Source: Streptomyces sp. NBC_01198 (GTDB lineage Bacteria > Actinomycetota > Actinomycetes > Streptomycetales > Streptomycetaceae). Taken from it: 64,000 bases of DNA. The stretch spans positions 6,556,001-6,620,000 of the forward strand of contig NZ_CP108568.1 of assembly GCF_036010485.1 (NCBI RefSeq), in the 5' to 3' direction. Below the pieces are notes generated by a model that was not told where the DNA came from, searched no databases, and was given only the letters and a program-made list of their open reading frames with translations. Below, in pieces: positions 1 to 64,000 of this stretch. Every line of letters begins with the position of its first letter. The first letter of the stretch is position 1. Position numbers and translations under genes: made by a program.

Positions 1-37
1 CGGGGGGATCACGGGGACGGGGCAGCGCGGCCGGCTG

Positions 38-655
38 TCAGCTGGGCACGAGCCGGCCGAGCAGCCGGCCGAAGTCGATCAGCCGGGCTATCTGCCCGGC
101 GCCCCCGTCGTCCAGTGACTTGCTGAACCGGAAGGCCTCGGGCCGGAACTTCGCCGAGGCCACCGGCAGCGGCGAGTCGGGGTCGGCCTGCACCGCGCTC
201 AGCTCGTGCGGCATCGCGGTGGCCAGCACCACGTAGACCCCGCGGTCGATCCGCTGCCCCAGCTCGTCGTGGCCGACCAGGGTGCGCATCCCGACATGGC
301 CGATCGAGTCCAGCGGCAGCACCTGCACCGACGAGTCCAGGACCGTACCGCCCGGCGCCTTGGCGTCGGCCAGCTCCTCGCTGTGCCACAGGATCAGCCG
401 CCGTCCGTCGCACACCGCGGCCTCCTGCCAGACCGAGGCGCCCGCCTCCGTCAGGTCCACCACCCGCTCCAGGGTGAAGCCGCGCACCCGGCGCTTGCCC
501 AGCACTCCTTCGATGGCGTCCAGCGCGACGTCCGCGTGCAGGAAGTACACCTCCGCGGCGTCCTCCAGCCGACCGTACGGAGACCAGTCGGTGCCGGCGG
601 GGCGCGCCCCGCTCGCAGCCGGGCGGCTCCTCGTCGCCTTGCTGAACATCTCCAC
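38..655 (-). CDS. conserved hypothetical protein, about 205 aa
   Basis: I do not recognise a named family. The protein is soluble-looking, with no signal peptide or membrane segment, and mixed alpha/beta composition. The N-terminal 20 residues are Arg/Ala/Ser-rich and probably disordered; the remainder has a regular alternation of hydrophobic and charged residues with a C-terminal basic helix ending in LLGRLVPS. A GTG opens the frame, with an ATG two codons later (MEMF), so the true start may be residue 3. It is transcribed divergently from the histidine phosphatase gene, sharing a roughly 200 bp intergenic region. Codon use is like its neighbours. It is supported by unbroken frame and strong third-position GC only, so the function is unknown. 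Confidence 0.7.
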   Translation of the reverse strand: MEMFSKATRSRPAASGARPAGTDWSPYGRLEDAAEVYFLHADVALDAIEGVLGKRRVRGFTLERVVDLTEAGASVWQEAAVCDGRRLILWHSEELADAKAPGGTVLDSSVQVLPLDSIGHVGMRTLVGHDELGQRIDRGVYVVLATAMPHELSAVQADPDSPLPVASAKFRPEAFRFSKSLDDGGAGQIARLIDFGRLLGRLVPS

Positions 656-864
656 CCGCTTCGCGATACCGGATCCCGAGGCCCCCTCGACCTCTGCTGC
701 ACCTTACCCAGGGGGCGGTACAGCGGGACCTATGCCGGGGACAGCGGATCAAAGCAATATCGCGGCGGCGCCACGGGAATTCAGCGGCCGTGGTGGGGGC
801 TCGGGGGGATCATCCCCGCCACGGCCGTCACCCAGCACAACGGAGCGGGGGCGGAAGGGTTACG

Positions 865-1575
865 GTGGCGGACATGCCCACCGCGATCCTTGTCCGGCAC
901 GGACGGTCCACTGCCAACGTCGAGGGAGTGCTGGCCGGCTGGAGCCCCGGCGTCGCCCTGGACGACGCAGGCCGGGCGCAGGCCACCGCGCTCGCCGCCC
1001 GGCTGGCCGCGCTGCCGCTCGCCGCCGTCGTCAGCAGCCCGCTGCAACGCTGCCAGGAGACCGTGCGCCCGCTGCTCGACACGCGCACCGGCCTGACCCT
1101 GCACACCGACGACCGGATCGGCGAGTGCCACTACGGCGACTGGACCGGCCGCAAGCTGGCGGAACTGGCCGACGAGCCGCTGTGGACCACCGTGCAGCGG
1201 CACCCCTCGGCGGCGGTCTTCCCCGGCGAGGGCGGCGAGTCGCTGCGCGCCATGCAGGCCCGCGCGGTCGACGCGGTCCGCGACTGGAACGCGCGGATCG
1301 AGGCCGAGCACGGCCCCGACGCGCTGTACGTGCTGTGCTCGCACGGCGACGTGATCAAGTCGCTGGCCGCCGACGCGCTCGGCCTGCACCTGGATCTCTT
1401 CCAGCGGATCAGCACCGATCCGTGCTCGGTGACCGTCATCCGCTACACCCCGCACCGCCCGTTCCTGCTGCGCCTCGGCGACACCGGTGACCTGGGCGCC
1501 CTCGTCCCGCCGCCCGCGCCGTCCGAGGGCGCGGCCGACGACGCGGTCGTCGGCGGTTCCACCGGCGCCCCGTGA
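865..1575 (+). CDS. histidine phosphatase family protein (phosphoglycerate mutase-like)
   Basis: Histidine phosphatases transfer a phosphate through a phospho-histidine and hydrolyse it. The catalytic RHG is seen near the N-terminus (LVRHGRSTAN); a second core His is in LCSHGDVIK near residue 160, with the GECHYGDWTGR segment between. The C-terminal 40 residues are Pro/Ala/Gly-rich and likely flexible. I chose GTG at 865 because a GGAAGG motif sits 6-7 nt upstream; ATG at 874 (MPTAILVRHG) is the alternative most annotators would use. It is followed after about 160 nt by the DUF3090 gene, the PI-kinase-like gene and mshC, an arrangement known from other actinomycetes. The physiological substrate is unknown; a small phosphometabolite is inferred. 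Confidence 0.9.
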   Translation: MADMPTAILVRHGRSTANVEGVLAGWSPGVALDDAGRAQATALAARLAALPLAAVVSSPLQRCQETVRPLLDTRTGLTLHTDDRIGECHYGDWTGRKLAELADEPLWTTVQRHPSAAVFPGEGGESLRAMQARAVDAVRDWNARIEAEHGPDALYVLCSHGDVIKSLAADALGLHLDLFQRISTDPCSVTVIRYTPHRPFLLRLGDTGDLGALVPPPAPSEGAADDAVVGGSTGAP

Positions 1576-1738
1576 TCAGCTTCCGCAGTAGGGTGGTGGC
1601 CACACCGCTTCGACGGTGACGGCGACACCGCACAGGCGACACCGCACCGCCGCGCAGCACAGCCTTTCGCAGCGCAGTACGGGTACGCGCACGACAGACG
1701 CGCACGACAGACACACAGCCGAGCAAACGGAGCAGGAC

Positions 1739-2329
1739 GTGCCCCGCCAGGTCTTCTTCTACGAGCACCCGGACCGTTTCGTGGCCGGGACGGTCGGCCA
1801 GCCGGGCCAGCGTACGTTCTTCCTGCAGGCCACCGCCTCCGGCCGGACCACCAGCGTGGCCCTGGAGAAGACCCAGGTGGCCGCACTGGCCGAGCGGATC
1901 GACGAGCTGCTGGACGAGGTGGTGCGGCGCAGCGGCGGCAACGCCCCGGTGCCCGCCGTCGCCCCCACCGAGCTGCACGACACCGCGCCCCTCGACGTGC
2001 CCGTCGAGGAGGAGTTCCGGGTCGGCACCATGGCCCTGGCCTGGGACGGCGCCCACGACCGGATGGTCATCGAGGCGCAGGCACTGGTCGAGCTGGCCGG
2101 TGAGGACGAGGAGGGCCTGGAGGCGGCCGAGGAGGAGATGCTCCAGGACGACGAGAACGGCCCGCCGCTGCTGCGGGTGCTGCTGACCGGCGCCCAGGCC
2201 CGCTCCTTCGCCAAGCGCGCCCTCGACGTGGTGTCGGCCGGCCGGCCGCCGTGCCCGCTGTGCAGCCTCCCCCTGGATCCGGAAGGACACGTATGCCCGC
2301 GTCAGAACGGGTACCGGAGGTCGGCCTGA
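1739..2329 (+). CDS. DUF3090 family protein
   Basis: This 196 aa protein belongs to the actinobacterial DUF3090 family, whose function is not established. It begins with the family's characteristic PRQVF-YEHPDRF segment, has an acidic middle region (residues about 110-140), and ends with a Cys pair CPLC, a spacer of ten residues and a further Cys in GHVCPRQNGYR, which looks like a small zinc-binding knuckle. GTG at 1739 is supported by GGAG six nucleotides upstream. A TAGGGT -10-like hexamer lies at 1589-1594, about 145 nt before the start. The last 37 nt overlap the start of the next gene, so the two are translationally coupled. Co-occurrence with a PI-kinase-like protein and histidine phosphatase suggests a shared pathway, but this is inference. 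Confidence 0.92.
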   Translation: MPRQVFFYEHPDRFVAGTVGQPGQRTFFLQATASGRTTSVALEKTQVAALAERIDELLDEVVRRSGGNAPVPAVAPTELHDTAPLDVPVEEEFRVGTMALAWDGAHDRMVIEAQALVELAGEDEEGLEAAEEEMLQDDENGPPLLRVLLTGAQARSFAKRALDVVSAGRPPCPLCSLPLDPEGHVCPRQNGYRRSA

Positions 2330-3120
2330 GCGCCGCCACGGCGGCGCTTGACGTGCTGTCGGCGGGCACGCTGACCGTACGCGGCCAGGTGCGCGACGCG
2401 TCGAACGCCGTGCTGTACTGCGAGACCGCGCACGAGGGCCGGACCCTGGCCTGCGTGTACAAGCCCGTCGCGGGGGAGCGCCCGCTGTGGGACTTCCCCG
2501 ACGGCACCCTGGCCCAGCGCGAGGTCGCCGCCTACCTGGTCTCCGAGGCCACCGGCTGGGGCCTGGTGCCGCCCACCGTGCTGCGCGACGGGCCGTACGG
2601 CGAGGGCATGGTCCAGCTGTGGATCGAGTCCGCGCCGGAGGACGCCGCGCTGCTCGCCCTCACCGAGGACGACGAGCCGGCGGAAGGCTGGAAGGCCGTG
2701 GTGGAGGCGGAGGTCGCCGACGGGCGTACCGCCCTGCTCGTGCATGCCGACGACCAGCGGCTGCGGCGCCTGGCGGTGCTTGACGCGGTCATCAACAACG
2801 CCGACCGCAAGGGCGGCCATCTGCTGCCGGCGCCGGACGGGCGGCTCTACGGCATCGACCACGGAGTGACCTTCCACACCGAGGACAAGCTGCGCACCCT
2901 GCTGTGGGGCTGGGCCGGCGAAGCGCTGCCCGCCGAGGCCGTCACCGTGCTGACCGCGCTCGGCTCGGCGCTGGACGGCGAGCTGGGCGAGCAGCTGGGG
3001 ACGCTGATCACCGCGGCCGAGACCGACGCGGTCAGGGACCGGGTCGGGCGGCTGCTGGAGACCGGTGTGCACCCCGCGCCCGGCGGGGGCTGGCCTTCCA
3101 TACCATGGCCGCCGGTCTGA
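2293..3120 (+). CDS. SCO1664-family protein, phosphatidylinositol-kinase-like fold
   Basis: This 275 aa protein resembles the actinobacterial SCO1664 family, which profile searches place near PI3/4-kinases and HipA-type kinases. The kinase-like signatures are CVYKPVAGERPLWDFP (nucleotide-binding Lys, residues about 55-70), VINNADRKGGHLL (catalytic-loop NxDRK, about 160-172) and YGIDHGVTFH (metal-binding DxG-like, about 180-190). Start ATG 2293 follows GGAAGGAC at 2281 and lies inside the end of the DUF3090 gene, indicating coupled translation. Substrate and phospho-acceptor are unknown; neither protein nor lipid kinase activity can be read from the sequence. mshC follows after a 98 nt gap. 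Confidence 0.88.
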   Translation: MPASERVPEVGLSAATAALDVLSAGTLTVRGQVRDASNAVLYCETAHEGRTLACVYKPVAGERPLWDFPDGTLAQREVAAYLVSEATGWGLVPPTVLRDGPYGEGMVQLWIESAPEDAALLALTEDDEPAEGWKAVVEAEVADGRTALLVHADDQRLRRLAVLDAVINNADRKGGHLLPAPDGRLYGIDHGVTFHTEDKLRTLLWGWAGEALPAEAVTVLTALGSALDGELGEQLGTLITAAETDAVRDRVGRLLETGVHPAPGGGWPSIPWPPV

Positions 3121-3218
3121 CCCCGCCGCGGCACCCGGTGTGACCGGTCAGGCACGTCCCGGGGCAAACGTGCTGCTCCCGGTCGTTTGACCCGCGGCCG
3201 CCCGGTTAATCTCATGAC

Positions 3219-4448
3219 ATGCATGCCTGGCCCGCTTCCGACGTCCCTGCCCTCCCGGGCACTGGACGCGCACTCCGTCTCCACGACTCCGCGACCGGTG
3301 GCCTGGTGGCCGTCGAGCCCGGACCGGTCGCCCGCCTCTACGTCTGCGGGATCACCCCGTACGACGCGACCCATCTGGGGCACGCGGCCACCTACAACGC
3401 GTTCGACCTCGTCCAGCGCGTGTGGCTCGACACGAAGCACCAGGTCCACTACGTGCAGAACGTCACGGACGTCGACGATCCGCTGCTGGAGCGGGCCGCC
3501 GCCACCGGCGTGGAATGGACCGCGCTCGCCGAGCGGGAGACCGCGCTCTTCCGCGAGGACATGACCGCGCTGCGGATGCTGCCGCCCACCCACTACATCG
3601 GCGCCGTCGAGGCCGTCCCCGGCATCGTGCCGCTCATCGAGCGGCTCAAGGACGCGGGCGCCGCCTACGAGCTGGACGGCGACACGTACTTCTCCGTCGA
3701 GGCCGACCCGCACTTCGGCGGCGTCTCCCGCTACGACACCGCCGCCATGCGGGCGCTGTCCGCCGAGCGCGGCGGCGACCCGGACCGCCCGGGCAAGAAG
3801 AACCCGCTCGACCCGATGCTGTGGATGGCCGCCCGGCCCGGCGAGCCGAGATGGGACGGCGCCTCGCTGGGCGCCGGGCGGCCCGGCTGGCACATCGAGT
3901 GCGTGGCCATCGCGCTCGACCACCTCGGCATGGGCTTCGACGTCCAGGGCGGCGGCTCCGACCTGGTCTTCCCGCACCACGAGATGGGCGCCTCGCACGC
4001 CCAGGTGCTCACCGGCGAGTTCCCGTACGCCAAGGCGTACGTGCACGCCGGCATGGTGGCGCTGCACGGCGAGAAGATGTCGAAGTCCAAGGGCAACCTC
4101 GTCTTCGTCTCCACGCTGCGCCGCGACGGCGTGCCTCCCGCGGCCATCAGGCTGGGGCTGCTCGCCCACCACTACCGGGCGGACTGGGAGTGGACCGACG
4201 CGGTGCTCGACGAGGCGCTGGCCCGGCTGGACCGCTGGCAGGCCGCGGTGTCCCGGCCGGACGGACCGCCGGCCGAGGAGCTGGTCGAGGAGATCCGCGC
4301 CGCGCTGGCCGACGACCTGGACGCGCCGCGCGCACTGGCCGCGGTGGACCGCTGGGCGGCGGCCCAGCAGGCGGACGGCGGCACCGACACCGGGGCGCCC
4401 GGTCTGGCCTCCCGCGCGGTGGACGCCCTGCTCGGCGTGGCGCTCTGA
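3219..4448 (+). CDS. mshC: L-cysteine:1D-myo-inosityl 2-amino-2-deoxy-alpha-D-glucopyranoside ligase
   Basis: MshC ligates cysteine, as cysteinyl-AMP, to GlcN-Ins in mycothiol biosynthesis. It derives from cysteinyl-tRNA synthetase, and the 409 aa length is typical. The class I motifs are present: a HIGH variant in [10 protein letters not shown] (about residue 52) and KMSKSKGN (about 288). Zinc ligands are expected at Cys in YVCGITPYD (about 43), Cys in WHIECVAIA (about 228) and His in FPHHEMG. No Shine-Dalgarno is visible before ATG 3219; instead a TAATCT hexamer at 3207-3212 ends exactly 6 nt before the ATG, so the transcript may be leaderless. It is convergent with parJ across a strong terminator. 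Confidence 0.97.
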
Positions 4449-4466
4449 GCGGCGCTCGACGGCACG

Positions 4467-4510
4467 CCGGAGGGGCGGTCACCGCCGACACGCGGTGACC
4501 GCCCCTCCGG
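4467..4510. terminator. perfect bidirectional hairpin between mshC and parJ
   Basis: Bases 4467-4485 and 4492-4510 are exact reverse complements (19 bp stem, 6 nt loop CGACAC). The hairpin lies 18 bp after the mshC stop and 37 bp after the parJ stop on the other strand, so it can serve both convergent genes. No long U-tract follows on either side, as is common in actinomycetes. Confidence 0.9.
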
Positions 4511-4547
4511 CCCGCCAGGGCCTTGCCGGGGCCGCCGCCCCTCCGGC

Positions 4548-5543
4548 TCACGAAGGCCCGTCGTCGGTCCCGCCGTGCTCCGTGCCGTCCTCGCCGTTCT
4601 CGCCGCCGTCGCCGGGGTCCTTGTCCTCCGGCCGCTGCTGCCTGCCGAGGTCGCGGAACTGCGGCACGCCGTCGCCGCCCTCGCTGGCGTACTCGCCCTG
4701 GTGCGGGTCGCGGCGCCGCAGATAGCGTTCGAACTCCTTGGCGATCGCCTCGCCCGACGCCTCCGGCAGCTCCGCGGTGTCCCGGGCCTCCTCCAGCGTC
4801 TGGACGTACTCGGCGACCTCGCTGTCCTCGGCGGCCAGCTGGTCGACGCCGACCTGCCACGCCCTGGCGTCCTCGGGCAGCTCGCCCTGCGGGATGCGCA
4901 GGTCGAGCAGGTCCTCCAGCCGGTTGAGCAGTGCCAGGGTGGCCTTCGGATTGGGCGGCTGCGACACGTAGTGCGGCACCGCGGCCCACAGGCTGACCGC
5001 CGGGATGCCGGCGTGGGTGCAGGCCTCCTGGAGGATGCCGACGATGCCGGTGGGCCCCTCGTAGCGGGACTCCTCCAGGTTGAGCGCGGTGGCCAGGTCC
5101 GCGTCGGAGGTGACCCCGGTGACCGGGACCGGGCGGGTGTGCGGGGTGTCGCCGAGCAGCGCGCCGAGCACCACCACCATCTCGACCCCCAGCTCGTGCG
5201 CGAAGCCCAGGATCTCGTTGCAGAACGACCGCCAGCGCATGCTGGGCTCGATGCCGCGGACCAGCACCAGGTCGCGGGGTTTGGGCGTCTGGATCCTGAC
5301 CACCGACAGCCGGGTCGTCGGCCAGGTGATCTTGCGGACGCCGTCCTCCATCCAGACGGTGGGCCGGTTGACCTGGAAGTCGTAGTAGTCCTCCGCGTCC
5401 AGCGCGGCGAAGACCTCGCCCTTGAACTCCCGGTCCATGTGCCCGACCGCGGTGGAGGCTGCGTCCCCGGCGTCGTTCCAGCCCTCGAACGCGGCGACCA
5501 TGACCGGATCGATCAGCTCGGGTACCCCCTCAAGCTCGATCAC
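4548..5543 (-). CDS. parJ: PAC2 family protein, ParJ homologue
   Basis: This 331 aa protein carries the PAC2 (proteasome assembly chaperone-like) fold, with [14 protein letters not shown] near the N-terminus and [20 protein letters not shown] around residue 200. The S. coelicolor homologue beside mshC, SCO1662, was described as ParJ, a regulator of ParA polymerisation affecting chromosome segregation during sporulation; the assignment here rests on family and remembered synteny. GTG at 5543 has GGAGG six nucleotides upstream, so I prefer it over an upstream frame extension of 34 residues. The last 50 residues are acidic and Gly-rich, probably disordered. It is divergent from the fucose operon. 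Confidence 0.85.
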
Positions 5544-5853
5544 CCGGCGCCTCCTTCCGGCCGGCGGGGGCGTGCCGTCCCCTGACCGGCTCTGCTGTGC
5601 TGCTCTTTCTTCGTGCGTCACCAGCCTACGTGTCCCGACAGTCACGGACCGCTGTCCGGTCGCTCTCGGTGGCGTCGCTCGTCACGGCACGTCGCAGCCG
5701 TGCAGGCCAGGTCAGGCCCGACGCCGAAGCGATATATCGAGACATCCGATCTGTTATCAACAACTTCCGGCATCCCCCTGGACGAGCACCCTCGCCCGCC
5801 GCTATACATCGGATCATCAAGAAAAGATCCGATGTCTCGCGACGGGAGTGTGC
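5544..5853 (+). promoter_or_regulatory. promoter and candidate GntR operators of the fuconate dehydratase operon
   Basis: This 310 bp gap is conspicuously AT-richer in its right half. A candidate promoter is CTGGAC at 5778-5783 and TATACA at 5803-5808 (19 bp spacing). Sequences near the palindrome ACATC-C-GATGT occur at 5742-5752 (one mismatch), 5806-5816 (three mismatches) and 5825-5835 (one mismatch). The last two also form an exact 10 bp inverted repeat (5806-5815 with 5826-5835). TATACATCGGA (5803-5813) recurs in the same orientation over the promoter of the GntR gene near 14572. Binding by that regulator is inferred. The left half, upstream of parJ, shows no recognisable element apart from its ribosome-binding site. 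Confidence 0.65.
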
Positions 5854-7170
5854 ATGAGTCCGACCATTACCGAGGTCGACGTGTACGACATCCGCTTTCC
5901 GACCTCGGAGCAGCTCGACGGCTCGGACGCCATGAACCCCGACCCCGACTACTCCGCCGCCTATGTCGTGCTCCGTACGGATTCCCCCGGCGGCCTCGCA
6001 GGGCACGGTCTGTGCTTCACGATCGGCCGCGGCAACGACGTCGTCGCAGCGGCGATCAGCACCCTGCGACCTTACGTCGTCGGACGCTCGGTGGACAGTG
6101 TCACCGGCGACCTCGGCGCCTTCTACCGGCTGCTCACCCATGACTCCCAACTCCGCTGGCTCGGCCCGGAGAAGGGCGTGATGCACATGGCGGCCGGGGC
6201 GGTGATCAACGCCGCCTGGGACCTCGCCGCCCGGGAGGCCGGCCGGCCCGTCTGGGACCTGCTGGCGTCGATGAGCCCGGACCAGCTCGTCGACCTGGTC
6301 GACTTCCGCTACCTCAGCGACGCCCTGACCCGCGACGAGGCGCTGGACATCCTGCGCCGCGCCGAACCGGGCCGGGCCGCCCGCGCCGCGACGCTGCGCA
6401 GGGACGGCTACCCCGCCTACACCACCGAGCCCGGCTGGCTCGGCTACTCCGACGAGAAGCTGACCCGGCTGGCCAAGGAGGCGGTCGCGGCCGGCTTCAC
6501 CCAGATCAAGCTCAAGGTCGGCGCCGACCTCCAGGACGACCTGCGCCGGATGCGGCTGGCCCGCGCCGCGGTCGGCCCCGACATCCGGATCGCGGTGGAC
6601 GCCAACCAGCGCTGGGACGTCGCCGAGGCCCTGGAATGGATGCGGGCACTCGCACCGCACGAGCCGTACTGGATAGAGGAGCCCACCAGCCCCGACGACG
6701 TCCTCGCGCACGCCGCGGTCCGCGCCGGGCAGCCGATCAGGGTCGCCACCGGCGAGCACGTCGCCAACCGGGTGGTCTTCAAGCAGCTGCTGCAGGCCGA
6801 CGCGGTGGACTTCGTCCAGATCGACGCCGCCCGGGTCGCCGGGGTCAACGAGAACATCGCGATCCTGCTGCTGGCCGCGAAGTTCGGCGTCCCGGTCTGC
6901 CCGCACGCCGGCGGCGTGGGCCTGTGCGAGATGGTCCAGCACCTGGCCATGTTCGACTACGTCGCGGTCTCCGGCAGCCTCGACGACCGGGTCATCGAGT
7001 ACGTGCCGCACCTGCACGAGCACTTCACCGACCCCGTCGTGGTGGAGAACGGGCGCTACCAGGCACCCTCCGCGCCCGGCTTCTCCGCCCGTATGGTGCC
7101 GGAGACATTGGCCGACTACTGCTACCCAGAAGGCCCGGTGTGGCAGGCACGACAGGAGCTGACCCGATGA
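5854..7170 (+). CDS. enolase-superfamily L-fuconate dehydratase
   Basis: The enzyme is predicted to dehydrate L-fuconate to 2-keto-3-deoxy-L-fuconate in the non-phosphorylative fucose pathway. It has 438 aa, matching the family. Hallmarks are the KxK acid/base pair in [10 protein letters not shown] (about residues 212-218), metal ligands Asp in VDANQRWD, Glu in [10 protein letters not shown] and Glu in ATGEHVANR, and the His in [11 protein letters not shown]. Start ATG 5854 follows GGGAG at 5845. Its stop overlaps the next ATG (ATGA), giving coupling to the SDR gene. A close alternative is another acid-sugar dehydratase (galactonate, rhamnonate), but the [13 protein letters not shown] segment and the neighbouring enzymes favour fuconate. 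Confidence 0.85.
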
Positions 7171-7973
7171 CCGGAACGACCACTCCCGCCGACACCGCCG
7201 CGCTCCCGCAGGACTTCGCCGGGCTGACCGCCCTGGTCACCGGCGGCGCCTCCGGGATCGGCGCCGCCACAGCGGCCCTGCTCGCCGCCCGCGGCGCCCG
7301 GGTCGCCGTCCTGGACCGGGACCCCTCGGGCGCCCCCGAGGGCACCTTCCCGGTCGCCGCGGACGTCACCTCCGACCCGCAGGTGCGCGACGCGGTGGGT
7401 GCGGCGGTGCGCGAACTCGGCGGCCTGCACATCCTGGTGAGCAACGCCGGTATCGGCTCCATCGGCACCGTCGAGGACAACTCCGACGAGGAGTGGTCCC
7501 GGGTGCTCGACGTCAACGTCCTCGGCATGGTCCGCACCGCCCGGGCGGCACTGCCCCATCTGCGCGAGGCGGCCGCCGACCGGCCGGGCAGCGCGTCGAT
7601 CACCCACACCTGCTCCATCGCCGCCACGGCGGGGCTGCCACAACGTGCCCTGTACAGCGCGAGCAAGGGCGCGGTCCTCTCGCTCACCCTGGCGATGGCC
7701 GCCGACCACGTACGCGAGGGCGTGCGGGTCAACTGCGTCAATCCCGGGACCGCCGACACCCCGTGGATCGGCCGGCTGCTCGACCAGGCCGAGGACCCGG
7801 CCGCCGAGCGCGCCGCACTGAACGCCCGCCAGCCGCTCGGCCGGCTGGTGACCGCCGACGAGGTCGCCGCGGCCATCGTCTACCTGGCCGGCCCGGCGGC
7901 GGCGAGCGTCACCGGCACCGCGCTCGCCGTGGACGGCGGAATGCAGGGCCTGCGCCTGCGCCCCGCCAACTGA
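7167..7973 (+). CDS. SDR family oxidoreductase, probable 2-keto-3-deoxy-L-fuconate dehydrogenase
   Basis: A 268 aa classical short-chain dehydrogenase. It has the nucleotide-binding [10 protein letters not shown] (about residues 26-35), the NAG motif in SNAGIGS, the catalytic Ser in TCSIAATAG and Tyr-x3-Lys in YSASKGAV, with C-terminal PGTADTPW and VDGGMQ. In the fucose pathway described in Xanthomonas, an SDR oxidises 2-keto-3-deoxy-L-fuconate to 2,4-diketo-3-deoxy-L-fuconate; position directly after the dehydratase supports that role. L-fucose dehydrogenase is the alternative, but the aldo/keto reductase downstream is a better candidate for it. Start overlaps the previous stop by 4 nt. Confidence 0.83.
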
Positions 7974-8052
7974 ACGACACGCACCACCGCTTCAGCACCG
8001 CTCCACCCGCACCACTCAGAGCCGACACACTCTCGAAGGGCAGAACTCGACG

Positions 8053-9090
8053 ATGAGACTGCGTAAGACGACCGTTGCCGCCATCGCGGCCCTCCTCGCG
8101 GTCACCGCGCTCGCGGGCTGCAACAGAGGCAGCGACGACAAGGCCGGCACCTCGGGCAAGGTCGGCATCGACCTGCCGCGTTCCGACAGCGACTTCTGGA
8201 ACTCCTACAACAGCTACATAGAGAAGGGTGTCAAGGCCGGCGACGTCTCCGCGCTGCCCCGCACCAACTCGCAGAACGACATCGGCAAGCTGGTCGCCAA
8301 CGTGCAGACCTTCACCGACCAGGGCGCCAAGGCGATCGTGATGGCACCGCAGGACACCGGTGCCATCGCGTCCACCCTGGACAAGCTGGCCGGCAAGAAG
8401 ATCCCGGTGATCAGCGTCGACACCCGCCCCGACAAGGGCAAGGTCTACATGGTGGTGCGCGCCGACAACAAGGCGTACGGCATCAAAGCCTGCGAGTACC
8501 TGGGCAAGCAGCTCGGCGGCAAGGGCAAGGTCGTGGAGTTCGAGGGCGCCCTCGACTCGATCAACGGCCGTGACCGCTCGGAGGCGTTCGCGTCCTGCAT
8601 GAAGGACAAGTACCCCGGCATCAAGGTGATCGCGCTGGCCACCGACTGGAAGGGCGACGTGGCGTCCGCGAAGCTGCAGACGACGCTGGCCTCCGACCCG
8701 GACGTCAACGGCATCTACATGCAGGCCGGCGGTGTCTTCCTGCAGCCGACCCTGGCCCTGCTCGAGCAGAAGCACCTGCTGAAGCCGCCGGGCACCCCCG
8801 GGCACATCACCATCATCTCCAACGACGGCATCCCGGACGAGTTCAAGGCGATCAAGGCGGGCCAGATCGACGCCACGGTCTCCCAGCCGGCCGACCTCTA
8901 CGCCAAGTACGCGCTGTACTACGCCAAGGCCGCGCTCGCCGGGCAGACCTTCAAGCCGGGCCCGACCGACCACAAGTCCACCATCGTGAGCATCCCCAAC
9001 GGCCTTGAGGACCAGCTGCCCGCGCCGCTGGTGACCAAGGACAACGTGGACGACCCCAGCCTGTGGGCCAACCAGCTCGGAAAGAGCTGA
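8053..9090 (+). CDS. sugar ABC transporter substrate-binding lipoprotein
   Basis: A 345 aa periplasmic-binding-protein of the RbsB/Peripla_BP_4 type. The N-terminus has a short basic segment, a hydrophobic stretch and lipobox LAGC with Cys-23. The mature part includes ALPRTNSQND, KAIVMAPQDT and a C-terminal hinge region typical for pentose/hexose binding proteins. It lies 79 nt after the SDR and 6 nt before the ATPase gene, so it belongs to the same operon. Fucose or a fucose-like deoxysugar or its acid is the inferred ligand from context. The start ATG has GAAGGG about 13 nt upstream, longer than ideal. Confidence 0.88.
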   Translation: MRLRKTTVAAIAALLAVTALAGCNRGSDDKAGTSGKVGIDLPRSDSDFWNSYNSYIEKGVKAGDVSALPRTNSQNDIGKLVANVQTFTDQGAKAIVMAPQDTGAIASTLDKLAGKKIPVISVDTRPDKGKVYMVVRADNKAYGIKACEYLGKQLGGKGKVVEFEGALDSINGRDRSEAFASCMKDKYPGIKVIALATDWKGDVASAKLQTTLASDPDVNGIYMQAGGVFLQPTLALLEQKHLLKPPGTPGHITIISNDGIPDEFKAIKAGQIDATVSQPADLYAKYALYYAKAALAGQTFKPGPTDHKSTIVSIPNGLEDQLPAPLVTKDNVDDPSLWANQLGKS

Positions 9091-9096
9091 GCGCAC

Positions 9097-10707
9097 ATGA
9101 GCAACGGTCAGGCCTCAACCCCTCCTCCCGCGGTGCACGCCGAGGGTGTCGTCAAGCGCTTCGGGCCCACCGTCGCGCTGGACCAGGTGGGCATCACCGT
9201 GGCGGTCGGCGACTCGCACGCGCTGGTCGGCCGCAACGGTGCGGGCAAGTCCACCCTGGTGTCGGTGCTGACCGGGCTGCACGCACCCGACGCGGGCCGG
9301 GTCGCCTTCCTCGGCGAACCCGCGCCCGCTCCGGGTGACACCGCCGCCTGGCAGGCCAGGGTCGCCTGCGTCTACCAGAAGTCCATGGTGGTCCCCGAGC
9401 TGACGGTCGCCGAGAACCTGTACCTCAACAGGTTCGAACGCGGCCGGATCCGCTGGTCCAAACTGCGGGCCGACGCCCGCGACCTGCTCGCCGAGTACGG
9501 CGTCGACGTCGACCCCAGCACCCGGGCCGGCGATCTCACCGTGGAGCAGGGCCAGTTCGTGGAGATCGCACGGGCGCTCTCCTTCGGCGCCCGGTTCATC
9601 ATCCTGGACGAGCCGACCGCGCAGCTCGACGCGGCCGGTATCGAGCGGCTGTTCAGCAAGCTGCGCGAACTGCAGCAGCAGGGCGTGGCGTTCCTGTTCA
9701 TCTCGCACCACCTCCAGGAGGTCTACGACCTCTGCAGCACCGTCACGGTCTACCGCGACGCCCGCCACATCCTCACCGCGCCCGTCGCGGAGCTGGACAA
9801 GGCGGACCTCGTGGCGGCCATGACGGGCGAGGCGGCGCAGGCCGCCTCCACCTGGCACGCCAAGTCCGCGGCGGCCGCCGCGAGTTCCGCCGCGGCCACC
9901 GGCGGGTCCGGGGCGGCGGGGGAGTCCCCCGACAGGCCCGCGGAGCCGTCGGACGGCGCGGTGCTGCGGGCCGAGGCGCTCGCTCTGGAGGGCGCCTTCC
10001 AGCCGATCGACTTCGCGGTGGCCGCCGGCGAGGTCCTCGGCCTGGCCGGCGCCACCGCCAGCGGCAACACCGCGCTCGGCGAGACGCTGGTGGGCCTGCG
10101 CAAGGCCACCGGCGGCCGGGCGTCGGTGGACGGCAGGGGCGTACGCCCGGGCAGCGTGCCGCACGCGCTGAACGCCGGCATCGGCTACGTCCCCGAGGAC
10201 CGGCACCGGCAGGGCCTGGTGCTGGGCCGCAGCGTGGCGGAGAACGCCACGCTCACCGTGACCGACCAGCTGGGCCCGTACGGCACCGTGTTGCCGTCGC
10301 GGACCCGTACGTTCGCCCAGCGGATGATCGACTCGCTGGACATCAAGACCTCGGGGCCCGCCCAGTCGGTCTCCGACCTGTCGGGCGGGAACCAGCAGAA
10401 GGTCGTCATCGCGCGGGCGCTGGCCCGCGACCCGCGGGTGCTGGTGGCCATCCGGCCGACCGCGGGCGTCGACGTGAAGTCCAAGGACGCGCTGCTCGGC
10501 GTGGTCCGCGGGGTGGCCGACCGGGGCGACGCGGCCGTCATCGTCTCCGACGAGCTCGACGACCTGCGGGTCTGCGACCGGGTGATCGCGCTCTTCCACG
10601 GACGGGTGATCGCCGAGTTCGGCAGCGGATGGACCGACCGGGACCTGGTCTCGGCGATGGAAGGGCTGCCCGCGGGCGCGGGCGGCGACAAGGGAGCCGA
10701 GGAATGA
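9097..10707 (+). CDS. sugar ABC transporter ATP-binding protein, two nucleotide-binding domains
   Basis: A 536 aa tandem ATPase of the RbsA/MglA family. The first domain has an intact Walker A (GRNGAGKS, residues 45-52) and Walker B (FIILDEPTAQLD), with a divergent signature LTVEQGQ. The second, after an Ala/Gly/Ser-rich linker (about residues 253-280), keeps the signature LSGGNQQK but lacks a normal Walker A (GATASGNTALG) and its Walker B reads VLVAIRPTAGVDV, without the Asp and catalytic Glu. One functional site plus one degenerate site is therefore likely; the linker is unusually low in complexity. The stop overlaps the permease start (ATGA). Confidence 0.9.
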   Translation: MSNGQASTPPPAVHAEGVVKRFGPTVALDQVGITVAVGDSHALVGRNGAGKSTLVSVLTGLHAPDAGRVAFLGEPAPAPGDTAAWQARVACVYQKSMVVPELTVAENLYLNRFERGRIRWSKLRADARDLLAEYGVDVDPSTRAGDLTVEQGQFVEIARALSFGARFIILDEPTAQLDAAGIERLFSKLRELQQQGVAFLFISHHLQEVYDLCSTVTVYRDARHILTAPVAELDKADLVAAMTGEAAQAASTWHAKSAAAAASSAAATGGSGAAGESPDRPAEPSDGAVLRAEALALEGAFQPIDFAVAAGEVLGLAGATASGNTALGETLVGLRKATGGRASVDGRGVRPGSVPHALNAGIGYVPEDRHRQGLVLGRSVAENATLTVTDQLGPYGTVLPSRTRTFAQRMIDSLDIKTSGPAQSVSDLSGGNQQKVVIARALARDPRVLVAIRPTAGVDVKSKDALLGVVRGVADRGDAAVIVSDELDDLRVCDRVIALFHGRVIAEFGSGWTDRDLVSAMEGLPAGAGGDKGAEE

Positions 10708-11741
10708 GTGAGACCACCGAGTTGAGCGCCGACCTGGCCGTATCCGGCAAACCCCGCCCAGCGGCGCCGCGCTTCCAGCTCAGCCGCTACCGCGACCTGT
10801 CGCTGATCCCGGTGATCCTGGTCCTGGGCGTCATCGGCTTCATCGTGTCGCCGGTGTTCCTGACCTCGGACAACCTGATCGGCGTGCTCCAGCAGAGCAG
10901 CGAGCTGAGCCTGCTGGTGCTCGCCGAGGCGCTGATCCTGATATGCGGCCGGATGGACCTCTCGCTGGAGTCCACCATCGGTGTCGCGCCGGTCATCGCG
11001 ATGTGGCTGGTGCTGCCCAGCAGCGGCCCCGCCACCTTCCACGGCATCGGGCTCTTCCCGACCTGGTCCTCGATCCCGGTCTGCCTGGTGGTGGGCCTGG
11101 TCATCGGCGCCGTCAACGGCTTCCTGATCCTCAAGCTGCGGGTCAACGGCTTCATCGCCACCCTCGGCATGCTGACCATGCTGCGCGGCCTGCAGGACGG
11201 CGTCGCGCAGGGCAAGTCGATCGTGGCGGTGCCGTCGTCCTTCTCCTACCTGGGCAAGGCGTCCTGGTTCGGGGCGCCGGCCGCGGTGTGGATCTGCCTG
11301 ATCCTCTTCGTGATCGGCGGCCTGGCACTGGGCTACCTGCGGCACGGCAGGGCGCTGTACGCGATCGGCGGCAACACCGAGGCGGCCAGGGCGGCCGGTA
11401 TCCGGGTGGACCGGATCACCTGGATCGTGCTGGCGCTCGGCGGCCTGATCGCCGCCTTCGCCGGTGTGCTCTACGCCGGCCACTACGGCGCGATCTCCGC
11501 CACCCAGGGCGACGGCTGGATCTTCCAGGTCTTCGCCGCCACCGTCATCGGCGGGGTCAGCCTCAACGGCGGCCGGGGCACGCTCTTCGGCGCTCTCACC
11601 GGCGTGGTCAGCCTGCAACTGGTGGTGAACGTCACGACCCTTGGCGGCGTGCCGCCGCTGTGGGACAAGTTCCTCTACGGTGCCATCATCATCGTCGCCC
11701 TGATCATCTCCCGCTTCGCGAGCGGCGAGAAGCAGGACTGA
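10704..11741 (+). CDS. sugar ABC transporter permease
   Basis: A 345 aa polytopic membrane protein of the BPD_transp_2 (RbsC-like) family, with roughly nine or ten hydrophobic segments. Family signatures include GRMDLSLESTIG near residue 80, the conserved RVNGFIATLGMLTMLRG region, and AIGGNTEAARAAGI, the cytoplasmic loop that contacts the ATPase. The soluble N-terminal tail is about 30 residues. ATG 10704 overlaps the ATPase stop. It completes a three-gene importer (binding protein, double ATPase, one permease that would form a homodimer). Confidence 0.92.
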   Translation: MSETTELSADLAVSGKPRPAAPRFQLSRYRDLSLIPVILVLGVIGFIVSPVFLTSDNLIGVLQQSSELSLLVLAEALILICGRMDLSLESTIGVAPVIAMWLVLPSSGPATFHGIGLFPTWSSIPVCLVVGLVIGAVNGFLILKLRVNGFIATLGMLTMLRGLQDGVAQGKSIVAVPSSFSYLGKASWFGAPAAVWICLILFVIGGLALGYLRHGRALYAIGGNTEAARAAGIRVDRITWIVLALGGLIAAFAGVLYAGHYGAISATQGDGWIFQVFAATVIGGVSLNGGRGTLFGALTGVVSLQLVVNVTTLGGVPPLWDKFLYGAIIIVALIISRFASGEKQD

Positions 11742-11832
11742 CCGCAGGACTGACCCGACCCCCGACCCGTCATCGACCCGACCCGACCCGGTCCGACCGC
11801 AGCCGGCCCAGCCCAGCAGAAAGACATCCCGT

Positions 11833-12834
11833 ATGCCCGTACCGGCACTGCCCCGGCTCGGCCTCGGCTGCGCGCCGCTGGCCAATCTCTACCGCGCCAT
11901 CACCGACGAGGAGGCGGAGGCCACCGTGGCCGCCGCTTTCGACGCGGGGCGTCCCGTCACCTACCTCGACACCGCCCCGCACTACGGGCTGGGCCGCTCC
12001 GAGGAGCGGCTCGGCCGGGCGCTGGCCGGCCGGGACCGCTCGTCCTACTCGCTGTCCACCAAGGTGGGGCGCCGGCTGCGCGACCTCCCGGCGGGGGAGC
12101 AGCCCGACGGCCAGGGCTTCACCGACGTCCCCGGCCGGGTCAGGGTCTGGGACTTCACCGCCGACGGCATCCGGGCCACGCTGGAGGGCTCCCTGGAGCG
12201 GCTCGGCGTGGACGCCGTCGACATCGTCTACCTGCACGACGTCGAGGACCACCTGCCCGAGGTCTACGCCACCGGCTTCCCTGCGCTCGCCGAACTGCGC
12301 GACCAGGGCCTGGTCAAGGCGATCGGGTTCGGCATGAACCACAGCGACATCCTGGCCCGGCTGGTCGCCGACCTCGACGTCGACGTGGTGCTGTGCGCGG
12401 GCCGCTGGACCCTGCTGGAACGCACCGCCTACGACGACCTGCTGCCGGTGTGCGAGCGCCGCGGCACCAAGGTCGTCGTCGGCGGCGTCTACAACTCCGG
12501 CCTGCTGGCCGACCCCGGGCCCGGTGCGCACTACGACTACGCGCCCGCACCGCAGGAGTTGATCGACCGGGCGCTGGACATCGCCGCGGTCTGCGGCGAG
12601 TTCGGCGTCCCGCTGCGGGCCGCCGCGCTGCGCTACCCCTTCGCGCACCCCAGCGTGGTCTCCGCGGTCGTCGGCGCCGCGAGCCCCGAAGAAGTGCGGG
12701 ACAACGCCGCGCTGTTCGAGCACGACATCCCGGACGCGATGTGGCACGCGCTGGTCGAGCGCGGGCTGCTCGACAAGGACGTGCCGCTGCCGCTCGCGGC
12801 CGGCCTCCCGGCGACTCCCGCGGCGGGGGAGTAG
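11833..12834 (+). CDS. aldo/keto reductase, probable L-fucose (aldose) 1-dehydrogenase
   Basis: A 333 aa aldo/keto reductase with the catalytic tetrad in place: Asp and Tyr in YLDTAPHYGLG (about residues 41-51), Lys in STKVGRRL and His in VYLHDVEDH. The sequence style (LGLGCAPLANLYRAITDEEA at the start, the GFGMNHS turn) is that of the L-fucose/D-threo-aldose dehydrogenase group that oxidises the sugar to its lactone. Two bases separate its stop from the following lactonase ATG. The 91 bp gap before it holds a run of CGACCC repeats (about 11756-11790) and no terminator. The substrate is inferred from the operon. Confidence 0.82.
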   Translation: MPVPALPRLGLGCAPLANLYRAITDEEAEATVAAAFDAGRPVTYLDTAPHYGLGRSEERLGRALAGRDRSSYSLSTKVGRRLRDLPAGEQPDGQGFTDVPGRVRVWDFTADGIRATLEGSLERLGVDAVDIVYLHDVEDHLPEVYATGFPALAELRDQGLVKAIGFGMNHSDILARLVADLDVDVVLCAGRWTLLERTAYDDLLPVCERRGTKVVVGGVYNSGLLADPGPGAHYDYAPAPQELIDRALDIAAVCGEFGVPLRAAALRYPFAHPSVVSAVVGAASPEEVRDNAALFEHDIPDAMWHALVERGLLDKDVPLPLAAGLPATPAAGE

Positions 12835-12836
12835 CG

Positions 12837-13667
12837 ATGCGGATCGACGCGCACCACCACCTGTGGGACCTCACCAGGCGTCCGCAGCCCTGGCTGCACG
12901 GGGCCGCCCTGGGCCCCATCGCCCGCACCTTCGAACGGGGGGACCTCGAACCGCTGCTGCTGGCGAACGGCATCGACGCGACCGTCGTCGTGCAGTCCAG
13001 CTCGTCGCTGGACGAGACCCGCGAACTGCTGGCGCTCGCCGCCGCCTCCGGGGGGCGGATCGCCGGCGTCGTCGGCTGGGCCGACCTCACCGACCCCGCG
13101 CTCGCCGACGTCCTGGTCTCGCTGACCGGCCCGCTGGTCGGGATTCGCCACCAGGTCCAGGACGAGTCCGACCCGTGGTGGCTGGCCCGCGCCGGCGTCC
13201 GCCGCGGCCTGGCCACGGTCGCCGCGGCGGGCCTGGCGTACGACCTGCTGGTCACCCCGCGCGAGCTGCCCGCGGCGCTGGAGACGGCGGCGGCGCTGCC
13301 CGAACTGCGCTTCGTCCTCGACCACGCGGCCAAGCCGCGCATCGCCTCCGGCGGTTGGGAGCCGTGGGCCGCGGACCTCAGGGAGCTGGCCACGCTGCCG
13401 AACGTGACGTGCAAGCTGTCCGGGCTGGTGACCGAGGCCAGTTGGTCCGGCTGGAAGCCGGCCGACATCCTTCCCTACGCGCACCACGTCCTCGACGTGT
13501 TCGGCCCAGAGCGCGTGCTGTTCGGCTCCGACTGGCCGGTCTGCACACTCGCCGCCACCTACGCCGACGTGGTCGCACTGGCGGAGTCCGCCACCGCCGG
13601 CCTCTCCCCGACCGAGTCCGCATCCGTCTTCGGCACGACCGCATCCCACGTCTACGCCCTCCCCTAA
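12837..13667 (+). CDS. amidohydrolase family protein, probable L-fuconolactonase
   Basis: A 276 aa metal-dependent hydrolase of the amidohydrolase_2 family. The N-terminal RIDAHHHLWD supplies the HxH motif, VLDHAAKPRI a further His, and LFGSDWPVC the conserved Asp. Members of this subgroup hydrolyse fuconolactone, rhamnonolactone or related lactones. It fits between the aldose dehydrogenase and the fuconate dehydratase in the pathway. The ATG starts 2 nt after the previous stop, with the GGGGGAG of the upstream gene's end serving as ribosome-binding site. It appears to be the last gene of the operon; a repeat pair follows. Confidence 0.85.
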   Translation: MRIDAHHHLWDLTRRPQPWLHGAALGPIARTFERGDLEPLLLANGIDATVVVQSSSSLDETRELLALAAASGGRIAGVVGWADLTDPALADVLVSLTGPLVGIRHQVQDESDPWWLARAGVRRGLATVAAAGLAYDLLVTPRELPAALETAAALPELRFVLDHAAKPRIASGGWEPWAADLRELATLPNVTCKLSGLVTEASWSGWKPADILPYAHHVLDVFGPERVLFGSDWPVCTLAATYADVVALAESATAGLSPTESASVFGTTASHVYALP

Positions 13668-13689
13668 CCCACCCCGTCAGGGCCGCGAC

Positions 13690-13820
13690 GAACTGCGCGC
13701 CCAGCGCGGATGGCGGGAAGCAGGCGAGCCCACGGCAAGTGGCACCCACCCAGGGGCGCGGGGAACTGCGCGCCCAGCGCGGACGGCGGGAGACAGGCGA
13801 GGCCACGGCAAGTGGCACCC
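13690..13820. repeat. two direct copies of a 58 bp intergenic repeat
   Basis: Copies at 13690-13747 and 13763-13820 differ at only about 4 of 58 positions; each begins GAACTGCGCGCCCAGCGCGG and ends CACGGCAAGTGGCACCC. A diverged third copy lies at 47360-47416 after prcA, and the 21 bp AGGGGCGCGGGGAACTGCGCG-type block at 13752-13772 occurs exactly inverted at 47252-47272. The pair fills the gap between the convergent lactonase and GntR genes. It looks like an interspersed, non-coding streptomycete repeat; no transposase is present. Confidence 0.85.
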
Positions 13821-13857
13821 CAGGAGCCCGAGCCGGCCGCAGGGCGGTGGGTGCGGG

Positions 13858-14529
13858 CTACAGGGTGGAGCGGAGCCATTGTTCGACGCTGGCGACGTGG
13901 ACCGTCGCCCAGGCCCGCGCGGCCTCGGCGTCGCGATCCCTGAGCGCGCTCAGGATCGCCCGGTGCTCGTGCAGCGTCCGCGACACCGCGTCCTCCTGCG
14001 TGAGGCCGCGCCAGACGCGCGCGCGGGTCGTGGGGCCCGACAGGCCGTCCAGCAGGGAGCACAGCACCGAATTGCCCGAGCCCTGCACGATGCCGCGGTG
14101 GAACTCCAGGTCGGAGGCGACCAGTTCCTCCACCGACGGCTCCGGCCCGAGCGCGTCGAGCTTGCCCTCCAGGACGTCGAGCTCGTCCTCCGGGATGCGG
14201 ATCGCCGCCATCGCGGTGGCGGCCGGCTCCAGGATGCGGCGCACGGCCAGGAACTCGAGCACCGTGTCGTCGCGGTGGAAGTCCACCACGAAGCTCAGCG
14301 CTTCGAGCAGCAGTTGCGGGTCGAGGCTGGTGACGTACGTGCCGTCGCCCTGCCGGACGTCGAGGATGCGGATCAGCGACAGCGCCCGTACCGCCTCGCG
14401 CAGCGAGTTGCGGGACAGACCCAGCTCGGCCGCCAGCTCGCTCTCCTTGGGGAGCCGGTCACCGGGCCGCAGCGCCCCGGAGACGATCATCTCCTTGATC
14501 TTCTCGATCGCCTCGTCGGTGACCGCCAT
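13858..14529 (-). CDS. GntR family regulator, FCD (FadR-like) subgroup
   Basis: A 223 aa regulator. The N-terminal winged helix contains GALRPGDRLPKESELAAELG and SRNSLREAVRALS (residues about 15-55), followed by the RQGDGTYV wing. The C-terminal FCD all-helical effector domain has the metal/ligand-binding residues in SDLEFHRGIV and LHEHRAIL. ATG 14529 is preceded by GGGGAGGG, making it preferable to an upstream in-frame extension of 28 residues. It is convergent to the fucose operon and the obvious local regulator; the operator-like motif in its own promoter, shared with the dehydratase promoter, suggests autoregulation. Sugar-acid effectors are typical for the family. Confidence 0.88.
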   Translation of the reverse strand: MAVTDEAIEKIKEMIVSGALRPGDRLPKESELAAELGLSRNSLREAVRALSLIRILDVRQGDGTYVTSLDPQLLLEALSFVVDFHRDDTVLEFLAVRRILEPAATAMAAIRIPEDELDVLEGKLDALGPEPSVEELVASDLEFHRGIVQGSGNSVLCSLLDGLSGPTTRARVWRGLTQEDAVSRTLHEHRAILSALRDRDAEAARAWATVHVASVEQWLRSTL

Positions 14530-14568
14530 CTGCGCCCTCCCCTTGTTCCGGTCCCGCAGCGCCGCCAG

Positions 14569-14582
14569 ACCTCCGATGTATA
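14569..14582 (-). promoter_or_regulatory. candidate GntR operator over its own promoter
   Basis: Bases 14569-14579 read ACCTCCGATGT, one mismatch from the palindrome ACATC-C-GATGT found before the fuconate dehydratase gene. Read in the direction of the regulator gene, TATACATCGGA (14582-14572) is identical to 5803-5813, including a TATACA that could be the -10. It lies about 45 bp upstream of the start codon. Confidence 0.6.
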
Positions 14583-14629
14583 CCCTCATTATGTGCCCGG
14601 GAGGCCCGATCACCTAACGAAACGGGAAT

Positions 14630-15427
14630 TCAGCGACCTGCGTATCTGCTGGGCGGCGCGCCGACCGCGGCGGTGAAGTCCCGGGTCAGATGCGCCTGGT
14701 CGGCGTAGCCGAGATCCGCGGCGAGCGCCGCCCAGTCGATGCCGGCCCCCGCGTCGGCGCGCGCGGCGGCCTCGTGCAGCCGCGCCCTGCGCAGCACCCA
14801 CTTCGGCGAGGCGCCGACGTATTCGGCGAAGAGCCGTTGCAGCCGGCGTACCGGCATGTCCAGCTCGCGGGCCAGCTCGTCCACCCGGAAGAGCTGCGGG
14901 CGGGCGGTGATCGCCTCGACCAGCCCGGCGACCTCGGCGACCTGCGGGTCGGGGTCAAGCGCCGGCAGCAGGCCGAGTAGGAAGCCGTCGGCGTGCGCGG
15001 CCATCGCCGCCAGGCCGTCCAGCGCCAGCACCTGCCGGCCCACCTCGGCCACCCCGGCTCCGAAGATGTCGGCGGCCGGGACTGCGCGGTCGGCGAGGTC
15101 GGCCACCGGGCCCAGGGCGAAGGGCCGGAAGGCCCCCGGCCGGAACTTCACCCCGAAGACCTGCCCCGCACCCGCCAGCCGCCGCACGAACAGCCCGCGC
15201 TGGACCCCGTAGACCAGCGCGCCCCGCGGCTCGAAGACCAGGTGCACGTTCGGGTGCGCGAGCACCTTCTGCTCGTACGGGTCGCGCCCGCGCAGGTCCC
15301 AGCGGGGGTTCCAGTAGCCGTCCACCAGGGCGGCGAGGCCGGGCGCCGCCGCCTGCCGCCGCACGTCGAGGAAGCCGGCCGACTCGTCAGGCCGCAGGAC
15401 TCCGCGGCCCAAGTCGTGCATGCTCAT
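14630..15427 (-). CDS. AraC family transcriptional regulator
   Basis: A 265 aa protein with an N-terminal sensor domain of the DUF6597 type (residues about 1-150; VLAHPNVHLVFEPRG and VFGVKFRPGAFRPF are visible) and a C-terminal AraC helix-turn-helix pair (about 165-260). The latter contains DELARELDMPVRRLQRLFAE and LGYADQAHLTRDFTAAVG, the expected second helix-turn-helix. It is divergent from the TIGR03086 gene (65 bp between starts) and may control it. The effector is unknown. It does not share the orientation or motif of the fucose operon. Confidence 0.9.
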   Translation of the reverse strand: MSMHDLGRGVLRPDESAGFLDVRRQAAAPGLAALVDGYWNPRWDLRGRDPYEQKVLAHPNVHLVFEPRGALVYGVQRGLFVRRLAGAGQVFGVKFRPGAFRPFALGPVADLADRAVPAADIFGAGVAEVGRQVLALDGLAAMAAHADGFLLGLLPALDPDPQVAEVAGLVEAITARPQLFRVDELARELDMPVRRLQRLFAEYVGASPKWVLRRARLHEAAARADAGAGIDWAALAADLGYADQAHLTRDFTAAVGAPPSRYAGR

Positions 15428-15491
15428 GGCGGCAGCCTACTGTCGCGTTTGTTCAAGACGGGCCCGTGCGGGCCCGCATAGCGTCGCGGGC

Positions 15492-16055
15492 ATGAACTTC
15501 CACGCACAGATCGCCGACAGCGCGCGGGAGGCGGCCCGTATCGCCGCCGGAACCGGGCAGGACCGGCTCGACGGCCCCACCCCCTGCGCCGACTACGACA
15601 CCCGCACCCTGGTCAACCATCTGGTCGCCTACACCGGCATCGGCATGGAGCTGCGGGCCAGGCGGGAACCGCACCCCGACGACCTCGCCACCCGGGACTT
15701 CACCGCCGACCCGCAGTGGGCGCGGCACTACGCGGAGCAGCTGGACCGCTCGGTGGCCGCCTGGGCGGACCCGGCCGTCTGGGAGGGCGAGATCGCCTCG
15801 ATGCCGGCCGAGGGCACGGCCGCGATGCTCTTCCTCGAACTGTGCCTGCACGGCTGGGACCTGGCCAGGGCCACCGGGCAGGACTACCGGGTCGCCGCGG
15901 CCACCGCGGAGCGGCTGCTGGCAGCGGTGCGCGAATACGGTGAGATGTACCGCGAGTACAAGGGCTTCGCCGAGCCGGTCGAGGTGCCCGGGGGCGCCGG
16001 TGACCTGGAAACCGCTGTCGCGCTGTCGGGCCGCGACCCATACTGGGCCGGATGA
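15492..16055 (+). CDS. TIGR03086 family metal-binding protein (DinB/maleylpyruvate-isomerase-like fold)
   Basis: A 187 aa helical protein of the DinB-like superfamily. The family's typical opening (ADYDTRTLVNHLVAYTG, His about 38) and metal-binding His in ELCLHGWDLARATGQ (about 119) are present. Biochemical function is generally unknown; some relatives are mycothiol-dependent enzymes, which would fit an actinomycete. A TAGCGT hexamer at 15479-15484 lies 7 nt before the ATG and there is no good Shine-Dalgarno, so the transcript may be leaderless. The stop overlaps the start of the next gene. Confidence 0.85.
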   Translation: MNFHAQIADSAREAARIAAGTGQDRLDGPTPCADYDTRTLVNHLVAYTGIGMELRARREPHPDDLATRDFTADPQWARHYAEQLDRSVAAWADPAVWEGEIASMPAEGTAAMLFLELCLHGWDLARATGQDYRVAAATAERLLAAVREYGEMYREYKGFAEPVEVPGGAGDLETAVALSGRDPYWAG

Positions 16056-16819
16056 TCCAACACGAGCTGATCTCCCGGGTACGGGAGCTGTGCCGGGCGG
16101 ACCCGGGCGTGCGGGCGGCCGCGATGTACGGCTCGTTCGCGGCCGGGGAGGGCGACGAGCACAGCGACGTCGAGTTCTGGCTGTTCCTCGACCCGGCGGC
16201 CCGTGCCGCGCTCGACCCGGCCGCCTGGTGCGCGCGGGTCGCCCCGGTGCACCTGGTGGTGCGCAACGAGTTCGGCACCCATGTCGCGTTCTTCCCCGGC
16301 CCGGTGCGCGGCGAGTTCCACTTCGCCACCACCGACGACATCGGCTCGGTCGGCGAATGGCCGGCCCGCGGCGCGGCGGTGGACGCGATGGTGGTCGTCG
16401 ACCGGGACGGCCGGCTCACCCCGGTGCTCGCCGCGCTGCCCGAGCGGCCGGTGATCCCCGGCACCCCGGCGGAGGTCGCCGACCTGTGCGGCCGGTTCGC
16501 CAACTGGCTGGTGCTCGCCTTGCACGTGTCGGCCCGCGGCGAGCTGCTGCGGGCGCAGGACGCGCTGGGGCACGCCGCCCGCCACCTGCTGTGGATGGCC
16601 AGACTCGCCGAGCACAGCACCGGCCACTGGCTCACGCCGTCTCGCGCGGCCGAGGCCGAACTGCCCGCCCGTACGGTCGCGGCGGTCGCCGAACTGACGC
16701 CGGCGGCGCTGTGGCGTGAGGGGCGGGACCGCTGGCTGACCCTGCTGGCGGCGGCCGGCGGCGAGCCGCCGGCCGCCCTGTTCGCCGAGCTGGACCGGCT
16801 GGCGGCGCCAGAGAGCTAG
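16052..16819 (+). CDS. nucleotidyltransferase, Lnu(B/F)-like
   Basis: A 255 aa protein with the minimal nucleotidyltransferase signature YGSFAAGEGDEHSDVEFW (about residues 25-42; Gly-Ser then Asp-x-Glu for metals) and a helical C-terminal half. The arrangement resembles lincosamide nucleotidyltransferases of the Lnu(B)/Lnu(F) type, which adenylylate lincosamides, but family-wide resemblance does not establish resistance; many environmental homologues have unknown substrates. The start overlaps the TIGR03086 stop by 4 nt, indicating a two-gene operon. It is convergent with glpD (18 bp gap, no strong hairpin seen). Confidence 0.78.
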   Translation: MIQHELISRVRELCRADPGVRAAAMYGSFAAGEGDEHSDVEFWLFLDPAARAALDPAAWCARVAPVHLVVRNEFGTHVAFFPGPVRGEFHFATTDDIGSVGEWPARGAAVDAMVVVDRDGRLTPVLAALPERPVIPGTPAEVADLCGRFANWLVLALHVSARGELLRAQDALGHAARHLLWMARLAEHSTGHWLTPSRAAEAELPARTVAAVAELTPAALWREGRDRWLTLLAAAGGEPPAALFAELDRLAAPES

Positions 16820-16837
16820 CCCCCGGGACGTACGCCG

Positions 16838-18448
16838 TCAGTCGCGTTCGGCGAGCAGCCGCTCGACCTCCGCGCGTATCTCGGGGGTGTCCAGGCCGCG
16901 GATCGTCAGCGTCGTACGCCGCCGCAGCACGTCGTCGGCGTTCTGCGCCCACTCGTGGTCCCTGGCGTAGACGACCTGGGCCCATATCTCCGGCGCGTCC
17001 GGGTGGATACGCCGGGCCAGCGCCGGGTTCTCCGCGGCGAGCCGGACGATGTCGAAGGACAGCGAGCCGTAGTGGCCGGCCAGGTGCCTGGCGGTGTCGG
17101 GCGACATCTGCGGCCCCGGGACGCCGCCGTCGGCCTGGAGGCGGTGCGCGACCGCGTCCTGGCTGGCGAAACCGGGCAGCGGCGCCCGGCGCGGCAGCGA
17201 GGACATCGGCTCCATGTCGTCGGCCAGCGGCCGCCCCGGCAGGGTGGCCAGCTTGTCCATCACCATCCGGCCGATGTGCCGGAAGGTCGTCCACTTGCCG
17301 CCCGCGACCGACAGCATCCCGCCGCGGCCCTCGGTGACCACCGTCTCCCGCTTGGCCTTGGCGGTGTCGCCCGGGCCGCCGGGCAGCACCCGCAGCCCGG
17401 CGAAGGCGTAGGTGATCAGGTCCCGGGACAGCTGCTGGTCGCGGACCGACAGGGCGGCCTCGTGCAGGATCTGGTCGGTGTCCGCCTCGGTGACCCGCAG
17501 GTCGGCCGGGTCGCCCTCGTAGACCTCGTCGGTGGTGCCGAGCAGCAGCATGTCCTCCCACGGCAGGGCGAAGGTGATGCGGTACTTGTCGATCGGGGTG
17601 GCCAGTGCCGCCCCCCAGGGCGCCGTCCGCCGCAGCACCAGGTGGGCGCCCTTGGACAGCCGGATCGACGGGTCGGCCGCCGGGTCCTCCATCCGCCGCA
17701 GGGTGTCCACCCACGGCCCGGTGGCGTTGAGCACCAGCCGCGCGTCCACCCCGAAGGCGGTGCCGTCGATCCGGTCGCGCAGGTCGGCGCCGGTGACCCG
17801 GCCGCGGGTGAACCGCAGCCCGGTGACCTCGGCGTGGTTGAGCACGGTCGCGCCGGCGTCCGCCGCGGCCCTGACGGTCATCAGGGCCATCCGGGCGTCG
17901 TTCATCTGCCCGTCCTCGTAGACCGCGACCGCGCGGAGGTTGTCGGTACGCAGCTCGGGCACGTCACGTGCGGCCCTGGCCGGGCTGATCACATGCCCGA
18001 CGCCGTCCTTGAAGGCGGACAGCGCCGAGTAGGCGAAGACGCCCGCGCCGAGCTTGGCGGCACCGTGCGGGCCGCCCTTGTAGACCGGCAGGTAGAAGGT
18101 CAGCGGGTTGGACAGGTGCGGCGCGACGTCCCGCGAGACGGCGCGCCGTTCCAGGTGGTTCTCGGCGACCAGCCGCACCGCGCCGGTCTGCAGGTAGCGC
18201 AGGCCGCCGTGCAGCAGCTTGGAGGACGCCGAGGAGGTGGCGCCGGCGAAGTCGCCGGCGTCCACCATCGCGACCCGCAGACCCGACTGCGCGGCGTGCC
18301 AGGCGGTCGTGATGCCCAGGATGCCGCCGCCGATGACCAGCAGGTCGTATGTGGTCCGGCCGAGCAGCTCGCGGGCCTCGGCCCGCCCGGGGTTCGCGCC
18401 GGCAGTCGGTCGCGTCCCCGGTGCGGGGGCGCTCTGCGGGGTGGTCAT
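16838..18448 (-). CDS. glpD: FAD-dependent glycerol-3-phosphate dehydrogenase/oxidase
   Basis: Oxidises sn-glycerol 3-phosphate to dihydroxyacetone phosphate, passing electrons to the respiratory chain. A 536 aa DAO-family flavoprotein: the dinucleotide-binding VIGGGILGITTAWHAA (about residues 37-53), SSASSKLLHGGLRYLQTG, and the C-terminal DAO_C domain (from about 400) are present. It begins 6 nt after the glpK stop, so it is the last gene of the glpF-glpK-glpD operon. The N-terminal 25 residues are Pro/Ala-rich and precede the flavin domain. Confidence 0.96.
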   Translation of the reverse strand: MTTPQSAPAPGTRPTAGANPGRAEARELLGRTTYDLLVIGGGILGITTAWHAAQSGLRVAMVDAGDFAGATSSASSKLLHGGLRYLQTGAVRLVAENHLERRAVSRDVAPHLSNPLTFYLPVYKGGPHGAAKLGAGVFAYSALSAFKDGVGHVISPARAARDVPELRTDNLRAVAVYEDGQMNDARMALMTVRAAADAGATVLNHAEVTGLRFTRGRVTGADLRDRIDGTAFGVDARLVLNATGPWVDTLRRMEDPAADPSIRLSKGAHLVLRRTAPWGAALATPIDKYRITFALPWEDMLLLGTTDEVYEGDPADLRVTEADTDQILHEAALSVRDQQLSRDLITYAFAGLRVLPGGPGDTAKAKRETVVTEGRGGMLSVAGGKWTTFRHIGRMVMDKLATLPGRPLADDMEPMSSLPRRAPLPGFASQDAVAHRLQADGGVPGPQMSPDTARHLAGHYGSLSFDIVRLAAENPALARRIHPDAPEIWAQVVYARDHEWAQNADDVLRRRTTLTIRGLDTPEIRAEVERLLAERD

Positions 18449-18454
18449 CGTTCC

Positions 18455-20008
18455 TCAGTGCTCCTCTTCGATCCAGCCCATGGACGCCTGAACGGCCTTG
18501 AGCCACTGCTTGTATTCCTTGTCGCGCTCGCCCGCGTCCATCTGCGGGGTCCACTCGGCGGCCCGCTTCCAGTTCGCCCGCAGCGTCTCGGTGTCCGGCC
18601 AGAAGCCGATCGCGAGGCCGGCCGCGTAGGCCGCGCCCAGCGCTGTGGTCTCGGCGACCATCGGGCGCACCACCGGCACGTCCAGGAAGTCCGAGAGGGT
18701 CTGCATGAGCAGGTTGTTGGAGGTCATGCCGCCGTCGACCTTGAGGGTGGTGACCTCGGTGTTGGAGTCCTTGAACATCGCGTCGGCGATCTCCCTGGTC
18801 TGCCAGGCGGTCGCCTCCAGCACGGCCCTGGCGATGTGCGCCTTGGTCACGTACCGGGTCAGGCCGGCGATCACCCCGCGCGCGTCGGAGCGCCAGTGGG
18901 GTGCGAACAGGCCGGAGAAGGCCGGTACGAAGTAGGCGCCGCCGTTGTCCTCCACCGAGGAGGCCAGCGTCTCGATCTCCGGCGCGGTGCCGATCAGGCC
19001 CATCTGGTCGCGCATCCACTGGACGAGCGAGCCGGTGACGGCGATGGAGCCTTCGAGGGCGTAGACCGGCTTGGCGTCGCCGATCCGGTAGCCGACGGTG
19101 GTGATCAGGCCGGCGTAGGAGTTCACCGGGGTCTCACCGGTGTTCATCAGCATGAACGTGCCGGTGCCGTACGTGGACTTCGCCTCGCCCACCGAGAAGC
19201 AGCACTGGCCGAACAGCGCGGCCTGCTGGTCGCCGAGCGCGGAGGCGACGGGCACGCCGCTGAGGCCGCCGACGTCGGTGGTGCCGTAGACCTCGGAGGA
19301 CGACCTGATCTCCGGCAGCACGGCCATCGGGACGCCGATCGACTCGCAGATCTTCGCGTCCCACTGGAGCTTCTTGAGGTCCATCAGGAGGGTCCGGGAG
19401 GCGTTGGTGACGTCGGTGACGTGCTTGCCGCCGTTGACCCCGCCGGTGAGGTTCCAGATCACCCAGGAGTCCATGGTGCCGAACAGGATGTCGCCGGCTT
19501 CCGCGCGCGCCTGCAGCCCGTCGACGTTGTCGAGCAGCCAGCGGATCTTCGGGCCGGCGAAGTACGACGCGAGCGGCAGGCCGGTCTGCCGCCGGAAGCG
19601 GTCCTGGCCGACGTTGCGGCCCAGCTCCCGGCACAGCGCGTCGGTGCGGGTGTCCTGCCAGACCAGCGCGTGGTACACCGGCTCGCCGGTGTTCTTGTCC
19701 CACAGCATCGTGGTCTCGCGCTGGTTGGTGATGCCGATGGCCTTGACGTCGGCGGGGGTGAAGCCGGCGATGTCCTGGCCGGCCTTGCTGATGGCGCCGG
19801 CGACCACCTCCTGGACGTTCGTCCAGATCTCGGCCGCGTCGTGCTCCACCCAGCCGGGCTTGGGGAAGATCTGCTCGTGCTCCTTCTGGTCGACGGCCAC
19901 GATCCGGCCGTCGCGGTCGAAGATGATGCAGCGGCTCGATGTGGTGCCCTGGTCGATCGCCGCGATGAACGGTCCGGTGCCGTGGCTGCTGGTGGGCGTG
20001 TCGGTCAT
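18455..20008 (-). CDS. glpK: glycerol kinase
   Basis: Phosphorylates glycerol to sn-glycerol 3-phosphate. A 517 aa FGGY-family kinase with the ATP-binding [16 protein letters not shown] (residues about 15-30), [23 protein letters not shown] and the C-terminal [16 protein letters not shown] set the start at ATG 20008, which has GAGGAG about 6 nt upstream; the frame is open much further but those residues do not resemble the family. It sits 62 bp after glpF and 6 bp before glpD. This is the kinase of the gyl operon of streptomycetes. Confidence 0.97.
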
Positions 20009-20070
20009 GGTGTGCTCCTCGTCGGGTCTGCGCTCGGTGGTCCGGGTGACGACAGTGGTCCCGTACGGCT

Positions 20071-20859
20071 CTATGTGAACGCGAGCCGGTACAGTCCGCC
20101 CGCTATAGCGGCGCCCGCCAGCGGGCCGACCACCGGGATCCAGGCGTAGCCCCAGTCGGAGCCGCCCTTGTTCGGCAGCGGCAGGAGGCTGTGCACGATC
20201 CGCGGTCCGAGATCCCGGAACGGATTGATCGCGTAGCCGGTGGGCCCTCCGAGTGACAGACCCAGTCCGACCACGATCAGCGCGGTGAGCAGGATGCCCA
20301 TTCCATTCTCCGCCAGACCGTCGGTCATGCCCTGCGTAAGGATGAACAGCACCAGCACCGCGGTGGCGATCGCCTCGGTGAGCAGGTTCTGCAGTGGGTT
20401 GCGGATTTCCGGGCCGGTGGCGAAGACGCCGAGCACCGGGCCGCCGGGCTGGGCCCGGTTCCCGGTGGTGGGCCCCGCGGGATCGCCCTCCAGGCCCTCG
20501 GTGACCTCGGGGTCGGTCAGATGGGCCTGGAACTGGCCCAGGTAGGCCACCCAGACCAGAAAAGCGCCGATCAGTGCGCCGATCAGCTGACCGAGCAGGT
20601 AGTAGGGCACCTTCGACCACTCCCCGGTCTTGATCGCGATGCCCAGGGTGACCGCGGGGTTCAGGTGCCCGCCGGAGTAGCCGTTTGCTATGTAGGCGCC
20701 GCCCAGGACGCCGAATCCCCAGCCGAAGGTGATCGCCAGCCAACCGGCGCCCCTGGCCTTGGACCGTCTGAGTGTCACGGCGGCGCAGACGCCGCCGCCC
20801 AGCAGGATGAGGACGGCGGTTCCGAAGATCTCGCCGATGAGGATATGACCGTTGGACAC
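20071..20859 (-). CDS. glpF: glycerol facilitator, MIP/aquaporin family
   Basis: A 262 aa channel with six membrane segments and two half-helices. The first signature is the standard HLNPAVTLG. The second reads [11 protein letters not shown], with Phe in place of the usual Ala of NPA; the following Arg and Asp of the aquaglyceroporin filter are intact. A GTG start at 20859 has AAGGGAG 6 nt upstream. First gene of the glycerol operon, followed by glpK after 62 bp. A palindromic operator candidate lies about 30 bp upstream. Confidence 0.95.
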
Positions 20860-20890
20860 AGCGACTCCCTTGTCACAATCCGTCCGGTGT

Positions 20891-20903
20891 TCGACATTGT
20901 CGA
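20891..20903. promoter_or_regulatory. candidate GylR operator at the glpF promoter
   Basis: TCGACATTGTCGA is a perfect 6 bp inverted repeat around one central base, 32 bp upstream of the glpF start. Nearly the same palindrome occurs at 21856-21868 before the IclR gene, and nowhere else that I noticed. Confidence 0.65.
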
Positions 20904-21039
20904 TCGCAGGACGAGAGTTTTCTCCCCTTGGTTGTGCAGGTCAAGAGGGATGTGACGGAGAACTCGATGAACACGCGCGGACGCGGGGCCGGCCCGCCCG
21001 AGCAGGACCGGACGACCGGCCGGATGGGTCCGGCAGCCG

Positions 21040-21804
21040 CTAGAAGCGCCCGGCGCCCAGATCGCGGGAGACCGCGCGGGCGCAGTCGCGTACCGCCGCC
21101 ACCAGGCGGGCCCGGATGCCGTCGGCGTCGCAGACCCGCTCCACCGCGCCGGTGACGCCCACCGCGCCCACCGGCATCCGCCGCCGGTCGTAGACGGGCG
21201 CGGCCACCGAGGCCACGCCGTCCCAGGTCTCCTCCAGGTCCGAGCCCCAGCCGCGCGCCCGGGTCAGGTCGAGCACCGACTCGAACTCCTCGGTGCCGGT
21301 CACCGTACGGGCGGTGAGCGCCGCCAGCTCGCCCTCGGCGACCTCGTTGTGCGCCACCGGGTCGAAGGCGGAGAGCACCTTGCCGAGCGCGGTGCTGTGC
21401 AGCGGCTGCATGGCCCCGACCTCAAGCACCTGCCGGCCGTCGTCGGGCCGGAAGACGTGGTGAACGATTAGCACCCCGTGCTGGTGCAGCACCCCCAGAT
21501 ACGCCGCCTCGCCGCTGGACCTGGCCAGGTCGTCGGTCCACACCAGCGCCCGGGCCCGCAGCTCGTGGACGTCCAGGTAGCTGTTGCCCAGCCGCAGCAG
21601 CTCCGCGCCCAGCTGGTACTTGCCCGACACCGGCTCCTGCTCCACGAAGCCCTCCTGCTGCAGGGTGCGCAGGATGCCGTGCGTGGTGCCCTTGGCCAGC
21701 CCCAGCGAGGAGGCCACGTCCGACAGGCCCAGCCGCCGCTCGCCCCCGGCCAGCAGTCGGAGAACTGCGGCCGCGCGCTCCAGTGACTGGATCGAACCGG
21801 GCAT
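21040..21804 (-). CDS. gylR: IclR family regulator of the glycerol operon
   Basis: A 254 aa IclR regulator. Residues about 5-65 form the winged helix (LERAAAVLRLLAGGERRLGLS, then GLAKGTTHGILRTLQQEG), followed by the IclR effector domain with LHSTALGKVLSAF and GVTGAVERV. ATG 21804 has GGAGTG nine nucleotides upstream. It is upstream of, and codirectional with, glpF-glpK-glpD (180 bp gap), the arrangement of gylR in S. coelicolor, where it represses the glycerol operon and itself; induction by glycerol 3-phosphate is established for that system. A near-copy of the glpF palindrome precedes it. Confidence 0.92.
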   Translation of the reverse strand: MPGSIQSLERAAAVLRLLAGGERRLGLSDVASSLGLAKGTTHGILRTLQQEGFVEQEPVSGKYQLGAELLRLGNSYLDVHELRARALVWTDDLARSSGEAAYLGVLHQHGVLIVHHVFRPDDGRQVLEVGAMQPLHSTALGKVLSAFDPVAHNEVAEGELAALTARTVTGTEEFESVLDLTRARGWGSDLEETWDGVASVAAPVYDRRRMPVGAVGVTGAVERVCDADGIRARLVAAVRDCARAVSRDLGAGRF

Positions 21805-21855
21805 CGCGTGCACTCCAGGGCGGAAATCGGTGGAAATCGGGGAAACGACGGTCGG

Positions 21856-21868
21856 TCGGCATTGTCGA
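21856..21868. promoter_or_regulatory. candidate GylR autoregulatory operator
   Basis: TCGGCATTGTCGA differs at one base from the perfect palindrome at 20891-20903 and lies 52 bp upstream of the gylR start, within the region divergent to metH. Confidence 0.6.
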
Positions 21869-22028
21869 CCCTCATCATCGCAGAGATGAGTGTCGCACCA
21901 CCCGTCCGCCCCTCGGAATGCCTTCGAGTCGTGGCACCCTCGCCGGTTACTCTGACGTGGTGCGCGTTCCACCCTCTGTGGGCGGGCGGCGCATAGCCGA
22001 CAGCCGTCGCATCCCAGGGAGCAGTTCC

Positions 22029-25547
<3,519 letters not shown>

Positions 25548-25668
25548 GCGCCCGCGGGAGGCGGCGGCACCCCGTCCGGTGCCGGGACGTCACCGGGGCT
25601 TCGTGCGCCCGTGGCATGCCCGTCAGGCGCGCCTCGGCGGGGCCACGTAGAATGGTCGGTCCGGCAGG

Positions 25669-25708
25669 GGCCGGTCGCCTTCCCGTTCGCGGGACGCGGC
25701 GACCGGCC
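25669..25708 (+). ncRNA. structured leader or short RNA hairpin between metH and the HAD gene
   Basis: Bases 25669-25679 and 25698-25708 are exact complements (11 bp), and the loop contains a nested TCCCG-TTCG-CGGGA hairpin. TTTGTGT follows, so this could be an intrinsic terminator. A TAGAAT hexamer at 25648-25653 could start an RNA of roughly 50 nt, but no convincing -35 is visible. Either metH terminator, leader attenuator for the HAD gene, or small RNA. Confidence 0.5.
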
Positions 25709-25782
25709 TTTGTGTCCCCCAGGAAAGGGCGCGTCGGCACCCCTCCGGCGCCCGGTCAGCACCTCGGCCGAGGAGTGAGCCT

Positions 25783-26499
25783 ATGACCAGCAGCACCCCC
25801 GTCGTCGACACCCGTCCGGCGCAGGGCCGCGGCCTGCAGGCGGTCCTGCTGGACATGGACGGCACCCTGGTGGACACCGAGGGCATCTGGTGGGCGGCGG
25901 AGACCGGCGTCTTCGCCGACCTCGGGCACGCGCTGGACGAGGTGCACCGGGAGGTCGTGGTGGGCGGGCCGATGGCCCGCAGCGTCGGCCACCTCATGGA
26001 GGTGACCGGCACCACGGCGACGCTGGCGGAGCTGATGGTCGCGATCGACACCCGCTTCGAGGAGCTGATCGCCCTCGGTGCCCCGCTGATGCCGGGGGCC
26101 AAGCGGCTGCTGGCCGAGCTGGCGGCGCACGGGGTGCCCACGGCGCTGGTGTCGGCCTCGCACCGGCGCACGATCGATGTGATGCTGCGCTCGCTGGGCG
26201 CCGAGAACTTCGCCTTCACCCTCGCGGGTGACGAGATCGCCCGCACCAAGCCGTACCCGGACCCGTACCTGACCGCCGCGGCCCGGCTGGGCGCCGACCC
26301 GGCGGCCTGCGTGGTGGTGGAGGACACACTCACCGGGGTCGCCTCGGCGGAGGCGGCCGGCTGCCAGGTGGTGGCGGTGCCGTCGGTGGTGCCGATCGCG
26401 CCGGCCCCGGGGCGTACCGTCGTCACATCGCTCGACCAGGTGAATGTCCCATTTCTGCGGTCCCTGGTCCAGCGCTCCGTGAACGTGGATCTGCACTGA
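25783..26499 (+). CDS. HAD family hydrolase (beta-phosphoglucomutase/phosphatase-like)
   Basis: A 238 aa haloacid-dehalogenase phosphatase. Motif I is LLDMDGTLVDTE (about residues 23-34), motif II the Ser in VSASHRRT, motif III Lys in ARTKPYPDP, and motif IV VVVEDTLTGV. The helical cap between motifs I and II is of the C1 type, as in phosphoglycolate phosphatases and sugar-phosphate phosphatases. Substrate not predictable. It follows metH by 235 bp with a structured hairpin between them, so cotranscription is uncertain. Family members at this position beside metH are common in streptomycetes as I recall. Confidence 0.9.
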   Translation: MTSSTPVVDTRPAQGRGLQAVLLDMDGTLVDTEGIWWAAETGVFADLGHALDEVHREVVVGGPMARSVGHLMEVTGTTATLAELMVAIDTRFEELIALGAPLMPGAKRLLAELAAHGVPTALVSASHRRTIDVMLRSLGAENFAFTLAGDEIARTKPYPDPYLTAAARLGADPAACVVVEDTLTGVASAEAAGCQVVAVPSVVPIAPAPGRTVVTSLDQVNVPFLRSLVQRSVNVDLH

Positions 26500-26814
26500 G
26501 GGTGATCTCTGAATAAATTCTCACCAAGTGGAATCCGCTGGGTGTGATGATTGTCACACGACACCCCATCGACAGCGGGTCCGGTAACTGGATGAGATTT
26601 CACTTACCGCATCTTTACCCGGGTGAAGTGTCCGGTTTGACGTACCGAGGGTCGATAGCCCACACGTCCGCATATCGGAGGTGAACGTCCTGTTACCGGT
26701 ATGTAATGTCCCCTCAATCACTCCGTGTCCCCGTGGGTCGAGGCGCCCCCGCTAATGTCCTCGACGGTCGATGCCGACTCAACCGACCGGCATGTGAGCA
26801 AGGGGATTCACTGG
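26500..26814 (+). promoter_or_regulatory. long leader of the peptide ABC operon with a perfect Crp-type site
   Basis: This 315 bp gap is markedly AT-richer than its surroundings. At 26542-26559 it contains GTGTGA-N6-TCACAC, a perfect palindrome that fits both the enterobacterial CRP consensus and the streptomycete Crp form GTG-N6-GNCAC. TTGACG occurs at 26637 but without a well-spaced -10. An AAGGGG about ten nucleotides before ATG 26815 can serve as ribosome-binding site. No gene is visible in the gap. Confidence 0.75.
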
Positions 26815-28398
26815 ATGTCACGAAACAAGCGTGTCGTCGCCGCAGCCGCCGTGGCCTTCCTGGCCATCGGCGCCTCCGCGTGCGGTGGCAAAAAGGATAA
26901 TTCGTCCGGCAGTGGCGACAGCAGCGGTGGCGGCAGCAGCAGCAAGGGCGCCGTGATCGTCGGGACCACCGACTCGGTGTCCTCGCTGGACCCCGCGGGA
27001 GCGTACGACTACGGCTCCTGGGAGATCATCGACAGCGTCTACCAGAAGGTGATGCACTTCCCGACCGGCGCCACCACGGCGGTCCCGGACGCGGCCAAGA
27101 GCTGCGACTTCACCGACCCCAAGACCTACTCCTGCGAGCTGCAGCCGGGTCTGACGTTCTCCAACGGCGACGCGCTGACGGCGACGTCGGTGAAGTTCAC
27201 CTTCGACCGGATGCTCAAGATCGCCGCCCCCAACGGCCCTTCGAGCCTGCTGGCCAACCTGGACAGCACCACGATCACCGGTGCCGACAAGGTGGTCTTC
27301 CACCTCAAGAACCCCGACTCGACCTTCCCCTCGGTGCTCGCCACCGACGCCGGCGCGATCGTCGACGAGAAGGTCTTCCCGGCCGACAAGCTGCTCGACG
27401 GCTCGAAGATCGTCGGCTCCGGCCCGTACACGCTGGACAAGTACACGGCCAAGCAGCAGGCCTCGCTCAAGGCGAGCAAGTCGTACAAGGGCACCAACAA
27501 GCTGAACAACAGCCAGGTCGTGCTGCAGTACTTCTCCGAGGCGTCCGCCCTGAAGCAGGCCGTCAAGGACGGCACCGTCACCGCGGCGTTCCGCAGCCTG
27601 TCGCCCACCGACACCCAGGACCTGAAGAAGACCTCCGGCATCCAGGTTCTCGAAGGCACCGGCACCGAGAAGCGCTACATGGTCTTCGACGCCAAGGTGA
27701 AGCCGTCCGACCAGAAGGCCGTCAGGCAGGCCGTCGCCCAGGTGATCGACCGGGCCGGCATCGCCAAGGAGGCCTACGACGACACCGTGGCCCCGCTCTA
27801 CTCGATGGTCGGCAACGGCATCGAGGGCCACACCGACGCCTTCAAGGACAAGTACGGCGCCCCCGACACCGCCAAGGCCAAGGCGCTGCTCACCGCCGCC
27901 GGCATCACCACCCCGGTGCAAATCGCATACGCCTGGACGCCGAGCCACTACGGTGCCGCGTCCGCCGACGAGGCGACCACGATCAAGCGGCAGCTGGAGG
28001 CCACCGGCCTGTTCAAGGTCACCCTCAGCTCGACCGAGTGGCAGCAGTACCAGAAGGACGAGAAGTCCGACACGTACGCCTCGTACATGATCGGCTGGTA
28101 CCCGGACCTGCCGGACCCCGACAACGACGTGGCGCCGTTCCTGACCAAGGAGCCCTTCCTGGGCACCGGCTACGTCAACCCGCAGATCCTTACCCTGCTC
28201 AGCAAGGAGCAGGGCACGGATGACAAGACCGTGCGCGACCAGGCCTTCGCCGACATCCAGAAGATCGTGGCCGAGGACGTCCCGATCATCCCGCTGTGGC
28301 AGGGCAAGCAGACCGTCGTCATCCGCGACGGTGTGACCGGCGCCGACAAGGCGCTCGACCCGACGATGTTCCGGTTCTACGAGCTCGGCAGCAAGTGA
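26815..28398 (+). CDS. peptide ABC transporter substrate-binding lipoprotein (family 5), copy A
   Basis: A 527 aa SBP_bac_5 protein with lipobox ASAC (Cys-23), a Gly/Ser-rich tether and the mature fold beginning VIVGTTDSVSSLDPAGAYD. Internal family marks include YSCELQPGLTFSNGD, LTATSVKFTFDRM, YMIGWYPDLPDPDN and the C-terminal VPIIPLWQGKQ. It heads an operon of two permeases and two ATPases and would capture oligopeptides at the membrane surface. A 17 bp hairpin lies just after its stop. ATG 26815 is preferred to upstream starts because it begins a proper signal peptide. Related to copies B and C downstream. Confidence 0.93.
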   Translation: MSRNKRVVAAAAVAFLAIGASACGGKKDNSSGSGDSSGGGSSSKGAVIVGTTDSVSSLDPAGAYDYGSWEIIDSVYQKVMHFPTGATTAVPDAAKSCDFTDPKTYSCELQPGLTFSNGDALTATSVKFTFDRMLKIAAPNGPSSLLANLDSTTITGADKVVFHLKNPDSTFPSVLATDAGAIVDEKVFPADKLLDGSKIVGSGPYTLDKYTAKQQASLKASKSYKGTNKLNNSQVVLQYFSEASALKQAVKDGTVTAAFRSLSPTDTQDLKKTSGIQVLEGTGTEKRYMVFDAKVKPSDQKAVRQAVAQVIDRAGIAKEAYDDTVAPLYSMVGNGIEGHTDAFKDKYGAPDTAKAKALLTAAGITTPVQIAYAWTPSHYGAASADEATTIKRQLEATGLFKVTLSSTEWQQYQKDEKSDTYASYMIGWYPDLPDPDNDVAPFLTKEPFLGTGYVNPQILTLLSKEQGTDDKTVRDQAFADIQKIVAEDVPIIPLWQGKQTVVIRDGVTGADKALDPTMFRFYELGSK

Positions 28399-28402
28399 CC
28401 GT

Positions 28403-28441
28403 CGGCCGGCCCGCGGGGGAGTGACCCCCGCGGGCCGGCCG
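28403..28441 (+). terminator. 17 bp hairpin after the first binding-protein gene
   Basis: Bases 28403-28419 and 28425-28441 are exact complements with a 5 nt loop (AGTGA). It starts 4 bp past the stop codon and 77 bp before the permease gene; no U-tract follows. In ABC operons such a structure usually causes partial termination or protects the binding-protein mRNA from 3' decay. Confidence 0.75.
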
Positions 28442-28517
28442 CGGCACGCGGCACCTCCCCGCGCATCCCGTCGTCCACGGTCCGGGCCGTACCGGACAGC
28501 CATCGGAAAGTCACCGC

Positions 28518-29537
28518 ATGAGCAACACGAGCAAGCAGTCGGGCTCGCTGCGGCGCTACATCCTCACCCGGATCGCGCTCGCCGTGCCCATGGTCCTGAT
28601 CCTGCTGATCCTGGTCTTCGTCATGATGCGGGTGGCACCGGGAGACCCGATCTCGGCGTCGCAGGGCGGGAAGCTGAACGCGACGGAACTCGCCGCGAGA
28701 CGGCATGCGGCGGGCTTCGACGCACCGCTCTACCAGCAGTTCTGGGACTACCTGAAGTCAGTGGTCACGCTGAACTTCGGCACCACCTTCTCGGATCGCC
28801 GCAGCGTGCGCGAGATCATCATCGAGAACGGCGGCGCCACCTTGACCCTCACCGCGGGCGCCCTGGTCTTCGCCGCGGTCATCGGCATCCCGGTCGGCCT
28901 GCTGGCCGGCCGCTACCGTGACCGCCCGGTCGACGTGGTCAGCAGGCTGGCCAGCACCATCAGTTACGCCGCCCCGGTCTTCGTCACCGCACCGCTGCTC
29001 ATGCTCGCCTTCGGCTCCACCTCGGGCCAGGCCTCACCGCTGATCCAGCTGAACGTGCCGACCCAGACCCACATCCTGATCGTGGACGCGATGCTCGACG
29101 GCGACTGGGACGCGGTCACCGACATCCTCCAGCACCTGCTGCTGCCGTCCACCGCGCTCGGCCTGCTGGTGGTCGGGGTCTTCATCCGGATGATCCGGAT
29201 CAACCTCATCCAGTCGCTGCAGGGCGACTACATCGAGGCGGCCCGCGCCCGCGGCGTCAAGGAACGCCATGTCGTCGCCCGGCACGGCTTCCGCAACGCC
29301 CTGGTGCCGGTGATCACGGTGCTCGGCCTGCAGGTCGCCATGCTGCTCGGCGGCGCGGTGCTCACCGAGAAGATCTTCAACTGGCCTGGCATCGGACGCC
29401 AGTTGATCGACTACATCAACCAGCGCGACTACGTCGCCGTCCAGGGCATCGTCACCGTCTTCGCCCTGGTCGTCGTCGTGATCAGCCTGCTGATCGACTT
29501 CGTCAACGCGCTGATCGACCCGAGGGTGCGCTACTGA
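28518..29537 (+). CDS. peptide ABC transporter permease (DppB/OppB type)
   Basis: A 339 aa membrane protein with six predicted membrane segments. The N-terminal TM is followed by the extracellular region with FVMMRVAPGDP, as in the OppB family. The binding-protein-dependent transport EAA loop is EAARARGVKERHVVARHGFRNALVP (conserved EAA-3x-G core, about residues 238-262). Its stop overlaps the first base of the next ATG, so expression with the second permease is coupled. Confidence 0.93.
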   Translation: MSNTSKQSGSLRRYILTRIALAVPMVLILLILVFVMMRVAPGDPISASQGGKLNATELAARRHAAGFDAPLYQQFWDYLKSVVTLNFGTTFSDRRSVREIIIENGGATLTLTAGALVFAAVIGIPVGLLAGRYRDRPVDVVSRLASTISYAAPVFVTAPLLMLAFGSTSGQASPLIQLNVPTQTHILIVDAMLDGDWDAVTDILQHLLLPSTALGLLVVGVFIRMIRINLIQSLQGDYIEAARARGVKERHVVARHGFRNALVPVITVLGLQVAMLLGGAVLTEKIFNWPGIGRQLIDYINQRDYVAVQGIVTVFALVVVVISLLIDFVNALIDPRVRY

Positions 29538-30580
29538 TGGCCACGACGACTCTCCCCACCGGCCCGATCGAGCCCACCGACGCCGCCCCGTCCGGCGCGG
29601 GCACCCGCTTCGGCGGCCTGCGCAGGATCACCGCCGCGATCCGCGAGGCCCGCGGCGTACCGAGGTTCATGCTGTGGACCGGCGCCGTCATCTCGCTGCT
29701 GTTCGTGATCACCGCGGTCTTCGCACCGCTCATCGCGCCCTACAGCTTCGACACCTACAAGTCCGGCGGCAAGTCCTTCCCCAAGCAGGGCTCGCCGGAC
29801 GGCGACCACTGGTTCGGCACCACCGTGCAGAGCCTGGACGTGCTCTCCCGCACCATCTACGGCGCCCGTACGGCGCTTGAGGTGATGGTGCTCGCGGTGA
29901 TCTTCTCGCTGATCCTCGGAGTGCTGCTCGGCCTGGTGTCCGGCTACTTCGGCGGCTGGCTCGACCGCATCCTGGTGCTGGTGATGGACGCGCTGTTCGC
30001 GTTCCCCTACCTGCTGCTGGCCATCGTGGCCGGGTTCGTCTTCTCCGGCATCTCCGGCGGCGGCGTGGTCACCGCGGCGCTGTCCATCACGGTGGTCTAC
30101 ATCCCGCAGTACTTCCGGGTGGTCCGGGCCTCCGCGCTGTCCGCCAGGGAGGCCACCTTCGTGGAGGCCGCCCGCGCGATGGGCGCCAAACCGTCGGTGG
30201 TGATCCGCAAGTACCTCTTCGGCAACGTCATCCAGTCCGTGCCGGTGATCACCACGATGAACGCCGCCGACGCCATCGGCACCCTGGCCGGCCTGGGCTT
30301 CCTCGGCCTGGGCATCCAGCCCACCCAGGCCGCCGAATGGGGCTACGACCTGGACCGCGCGATCGACGACGTCAACGCCGGCATGTGGTGGACCTGCCTC
30401 TACCCCGGCGTCGCCATGGTCATCGCCATCCTCGGCTTCACGCTGCTCGGCGAGGGACTCAACGACGTGCTCAACCCGACCATGCGGCGCCGCCGGATCC
30501 GCAAGGTGCTGCTTCCCGAGTACACCCGGCGCCGTACCGTCACCGCTCCCGCGGTTCCCGAAGGCGAGGCCGTCAAGTGA
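29537..30580 (+). CDS. peptide ABC transporter permease (DppC/OppC type)
   Basis: A 347 aa membrane protein with an N-terminal OppC_N segment (residues about 50-95, including [14 protein letters not shown]) and the transport domain with [21 protein letters not shown] as EAA loop (about 210-230). [20 protein letters not shown] is the classical HPFGTDxxGRDxxSR element of the family in a variant form. Overlaps both the preceding permease and the following ATPase gene, whose GTG lies in its last codons. Confidence 0.93.
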
Positions 30581-31638
30581 CCGAACCCGTCCTGTCCGTC
30601 CGCGACCTGCGCGTCTGGTACGGCACCGACCGCGGCCCGGTACGAGCCGTGGACGGCGTCAGCTTCGACGTACGGCCCGGCGAGACCCTCGGCCTGGTCG
30701 GCGAGTCCGGCTGCGGCAAGTCCACCCTCGGCCGCGGAGTGCTCGGCCTGACCCCGCCGGCGGCGGCCGTCGACGGCGAGGTCGTGCTGCGCAGCCCCCG
30801 CGGCGCCGGGCGCAACCTGGTGGGGCTGCCGCCCCGGGAGATCCAGCGGCTGCGCGGCCCCGACCTCGGGCTGATCTTCCAGGAGCCGATGACCCGGCTC
30901 AACCCGCTGATGCGGATTTCACAGCACTTCGAGGAGGCGCTGCGCGCCCACCACAAGGGCCTGCCCAAGCGGGAGGTCAAGTCCCGCGCGCTGGCCGCGC
31001 TGCGCGGCATGGGCATCCCGGAGAGCCGCTACGACAGCTACCCGCACGAGTTCTCCGGCGGTATGCGGCAGCGCATCATGATCGCGCTCGCACTGGTGCT
31101 GCGGCCGGCGTTCATCGTCGCCGACGAGCCCACCACCGCCCTCGACGTGCTGGTCGAGGCGCAGATCATCAAGATCCTCGCCGACCTGCGGAAGAACTTC
31201 GACACCTCGCTGGTGCTGATCACCCACAACCTCGGTATCGTCGCCGAGGCGTGCGACCGGGTCGCGGTGATGTACGCCGGTCATATCGTGGAACAGGGCG
31301 ACGCCCGCGAGGTGTTCGCCAACCCGCAGCACCCGTACACCAAGGAGCTGCTCCGCTCGACCATCTCGCTGGCCACCACCGGGCTGCACTTCATCCCGGG
31401 CAGCCCGCCGGACCTGGTGGAACCCCCGCAGGGCTGCCGCTTCCACCCGCGGTGCCCGGTCGCCATGCGCGGCTGCGCCACGGTGGAGCCGCCCGAGGTG
31501 ACCCTGCCGAGCGGGGTGGTCAGCGCCTGCTGGCAGCAGGCGATCGAGGCGGACCCCGCCCTGGTGGACGAGCTGGGACCCGACGGGCGCGAACCGCTCG
31601 CCGCTGTGAAGGAGATCAGCGTTGCTGACGAAGCCTGA
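30577..31638 (+). CDS. peptide ABC transporter ATP-binding protein (DppD/OppD type)
   Basis: A 353 aa ATPase: Walker [12 protein letters not shown] (about residues 41-51), Q-loop [12 protein letters not shown], signature FSGGMRQR, Walker [13 protein letters not shown] and H-loop [10 protein letters not shown]. The C-terminal oligopeptide/dipeptide domain has CRFHPRCP, whose Cys cluster may bind iron-sulphur in this family. A GTG at 30577 overlaps the permease stop (GTGA). It overlaps the next ATPase gene by 17 bp. Confidence 0.94.
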
Positions 31639-32977
31639 CATCGAACCGTCCGGCGAAGGAGCCGACGCCCAGGTCGGCGAGCCACTGGTCGAGGCCACCG
31701 GCCTCGAAGTGCACTTCGGCCTGCGCGGCGGCCTGCTCGGCCGCTTCTCCGGCCGGGCGGGCGGCGCGGTCCGTGCCGTCGACGGTATCGACCTGACCCT
31801 GCGCAAGGGCGAAGTCCTCGGCCTGGTCGGCGAGTCCGGCTCCGGCAAGACCACGCTGGGCCGCACCCTGATCGGCCTGACCCGGGCCACCGCCGGCACC
31901 GTCCGCTTCCACGGCGAGGACATCACCGAACTCGGCGAGCGCCGGCTGCGGCCGCTGCGCCGCAAGCTCCAGATGGTCTTCCAGGACCCGCACGCCTCGC
32001 TCAACCCGGCGATGGACATCCGCACCGCCGTCGGCCACCCGCTGCGCATCCACAACCTGGTCGCGGACGAGCAGGAGTACGAGGCCAAGGTCGTCGACGC
32101 GCTGGAGCGGGTCGGCCTGACCCCGCCGGAGCGCTACCTGGGCAAGTTCCCCGGGGACCTGTCCGGCGGCCAGAAGCAGCGTGCCGTGCTGGCCAGGGCG
32201 ATCATCGCGGAACCCGAACTGCTGGTCGCCGACGAGCCGATCTCGATGCTGGACATGAGCGTCCGGGCCAAGATCCTCCAGCTGATGCTGGATCTGAAGC
32301 GTGATCTCGATCTCACCTACGTCTACGTCACCCACGACCTGGCGAGCGCGAAGTTCTTCTGCGACACCATCGCGATCATGTACCTGGGCCGGATCGTGGA
32401 GTACGGCCCCACCGCCCAGGTCTTCGCCGACCCGCAACACCCGTACACCGAGGCGCTGCTGGCCGCGATCCCGGAGCCGGACCCGGAGCGGGCACTGCCC
32501 CGCGAGCTGCCGCGCGGCGAGATCCCGGACGCCGCAAGGCCGCCGATGGGCTGCGCCTTCCACCCGCGCTGCCCGGTCGCCGTCGCCGAGTGCGGCTGGG
32601 AGGCCCGCGATCTGCGCACGCTGCTGGAGAACCGCTGGCTCGCGCTGGCCCCAGAGGCCTCAGCGCGGGAGAAATCGCTCTTCGCGGACGTCGAGTCGCT
32701 GGGCGCGGACAGCCAGAGCACGGTCGCAATCGCACCCGGCCGAGGCCGCTCTCCCGAAGATGTGTTGGAATACCTCCGGCATCTGCGCGAGGAGGCATCC
32801 GAAGCCGAACCGCGTGAACCGTTCTGGCGCGGCGTGGTCACGATGCACGCCGAAAGCGGCCGGGCCGTGGTGGAGTTCGCGCCGCCACGCGATCCGCGCC
32901 TCAGCCTGATCCCGGCCACCGGCGTGCAGGTGGCCTGCCATCTGCGTGAGCCTGTCACGAGCACCACTGGTACATGA
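31622..32977 (+). CDS. peptide ABC transporter ATP-binding protein (DppF/OppF type) with an inserted segment
   Basis: A 451 aa ATPase, roughly 100 residues longer than usual. The core is standard: Walker A GESGSGKTTLG, Q-loop FQDPHASLNPAMD, signature LSGGQKQR and Walker B LLVADEPISMLD. The oligopeptide domain has [15 protein letters not shown] near residue 310. Between that and the terminal VACHL, which normally follows closely, lies an extra block of about 100 residues, acidic at first and with RSPEDVLEYLRHLREEA and GRAVVEFAPPRDP. A TTG start at 31622 is supported by AAGGAG 8 nt upstream and coupling to the previous gene. Confidence 0.92.
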   Translation: MLTKPDIEPSGEGADAQVGEPLVEATGLEVHFGLRGGLLGRFSGRAGGAVRAVDGIDLTLRKGEVLGLVGESGSGKTTLGRTLIGLTRATAGTVRFHGEDITELGERRLRPLRRKLQMVFQDPHASLNPAMDIRTAVGHPLRIHNLVADEQEYEAKVVDALERVGLTPPERYLGKFPGDLSGGQKQRAVLARAIIAEPELLVADEPISMLDMSVRAKILQLMLDLKRDLDLTYVYVTHDLASAKFFCDTIAIMYLGRIVEYGPTAQVFADPQHPYTEALLAAIPEPDPERALPRELPRGEIPDAARPPMGCAFHPRCPVAVAECGWEARDLRTLLENRWLALAPEASAREKSLFADVESLGADSQSTVAIAPGRGRSPEDVLEYLRHLREEASEAEPREPFWRGVVTMHAESGRAVVEFAPPRDPRLSLIPATGVQVACHLREPVTSTTGT

Positions 32978-33003
32978 GCAGGAACAAGAGGAGAACGACG
33001 ACG

Positions 33004-34596
33004 ATGAACCGCAAGCTTCTGGTGCTGCCCGCCCTCCTGGGCGTGATGACACCCCTGCTCACCGGGTGCGGCGGTTCCGGCGGGGGGAGCGGTGGCGGCA
33101 AAGCCATCGTCGTCGGCACCACCGACAGTATCGAGCTGACCAAGGACAACCCGGCGCCGCTCGACCCCGCGACCTCGTACGACAGCGCCACCTGGAACAT
33201 CTTCTTCAACACCTTCCAGATGCTGCTGACCTACCAGCGCGGCAGCACCACGCCGACCCCCGACGCGGCCAAGGACTGCCACTACACCGACACCAGCGTG
33301 CTGACGTACCAGTGCACGATGCGGGCCGACCAGCAGTTCTCCAACGGCGACCCGCTGACCGCCCAGGACGTGAAGTTCTCCATCGACCGGATGCAGAAGA
33401 TCAACTGGGCGGCCGGTCCCGCCTCGCTGATATCCGGCGTCAAGTCGGTGGACGCGCCGGACGACAGCACGGTGGTCTTCCACCTCAAGGCGCCCGACGC
33501 GACGTTCCCCGCCAAGCTCGCCACCCCGGCAGCGGCGATCGTCGACCACAAGGTCTACGACGCCGACAAGCCCTACACCGGCTGGCGGCTGGTGGGTTCC
33601 GGCCCGTACACGCTGGACTCCTTCACGCAGGCCAAGCAGGGCCAGTTCTCCAAGAACGCGCACTACACCGGCACTCTGAAGATCAACAACAACGGCATCG
33701 AGCTGAAGCTGTTCTCGGACCCCCACAAGATGGAGTCCGCGCTGCGCTCCGGCGCCATCGACGTCATGGCGCGCACCCTGAGCCCGGACCAGATCGGCAC
33801 CCTGCTCAGCAGCACCGACCCCAACGTCAAGCTCACCGAGTCCCCCGGCGGCGAGGCGCGCTTCCTGTTCCTCAACACCGACGCGCCGGCGCTCAAGAAC
33901 GTCGCGGTGCGCCAGGCGATGGCCCAGATCATCGACCGGCAGGCCATCACCCGCGACGTCTACAAGCGCACCGCCGACCCGCTGTACTCGGTGATCCCGC
34001 AGGGCATCACGACCCACACCAACTCGTTCTACAACAAGTACAAGGATCCCTCGCTCCCGGCGGCCAAGGTGCTCCTGGAGCAGGCCGGCATCACCGGCAA
34101 GGTCCCGCTGACCATCAACTTCCGCCGCGACACCGGCGGCACGATGAACCAGGCCGAGGCCCAGGAGATCGCCCGGCAGCTCAACGCGAGCGGGCTGTTC
34201 GACGTCAAGACCAAGGACGAGCAGTGGAACACCTTCCTCAAGAAGGCGTCCCAGCGTGAGTACGACGTCTTCGCGCTGAGCTGGCTGCCCGACTTCCCGG
34301 ACCCGGACAACTACATCGCACCGTTCTTCGACAAGGCCAACTTCCTCAACCTGGCCTACAACAACAAGGCGATCCAGAACCAGCTGCTGCCGGCCACCCG
34401 CAAGCAGGCCGACCGCAGCTCCACCACCACGGACTTCACCAAGGCACAGAACCTGATCGCCAACGACGTGCCGATGCTCCCGCTGTGGCAGCACAAGCAG
34501 TACATCGCCGCCCGCGCCGACATCACCGGCGTGGAGTGGGCGCTGAACGCCTCCACCACCACGCAGTTCTGGGAGCTCGGCCGCGGCAAGGGCTGA
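33004..34596 (+). CDS. peptide ABC transporter substrate-binding lipoprotein, copy B
   Basis: A 530 aa SBP_bac_5 protein with lipobox LTGC (Cys-22) followed by a Gly-rich tether. It shares layout and many motifs with copy A: VVGTTDS at the start of the mature domain, QQFSNGDPLTAQDVKFSIDRM, LSWLPDFPDPDN and WELGRG at the end. ATG 33004 has GAGGAG 10 nt upstream and begins a proper signal peptide. An upstream ATG at 32974, overlapping the ATPase stop, would add ten basic residues. It lies at the 3' end of the ABC operon and probably gives a second specificity to the same importer. Confidence 0.93.
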   Translation: MNRKLLVLPALLGVMTPLLTGCGGSGGGSGGGKAIVVGTTDSIELTKDNPAPLDPATSYDSATWNIFFNTFQMLLTYQRGSTTPTPDAAKDCHYTDTSVLTYQCTMRADQQFSNGDPLTAQDVKFSIDRMQKINWAAGPASLISGVKSVDAPDDSTVVFHLKAPDATFPAKLATPAAAIVDHKVYDADKPYTGWRLVGSGPYTLDSFTQAKQGQFSKNAHYTGTLKINNNGIELKLFSDPHKMESALRSGAIDVMARTLSPDQIGTLLSSTDPNVKLTESPGGEARFLFLNTDAPALKNVAVRQAMAQIIDRQAITRDVYKRTADPLYSVIPQGITTHTNSFYNKYKDPSLPAAKVLLEQAGITGKVPLTINFRRDTGGTMNQAEAQEIARQLNASGLFDVKTKDEQWNTFLKKASQREYDVFALSWLPDFPDPDNYIAPFFDKANFLNLAYNNKAIQNQLLPATRKQADRSSTTTDFTKAQNLIANDVPMLPLWQHKQYIAARADITGVEWALNASTTTQFWELGRGKG

Positions 34597-34654
34597 CGGC
34601 GGCGGCGGCCGGGCCGGCGGGGCCCGGCGGGTGGACGAGGGGAACACGTCGAGG

Positions 34655-36253
34655 ATGTTGCGCAAGCTGTTCGCGGTACCGGCCGTCATCGGCCTCGCCG
34701 CCCCGCTGCTGCTGGCCGGATGCGACTCCGGCAGCGGCAGCGGCGGGGACGGCGGCGGGGCCCTGGTGGTCGGCACCACGGACACCGTCACGGCCTCGGC
34801 GGGCAACCCGGCGCCGCTGGATCCGGCGGCCGGCTACGACACCGGCAGCTGGACCCTGATCGGCAACACCTACCAGACCCTGGTCAGGCTGCCCCGCACC
34901 GGCACCGAGCCGCAGCCCGACGCGGCCCGCACGTGCGGCTTCACCGACACCCTCGGCGAGCAGTACCGCTGCACCCTGCGCGGCGGCCTGACCTTCTCCG
35001 ACGGCAGGCCGCTGACCGCGCACGACGTGAAGTTCTCGGTCGACCGGATGCTGGCGATCCACGACCCGGGCGGGCCCGCGGCGCTGCTCTCCGACATCGA
35101 CAAGGTCGAGACCCCCGACGACAGCACGGTGGTCTTCCACCTCAAGGACCCCGACGCGACCTTCCCGCTCAAACTCACCACCCCGGCCGCCGCCATCGTC
35201 GACAGCAGGGAGTACGCCTCCGGCAAGCTGCACCCGGGCTACCGGGTGACCGGCTCGGGGCCGTACACCCTGAAGTCGCTGGTGCCCGGCGACCGGGCGG
35301 TGCTGGTGCGCAACCCCCGCTACAAGGGCTCGGCCACGCTCCACAACAGCCGGGTGGAACTGCGCTTCTTCAGCTCGTCGGCGGCCATGGAGAAGGCGCT
35401 GAAGGCCGGCACCATCGATGTGATGTCCCGCACCATGACGCCGGACCAGATCAGCCGCTACACCCAGGGCGCCGACCCGCAGGTGAAGCTGACCGAGGCC
35501 GCCGGGACCCAGACCAACTTCCTGGTCTTCGACCCCGCGGACCCGGTCGCGGGACAGCAGGCCGTACGCCGGGCCGCCGCCGCGCTGGTCGACCGGCAGG
35601 CGCTCACCAGGGACGTCTACCGGCGCACCACGGACCCGCTGTACTCGATCGTGCCGCAGGGCATCACCGGCCATACCAACGCCTTCTACGACCCCGCCCT
35701 GCCCGACCTCCAGCGGGCCAGGCAACTGCTCACCTCGGCCCGGCTGACCACTCCGGTAGCGCTGACCCTCAGCTACAGCACCACCCACTACGGCGAGGCC
35801 ACCGCGGCGGAGTTCGCCGCGCTCAAGCGGCAGCTGGAGAACGGCGGGCTCTTCCGCGTCGCCCTCCAGGGCGTACCCGACTGGAACACCTACCGGGCCG
35901 GCTACCAGGCGCACCGCTACCAGGTCTACGGCCTCGGCTGGTACCCGGACTTCCCCGACCCCGACAACTACCTGGCGCCCCTCTTCGGCCCCGGCGGCTC
36001 GCTCGGCCCGGCCGCCACCACCCCGGCGCTGCAGCAGCTCATCGCCGGCAGCAGGCAGCAGCCCAAGCGGGCGGACGCGGCCGCCGACCTGGAGCAGGCG
36101 CAGCGGCTCGTCGCCGACGGCGCCACGGTGCTGCCGCTGTGGCAGGGCAAGCAGTACCTGGCTGCCCGGGACGCCATCGGCGGCACCGAATGGGCGATGA
36201 ACGCCTCGTCCGTCACGCAGTTCTGGGAGCTGGGCCGCGGCCAGAGCGACTGA
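34655..36253 (+). CDS. peptide ABC transporter substrate-binding lipoprotein, copy C
   Basis: A 532 aa SBP_bac_5 protein, lipobox LAGC (Cys-23). It is closer to copy B than to copy A: shared blocks include VVGTTDTVTASAGNPAPLDP (B has the equivalent with an NPAPLDP), DDSTVVFHLK-PDATFP, DRQALTRDVYRRT-DPLYS and TQFWELGRGQ. This implies a local tandem duplication. Between B and C lie 58 bp with a 7 bp GC hairpin (34609-34627). The start ATG has GAGGGG about 12 nt upstream. Convergent with the response-regulator gene. Confidence 0.93.
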   Translation: MLRKLFAVPAVIGLAAPLLLAGCDSGSGSGGDGGGALVVGTTDTVTASAGNPAPLDPAAGYDTGSWTLIGNTYQTLVRLPRTGTEPQPDAARTCGFTDTLGEQYRCTLRGGLTFSDGRPLTAHDVKFSVDRMLAIHDPGGPAALLSDIDKVETPDDSTVVFHLKDPDATFPLKLTTPAAAIVDSREYASGKLHPGYRVTGSGPYTLKSLVPGDRAVLVRNPRYKGSATLHNSRVELRFFSSSAAMEKALKAGTIDVMSRTMTPDQISRYTQGADPQVKLTEAAGTQTNFLVFDPADPVAGQQAVRRAAAALVDRQALTRDVYRRTTDPLYSIVPQGITGHTNAFYDPALPDLQRARQLLTSARLTTPVALTLSYSTTHYGEATAAEFAALKRQLENGGLFRVALQGVPDWNTYRAGYQAHRYQVYGLGWYPDFPDPDNYLAPLFGPGGSLGPAATTPALQQLIAGSRQQPKRADAAADLEQAQRLVADGATVLPLWQGKQYLAARDAIGGTEWAMNASSVTQFWELGRGQSD

Positions 36254-36294
36254 CCGCCCGCGGCGCACGCGGTCCCGGGCGGCCGCCGGGCCTG

Positions 36295-36966
36295 TCAGTT
36301 CGCGCCGGGGCGCACCAGACCGCTCTCGTACGCGTAGACCGCCGCCTGCACCCGGTCGCGCAGGCCCAGCTTGGTCAGCACATGCCCGACGTGCGTCTTG
36401 ACGGTGGTCTCCGACACGAACAGCTCAGCGGCGATCTCCGCGTTCGACAGGCCGCGGGCCACCAGCCTGAGCACCTCGACCTCCCGCTCGGTCAGGGTGT
36501 GCAGCGGCTGCGGCACCGACTCGTCGCCGGACGGCAGCCGGCCCGCGTACTTGTCGAGCAGCCGGCGGGTGATGCTGGGCGCCAGCATCGCCTCGCCCGC
36601 GGCCACCACCCGGATCGCCTGCACCAGCTCGGCCGCCGGGGCGTCCTTGAGCAGGAAGCCGCTCGCGCCGGCCCGCAGCGCCTCGATCACATACTCGTCG
36701 AGGTCGAAGGTGGTCAGCACCAGCACCTTCGCCGGCCCGGAACGGTCGGGGCCGGTGATCTGCCGGGTCGCCTCCACTCCGTCCATCCGGGGCATCCTGA
36801 TGTCCATCAGCACCACGTCGGGCTGCAGCGCCCGCACCTGGTCCAGCGCCTGCTGGCCGTCCCCGGCCTCACCGACCACCGCCAGGTCGGTCTCGGCCTC
36901 CAGGATCATCCGGAAACCGGTACGCAGCAGGGGCTGATCGTCCACCAGCAGGACGCGGATCGCCAC
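36295..36966 (-). CDS. NarL/LuxR-family response regulator, no adjacent kinase
   Basis: A 223 aa regulator: a receiver domain (residues 1-120; VLLVDDQ acidic pocket, phosphoacceptor Asp-55 in [10 protein letters not shown], Thr in LTTFDLDE, Lys in FLLKDAP) and a C-terminal LuxR-type helix-turn-helix ([32 protein letters not shown]). GTG 36966 has GGAGGAG upstream and is chosen over an extension of 11 residues. No histidine kinase is encoded beside it, so it is an orphan or paired in trans. Confidence 0.92.
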
Positions 36967-36985
36967 GGGAACTCCTCCGTCTTCG

Positions 36986-37858
36986 CTAGACCGGGTCATT
37001 CTCGCCCACCCGGGGCGGACCCACGGTCACAGCCGCCAGCGGATAGGGCGGCGGAGTCCCGCCGAACTCCGGGCAGAACGCCTGATGATCGCACCAGCCG
37101 CACAGCGGGGTGCGGCGCGGCCGCCAGTCACCGCTCTCGGTCGCCGCCCTGATCGCCTCCCACAGGGCCAGCAGCTTGCGCTCGGTACGCAGCAGGTCCG
37201 CCGGCGCCGGGTCGTAGGTCAGCACGTCCCCGCTGCCCAGATACACCAGCTGCAGCCGCCGCGGGACCACCCCGCGCAGCCGCCACAGCACCAGGGCGTA
37301 GAACGACATCTGGAACATCGGCTCGTCGGCGTACTCCGGGCGGGGGGCCTTGCCCGTCTTGTAGTCCACCACCCGCAGATCGCCAGTGGCCGGCGCGACG
37401 TCCAGCCGGTCGACGTAGCCGCGCAGCGTCAGCCCCGAGTCCAGCACCGTCTCGACGTACAGCTCGCGCTCGGCGGGTTCGAGCCGGGTCGGGTCCTCCA
37501 GGGTGAACCAGCGGTCCACCAGGGCGCGGGCGCTGTCCAGCCACGCCGCAAGGGCCGCCGGGTCCGCCACGTCGAACAGCGACGACAGCTCGGGCCTGGC
37601 GGCCAGCAGCCGCTCCCACTCGGCGGGCACCAGCTCCCTGGCCCGGTCCGCGGTGCGGTCGGCCGCGGGGGCGTCGAAGAGCCGTTCGAGCACCGCGTGC
37701 ACCACGGTGCCCCGGGTGGCCGCCTGCGTCGGCTTCTCCGGCAGCCGGTCGATCACCCGCAGCCGGTACAGCAGCGGGCAGCGCATGAAGTCGGCCGCGC
37801 GCGACGGCGACAGCGACGTCGGCGGTCGCGGCGGAATGCTCTCGGTGCTGGTCCCCAT
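36986..37858 (-). CDS. RecB-like PD-(D/E)XK nuclease with Fe-S type cysteine cluster
   Basis: A 290 aa single-domain nuclease of the RecB family exonucleases. The active site is GYVDRLDV followed by RVVDYKTGK (Asp ... Asp-x-Lys). One Cys lies near the N-terminus ([10 protein letters not shown], about 27) and three are grouped at the C-terminus ([15 protein letters not shown]), the spacing of the AddB/Cas4 iron-sulphur nucleases. No helicase domain is attached. It ends 19 bp before the start of the response regulator gene and may be cotranscribed with it. Role in DNA repair is inferred. Confidence 0.88.
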
Positions 37859-37984
37859 GGGGGACGACCCTACGGCCTGCCACCGACAAGCCGGTGCCCG
37901 CCGGGCGTAACGGCGCAATAGCATGGCTGCGAGGCCTCGCTGCGCGCGATCGGTACGAGGTCCGGATCCGAGCGAGGGGAAGCA

Positions 37985-39208
37985 TTGAGCGAGAGCGGTG
38001 GGCCGCCGTCCCGGAAGAGCGACGCCCCTGGCCAGGACGGCGACACCGGCAAGTCCCCGCGGGGGCCCGGCGGCGGAATCCTGATGGGCCGTTTCTTCGG
38101 CGTGCCCATCTACGTCGCGCCCAGCTGGTTCCTGGTCGCGGCCCTGATCACCTGGGTCTTCGGCGACCAGCTCGACACCGTGCTGCCGGGGCTCGGCGGC
38201 GTCCGCTACCTGGTCTCGCTGTTCTTCGCGGTGGCCTTCTACGGCTCCGTGCTGATCCACGAGCTGGCGCACACGGTGGCCGCGCTGCGGTTCAAGCTGC
38301 CCGTGCGGCGGATCCAGCTGCAGTTCTTCGGCGGCGTCTCGGAGATCGAGAAGGAGTCCGAGACCCCCGGCAGGGAGTTCGTGCTGGCCTTCGTCGGGCC
38401 GCTGCTGTCGCTGGTGCTGGCCGGGATCTTCTTCGGCGGGATGCAGCTGGTCGACTCCGGCACGGTGCCCGGCGTGCTGCTCGCCGGGCTGATGGTCAGC
38501 AACTTGATCGTTGCGATCTTCAATTTCCTGCCCGGCCTGCCGCTGGACGGCGGCCGGATGCTGCGGGCGGTGGTCTGGAAGATCAGCGGCAAGCCGATGA
38601 CCGGCACGGTGGCCGCGGCCTGGGTGGGCCGCGGGCTGGCGCTCGCGGTGCTCGTCGGGCTGCCGATGCTGTCCTACGCCCGCAGCGGCGAGGACGGCAG
38701 CAGCGGCTTCGACTCGCTCACCGACGCGCTGCTCGCCGCGATCCTGGCCGCCATCATCTGGACCGGCGCCGGCAACAGCCTGCGGATGGCCAGGCTGCGC
38801 GAGCGGCTGCCCGATCTGCGGGCCCGCACCCTGACCCGCAGAGCGGTCCCGGTCGCCTCCGACACCCCCCTGTCCGAGGCGCTGCGCCGGGCCAACGAGG
38901 CCGGCGCCAGGGCCCTGGTGGTGGTCGACGGCCGCGGCGACCCGACGGCGCTGGTACGCGAGTCCGCGATCGTCACGATCCCCGAGCACCGCCGCCCCTG
39001 GGTCGCGGTCAGCGGCCTCGCCCAGGACCTCACGCCGGGCATGCGGGTCTCCGCGGAACTCGCCGGCGAGGCCCTGCTCGACACCCTGAGGGCCACCCCG
39101 TCCACGGAGTACCTGGTGGTGGAGCCGAGCGGCGAGATCTTCGGCGTCCTGGCGACCGCCGACGTCGAGAAGGCCTTCCTGGCGGCGATGTCCCGGGTGC
39201 CTGCTTGA
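37985..39208 (+). CDS. site-2 protease family protein with CBS domain pair
   Basis: A 407 aa intramembrane zinc metalloprotease (M50). Catalytic IHELAHTVAA (HExxH at residues 92-96) lies in an early membrane segment; the third zinc ligand Asp is in NFLPGLPLDGGRML (about 180-193). Membrane segments occupy roughly residues 45-265 and the C-terminal third forms a CBS pair (ALVVVDGRGDPTALV, YLVVEPSGEIFGVL). A TTG start at 37985 has AGGGGA 5 nt upstream. The N-terminal 30 residues are hydrophilic. Substrates are typically anti-sigma factors, unknown here. Divergent from the nuclease gene. Confidence 0.92.
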   Translation: MSESGGPPSRKSDAPGQDGDTGKSPRGPGGGILMGRFFGVPIYVAPSWFLVAALITWVFGDQLDTVLPGLGGVRYLVSLFFAVAFYGSVLIHELAHTVAALRFKLPVRRIQLQFFGGVSEIEKESETPGREFVLAFVGPLLSLVLAGIFFGGMQLVDSGTVPGVLLAGLMVSNLIVAIFNFLPGLPLDGGRMLRAVVWKISGKPMTGTVAAAWVGRGLALAVLVGLPMLSYARSGEDGSSGFDSLTDALLAAILAAIIWTGAGNSLRMARLRERLPDLRARTLTRRAVPVASDTPLSEALRRANEAGARALVVVDGRGDPTALVRESAIVTIPEHRRPWVAVSGLAQDLTPGMRVSAELAGEALLDTLRATPSTEYLVVEPSGEIFGVLATADVEKAFLAAMSRVPA

Positions 39209-39441
39209 TTCTTTTTGCGGCTCGGTTCGCCTCCGGGGCGCTCAAGGCGGCGTCGACGGTCGATCGTGCTCGGTTCCTCGTTCCTCGGAACCTCCGCGCG
39301 TTCTCCCTTTCGACACCACCCGCGCCCCTTCGGCTCACTCGCCGAAAACGCTCACCCTCCGCGGCGTCCTCGGGTACGGGCCGAGCGGGGGCAGGTCGGG
39401 GCGGTCAGGGGGTGGGGGGAAAGGCCGATAAGGTGATGCTC
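39209..39441. repeat. non-coding gap with an interspersed-repeat look
   Basis: This 233 bp stretch lacks a credible gene and differs in texture from the coding flanks (T-tracts, TCGTTCCTCGGAACC near 39281, runs of CTC). AAAACGCTCACCCTC at 39345-39359 recurs at 47275-47289 after prcA, and CGCGCCCCT precedes it in both places, which links this gap to the interspersed repeat family of 13.7 and 47.3 kb. TTCTTTTTGCGG directly after the protease stop may help termination. A weak promoter for the next gene is not evident. Confidence 0.5.
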
Positions 39442-40353
39442 ATGTCCGAACCGACCGGTGCCGCCCGCCGACGCGGGCCCTTCAGAGTCGGGGACCAGGT
39501 CCAGCTCACCGACCCCAAGGGACGCCACTACACCTTCACGCTCGAAGCCGGGAAGCAGTTCCACACCCACAAGGGTGCCTTCCCGCACGACGAGCTGATC
39601 GGTGCTCCCGAGGGCAGCGTGGTCCGTACCACGGGAAACGTCGCCTATCTCGCGCTGCGCCCGCTGCTCCCCGACTACGTCCTGTCCATGCCCCGCGGGG
39701 CCGCCGTGGTCTACCCCAAGGACGCGGGGCAGATCCTGGCGATGGCCGACATCTTCGCCGGCGCCCGCGTGGTGGAGGCCGGCGTCGGCTCCGGGTCGCT
39801 GAGCAGCTTCCTGCTGCGGGCGATCGGCGACCACGGGATGCTGCACAGCTACGAGCGCCGGGCGGACTTCGCCGAGATCGCCACCCAGAACGTGGAGCGC
39901 TACTTCGGCGGCCCGCACCCGGCCTGGCAGCTCACCGTCGGCGACCTCCAGGACCACCTGTCCGACACCGACGTGGACCGGGTGATCCTGGACATGCTGG
40001 CCCCCTGGGAGTGCCTGGAGCCGGTCTCCAAGGCCCTGGTGCCCGGCGGCATCCTGTGCGCCTACGTGGCCACCACCACGCAGCTGGCCCGTACCGTCGA
40101 GGCGATCAGGGAGCACGGCTCGTTCAACGAGCCGGCCGCCTGGGAGACCATGGTCCGCACCTGGCACGTCGAGGGCCTGGCGGTCCGGCCCGATCACCGG
40201 ATGATCGGCCACACCGGCTTCCTGCTGACCGCCCGCCGGCTCGCCGACGGGGTGGAGCCGCCGCTGCGCCGCCGCCGTCCGGCGAAGGGCGCCTACGGCG
40301 AGGACTACACCGGCCCGGGCAGCGGCAGCGGCGGGTCCGCCGCCGAGCGCTAG
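39442..40353 (+). CDS. trmI: tRNA (adenine-N1)-methyltransferase, TrmI family
   Basis: A 303 aa SAM-dependent methyltransferase forming m1A58 in the T-loop of tRNAs. The N-terminal beta domain (residues 1-80) is followed by a Rossmann fold with VVEAGVGSGSLSSFLLRA (motif I) and DRVILDMLAPWE (motif IV, catalytic Asp). The RPDHRMIGHTGFL C-terminal segment is family-specific. I start at ATG 39442 (MSEPTG), the usual family start; ATG 39436 and GTG 39433 are in frame. The last 20 residues are Gly/Ser-rich. It precedes the arc/dop region, as in other actinomycetes. Confidence 0.95.
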   Translation: MSEPTGAARRRGPFRVGDQVQLTDPKGRHYTFTLEAGKQFHTHKGAFPHDELIGAPEGSVVRTTGNVAYLALRPLLPDYVLSMPRGAAVVYPKDAGQILAMADIFAGARVVEAGVGSGSLSSFLLRAIGDHGMLHSYERRADFAEIATQNVERYFGGPHPAWQLTVGDLQDHLSDTDVDRVILDMLAPWECLEPVSKALVPGGILCAYVATTTQLARTVEAIREHGSFNEPAAWETMVRTWHVEGLAVRPDHRMIGHTGFLLTARRLADGVEPPLRRRRPAKGAYGEDYTGPGSGSGGSAAER

Positions 40354-40577
40354 GTCCCTACCGGGCAGTTTCGGCCAACTTCGGCACGCCGTCGCCGGTT
40401 TGTCCCTTCCTGGCAGAGCGGCGGCGGCTTTCCGCGGCCCGGACGCGTACCTCATATGCCGTAAAAACACCGGGACGGCGTTTCACGCGGGTCACCGCCG
40501 CCCCCGCTGTTCCCGCCGGGTGTGACGTGTGGCACCATGCTGGCCAGCCCCGCCGACCGACCCCAGGAGACAGGCGA

Positions 40578-41159
40578 GTGCAGCCCTCCGCAGGCCAGCA
40601 CCTTCCGCACACCCGTACCCGCGGCGTCCACTGGATCAGCACGGCCGCCGCCCTCGGCGCCGTGGTGGCCGCGATCGCCCTCGTCCAGCCCGCCGACGCC
40701 TCGCCGGGCAAGCCGGCCGCCGCCGGCAGGACCCCCGCCGCGCCGGTCGCGCCGCCCGACCCGGCAGCCGCAACCTACCCGCTGGACTGCGGCAGTGGTG
40801 TGGCCACCGACGTGGTCAGCAAGGTCTCCGGCGACCTGGACGGCGACGGCCGCCCGGAGACCGCCGTGGTGGTGCGCTGCCACAGCGACACCGGCACCCC
40901 GCCCAGCGGCGTCTACGTGCTGTCCGCGCCCAGGACCGCCGGCGGCGCCCCGCGGATCGCCGTGACCCTGGTCAAGCCCGGCGACAACCGGCAGATCAGC
41001 GACTTCCGGCTGGAGGGCCGCAGCGTCAAGGCGACGGTGCTTGGCTTCTCCTCGGACAGCGTCCCGCAGTGCTGCCCAGACATGAGCCGCGGCTACTCCT
41101 GGGAGTGGCGCGACGGCCGTTACGTGGCCCTGCCCGGGCCGGCCGGCAACACGGTCTGA
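40578..41159 (+). CDS. secreted or membrane-anchored hypothetical protein
   Basis: A 193 aa protein. Residues 1-17 are basic, about 20-38 hydrophobic, and a likely signal peptidase site follows ADA; the next 35 residues are Pro/Ala-rich. The folded part contains DLDGDGRPETAVVVRC, an FG-GAP/EF-hand-like metal-binding loop, and paired cysteines (YPLDCGSG, VRCHSD, PQCCPDMS) that probably form disulphides outside the cell. GTG 40578 has AGGAGA 7 nt upstream. I do not recognise a function. Its stop lies 15 bp from the end of the convergent ferredoxin gene. Confidence 0.82.
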   Translation: MQPSAGQHLPHTRTRGVHWISTAAALGAVVAAIALVQPADASPGKPAAAGRTPAAPVAPPDPAAATYPLDCGSGVATDVVSKVSGDLDGDGRPETAVVVRCHSDTGTPPSGVYVLSAPRTAGGAPRIAVTLVKPGDNRQISDFRLEGRSVKATVLGFSSDSVPQCCPDMSRGYSWEWRDGRYVALPGPAGNTV

Positions 41160-41174
41160 CCCGGGGCCCGGCGC

Positions 41175-41465
41175 TCACTCCGCGTCGGGGCCGTAGACCT
41201 CGGTACGGTCGGCGGCCCGGCGTACGTGGATGCAGTCGCCGGGGCACTCCTTGGCCGAATCCACGACATCCCGCAGCAAAGCCACCGGTACGGGTACGGT
41301 GGCCCCAGGGGCCTGCCGCAGCTCGTCGTCCTCACCCTTGACATAGGCGAGGCCGTCGATGTCCAGCTCGAACACCTCGGGCGCGTACTGCACGCAGATC
41401 CCGTCACCGGTGCACAGGTCCTGATCGATCCAGACCTCAAGCGCTTCGGCCGTCTCGTTGCTCAC
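41175..41465 (-). CDS. small [3Fe-4S]-type ferredoxin
   Basis: A 96 aa acidic ferredoxin. Cluster ligands: Cys-18 and Cys-24 in DLCTGDGICVQY, with Asp-21 where a 4Fe-4S protein has Cys, then Cys-74 followed by Pro in KECPGDC; Cys-78 is extra. This is the pattern of the [3Fe-4S] electron donors of actinobacterial cytochromes P450 and other oxidases. Divergent from arc across 241 bp; such a ferredoxin beside arc is familiar from related genomes. Redox partner unknown; no P450 is in the window. Confidence 0.9.
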   Translation of the reverse strand: MSNETAEALEVWIDQDLCTGDGICVQYAPEVFELDIDGLAYVKGEDDELRQAPGATVPVPVALLRDVVDSAKECPGDCIHVRRAADRTEVYGPDAE

Positions 41466-41636
41466 GGAAACTCATCCCTGCCGTTGGTCGTTCGGGAAGC
41501 AACCGCCCTGTCCGGCTGTTGACCGAATCGACGATACAACCGGCGGCTTTCCGGGCGTGCTCGGTGGGTATCTCAGTGGCGGAGGGACGTACGCAAGGGT
41601 GAAGATCGGACACACCGCGATCGTCTTTGTGATCTA

Positions 41637-41671
41637 GGGGTTTCAACCCCCACCAGCCCAGGTAGGGTCTG
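41637..41671 (+). promoter_or_regulatory. arc promoter region with inverted repeat
   Basis: GGGGTT-TC-AACCCC (41637-41650) is a perfect 6 bp inverted repeat, placed where the -35 should be. TAGGGT at 41663-41668 is the likely -10. The decamer GTAGGGTCTG at 41662-41671 is repeated before pup (45155-45164) and, with one change, before prcB (45485-45494). Confidence 0.5.
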
Positions 41672-41706
41672 GAAACGTCCAGCTCCCCTTGGAGGAGGTG
41701 AGGACC

Positions 41707-43473
41707 GTGGCGGCCCACGACGACGACATCAACCGTGGCGGCCGACCCGCTCGTGGTTCGGAAGACCCCATGAGCCAGGTCGCCTTTCTTGAGCAGGAGA
41801 TCGCCGTCCTGCGACGCAAGCTCGCCGACTCTCCGCGTCACACGAGGATTCTCGAAGAGCGGATCGTCGAGCTGCAGACCAATCTGTCCGGCGTGTCCGC
41901 GCAGAACGAACGGCTGGCGAGCACCCTTCGCGAGGCCCGCGACCAGATCGTGGCCCTCAAGGAGGAGGTCGACCGGCTCGCGCAGCCACCGGCGGGCTTC
42001 GGCGTTTTCCTGCAGTCCAACGACGACGGGACGGCGGACATCTTCACCGGCGGGCGCAAGCTCCGGGTGAACGTCAGCCCGTCGGTCGACCTCGACGAGC
42101 TCAGGCGCGGACAGGAGCTGATGCTCAACGAAGCGCTGAACGTGGTCGAGGCGATGGAGTTCGAGCGGGTCGGCGACATCGTCACCCTCAAGGAGATCCT
42201 GGAGGACGGCGAGCGCGCCCTGGTGATCGGGCACACCGACGAGGAGCGGGTGGTACGGCTCGCCGAACCGCTGCTCGACGGCACCCTGCGCACCGGCGAC
42301 GCCCTGCTGCTCGAACCCCGCTCCGGATACGTCTACGAACGGGTGCCCAAGAGCGAGGTCGAGGAACTCGTCCTCGAAGAGGTCCCCGATATCGACTACC
42401 GCCAGATCGGCGGCCTCGGCAACCAGATCGAGCAGATCCGCGACGCGGTGGAGCTGCCCTACCTGCACGCCGATCTCTTCAAGGAGTACGAACTGCGCCC
42501 GCCCAAGGGCGTCCTGCTCTACGGTCCGCCGGGATGCGGCAAGACGCTCATCGCCAAGGCGGTCGCCAACTCGCTGGCCAAGAAGGTGGCCGAGGTCACC
42601 GGGCAGCCCCAGGGCAAGAGCTACTTCCTGAACATCAAGGGCCCCGAGCTGCTGAACAAGTACGTCGGCGAGACCGAGCGGCAGATCCGCCTGGTCTTCC
42701 AGCGTGCCCGGGAGAAGGCGAGCGAGGGCACCCCGGTCATCGTCTTCTTCGACGAGATGGAATCGCTCTTCCGCACCCGCGGCAGCGGCGTCAGCTCGGA
42801 CGTGGAGAACACCATCGTCCCGCAGCTGCTCGCCGAGATCGACGGTGTGGAAGGCCTGGAGAACGTCATCGTGATCGGCGCCTCCAACCGCGAGGACATG
42901 ATCGACCCGGCGATCCTGCGCCCGGGCCGGCTGGACGTGAAGATCAAGATCGAGCGTCCCGACGCCGAGGCGGCCAAGGACATCTTCTCGAAGTACCTGG
43001 TCGACACGCTCCCGCTGCACGGCGAGGACCTGGCCGAGCACGGCGGGTCGAAGGCGGCCACCGTGGACGCCATGATCCAGTCCGTGGTGGAGCGGATGTA
43101 CTCCGAGACCGAGGAGAACCGCTTCCTGGAGGTCACCTACGCCAACGGTGACAAGGAAGTCCTGTACTTCAAGGACTTCAACTCCGGCGCGATGATCCAG
43201 AACATCGTGGACCGGGCCAAGAAGATGGCGATCAAGGCCTTCCTGGACCAGGACCAGCGCGGCATGCGCGTCGCCCACCTGCTCGCCGCCTGCGTGGACG
43301 AGTTCAAGGAGAACGAGGACCTGCCGAATACCACCAACCCCGACGACTGGGCCCGAATCTCCGGAAAGAAGGGCGAGCGGATCGTGTTCATCCGCACCCT
43401 GGTGACCGGAAAGCAGGGCGCCGACACGGGTCGGTCCATCGACACCGTGGCGAATACCGGACAGTATCTGTAA
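41707..43473 (+). CDS. arc: proteasome-associated AAA ATPase ARC (Mpa homologue)
   Basis: ARC forms a hexameric ring that recognises Pup, unfolds pupylated proteins and feeds them to the 20S proteasome. The 588 aa length equals that of the S. coelicolor protein. N-terminal coiled coil (about residues 20-95, [19 protein letters not shown] onward) binds Pup. Two OB-like domains follow (about 98-240). The AAA module has Walker A GPPGCGKT (about 273-280) and Walker [10 protein letters not shown] (about 345-353). The C-terminus ends QYL, whose penultimate Tyr is the proteasome-docking element. GTG 41707 has AGGAGGT upstream. Confidence 0.97.
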
Positions 43474-43483
43474 GCACTACCCT

Positions 43484-43520
43484 CCGGCTGCGGGTCCCGA
43501 CAGCGGGTACCCGCAGCCGG
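43484..43520 (+). terminator. hairpin terminator after arc
   Basis: Bases 43484-43495 pair exactly with 43509-43520 (12 bp). The loop holds a further CCCG/CGGG pairing, and TGTGTTTT follows directly. It ends 46 bp before the dop start, so dop is probably transcribed partly by read-through or from its own promoter. Confidence 0.85.
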
Positions 43521-43566
43521 TGTGTTTTCCGGCCCGCACGGGCCGGAGCCGGGCAAGGAGGGCCGC

Positions 43567-45078
43567 ATGACCGTACGGCGAGTAATGGGCATCGAGACGG
43601 AGTACGGGATCTCCGTCCCCGGTCACCCGAACGCCAATGCCATGCTCACCTCGTCCCAGATCGTCAACGCGTACGCCGCGGCGATGCACCGGGCGCGCCG
43701 CGCCCGCTGGGACTTCGAGGAGGAGAACCCGCTGCGGGACGCCCGCGGCTTCGATCTCGCACGGGACGCGGCGGACTCCACCCAGCTCACCGACGAGGAC
43801 ATCGGCCTGGCCAACGTGATCCTCACCAACGGTGCCCGGCTCTACGTGGACCACGCCCATCCGGAGTATTCGTCGCCGGAGATCACCAATCCGCGGGACG
43901 CGGTGCTGTGGGACAAGGCCGGCGAGCGCATCATGGCCGAGGCCGCGATGCGGGCCGCCCAGCTGCCGGGCGCCCAGCCGATCCACCTGTACAAGAACAA
44001 CACCGACAACAAGGGCGCCTCCTACGGCACCCACGAGAACTACCTGATGAAGCGCGAGACGCCGTTCTCCGACATCGTCAGGCACCTCACCCCCTTCTTC
44101 GTCTCCCGGCAGGTGGTGACCGGCGCGGGCCGGGTCGGCATCGGCCAGGACGGCCACGAGCACGGCTTCCAGCTCAGCCAGCGCGCGGACTACTTCGAGG
44201 TCGAGGTCGGACTTGAGACCACGCTCAAGCGGCCCATCATCAACACCCGCGACGAACCGCACTCCGACGCCGAGAAATACCGCCGGCTGCACGTGATCAT
44301 CGGCGACGCCAACCTCTCGGAGATCTCCACCTACCTCAAGCTCGGCACCACCGCGCTGGTGCTGTCGATGATCGAGGACGGCTTCATCAAGGTGGACCTG
44401 GCCGTGGACCAGCCGGTCCGCACCCTGCACGACGTCTCCCACGACCCCGGCCTGCACCAGTTGATCACGCTGCGTAACGGCCGGACACTCACCGCTGTCC
44501 AGCTCCAGATGGAGTACTACGAGCTGGCCCGCAAATACACCGAGGAGCGCTACGGCTCGGACGCGGACCCGCAGACCACGGACGTACTGGCCCGCTGGGA
44601 GGACGTGCTCAACCGGCTGGAGAGCGACCCGATGACCCTGTCGGCCGAACTGGACTGGGTCGCCAAACTTCAGGTCCTCGAAGGCTACCGGCGCCGCGAC
44701 AACCTGGGCTGGGACGCCGCCCGGCTGCAGCTGGTCGACCTGCAGTACGCCGACGTACGCCCCGACAAGGGCCTCTACAACCGCCTGGTGGCCCGTGGCC
44801 GCATCCAGCGCCTGCTGGACGAGGAGGAGGCCCTCAGGGCCGTCACCAAGCCCCCGGAGGACACCAGGGCGTACTTCCGCGGCCGCTGCCTGGAGCAGTA
44901 CGCCGACGACGTGGCCGCCGCCTCCTGGGACTCGGTCATCTTCGACCTTCCCGGCCGTGACTCACTGCAACGGGTGCCTACCCTCGAACCGCTGCGCGGC
45001 ACCCGCAACCACGTCAAGGAGCTGCTGGACCGCTGCCGTACGGCCGAAGATCTGGTTCGCATCCTCTCCGGCGGCTGA
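43567..45078 (+). CDS. dop: deamidase/depupylase of Pup
   Basis: Dop converts the C-terminal Gln of Pup to Glu and also removes Pup from substrates. A 503 aa glutamine-synthetase-like protein with [13 protein letters not shown] at the N-terminus (ATP/Mg-binding Glu and Tyr), the Dop-specific insertion loop after residue 40, [20 protein letters not shown] and [11 protein letters not shown] as nucleotide/metal residues. ATG 43567 follows AAGGAGG. Distinguished from PafA by the ISVPGHPN start, the inserted loop and linkage to arc and pup. Confidence 0.97.
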
Positions 45079-45154
45079 AACGGGCCAGAACCGGGAATCA
45101 ACGGGGTAGCACTCGGACGTTGACGTATTCGAGAGCCGGGGACGGGCCCTCCTT

Positions 45155-45164
45155 GTAGGGTCTG
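45155..45164 (+). promoter_or_regulatory. likely -10 region of pup
   Basis: GTAGGGTCTG here is identical to the decamer before arc. TAGGGT (45156-45161) would be the -10, about 40 bp before the pup start. No good -35 hexamer is spaced from it. Confidence 0.45.
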
Positions 45165-45200
45165 ATCTTGTAGGACACGCAACCGAGCGGGGTGAGGGAC

Positions 45201-45419
45201 ATGGCAACCAAGGACACCGACGGCGGACAGCAGAAGGCAACGCGTTCCACGGACGAGGCCGAGGAGGTCCAGCAGGACGCCCAGGCCGCCGACGACCTCA
45301 AGGAACGCCACGAGAAGCTCTCGGACGACGTGGACTCCGTCCTCGACGAGATCGACGACGTCCTGGAGGAGAACGCCGAGGACTTCGTCAGGTCCTTCGT
45401 CCAAAAGGGCGGGCAGTAG
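45201..45419 (+). CDS. pup: prokaryotic ubiquitin-like protein Pup
   Basis: A 72 aa, highly acidic, intrinsically disordered modifier. The C-terminal half ([20 protein letters not shown], then [19 protein letters not shown]) is the part that folds on ARC. It ends Gly-Gly-Gln, so Dop must deamidate it to Glu before PafA can ligate it to lysines. ATG 45201 begins [12 protein letters not shown]; a GTG three codons upstream is possible. It lies 122 bp after dop and 107 bp before prcB, with its own -10-like element. Confidence 0.97.
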
Positions 45420-45484
45420 CCGCTCTCACCCCGCCCCGCGGCCGGTATCCGGACCGCGGGGCGGATGGATTTCCGGACCGGCGG

Positions 45485-45494
45485 GTAGGGTCCG
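45485..45494 (+). promoter_or_regulatory. likely -10 region of prcB
   Basis: GTAGGGTCCG matches the arc and pup decamer at nine of ten positions; TAGGGT (45486-45491) would be the -10, about 35 bp before the prcB GTG. Confidence 0.45.
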
Positions 45495-45526
45495 TAACGA
45501 CCTCAAGATCGTGTGGAAGGAATCGC

Positions 45527-46372
45527 GTGGAAGCCACATCTCGCAGCAACGGGCGTCTGCCGGCCGCCTTCCTGACGCCCGGCTCCTCGTCGTTCCTCGA
45601 CTTCCTCGGTGAGCACTCGCCCGGGCTGCTGCCCGGCGGCCGCACGCTGCCGGCGGTCAAGGGCGCCGTCGAGCTGCCGCACGGCACCACGATCGTGTCC
45701 GCGACCTTCGACGGCGGCGTCATCCTGGCCGGTGACCGGCGCGCCACGATGGGCAACATCATCGCCTCGCGCGACATGGACAAGGTCTTCCCCGCCGACG
45801 AGTATTCAGCCGTCGGCATCGCGGGGACCGCGGGCCTGGCCGTCGAGATGGTCAAGCTCTTCCAGCTGGAGCTTGAGCACTACGAGAAGATCGAAGGCGC
45901 CACCCTGTCGCTGGAGGGCAAGGCCAACCGGCTGTCCACGATGATCAGGGGCAACCTCAGCATGGCCCTGCAGGGCCTGGCCGTGGTGCCGATCTTCGCC
46001 GGCTACGACACCGACCGCGAGAAGGGCCGGATCTTCTCCTACGACGTCACCGGCGGCCGCAGCGAGGAGACCGGCTTCGCGGCCACGGGCTCCGGCTCGG
46101 TCTACGCCCGCGGCACCCTCAAGAAGCTCTACCGCAAGGACCTGACCGAACGCCAGCTGGCCACCGCGGTGATCCAGGCACTCTACGACGCCGCCGACGA
46201 GGACTCCGCCACCGGCGGCCCCGACCTCGCCCGGCGGGTCTTCCCGCTCATCACCGTGATGACCGAGGAGGGCTTCCGCCGGCTGCCCGAGGCCGAGGTC
46301 GCCGAGCTCGCCCGCGAGGTCATCGACGCGCGGATGGAGCGCCCCGACGGCCCCCAGGCCCCGGTGCTGTGA
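45527..46372 (+). CDS. prcB: 20S proteasome beta subunit
   Basis: Catalytic subunit of the alpha7-beta7-beta7-alpha7 core. The 281 aa precursor has a 53-residue propeptide removed autocatalytically to expose Thr-54 ([14 protein letters not shown]). Other active-site residues are Asp in AGDRRATMG and Lys of VFPAD (the conserved DKVFPADEY), with the GSGSVYARG and Asp-Ser region in the C-terminal half. A GTG at 45527 follows GAAGG. It is 65 bp before prcA, forming prcBA. Confidence 0.97.
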
Positions 46373-46437
46373 CCCCCGGTCAGCCGACCTCCCTCCGCAC
46401 TCTCCCAGCGCCGACTGCAGAAAGGCACGGTTAGCCG

Positions 46438-47184
46438 GTGTCCACGCCCTTTTATGTCTCACCCCAGCAGGCCATGGCGGACCGCGCCGAATACGCCCGC
46501 AAAGGCATCGCGCGTGGCCGCAGCGTCGTCGTGCTGCAGTACACCGACGGAATCGTCTTCGTCGCGGAGAACCCGTCCCGCGCGCTGCACAAGGTCAGCG
46601 AGATCTACGACCGGATCGCCTTCGCGGCGGTCGGCAAGTACAACGAGTTCGAGAACCTGCGGATCGGCGGGGTGCGATACGCCGACCTGCGCGGATACAC
46701 CTACGACCGGGACGATGTGACGGCCCGTGGGCTCGCCAACGTCTACGCCCAGACGCTGGGCACGATCTTCTCCAGCGTCGGCGAGAAGCCGTACGAGGTG
46801 GAGCTGATCGTCGCGGAGGTGGGCTCCGCGCCCGAGGACGACCAGATCTACCGGCTGCCGCACGACGGGTCCATCGTCGACGAGCACGGGGCGGTCGCCG
46901 TCGGCGGCAACTCCGACCAGATCGGCTCCTACCTCGACCAGCGGCACCGCGACGGCATGACCCTGGCGGAAGCGCTGGCGCTGGCGGTGGAGTCCCTCAG
47001 CCGCGACACCAACGGCAGCGACCGCCAGCTGACGGCCGAGCAGCTGGAGGTCGCGGTGCTGGACCGCACGAGGCCGCAGCAGCGGAAGTTCAAGCGCATC
47101 CTCGGGCGTCAGCTCACCCGCCTCCTGGAGGCGGAGAGCGCCGCGACGACCACGACGGACGACCCCTCCGACGAGGAGGACTGA
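46438..47184 (+). CDS. prcA: 20S proteasome alpha subunit
   Basis: A 248 aa alpha subunit. The N-terminus ([22 protein letters not shown]) is the alpha-ring gating helix and pore segment; [21 protein letters not shown] starts the core beta sandwich. The C-terminus is acidic and disordered ([15 protein letters not shown]). GTG 46438 follows AAAGG. It ends the prcBA pair; a repeat-rich 237 bp gap follows before a convergent lacI gene. Confidence 0.97.
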
Positions 47185-47251
47185 CCCCGGGGGTGCCCCC
47201 GCCCTGCCTGGCGCGCCCCACCCTGGGACCTTCCCCCGGCGGGGGGCTCGT

Positions 47252-47416
47252 CGCGCAGTTCCCCGCGCCCCTGAAAAACGCTCACCCTCTCCGCAGAGGG
47301 CACCCCCTGGCAGGGGCCAACGCTGGGCAGCGGAGGAAACGCGCCCGAAGGGGGGCGGGGAACGGCGCGACCAGCCAAGACGGCGGGAAAGCGGCAACGC
47401 CGCAGCAAGTGGCACC
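47252..47416. repeat. interspersed repeat, inverted and direct parts, after prcA
   Basis: The 237 bp gap between prcA and lacI holds two relatives of the 13.7 kb repeats. Bases 47252-47272 are the exact reverse complement of 13752-13772, followed by AAAACGCTCACCCTC shared with 39345-39359. Bases 47360-47416 are a diverged copy of the 58 bp unit (GAAC-GCGCG-CCAGC start, CAAGTGGCACCCC end). The two halves face each other. No reading frame or promoter is evident. Confidence 0.75.
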
Positions 47417-47421
47417 CCACC

Positions 47422-48474
47422 TCACCCGGAAGCCGACGCAGTCGATGCTCGGGGGACCAGGGTCAGGGGGAGTTCGACGGGTGGTGCTGGGCGGCCCGCG
47501 AGGAGGGCCAGCAGGGCCGTCATGCCGTGCTCGCCGATGGACTCGGCGGGCAGCCGGACCGTCGTGAGCTCAGGATCGAGCGCCGTCGCCAGCGAAAGGT
47601 CGTCGAAGCCCGTCACGGACACGTCCTCCGGCACCCGAAGGCCCAGCGCCCGAGCGCCCTTGCAGGCGCCGGCCGCCAGGATGTCGTCGTCGCACAGCAG
47701 CGCCGTCGGCCGGGGCCCGGGCGCGCTCAGGGCGCGCACCGCCGCGTCCCTGGCCGCGGAGACGTTCAGCGCGGCCGTCTGCCGCGCCGGGGCCCGCAGC
47801 CCCGCCGCGGCCAGCTCCGCCGTGACGGCCTCCGTGCGGACCCGGAAGGTCCAGGTGTCCACGTCCGCCGCGATGTGCGCGACACGCCGGTGGCCGAGGC
47901 CCAGCAGGTGCCGGGTGACCTGGCGCAGGCCGTCCGCGACGGCCAGGTTGACCGTGGGCGGGCCGCTGGCGGCGCCGGGATCGCTGTCCAGCATCACCAG
48001 CGGCAGCCCGCCGTCGCCGATGCCGGCCAGCGCGTCGGCGGCCATCGACGAGGCGATGACCCCGTCGATCGCGGTCCGGGCGGAGCCGAAGGGGTCGCGG
48101 GCCGGGCCGGTACCGGCCGGCGAGGGGTAGAGCACCACCCCGAAGCCGTGCTCGTCGGCCACCTTGGCGGCGCCGGCGTAGACCCGGGCGAAGTATTCGT
48201 GGGTGAGGGCGGGGACGACGAGCAGCGCGGTCCTGGTGGCGCCGAGCCGCAGGCTGCGCGCGGCCAGGTTGGGGCGGTAGCCCAGGTCGCCGGCCGCGGC
48301 CCGTACCGTCTGCGCGGTCCGCTCCGAGACCCGGCCGCGCCACTTGTCGCCGAGCACCAGCGAGACCGTCGCCTGCGACACGCCGGCCGCGTGCGCGACG
48401 TCCCGGGAGGTGGGCCGCGTAACGGGCGCGCTCCGGCGCGTGGCGGGCGGCCGGCCCGCGTCGGCGTCGTGCAC
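47422..48474 (-). CDS. LacI family transcriptional regulator
   Basis: A 350 aa regulator with the helix-turn-helix at residues about 19-40 (TSRDVAHAAGVSQATVSLVL) and hinge helix NLAARSLRLGATRT, followed by a periplasmic-binding-protein-like effector domain (LLVVPALTHEYFARVYAG to VTGFDDLSLATALDPELTTV). GTG 48474 has AAAGGCGG about 7 nt upstream; an internal GTG before TRPTSRD is possible. Divergent from the MFS gene with a 117 bp intergenic region carrying a TACGTAT/ATACGTA inverted repeat. Ligand unknown. It interrupts the order of proteasome genes. Confidence 0.9.
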   Translation of the reverse strand: MHDADAGRPPATRRSAPVTRPTSRDVAHAAGVSQATVSLVLGDKWRGRVSERTAQTVRAAAGDLGYRPNLAARSLRLGATRTALLVVPALTHEYFARVYAGAAKVADEHGFGVVLYPSPAGTGPARDPFGSARTAIDGVIASSMAADALAGIGDGGLPLVMLDSDPGAASGPPTVNLAVADGLRQVTRHLLGLGHRRVAHIAADVDTWTFRVRTEAVTAELAAAGLRAPARQTAALNVSAARDAAVRALSAPGPRPTALLCDDDILAAGACKGARALGLRVPEDVSVTGFDDLSLATALDPELTTVRLPAESIGEHGMTALLALLAGRPAPPVELPLTLVPRASTASASG

Positions 48475-48538
48475 CCCTGCCGCCTTTCTGCGCCGTTCCC
48501 CGGTGCCGCGCGGGTGGACCGCGCGGCTGGCGCCATGG

Positions 48539-48565
48539 TACGTATGGTTCCGGACGTTATACGTA
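48539..48565. promoter_or_regulatory. candidate LacI-type operator
   Basis: TACGTAT (48539-48545) and ATACGTA (48559-48565) form a perfect inverted repeat with 13 bp between, centres two helical turns apart. The second arm sits within GTTATACGTAAC, 30 bp before the MFS start, and could block both divergent promoters. Confidence 0.55.
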
Positions 48566-48591
48566 ACACTAGCGCGGGTCGAAAGGACGGC

Positions 48592-49839
48592 ATGGCCACC
48601 GGTTACGCGGATCTGCTGCGCACGCCGCACGCCGCCCGGCTGCTGGGCGGCACGCTGCTCGGGCGGCTGCCCAACGCCATGGCGGCGCTCGCCCTCGTGC
48701 TCTTCCTGCGCTCGCAGGGCGCCGGCTACGGCCTCGCGGGGGCGCTGTCCGCGGTCTACGGCTGCTCCGTCGCCGTGGGGCAGCCGCTGCTCGGCCGGGC
48801 GGTGGACCGGCGCGGCCAGCCGCGGGTGATGGCGGGCGCCGCCCTGCTGTCCGCGGCCGGCTTCGCCCTGCTCGCCGCCACCGGTCCCGAGCCGCTGCCG
48901 CTGGCGACCGCGGCGGTCGTGCTCGCCGGGGTGGCCACCCCGCCGCTGGAGGGCGGCCTGCGGGCGCTGTGGCCCGACGTGCTGGGCCGCGAGGACCGGG
49001 TGCAGCGGGCGTACGCGCTGGACGCCGCCGCCCAGGAGGTGCTGTTCACCGTCGGCCCGCTGCTGGTGACGCTGCTCGTCGCGGCCGCCTCCGAGGCCGC
49101 CGCCGTGGTCGTCACCGGCCTGCTCGGGGTGGCCGGCACCCTGGTGGTGGTCACCGCTGCCCCCTCGCGCCGCTGGCGTGCCGCGCCCCGCGAGGCGCAC
49201 TGGCTCGGCGCGCTGCGCTCGGTGGGCCTGGCGGTGCTGCTCGGCGCCTTCTTCTTCCTCGGCATCGCGCTGGGCGCGCTCTCGCTGGCCGCGGTGGCGT
49301 ACGGCGACGCGCACGGCGGCGGCCCGGTCGCCGCGTACGTGCTGGCCGCCAACGGGGTGGGCGCGCTGGCCGGCGGGGTGACCTACGGCGCCAGGGGCTG
49401 GCCGGGGGAGCCGGAGCGGCGGCTGCGGGTGCTGAGCGTGGCGCTCGCGCTGTGCTACCCGCCGCTGATGCTGGTCCCCGGCGTCCCCTGGATGCTGCTG
49501 CTCGCCGCCCTGTCCGGGCTCTTCCTGGCCCCCGCCCTGGCCTGCGGCTTCCTGGTGGTCGACCGGCACGCCCCGGCCGGCACGGTGACCGAGGCCTTCT
49601 CCTGGGTGGTGACCGCCGTCGGCGTCGGCGCCGCGCTCGGCACCGCCGCCGCCGGAGTGGCCGCGCAGCACGGCGGCGCGGCCGCCGGATTCGGCGTCGT
49701 GGGCGGCGGCGCGGTCGTCGCCACGGCCGTACTCCTCTCGACCGGCCGATTCCTGACGGCGCCAAACCTCGAAACCCGGCAGGAAAAAGATCCAAACCGT
49801 GCCGCCGAACCCCGTTTCAGCGCCACGCATCAGGCGTAA
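48592..49839 (+). CDS. MFS transporter
   Basis: A 415 aa membrane protein with about twelve hydrophobic segments. The loop after TM2 has GRAVDRRGQPRVM, the MFS motif A. The rest is Ala/Gly/Leu/Val-rich, as usual in efflux-type transporters of actinomycetes. The C-terminal 25 residues are hydrophilic. ATG 48592 has GAAAGGA upstream. It ends 9 bp before pafA with the same orientation. Direction and substrate cannot be read; control by the divergent LacI protein is inferred. Confidence 0.9.
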   Translation: MATGYADLLRTPHAARLLGGTLLGRLPNAMAALALVLFLRSQGAGYGLAGALSAVYGCSVAVGQPLLGRAVDRRGQPRVMAGAALLSAAGFALLAATGPEPLPLATAAVVLAGVATPPLEGGLRALWPDVLGREDRVQRAYALDAAAQEVLFTVGPLLVTLLVAAASEAAAVVVTGLLGVAGTLVVVTAAPSRRWRAAPREAHWLGALRSVGLAVLLGAFFFLGIALGALSLAAVAYGDAHGGGPVAAYVLAANGVGALAGGVTYGARGWPGEPERRLRVLSVALALCYPPLMLVPGVPWMLLLAALSGLFLAPALACGFLVVDRHAPAGTVTEAFSWVVTAVGVGAALGTAAAGVAAQHGGAAAGFGVVGGGAVVATAVLLSTGRFLTAPNLETRQEKDPNRAAEPRFSATHQA

Positions 49840-49848
49840 TGTTCAGAC

Positions 49849-51210
49849 ATGGACCGCCGCATTTTCGGGCTGGAGAACGAGTACGGCGTCACATGCACGT
49901 TCAGGGGACAGCGGCGTCTGTCCCCTGACGAGGTGGCGCGGTACCTCTTCCGCCGTGTCGTGTCATGGGGCCGGAGCAGCAATGTTTTCCTCCGCAATGG
50001 CGCCCGCCTCTATCTCGACGTGGGCTCGCACCCGGAGTACGCCACTCCGGAGTGCGACAACGTCACCGAACTGGTCACGCACGACAAGGCAGGTGAGCGC
50101 ATCCTCGAAGGCCTTCTGGTCGACGCGGAACGCCGGCTGCACGAAGAGGGCATCGCCGGAGATGTGTACCTGTTCAAGAACAACACCGACTCGGCCGGCA
50201 ACTCCTACGGATGCCACGAGAATTACCTGGTGGCCAGGCACGGGGAATTCTCCCGCCTGGCGGACATCCTCATTCCCTTCCTGGTCACCCGGCAGCTGCT
50301 CTGCGGCGCGGGCAAGGTGCTGCAGACCCCGCGCGGTGCCGTCTTCTGCGTGAGCCAGCGCGCCGAGCACATCTGGGAAGGTGTCAGCTCGGCCACCACC
50401 CGCTCGCGGCCGATCATCAACACCAGGGACGAGCCGCACGCCGACGCCGAGCGCTACCGCAGGCTGCACGTCATCGTCGGCGACTCCAACATGTCCGAGA
50501 CCACGATGCTGCTCAAGGTCGGCGCCACCGACCTGGTGCTGCGGATGATCGAGGCCGGCGTGGTGATGCGCGACCTGACCCTGGAGAACCCGATCAGGGC
50601 CATCCGCGAGGTCAGCCACGACATCACCGGGCGCCGCAAGGTCCGGCTGGCCTCCGGCCGTGAGGCGTCCGCGCTGGACATCCAGCAGGAGTACTACTCC
50701 AAGGCCGTCGAGTTCTGCGAGCGCCGCGGCATCCGCAGCGGCGTCATCGAGCAGGTGCTCGAACTGTGGGGCCGCACCCTGGACTCGATCGGCAGCGGTG
50801 ACCTGTCCAGGATCGGCACCGAGATCGACTGGGTCATGAAGTACCAGCTCATCGAGCGCTACCGGAACCGCGACAACATCACCATGTCGCACCCCCGGGT
50901 CGCGCAGATAGACCTCGCCTACCACGACATCCACCGCCGCCGTGGGTTGTACTACCTGCTGGAGCGCAAGGGCCAGGCGGCCAGGATCTGCAACGACCTC
51001 AAGATCTTCGAGGCCAAGTCCGTGCCCCCGCAGACGACCAGGGCCCGGCTGCGCGGCGACTTCATCCGCCGTGCCCAGGAGCAGCGCCGCGACTTCACCG
51101 TCGACTGGGTGCATCTCAAGCTCAACGACCAGGCGCAGCGGACCGTGCTGTGCAAGGACCCCTTCCGGTCGGTGGACGACCGGGTGGAGAAGCTGATCGC
51201 CGGGATGTAG
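49849..51210 (+). CDS. pafA: Pup ligase
   Basis: PafA activates the C-terminal Glu of Pup with ATP and forms an isopeptide bond to substrate lysines. A 453 aa glutamine-synthetase-like enzyme, standard length. [15 protein letters not shown] holds the Mg/ATP-binding residues; [20 protein letters not shown] and [17 protein letters not shown] match the Dop family, but the Dop loop is absent. No Shine-Dalgarno is visible; TAATGT at 49837-49842 (overlapping the MFS stop) ends 6 nt before the ATG, so a leaderless transcript is plausible despite the upstream gene. Confidence 0.97.
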
Positions 51211-51265
51211 CCGGCACCGGCTCCGCGGCGGCCCGGCCGTCCGGGCCCGGACGCCACAGCGCGCC

Positions 51266-51300
51266 CACAGGCCCCGTACGCAACTCGTACGGGGCCTGTG
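51266..51300 (+). terminator. perfect hairpin after pafA
   Basis: Bases 51266-51280 and 51286-51300 are exact complements (15 bp stem, loop CAACT), 55 bp after the pafA stop and just before a TAGGGT (51309-51314) likely to be the -10 of the next gene. Confidence 0.9.
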
Positions 51301-51370
51301 GCACGCCGTAGGGTGTGGGGCGGTATCAAGACACCTCCGACCCCGACACCTACCCGAACCGAGGGAATCC

Positions 51371-52399
51371 GTGCGCCGACGCTCCGCACTGCTCGCCGTG
51401 CCCGCGCTCATGCTCACCGCCGCCGGCTGCGGCAAGGACACCAAGAAGAGCGATTCAGCGGCCTCCAATTCGCCCACGGCCTCGGGCTCGCCGAGCACGT
51501 CGGCGAGTGCCACACCCAGCGCGACGCCCAGTGCGACCCCCAGCACCAAGATCGTGAGCGGCCCGGTGCCGGCGGTCACCAAGGGCACCGCCTTCAACGC
51601 CAAGCCGACTGTGGCCAAGGGCACCGGCACCCCGTCCACCGACCTCGCCGTCAAGTCGCTGATCCCCGGCAAGGGCGCCCCCGTGGCCTCGGGTGACATC
51701 GTTCAGGTGAACTATCTGGGTCAGGTGTGGAGCACCGCCAAGGTGTTCGACACCAACTTCGGCAAGGCCCCCTACGCCTTCCAGACCGGCACCCAGGCGG
51801 TCATCCCCGGCTTCGAGCAGGGCGTGATCGGCGCCAAGCCGCACAGCCGCGTCATCATGACCATCCCGCCGGCCCTCGGGTACGGGAGCTCCGGCAACTC
51901 CCAGGCGGGCATCAAGGGCACCGACACGCTGGTCTTCGTCATCGACGTGCTCAACGTCTACACCGGCAAGGACTCCGCCAAGGGCACGGTCGTGCCGCAG
52001 ACGGACACCAAGCTGCCGAAGGTCGGCACCAACACCGACGGCAAGGCGCCGTCCCTCACCGTGCCCAAGACCAAGGCGCCGACCAAGCTGGTCTCCAACT
52101 ACGTGCTGGAGGGCGACGGCAAGAAGGTCAAGGCCAGCGACACGCTGGTGGTGCAGTACAAGGGCGTGCTGTGGGACACCGGCAAGGAGTTCGACTCCAG
52201 CTACTCGCGCAACCAGGTCACCCAGTTCCCGCTGGCCAGCGTCATCCCCGGCTGGACGCAGGGCCTGACCGGCAAGAAGGTCGGCAGCCGGGTGATGCTG
52301 GTGACCCCGCCCGCCCTGGCCTACAAGGACCAGGCCAACGGCCCGGTGCCGGCCAACGCGACGCTGGTGTTCTCCGTGGACATCATCGCGGTTCTGTAA
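51371..52399 (+). CDS. lipoprotein with two FKBP-type peptidyl-prolyl isomerase domains
   Basis: A 342 aa surface-anchored isomerase. Lipobox AAGC (Cys-20) is followed by a Ser/Thr/Ala/Pro linker with an ATPSATPSATPS repeat to about residue 58. FKBP domain 1 lies at about 85-197 (DIVQVNYLGQVW, VIPGFEQGVIG, IPPALGYGSSG). Domain 2 spans about 235-342 (DTLVVQYKGVLWD, VIPGWTQGLTGK, PPALAYKDQANG). GTG 51371. It precedes a cytoplasmic single-domain FKBP by 40 bp, so the two are likely cotranscribed. Role probably folding of exported proteins. Confidence 0.92.
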   Translation: MRRRSALLAVPALMLTAAGCGKDTKKSDSAASNSPTASGSPSTSASATPSATPSATPSTKIVSGPVPAVTKGTAFNAKPTVAKGTGTPSTDLAVKSLIPGKGAPVASGDIVQVNYLGQVWSTAKVFDTNFGKAPYAFQTGTQAVIPGFEQGVIGAKPHSRVIMTIPPALGYGSSGNSQAGIKGTDTLVFVIDVLNVYTGKDSAKGTVVPQTDTKLPKVGTNTDGKAPSLTVPKTKAPTKLVSNYVLEGDGKKVKASDTLVVQYKGVLWDTGKEFDSSYSRNQVTQFPLASVIPGWTQGLTGKKVGSRVMLVTPPALAYKDQANGPVPANATLVFSVDIIAVL

Positions 52400-52439
52400 G
52401 ACTGTCCCGGTTGCCCGCAACCGCACAAGGAGCATCGAA

Positions 52440-52811
52440 GTGAGCATCGACAAGCCCGAGATCGACTTCCCGGGCGGCGAGCCGCCGGCCGACCTCGAGA
52501 TCAAGGACATCTGGGAGGGCGACGGGCCGGTCGCCAAGGCGGGGGACACCGTCTCCGTCCACTACGTGGGTGTCTCGTTCTCCTCCGGCGAGGAGTTCGA
52601 CGCGAGCTGGAACCGCGGCGCGCCGCTGAAGTTCGAGCTGGGCGCCGGCCAGGTCATCGCCGGCTGGGACCAGGGCGTCGAGGGCATGAAGGTCGGCGGC
52701 CGCCGCCAGCTGACCATCCCGCCCCGCCTCGCCTACGGCGACCGCGGCGCCGGCGGCGCCATCAAGCCGGGCGAGACACTGATTTTCGTCTGCGACCTGG
52801 TCGCGGTCTGA
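52440..52811 (+). CDS. cytoplasmic FKBP-type peptidyl-prolyl cis-trans isomerase
   Basis: A 123 aa single FKBP12-like domain: DTVSVHYVGVSFSSGEEFDAS, FELGAGQVIAGWDQGVEGMK and LAYGDRGAGGAIKPGETL with the usual aromatic pocket residues. No signal peptide. GTG 52440 has AAGGAG 7 nt upstream. A classical intrinsic terminator follows its stop by 7 bp. Confidence 0.95.
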   Translation: MSIDKPEIDFPGGEPPADLEIKDIWEGDGPVAKAGDTVSVHYVGVSFSSGEEFDASWNRGAPLKFELGAGQVIAGWDQGVEGMKVGGRRQLTIPPRLAYGDRGAGGAIKPGETLIFVCDLVAV

Positions 52812-52817
52812 GGCAGT

Positions 52818-52851
52818 GGTCCCCCCGGACACCACCGGGGGGACCGCTTTT
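52818..52851 (+). terminator. intrinsic terminator after the FKBP gene
   Basis: Bases 52818-52828 pair exactly with 52835-52845 (11 bp, loop ACACCA), followed by GCTTTT. This is the most canonical terminator in the window and separates the FKBP pair from pafB. Confidence 0.92.
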
Positions 52852-52890
52852 CGATACGGTTGGCTGCGAACGGCACAGGAGGGTGGGGGC

Positions 52891-53829
52891 ATGGCGATCG
52901 CCAAGGCCGAACGGCTGATGAATCTGGCGCTGTGCCTGATGAACACCCGGCGGCCGGTCAGCAAGCGGGAGCTGCGCGCCTCCATCGAGGCCTACCACGA
53001 GGTCACCTCGGACGACTCCTTCAACCGGATGTTCGAACGCGACAAGGACGACCTGCGCGAGCTGGGCCTGGTCATCGACACCGTGGAGAACCTCGACGGC
53101 GAGTTCGGCTACCTCGCCCGCCGCGACCGCAACCGGCTGCCCGACATCGCCCTGGACCCGGAGGAGGCCGCCGCCCTCGCGCTGGCGGCGAAGGTCTGGC
53201 AGCAGGCCAGGCTCGCCGAGGCGGCCAGCGGGGCGCTGCAGAAGCTGCGCGCGGCCGGGGTGCCGTACGAGGACACCCACAGCGCGCTGGAGCCGCGGAT
53301 CCCCACCCCGGAGCCGGCCTTCGAGGCCCTGATGGTGGCCACCCGCGAGCGGCGGGCCGTCGCCTTCGACTACCGCAAGGCCACCGCGGTGCGCCCGGAG
53401 CCGCGGCAGGTCGAGCCGTGGGCGCTGGAGTGCTGGCGCGGCCACTGGTATCTGGCCGGCTACGACCGGGACCGCGGCGCCGTCCGGGTCTTCCGGCTGT
53501 CCCGGATCAGCGGGCGGGTCAAGGCGCGCGGCGCCTTCACCGCCGAGGTGCCCGCCCATGTGGACGTGCGCGAGACCGTCGCGCGCTGGGCCGGTGAGGG
53601 CGCCACCACCACGGCCACGATCCGGCTGCGCCGCGACAGCGGCTACCCGCTGCGGGCCAGGGCGGTGGCCACCACCCCGGTCGACGCCGACTGGGACGAC
53701 CTGGAAGTGCCCTACGGGCACGGGCTGGACGCCTGGCTCGCCGAGTTCGGCCCCGATGTGGTCGTGATGGCACCCGACGAGCTGCGCAACGAGGTCCTCG
53801 ACCGGTTGCGCGCGGTGGCCAAGGGCTGA
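52891..53829 (+). CDS. pafB: WYL-domain transcriptional regulator PafB
   Basis: PafB forms a heterodimer with PafC; in mycobacteria PafBC activates a LexA-independent DNA-damage response. A 312 aa protein: N-terminal winged helix (residues 1-70, ERLMNLALCLMNTRRPVSKREL), linker, WYL domain with RAVAFDYRKATAVRPEPRQVEPWAL and WYLAGYDRDR (about 155-200), and WCX C-terminal extension ending in a helix. ATG 52891 has GGAGGG upstream. pafC follows after 66 bp. Confidence 0.95.
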   Translation: MAIAKAERLMNLALCLMNTRRPVSKRELRASIEAYHEVTSDDSFNRMFERDKDDLRELGLVIDTVENLDGEFGYLARRDRNRLPDIALDPEEAAALALAAKVWQQARLAEAASGALQKLRAAGVPYEDTHSALEPRIPTPEPAFEALMVATRERRAVAFDYRKATAVRPEPRQVEPWALECWRGHWYLAGYDRDRGAVRVFRLSRISGRVKARGAFTAEVPAHVDVRETVARWAGEGATTTATIRLRRDSGYPLRARAVATTPVDADWDDLEVPYGHGLDAWLAEFGPDVVVMAPDELRNEVLDRLRAVAKG

Positions 53830-53895
53830 GCGGGTGGCGGCGGCGAGCGGGGGAGCGGACCGGATGGCCGGGCGGAACAGCAGGTGGGACACCGT

Positions 53896-54852
53896 ATGAG
53901 CAACGCGATCGACCAGACCCGCAGGATGCTGTCGCTGGTGACCTATCTGCGCGAGCGGCCCGGCGCCCGGGTCAGCGAGGTGGCGCGGGCCTTCGGGGTC
54001 ACCGAGGCCGAGCTGATCGGTGACCTGAACGTGCTGCCGCTGTGCGGCACCAGCTTCCGGGGCGGCGACCTGCTGGACATCGACACCGACGGCGAGCGGA
54101 TCTGGTGGCACAACCCCGGCACCGCAGACGACGTCGCCCAGCCGCTGCGGCTGGCCGCCGACGAGGCCACCGCGCTGCTGGTCGCCGCCCGCGCGGTGGC
54201 GAACCTGCCGGGGCTGCGGGACAGCGACCGGCAGGCCCTGCTGCGGGCCGGCACCAAGCTGGAGGCCGCGGCCGGCGAGGCGGCCGGCGGCAGCGCGCAG
54301 CTGTCGGTGACCTTCGAGTCCGAGGGCAGCGTCTTCGCGACCGTGGACCGGGCCATCACCGAGCGGCGCCGGCTGTGGATGCGCTACTACTCGCCGGCCC
54401 GCGACGCGCTGACCGAGCGGGAGGTCGACCCGATCCGGCTGTTCGCGGTCGGCCACACCTACGTCGAGGGCTGGTGCCGGCTCTCGGAGGACCAGCGGAC
54501 CTTCCGGCTGGACCGGGTCGCGGAGATCCGGCTGCTCGACGAGCCGTCCGACCCCCCGCGTATCGAGCCCCGCGACCTGTCGCAGGGGCTGGTGCAGCCC
54601 GCGGGCGACGACCCCGAGGTGATCATCGAGGTGGGCCCCGGCGGGCGCTGGGTCGCGGAGTACTACCCGCACGACAGCGCCGAGGAGCTGCCGGACGGCG
54701 GACTGCGGATCACCCTGCGCACCCCCGACCCCGGTTCGCTGCGCCGGCTGGCGCTGCGGCTGGGCCGCGACGGCCGGATCGTGTCGCCCGCCGCGCTGGC
54801 CGGTGACGCACGCGACGCCGCCGTACTGGCCCTGGCCGGCTATGGGGAGTGA
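53896..54852 (+). CDS. pafC: WYL-domain transcriptional regulator PafC
   Basis: Partner of PafB. A 318 aa protein: N-terminal helix-turn-helix (SNAIDQTRRMLSLVTYLRER, then GARVSEVARAFGVTEAELI), and WYL domain with RRLWMRYYSPARDALTEREVDP and TYVEGWCRLSEDQRTFRLDR, followed by the WCX extension. ATG 53896 begins MSNAIDQ; a GTG four codons earlier is also in frame. The next small gene starts 10 bp after its stop. Confidence 0.95.
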   Translation: MSNAIDQTRRMLSLVTYLRERPGARVSEVARAFGVTEAELIGDLNVLPLCGTSFRGGDLLDIDTDGERIWWHNPGTADDVAQPLRLAADEATALLVAARAVANLPGLRDSDRQALLRAGTKLEAAAGEAAGGSAQLSVTFESEGSVFATVDRAITERRRLWMRYYSPARDALTEREVDPIRLFAVGHTYVEGWCRLSEDQRTFRLDRVAEIRLLDEPSDPPRIEPRDLSQGLVQPAGDDPEVIIEVGPGGRWVAEYYPHDSAEELPDGGLRITLRTPDPGSLRRLALRLGRDGRIVSPAALAGDARDAAVLALAGYGE

Positions 54853-54862
54853 AGGACCGACG

Positions 54863-55108
54863 ATGACGGCGACCTTTCCACCGTCCACCGCCGGCCCGGT
54901 CCTCTTCCGGGCCGGCTGCCCGCACTGCAGGACCAGCTTCGAGCTGGGCGCGGACGAGCTGCGGCTGGCCATCGGCGGCAGCGCCCGCACCACCTTCTAC
55001 TCCTTCACCTGCCCCGAGTGCGGTGCGGCGGTCCGCAAGCCGGCGGGGGAGCGGATCGTGGAGCTGCTGACCGTCGGCGGCGTCCGTACGATGCGGTTGC
55101 AGCGGTAG
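54863..55108 (+). CDS. small zinc-ribbon-like protein
   Basis: An 81 aa protein with CPHC near residue 24 and CPEC about 35 residues later, a treble-clef/zinc-ribbon spacing. No membrane segment. It resembles small putative regulatory or RNA-polymerase-associated ribbons but no family can be named. It starts 10 bp after pafC, and the next gene follows 11 bp after its stop, so it belongs to the pafBC transcription unit. Sequence quality and codon bias support a real gene. Confidence 0.82.
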   Translation: MTATFPPSTAGPVLFRAGCPHCRTSFELGADELRLAIGGSARTTFYSFTCPECGAAVRKPAGERIVELLTVGGVRTMRLQR

Positions 55109-55119
55109 GCTGCCGGTCC

Positions 55120-55323
55120 ATGTGGTGGCTCTTTCTCAGCGTCGGCCTGGCAGCGGCGGGACTCGCGGTCCTCGCGGTCTTCGCCGTCCGCGTCTTCACC
55201 GCGGTCCGCGAACTCGCCGGCCAGGTGGCCGCGAGCACCGAGGCGCTGACGGCCGCGAGCGAGCGGCTGCAGCGGGCCGCGGCCCCGGTGGCCAAGCGGG
55301 CCGGCGAGATCACCCGCAGCTGA
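55120..55323 (+). CDS. small single-pass membrane protein
   Basis: A 67 aa protein: residues 2-25 form a membrane helix ([20 protein letters not shown]), followed by an amphipathic Ala-rich helix of 40 residues probably facing the cytoplasm. No named family recognised; DUF948-like layout. TAGGCT at 55106-55111 lies 8 nt before the ATG and no ribosome-binding site is visible, so it may have a leaderless transcript of its own. Conserved position between pafC and tatA supports a gene. Confidence 0.75.
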   Translation: MWWLFLSVGLAAAGLAVLAVFAVRVFTAVRELAGQVAASTEALTAASERLQRAAAPVAKRAGEITRS

Positions 55324-55561
55324 GCCTGCCCCTCAGGCCGTAGGTGAAGGTACGCTGACCCGGCGACCCGACCAGGCCCGGCAGTATCCCCAGCGGACCG
55401 CGGTGGGGCCGCAACCCGGTGGATTCCGCCGCATATTCCGGCGTTCACCGGTGCACGATACGATCCTTGCGTATGCGACGGCCGGAAATCGTCCCACCCT
55501 CGTCCGCCGCAGACGTACTGCTCGGACCATGTCGCCCACCCGGTGAGAAGGTAGACCCATC

Positions 55562-55846
55562 ATGCTCGGCAACCTCAAGCCCATTGAGCTCGTCCTGATC
55601 CTTCTCGTCGTCGTCCTGCTCTTCGGCGCCAAGAAGCTCCCCGACATGGCCAGGTCGCTCGGCAAGTCGGCCCGCATCCTCAAGAGCGAGGCCAAGGCGA
55701 TGAAGAACGACGACCCGACGCCCCCGGCCCAGCCCGGCACCGCCGCGCAGGAGCAGGCGCCGGCCCGCACGATCCAGGCCGCGCCCGGCGACACCGCCAG
55801 CGCCCGCCCCGTCACTGAGCAGGACCGCACCACGACCACCGGCTGA
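55562..55846 (+). CDS. tatA: twin-arginine translocase subunit TatA
   Basis: A 94 aa TatA/E component. Short N-terminus, membrane helix (IELVLILLVVVLLFGAKKLP, about 8-27 including the Phe-Gly hinge), amphipathic helix (DMARSLGKSARILKSEAKAM), then a Pro/Ala/Thr-rich tail typical of actinobacteria. The GAGAAGG motif precedes the ATG. tatC follows 96 bp later. The 238 bp before it holds a possible promoter but no clear operator. Confidence 0.96.
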   Translation: MLGNLKPIELVLILLVVVLLFGAKKLPDMARSLGKSARILKSEAKAMKNDDPTPPAQPGTAAQEQAPARTIQAAPGDTASARPVTEQDRTTTTG

Positions 55847-55942
55847 TCCGCCGCGGGACACCGGCGGCCCGCCGGTGCCTCCGGCCTCAGGGACCCGACC
55901 AAGCCGAGACACGCTGCCGATCCGCACGAGACGAGGACGTGG

Positions 55943-56866
55943 GTGCTCAAGACTGCCCGCAAGCAGGAGAAGGACCCCGAGGGGCGGATGCCGCTCGCGG
56001 ACCACCTGCGAGAGCTGCGCAACCGGCTGTTCAAGTCGGTGCTGGCGATCATCGTCATCACCATCGTGGCAGCGTTCTTCTACAAGCAGATCATCCATCT
56101 GCTCCAGCAGCGGATCCCGGACGGCCAGCTGTGCCGCAACGGCGACTCGGCGGACAGCCAGGCCACCCAGGCCTGCGCCCAGATGACGGTCAGCGGCCTG
56201 ATGGGCGGCTTCTCCATCGCGCTCAAGGTCTCGCTGATGGCCGGCGTGGTCGGCTCGTCCCCGATCTGGCTCTACCAGCTCTGGGGCTTCCTGGCCCCCG
56301 GCCTGCACAGGAACGAGAAGCGCTACACCCTGGGCTTCGTCGGCGCGGGCGTGCCGCTGTTCGTGGGCGGCGCGGTGCTGGCCTACGAGATCCTGCCGCA
56401 GACCGCCAGGATCATGATCGGCTTCGTGCCCGAGGACACCACCAACCTGCTGCCGCTCGACGACTTCCTGGACCTCGTCGTCCGGATGATCATCGTCTTC
56501 GGGCTCGCCTTCGAGCTGCCACTGGTGCTGGTGCTGCTGAACTTCACCGGCGTGGTCAGTGGCAAACGCATGCTCGGCTGGTGGCGCGGCATGGTGGTCG
56601 GCATCACGGTCTTCGCCGCCGTCGCGACCCCCACCGGCGACCCGCTGACCATGTCGCTGCTGGCCGCCCCCATCGTGCTGCTGTACTTCCTGGCGATGGG
56701 CATCTGCTTCTTCAACGACTCCCGGCGGGCCCGCCGCCGCGCCGCCGACCCGGACTTCGGGCTCGACCCCGACCAGGCCTCCAGCCTGGACCACATCCCC
56801 GAGCAGATCGACGCCGAGTCCTCGCCCGACGACGGGCGCGGCGACGGCTACGACGACGCCACCTGA
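55943..56866 (+). CDS. tatC: twin-arginine translocase subunit TatC
   Basis: A 307 aa protein with six membrane segments, which binds the twin-arginine signal peptide. Family marks: MPLADHLRELRNRL at the cytoplasmic N-terminus, LYQLWGFLAPGLHRNEKRY after TM2 and FGLAFELPLVLVLL in TM4. The first periplasmic loop has an unusual Cys pair (QLCRNGDSADSQATQACAQ). The C-terminal 45 residues are acidic and disordered. GTG 55943 has GAGGA upstream. It is followed after 17 bp by the lipid-kinase gene. Confidence 0.95.
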   Translation: MLKTARKQEKDPEGRMPLADHLRELRNRLFKSVLAIIVITIVAAFFYKQIIHLLQQRIPDGQLCRNGDSADSQATQACAQMTVSGLMGGFSIALKVSLMAGVVGSSPIWLYQLWGFLAPGLHRNEKRYTLGFVGAGVPLFVGGAVLAYEILPQTARIMIGFVPEDTTNLLPLDDFLDLVVRMIIVFGLAFELPLVLVLLNFTGVVSGKRMLGWWRGMVVGITVFAAVATPTGDPLTMSLLAAPIVLLYFLAMGICFFNDSRRARRRAADPDFGLDPDQASSLDHIPEQIDAESSPDDGRGDGYDDAT

Positions 56867-56883
56867 GCGGTCGGCCCGCGCAC

Positions 56884-57771
56884 GTGACCCACGACATCAC
56901 CCTGCTCGTCAACCCCACCTCAGGCCGCGGCCGCGGTGCCCGGGCCGCGATGCCGGCCGCCGACGCCCTGCGCGCGGCGGGCCTCACCGTCCGCACCGTC
57001 GTCGGAGCCGACGCGCCCGACGCCTTGGAGGCGGCGCGCAAGGCCGTGGACGGCGGCACCCGCGCCCTGGTGGCGGTCGGCGGCGACGGCATGGTCTCGC
57101 TGGCCCTCCAGGCGGTGGCCGGCACCGGCACCCCGCTCGGCATCGTCGCGGCCGGCACCGGCAACGACTTCGCGCGGGTCAACGGCCTGCCGGTACGCGA
57201 GCCCGCCGCCGCGGGCACCACCATCGCCGAGGCGCTGGCCGGCGGCCGCACCCGCTCGCTCGACCTCGGCAGGATCGGCGAGCGCTGGTTCGGCACCGTG
57301 ATGGCCTCCGGCTTCGACTCCCGGGTCAACGACCGCGGCAACCGGATGCGCTGGCCCAGGGGCCGTTTCCGCTACGACGTGGCGATGCTCGCCGAGCTGG
57401 CCGCGCTGCGCCCGATCCGCTACCGCGTGCGGTTCGACGACGCACCCGAGCGGGAGATCGAGGCCACCTTGATAGCGGTCGGCAACGGCTCCTCCTACGG
57501 CGGCGGCATGCGGATGTGCGCGGATGCCGAGATGGACGACGGCCTCTTCGACGTCTGCGTGGTCGGCCCGTGCTCCCGCCGCACCCTGCTGCGGGTCTTC
57601 CCGCTGGTCTACAGCGGCACCCACCCCCGGCACCCGGTGGTCACCGTGCACCGCGCCGCCCGGGTCCGGCTGGCCGCCGCCGACGTCACCGCCTACGCCG
57701 ACGGGGAGCGGGTCGGCCCGCTGCCGGTGGACGCCGAGACCGTGCCAGGGGCGCTGCGGCTGCTGGTCTGA
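56884..57771 (+). CDS. diacylglycerol-kinase-family lipid kinase
   Basis: A 295 aa protein of the DgkB/YegS type, which phosphorylates diacylglycerol or a related lipid. The start THDITLLVNPTSGRGRG is the nucleotide-binding strand-loop, GGDGMVSLAL is the catalytic motif and GTGNDFARVNGL the conserved loop; YADGERVGPLP near the C-terminus is the typical closing strand. GTG 56884 is 17 bp after tatC, probably cotranscribed. Substrate (diacylglycerol versus other lipid or sphingoid) cannot be told. Confidence 0.93.
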   Translation: MTHDITLLVNPTSGRGRGARAAMPAADALRAAGLTVRTVVGADAPDALEAARKAVDGGTRALVAVGGDGMVSLALQAVAGTGTPLGIVAAGTGNDFARVNGLPVREPAAAGTTIAEALAGGRTRSLDLGRIGERWFGTVMASGFDSRVNDRGNRMRWPRGRFRYDVAMLAELAALRPIRYRVRFDDAPEREIEATLIAVGNGSSYGGGMRMCADAEMDDGLFDVCVVGPCSRRTLLRVFPLVYSGTHPRHPVVTVHRAARVRLAAADVTAYADGERVGPLPVDAETVPGALRLLV

Positions 57772-57868
57772 GCAGGCCGCCGACCCCGCGCGGCGGCAGG
57801 CAACCGTGCCCCGAAGAAACCAAAGATCACGCGGGGTGTCGGTGCTGCCGGGTAGGCTCATGAGCGAG

Positions 57869-60694
57869 ATGACAGAAGACATGTCGCCAGCCGAGCGCTA
57901 CGCCGCCAGCCGTCGCCGCGCCGCAGAGAACGCGACCGCCCTCGCCCAGTTCCGCGAGCTGTACGAGTTCGGCCTTGACCCGTTCCAGGTGGAGGCCTGC
58001 CAGGCGCTGGAGGCCGGCAGCGGCGTCCTGGTCGCCGCCCCGACCGGCTCGGGCAAGACCATCGTCGGCGAGTTCGCCGTCCACCTCGCCCTCGCCGAGG
58101 GCCGCAAGTGCTTCTACACCACCCCGATCAAGGCCCTGTCGAACCAGAAGTACAACGACCTGGCCAAGCGGTACGGCGCCGAGAAGGTGGGCCTGCTCAC
58201 CGGCGACAACAGCGTCAACGGCGACGCGCCGGTGATCGTGATGACCACCGAAGTGCTGCGCAACATGCTCTACGCCGGCTCCGCCGCCCTCGACGGCCTC
58301 GGCTATGTGGTGATGGACGAGGTGCACTACCTCTCCGACCGCTTCCGCGGCGCCGTCTGGGAAGAGGTGATCATCCACCTCCCGCAGTCGGTCACCCTGA
58401 TCTCGCTGTCGGCGACGGTCTCCAACGCCGAGGAGTTCGGCGACTGGCTGGACACCGTGCGCGGCGACACCAAGGTCATCGTCTCCGAGCACCGTCCGGT
58501 GCCCCTGTGGCAGCACGTGCTGGCCGGCCGCCGGATGTACGACCTGTTCGAGGAGAAGGCCGGCGCCACCGACAACCGCGGCCGCCGCGAGGTCAACGCC
58601 GACCTCGAACGGCTCGCCCGGATGGAGAATCAGCGCAGCTACCACCCGCGGGCCAAGCGCGGCAAGGAAGCCGACCGCGAGCGCGAGCGCCGGGCGCGCA
58701 GCCGGGTCTGGACGCCCAGCCGGGCCGAGGTCATCGACCGGCTGGACTCCGAGGGCCTGCTGCCCGCCATCACCTTCATCTTCAGCCGGGCCGGCTGCGA
58801 GGCCGCCGTCCAGCAGTGCCTCTACGCCGGCCTGCGGCTCAACAACGACGACGCCCGACTCCAGGTCCGCGCCATCGTCGAGGAGCGCACCCGCGCCATC
58901 CCCGACGAGGACCTGCACGTCCTCGGCTACTTCGAATGGCTGGAGGGCCTGGAGCGCGGCATCGCCGCCCACCATGCCGGGATGCTGCCGGCCTTCAAGG
59001 AGGTCGTCGAGGAGCTGTTCGTCAAGGGCCTGGTCAAGGCGGTCTTCGCCACCGAGACCCTGGCGCTCGGCATCAACATGCCGGCCCGCTCGGTGGTGCT
59101 GGAAAAGCTCGTGAAGTGGAACGGCGAGACGCACGCCGACATCACCCCCGGCGAGTACACCCAGCTCACCGGCCGCGCCGGGCGGCGCGGCATCGACATC
59201 GAGGGCCACGCCGTGGTGCTGTGGCAGCGCGCCTTCGACCCCGGCGCCGTCGCGGGCCTGGCCGGCACCCGTACGTATCCGCTGCGCTCGTCCTTCAAGC
59301 CGTCGTACAACATGGCGGTCAACCTCGTCGGCCAGTTCGGCAGGCACCGCTCGCGGGAGCTGCTTGAGACGTCCTTCGCGCAGTTCCAGGCCGACCGCTC
59401 CGTCGTCGGCATCTCCAAGCAGGTGCAGCGCAACGAGGAGGGCCTGGACGGCTACCAGGAGTCGATGACCTGCCACCTCGGCGACTTCGACGAGTACATG
59501 CGGCTGCGCAGGGAGCTCAAGGACCGCGAGGCCGACCTGTCCCGGCAGGGCGCCATCCAGCGCAGGGCCGCGGCCTCCGACGCGCTGGAGAAGCTCAAGC
59601 CGGGCGACATCATCCACGTCCCGGCCGGCAAGTACGCCGGGCTCGCGCTGGTGCTCGAACCCGGCGTGCCGGCCGGCCGCGCCGCCGGGCACCACCCGCG
59701 TGACGGCGAATACCACGACGGGCCGCGCCCGCTGGTGCTCACCGCGGAGCGCCAGGTCAAACGGCTCGCCCAGCTGGACTTCCCGGTGCCGGTCGAGGCG
59801 CTCGACCGGATGCGCATCCCGAAGTCCTTCAATCCGCGCAGCCCGCAGTCCCGGCGCGACCTCGCCTCGGCGATGCGCACCAAGGCCGGCACCGCGGGCT
59901 GGGCGGCGCCCTCCAGGCACCGCAAGGACCGGTCCGTTGCGGCCGACGACACCGAGATCGCCCGGCTGCGAGCCGCGATCCGCGCCCATCCCTGCCACGG
60001 CTGCGACGAGCGCGAGGACCACGCCCGCTGGGCCGAGCGCTACCACCGGCTGCGCCGCGACACCCGGCAGCTGGAACGCCGGATCGAGGGCCGCACCAAC
60101 ACCATCGCCAGGACCTTCGACCGGGTCTGCTCCGTCCTGACCGAGCTCGACTACCTCAAGGGCGACCAGGTCACCCCGGAGGGCCGTCGGCTGGCCCGGC
60201 TCTACGGCGAGCTGGACCTGCTGGCCAGCGAGTGCCTGCGCGACGGCGTGTGGGACGGCCTCGGCCCCGCCGAGCTGGCCGCCTGCGCCTCGGCGCTGGT
60301 CTACGAGTCCCGGCAGGCCGACGACGCGGCCACCCCCAAGCTGCCCAGCGGCAACGCGCAGGCGGCGCTCGGCGAGATGGTGCGCATCTGGGGCCGGCTG
60401 GACGCCCTGGAGGAGGACCACGGGATCAACCAGACCGAAGGCGTCGGCCAGCGCGAACCCGACCTCGGCTTCGCCTGGCCCGCCTACCGGTGGGCCTCCG
60501 GGCACAACCTGGACGCGGTCCTCACCGACGCCGACATGCCGGCCGGCGACTTCGTGCGCTGGTGCAAGCAGCTCATCGACGTCCTCGGCCAGATCGGCAA
60601 CGCGGCACCCGACGCCAGTCCCGTCCGGCGCAATGCGCGCAAGGCCGTGGACGGGCTGCTGCGGGGAGTCGTCGCCTACTCCTCGGTGGGGTGA
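57869..60694 (+). CDS. helY: DEAD/DEAH-box helicase, Ski2/Mtr4-like (HelY)
   Basis: A 941 aa superfamily 2 helicase, homologous to mycobacterial HelY, which also lies next to tatAC and pafBC. Motif I APTGSGKT (residues 57-64), motif II DEVH (150-153), motif III SLSATVSNAEEF, motif VI QLTGRAGRRG, then a DSHCT C-terminal domain. Cys pair CHGCDEREDHARW in the middle of the C-terminal half is conserved in bacterial members. ATG 57869 is chosen; ATG 57860 is in frame nine bases earlier and close to TAGGCT (57853-57858), a likely -10. RNA unwinding is inferred from the family. Confidence 0.93.
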   Translation: MTEDMSPAERYAASRRRAAENATALAQFRELYEFGLDPFQVEACQALEAGSGVLVAAPTGSGKTIVGEFAVHLALAEGRKCFYTTPIKALSNQKYNDLAKRYGAEKVGLLTGDNSVNGDAPVIVMTTEVLRNMLYAGSAALDGLGYVVMDEVHYLSDRFRGAVWEEVIIHLPQSVTLISLSATVSNAEEFGDWLDTVRGDTKVIVSEHRPVPLWQHVLAGRRMYDLFEEKAGATDNRGRREVNADLERLARMENQRSYHPRAKRGKEADRERERRARSRVWTPSRAEVIDRLDSEGLLPAITFIFSRAGCEAAVQQCLYAGLRLNNDDARLQVRAIVEERTRAIPDEDLHVLGYFEWLEGLERGIAAHHAGMLPAFKEVVEELFVKGLVKAVFATETLALGINMPARSVVLEKLVKWNGETHADITPGEYTQLTGRAGRRGIDIEGHAVVLWQRAFDPGAVAGLAGTRTYPLRSSFKPSYNMAVNLVGQFGRHRSRELLETSFAQFQADRSVVGISKQVQRNEEGLDGYQESMTCHLGDFDEYMRLRRELKDREADLSRQGAIQRRAAASDALEKLKPGDIIHVPAGKYAGLALVLEPGVPAGRAAGHHPRDGEYHDGPRPLVLTAERQVKRLAQLDFPVPVEALDRMRIPKSFNPRSPQSRRDLASAMRTKAGTAGWAAPSRHRKDRSVAADDTEIARLRAAIRAHPCHGCDEREDHARWAERYHRLRRDTRQLERRIEGRTNTIARTFDRVCSVLTELDYLKGDQVTPEGRRLARLYGELDLLASECLRDGVWDGLGPAELAACASALVYESRQADDAATPKLPSGNAQAALGEMVRIWGRLDALEEDHGINQTEGVGQREPDLGFAWPAYRWASGHNLDAVLTDADMPAGDFVRWCKQLIDVLGQIGNAAPDASPVRRNARKAVDGLLRGVVAYSSVG

Positions 60695-60698
60695 GCGG

Positions 60699-60726
60699 CG
60701 GGCGCGGGAGGCCTCGCCCGCGCCCG
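60699..60726. terminator. hairpin between convergent helY and lipoprotein genes
   Basis: Bases 60699-60708 pair exactly with 60717-60726 (10 bp of G/C, loop AGGCCTCG) and occupy the whole 33 bp gap between the two stops, so it can terminate both. Confidence 0.8.
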
Positions 60727-60727
60727 G

Positions 60728-61306
60728 TCAGGCCAGGTGGGTGCAGGTCAGCGAGCCGTTCAGGGTGACCACGCCGCCGGTGCCGCCGTAGTCCTGGGCG
60801 ATCTTCAGACCCTGCACCCTCACCGTCCAGGTGCTGCCGCTCTTGCTGGCGGTCACGCCCTCGGACTTCGAGACCCGACCGGAGTAGGTCTTCTTGTCCG
60901 GGGCGGCGAACAGCGCCACCTGGGTGGGGCTGGCGGCCGTGGTGGCGATGAACGAGGGGAAGATCTGCGTCTTGGAGAGCACGTCGGGCGTCGTCACCCC
61001 GATCAGCTTCCCGCCCTTGATCTCGCACTTGACGCCGCCGGTGAAGTCGGCGCTGCCGGTGTCGTCACCGGAGAAGTCCACATGGCCCGACGACTTGCCG
61101 GCCGGCTTGGCCGGCGCGGACGCGCTGGCGCTCGGGGTGCTGCCGTCGGTGGCCGTACCGCCGGTGGCCGTACCGTCGGTCGCGGGCGCGGAGGTGGTGG
61201 ACTTGGCGTCGTCCGACGTCTTGTCCGAGGACGAGCAGCCGGACAGTGCGGTGGCGGCCAGCGCGGCCGCGATCGCGCCTGCGGTGAGTATGGTGCGGTG
61301 GCGCAT
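60728..61306 (-). CDS. lipoprotein of unknown function, LpqH-like layout
   Basis: A 192 aa exported lipoprotein with lipobox LSGC (Cys-24), then a low-complexity Ser/Thr/Asp/Ala linker to about residue 75. The folded domain of about 115 residues has Cys in GGVKCEIKGG and SLTCTHLA, probably one disulphide. Strand-rich character, TVRVQGLKI and the Cys spacing are reminiscent of mycobacterial LpqH (19 kDa antigen), a weak resemblance. ATG 61306 follows a purine-rich GGAGAGGAACC stretch about 16 nt upstream. Confidence 0.83.
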   Translation of the reverse strand: MRHRTILTAGAIAAALAATALSGCSSSDKTSDDAKSTTSAPATDGTATGGTATDGSTPSASASAPAKPAGKSSGHVDFSGDDTGSADFTGGVKCEIKGGKLIGVTTPDVLSKTQIFPSFIATTAASPTQVALFAAPDKKTYSGRVSKSEGVTASKSGSTWTVRVQGLKIAQDYGGTGGVVTLNGSLTCTHLA

Positions 61307-61380
61307 GGTGGCCGTGGTTCCTCTCCCCGTGGGTCTGTGGTGCCGCACAGTGTACGTACCGCGGGCGCGAACCCCCGGGT

Positions 61381-63012
61381 TCAGGTGCGGTCCCGGCCCA
61401 GGTAGCCGCGCCAGCCGCCGTACGCGGTGATGTCCGCGGCCCCGTCGAGCGCGGCCGGCTCGCACAGGAAGCCGGTCACCTCCGCGCCGTCCCGCAGCGT
61501 CACCCGGCCCAGCGCCATCGGGCGGGGGAGCGCGGCCAGCAGGGCGCCAAGCGCCGTCGGCGCCAGCTCCCACACCTCGGCCTCGACGGCCGCGCCACCC
61601 TCGGGTACCCGCACCAGGCCCGGCTTGGGCGGCACCGTGTCCAGGGCGTGCAGCCGGTACGCGGGCGCCGTCGTGGTCGTCTCCGCCAGGCGGGCGCCGA
61701 GCGCCAGCAGCTGCGGATTCAGCGGCTGCCCCGACAGGTGCGCCCCCACCACCGCGAGCCGCAGCGGCGGATCGAGCAGCGCGGCGACCTCCGCGACGCG
61801 CTCGTCGCCGCCCGCCGCGCCCAGCAGCATCACCCCGAACGGGCGGCCCGCCACCTCGCCCGCGGGCACCGCAACCGCGCACAGGTCAAGCAGGTTCGCG
61901 GAGTTCGTGAAGCGGCCGAGGCGGCTGTTCGCGCCGACCGGGTCCGCGACGACCTCGGCCAGGGTGGGGTGGCCCGGCGCGGTCGGCAGCAGCAGCGCGT
62001 CGGCGTCCGCCAGCTCCGCCACCGCCTGGCGCCGCAGCACCTCCAGTCGCTCGCGGTCCGCGAACAGCCGGTGCGCCGGCAGATCGCGGGCCGCGCTGAT
62101 GATACGTGCCACGGTCGGATCGAGATCCGCGCCGCCGCGGTCCACGAAGGCTCCCACGGCGGTGTACCGCTCGGCGACGAACGCGCCCTCGTAGAGCAGT
62201 GCCGCCGCCTCGCGGAACGGCGTCAGGTCGATCGTCCTGAGTTCCACGCCGGCCCGTACCAGCCGGTCCTTGGCGGCTTCGAACGCCGCCGCCCAGCCGT
62301 CGTCCAGCTCGCCGAGCTGGGCGGTGGGCGGCACCGCGACCCGCCACGGCCCCGGGCGGCGCGGCGGCGCGACCGGGCTCGCCAGCAGCGCCAGGGCCCT
62401 GCGGGCCTCGGGCAGGGTGCGGGCGAAGACGCTCACGCAGTCCAGGCTCGCGCACGCCGGGACGACGCCCTGGGTGGACACCAGGCCGCGGGTCGGCTTG
62501 AGCCCGACGATGCCGTTGAAGGCCGCGGGGACCCGGCCGGAGCCTGCGGTGTCCGTGCCCAGCGCCACGTCCACGAGGCCCAGCGCCACGGCGACGGCGG
62601 ATCCCGAACTCGACCCGCCGCCCACCCGCTCCGGCGCGAGGGCGCTGCGCACGGCCCCGTACGGGCTCCTGGTGCCGACCAGGCCGGTGGCGAACTGGTC
62701 CATGTTCGTCGACCCCAGCACGATCGCGCCCGCGGCGCGCAGCGCCGCCACGGCCGGGGCGTCGGCCGCCGGCTCGTACCCGTACGACGGGCAGCCCGCG
62801 GTCGTCGGCAGGCCGGCGACGTCGATGTTGCCCTTGACCGCGAGCAGCGTCCCCGCCAGTGGCAGTGCCTCCCCGCCGGCCACCCGCCGGTCCACCTCCC
62901 GCGCCTCCGCGACCACGTCCGCGGCGGCGCGCACGGCAATCCACACCTCCGGCCGGCCGGCCCGGTCGATCCCCTCGTACGCCGCCACGACGCGGCGCTC
63001 TGCCTGCCCCAT
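61381..63012 (-). CDS. atzF: allophanate hydrolase
   Basis: Hydrolyses allophanate to ammonia and CO2, the second step of the ATP-dependent urea amidolyase pathway. A 543 aa amidase-signature enzyme with Lys-60 (LAVKGNID), cis-Ser in GGGSSSGSAVAV (about 134-136) and nucleophile Ser-158 in GTDTAGSGRVPA. The C-terminal 120 residues form the gamma-glutamylcyclotransferase-like domain of allophanate hydrolases (TAPAYRLHALD, EVWELAPTALG). ATG 63012 has GAGGTGGAG upstream; a longer frame adds 20 residues. Follows the urea carboxylase gene (80 bp), convergent with nothing. Confidence 0.93.
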   Translation of the reverse strand: MGQAERRVVAAYEGIDRAGRPEVWIAVRAAADVVAEAREVDRRVAGGEALPLAGTLLAVKGNIDVAGLPTTAGCPSYGYEPAADAPAVAALRAAGAIVLGSTNMDQFATGLVGTRSPYGAVRSALAPERVGGGSSSGSAVAVALGLVDVALGTDTAGSGRVPAAFNGIVGLKPTRGLVSTQGVVPACASLDCVSVFARTLPEARRALALLASPVAPPRRPGPWRVAVPPTAQLGELDDGWAAAFEAAKDRLVRAGVELRTIDLTPFREAAALLYEGAFVAERYTAVGAFVDRGGADLDPTVARIISAARDLPAHRLFADRERLEVLRRQAVAELADADALLLPTAPGHPTLAEVVADPVGANSRLGRFTNSANLLDLCAVAVPAGEVAGRPFGVMLLGAAGGDERVAEVAALLDPPLRLAVVGAHLSGQPLNPQLLALGARLAETTTTAPAYRLHALDTVPPKPGLVRVPEGGAAVEAEVWELAPTALGALLAALPRPMALGRVTLRDGAEVTGFLCEPAALDGAADITAYGGWRGYLGRDRT

Positions 63013-63091
63013 CCCGCTCCACCTCTCCTCGTCCCCGTGACCCCCCTCCGGGCGGTCACGCCTCGCGCTCACCTGCGGGCGAGGTGCCCGG

Positions 63092-64000
63092 TCACCCGGT
63101 ACTCGCGAGAGTCAGCAGCACCGCGCCCGGGGAGACCTGGTCGCCCGGGGTGACGTGGATCGAGGCGACACGTCCCGCGACAGGAGCCGTGAGCGTCGAT
63201 TCCATCTTCATCGCCTCCAGGGTGAGCACGTGCTGCCCCGCCGCGACCGTGTCGCCCACCCGGACGGCCACCCGCCAGACGCCGGCGGCGAAGGGGGCCT
63301 CGACGGCGCAGCCGCCCGGGGGGACCGGGACCGCGTCGGGCGCGGCGGACGGCGGCGCGACCGCCTCGGCCCGGGCGAACTCCCCGGCCTCCTCCCACGC
63401 GGAGCGCTCCGCGGCGAAGGCGGCGGCCTGCCGCCGCCGGAACGCGGCGATCGGCTCCGCGTTCCGCGCGAGGAACCGCTGGTGCTCGGCCAGCGCGAAC
63501 TCCCCTTCCTCCACCCGCAACCGCAGCCGCCCGGCTGCCATGTCGGCCCGCAGGTCGAGGAGTTCGTCCGCGCCGACCGGGTACCACCTGATGCGGTCGA
63601 AGAAGCGCAGCAGCCACGGCTGCCGCGCGCCCGCCCGCCCCGACCAGACCTGCACGGTGCGGCCGACGAACTGGTAGCCCCCCGGCCCCTCCATGCCGTA
63701 GACGCACAGGTACGCCCCGCCGATCCCGACGGAGTTCTCCGCGGTCCAGGTGCGGGCCGGGTTGTACTTCGTCGTCACCAGCCGGTGCCGCGGGTCGAGC
63801 GGGGTGGCGACGGGCGCGCCCAAGTAGACGTCGCCCAGGCCGAGTACGAGATATTCCGCGTCGAAGACCGTGCGGTGGACGTCCTCGACGGAGTCGAGCC
63901 CGTTGATGCGCCGGATGAACTCGATGTTCCACGGGCACCAGGGCGCGTCGTCCCGGACGCCGGCCATGTAGCGGGCGATGGCCTCGCGGGTGGCGGGGTC
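63092..64000 (-). CDS. urea carboxylase, C-terminal part (5' end beyond the window)
   Basis: About 303 C-terminal residues of a larger biotin enzyme; the coding frame is open through the window edge, and the upstream biotin-carboxylase domain is not visible. The present part has the carboxyltransferase-type AHS1 end region ([48 protein letters not shown]) followed by an Ala-rich linker and the biotinyl domain with biotin Lys in [12 protein letters not shown]. Domain order and neighbouring atzF match urea carboxylase of the amidolyase system. It converts urea, ATP and bicarbonate to allophanate. Confidence 0.88.

Follow-up and report, generated by a model that had tools for sequence, protein, structure and literature searches.

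The window (the whole stretch of 64 kb that was analysed) contains a cluster of forward-strand genes whose predicted products point to an operon for the oxidative (non-phosphorylating) L-fucose pathway. Its first gene, fucD (5854-7170), encodes an L-fuconate dehydratase, with best structural matches to 2hne and 1yey (E ∼1e-207; 5e-207 to 2hne, a solved L-fuconate dehydratase). It is followed by an SDR dehydrogenase gene at 7167-7973 (a candidate L-2-keto-3-deoxyfuconate 4-dehydrogenase, assigned at the family level only, the specific function being taken from context); genes for the substrate-binding protein (8053-9090), ATPase (9097-10707), and permease (10704-11741) of a sugar ABC transporter; an aldo/keto reductase gene at 11833-12834 (a candidate L-fucose dehydrogenase, also at the family level only); and an amidohydrolase gene at 12831-13667 that is nearest to L-fucono-1,5-lactonase (NF052480, 225 bits, below the cut-off of 400). 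Among the operon genes there is no obvious one for a 2,4-diketo-3-deoxyfuconate hydrolase (FucG-type) or an aldolase. Oxidative L-fucose routes give pyruvate together with L-lactate or L-lactaldehyde (PMC11199699).

Convergent with the operon is a reverse-strand gene (13858-14529; start codon ATG at 14527-14529) for an FCD-GntR regulator, here named FucR. The protein starts almost at an N-terminal GntR winged helix-turn-helix (HTH; PF00392, 3.8e-19) and has a C-terminal FCD domain (PF07729, 2.7e-25), both above the cut-off. Its PDB relatives include 6az6, 7c7e, and 2di3; an Asp-x3-His pattern and two later histidines align with the metal site of 6az6 and 2di3, according to sequence alignment alone. 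Just upstream of fucR, in the same direction, lies a gene for an AraC-type regulator with a DUF6597 domain (14630-15427, reverse strand); in many other fucR loci a different sequence takes its place.

Both promoters contain variants of the palindrome ACATCnGATGT. The sequence-only reading had listed three variants with one mismatch each, and all three are present in the sequence: ACATCCGATCT at 5742-5752, AGATCCGATGT at 5825-5835, and ACCTCCGATGT at 14569-14579. These are the only sites in the window with at most one mismatch (3 versus 0.67 expected in 64 kb; 2 of 100 shuffled windows reached three); a fourth site, ACATCGGATCA at 5806-5816, has two mismatches. An 11-mer, TATACATCGGA, said to be identical and in the same orientation relative to transcription in both promoters, is indeed found at 5803-5813 (forward strand) and 14572-14582 (reverse strand), and nowhere else in the window (two copies versus 0.11 expected; none of 100 shuffles). 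A matrix trained on other species only, with the closest relatives excluded, gives the four sites at 5742, 5806, 5825, and 14569 the top four places in the window (in order of rank, 24.0, 22.8, 21.9, and 11.3 bits; the next match scores 6.4). A pattern with two central bases was rejected (the spacing is wrong and its matches are noise), and a reversed-pattern control was left unused, being unfair for such codon-rich letters. By themselves, the counts are suggestive, not decisive: they are only mildly above expectation, and parts of the motif are common in this genome on account of codons such as ATC and GAT, as one would expect if the sites were matches to chance or GC context without function. 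The case for operators rests instead on the position and conservation of the sites, and these, together with the first rank of the motif among 1024 and its co-variation with the regulator (see below), leave the chance explanation with a negligible probability.

The dehydratase promoter has three sites arranged around a conserved core. The −35 element TGGACG (5779-5784) is separated by an 18-bp spacer from the −10 element TATACA (5803-5808), and TGGAC, the spacer length, and TATACA are constant in all 50 promoters that were measured. The −10 element overlaps the operator at 5806-5816, which had been called the weaker site; it is degenerate in the window, with its two mismatches, but across species it is the best conserved of the three dehydratase sites. 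Its sequence TATACATCGG is kept in 73 promoters, all preceding fucD, and in other species the operator reads ACATCGGATGA or ACATCGGATGT. The promoter pattern as a whole has at most two matches per genome, and 73 of the 73 promoters checked precede fucD. The downstream operator (5825-5835) is inverted relative to the −10 operator, with its center 19 bp away; this spacing is 16-20 bp in all promoters that have the site, 19 being the commonest value. The distal operator (5742-5752) is the core of a 12-mer, CATCCGATCTGT, at 5743-5754. Each of these operators in the window combines one good half with one poor half, so that co-operation between them would be useful. In 13 other loci, palindromes are found ∼900-1000 bp before the dehydratase gene, in several of them as pairs ∼60 bp apart; presumably the operon starts with another gene in these loci, and the palindromes lie at it.

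The fucR promoter has a single operator at 14569-14579, ACATCGGAGGT in the reading direction of the gene, which is kept in 30 of 30 genomes of the genus and is an exact palindrome in most other genera. The sequence-only reading placed TATACATCGGA over a possible −10 element in both promoters. This holds for the dehydratase promoter, where TATACA is a credible such element; in the regulator promoter, however, the conserved −10 element is CATAAT (14588-14593, reverse strand), five bases further upstream, and since the −10 element lies there, the 11-mer overlaps a −10 element at the dehydratase only. The fucR operator instead covers the expected transcription start.

We compared the motif with the identity of the neighboring regulator in 80 loci of other genomes that contain the dehydratase gene. 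Where the GntR protein shares at least 60% identity with FucR, the palindrome is mostly present upstream of its gene, and often exact; where the identity is about 50%, it is not. Upstream of the FucR orthologues, which come from at least five actinobacterial families, ACATCnGATGT ranks first among 1024 palindromic half-sites, with exact copies in 18 of 31 cases and copies with at most one mismatch in 26 of 31 (the means over all palindromes are 0.04 and 0.36, respectively); its rank is likewise first before lutA, the GH141-like genes, and fucD. Relatives with an arginine at HTH position 28 have the canonical TGGTCnGACCA instead (14 of 14), and the contrast in ACATC between the FucR clade and relatives below 60% identity is significant (p = 1.5e-11). 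In the FucR clade, whose members come from Streptomycetaceae, Micromonosporaceae, Streptosporangiaceae, Pseudonocardiaceae, and Micrococcaceae, this position is serine, alanine, or lysine. Because the motif is swapped where the regulator is swapped for a relative, co-variation identifies FucR as the cognate regulator.

The motif could in principle belong to another regulator, and the genome encodes both the AraC-like protein (14630-15427) and a GntR paralogue that shares 50% identity with FucR. The paralogue gene (1099244-1099909, within the examined locus 1096500-1103500) adjoins a gene for lactate racemase (LarA); its clade has proline or glutamine at HTH position 28, and the loci of this clade hold ACATSCCATGT-like sites. 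Matrix matches in these loci share the ACAT half with the FucR palindrome; we considered counting them as false positives and rejected this, as they look like the clade's own sites. The apparent motif of the paralogue has a different center, however, and ACATCnGATGT shows no enrichment upstream of the genes of that clade, whereas fucR orthologues of many genera have it upstream, in varied neighborhoods. In addition, the presence of the lutA site described below tracks FucR. We therefore regard another regulator as very improbable, and retain FucR as the protein that would bind these sites.

The shift in the operator agrees with the published specificity code. Operators of the FadR subfamily share a GT-N(2-3)-AC core, and an arginine at the position in question favors the G/C pair in TKGT/ACMA boxes and disfavors A/T (PMC4494728). 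HTH position 28 aligns with Arg35 of Escherichia coli FadR, and a core in which AT has replaced GT, in a clade that no longer has this arginine, fits that code. FucR thus differs from the subfamily both in its core, AT-C-N-G-AT, and in lacking the usual arginine. The typical GT-N3-AC core is absent from ACATCnGATGT, but this leaves membership of the subfamily intact, since the same study itself lists exceptions (NanR and BioR; PMC4494728).

A genome scan for the motif, proposed as a test by the sequence-only reading, marks the genes of one pathway rather than a random scatter. Exact matches to ACATC[CG]GATGT number three in the 7.9-Mb genome, and two of them lie in promoters. One lies 134 bases before the gene for a secreted beta-helix protein related to BT_1002, which is a GH141 alpha-L-fucosidase and bears the name of a glycoside hydrolase in the PDB; the secreted protein is here called GH141-like. 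The other lies 100 bases before lutA of lutABC (L-lactate use). The third exact site, at 2654310 between the genes for malic enzyme and a convergent thioredoxin-like protein, was judged to be a chance match, as was ACATCGGATCT at 250389. A GH29 alpha-L-fucosidase gene lies ∼7 kb beyond the window (start at about 6,627,567, minus strand, in locus 6624994-6628938); its product has a Tat-like signal, and its promoter resembles that of fucD (TGGAC ... TATACAT-TCATCCGATGT), with the site 52 bases before the start, so that this gene is likely a further FucR target. No site was found at the second GH29 gene (1031597).

Within the genus, 30 of 30 genomes have the fucR site, 30 of 30 have at least one fucD site, and 27 of 30 have the lutA site, although these counts are not phylogenetically independent. 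In other Streptomycetaceae, a lutA palindrome with at most two mismatches is found in 18 of 20 genomes with FucR versus 1 of 20 without it (p = 3e-8, ignoring shared ancestry). Since the L-fucose pathway can yield L-lactate (PMC11199699), a regulon that includes lutABC makes up one pathway. In another genome (G018, contig C99, 20148-23277), a lutA homologue adjoins a second gene for L-fuconate dehydratase, which is another link between the use of L-fucose and that of L-lactate. Our literature search, which covered few subscription journals, found nothing on this operator or regulon, and the motif string itself retrieved unrelated papers only, apparently as primer sequences.

The orthologue ranking, the co-variation, the regulon, and the distribution of the lutA site together bear out the earlier proposal of a candidate operator for the FCD-GntR protein. 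We consider it highly probable, from these sequence comparisons, that the palindromes are operators of FucR over its own gene, the fuc operon, and the remote fucosidase and lutABC genes.

The distal site of the dehydratase promoter is positioned by the turn of the helix. The 12-mer at this site, CATCCGANCTGT, is found a single time in 7.9 Mb of genome, and among the 1.64 Mb of the 80 related loci it is confined to the promoters of fuc operons. The −10 operator (at 5806 in the window) lies 63-66 bp from it in 46 promoters, 74-75 bp in 16, 77 bp in two (belonging to one clade), and 85-86 bp in three, with no spacings between these classes; the classes of 63-66, 74-75, and 85-86 bp correspond to six, seven, and eight helical turns. 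A single outlier at 168 bp is probably a match by chance and was excluded. On the fucD tree, the spacing changed independently about seven times, each time by close to 10.5 or 21 bp (p = 0.0006 for a simulated V-statistic, with uniform lengths as the null), so the action of the distal site would seem to be tied to the helical face on which it lies. Such phasing would fit looping or contact between dimers, or else contact with RNA polymerase. Outside the clade of the window, the distal sequence (TCATCCGAGCT) is a poor match to the palindrome; it could be bound by some other protein, and the binder of this site is thus less certain than that of the others.

Contact with RNA polymerase would also suit a FucR that is an activator or has a dual role, with the distal site at about −68 activating from the right face of the helix and the proximal sites tuning expression; FadR can activate or repress according to position, and HypR may do the same (PMC6608401). 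We find this unlikely, given that two of the three fucD sites cover the −10 element and the early transcribed region, the fucR site covers the start, and the GH29 and GH141-like sites sit at −10. Sites over a −10 element or a start are repressor positions, and we retain repression as the probable mode.

FucR would be a GntR/FCD sugar-acid regulator of a well-known type, in which the shifted operator core and the phased three-site promoter are apparently new. As in other members of the FCD group of the FadR subfamily (LldR, NanR, PdhR, DgoR, HypR), a GntR HTH is joined to an FCD domain, and in the alignment FucR has candidate metal-site residues in the same pattern (Asp-x3-His, His, His); palindromic operators, self-regulation, and control of a sugar-acid pathway are further predicted likenesses. 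HypR of Streptomyces coelicolor is an FCD-GntR repressor of a catabolic operon, as FucR would be, and its own site covers the −10 element, but its motif, CTNTGC(A/C)ATGTCAC, has no clear palindrome and its pathway is that of hydroxyproline (PMC6608401). Similar to FucR, NanR of E. coli and AraR of Bacillus subtilis have a GntR-type DNA-binding domain and several operators per promoter. The effector domain of AraR differs from that of FucR. Binding by NanR is co-operative, and DNA looping by AraR is named in the title of a reference in PMC8012715. NanR works with adjoining direct repeats of GGTATA and has an N-terminal extension (PMC8012715); the FucR chain begins close to its HTH. The FucR of Halomonas and relatives has its name and the oxidative L-fucose pathway in common with the regulator described here, and predicted sites in the fuc loci as well, while the genes and transporters of those loci differ from those of the operon in the window (PMC5507952).

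Our comparisons support the sites, their positions, the cognate regulator, the membership of the regulon, and the helical phasing; from them we infer direct binding, repression rather than activation, co-operation or looping of dimers, and an inducer, in the following scheme. At the dehydratase promoter, in the absence of inducer, FucR dimers would occupy the −10 operator and the second operator about two turns downstream, aided by the third, helically phased site six turns upstream, and FucR would sit on one operator over the start of its own gene. The L-fucose operon, fucR, the two alpha-L-fucosidase genes, and lutABC would thereby be kept off, until an acid of the pathway formed from L-fucose, most likely L-fuconate, binds the FCD domain and FucR is released. 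To the combined picture, in which the half-site changed from TGGTC to ACATC with the loss of Arg at HTH position 28, FucR represses through a complex of three operators in which the distal one touches the proximal dimers over a loop of six, seven, or eight turns, and a single regulon joins fucose release by secreted fucosidases, fucose breakdown, and use of the resulting L-lactate across Actinomycetes, we give even odds.

FucR and its relatives differ at HTH position 28 and at exactly the base pair that this position is reported to read, so that the published GntR specificity code could be tested on natural variants. Similarly, the turn-by-turn series of spacings is a natural evolutionary experiment on the co-operation of operators. 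For Streptomyces-like soil bacteria, the analysis provides a concrete, testable L-fucose regulon.
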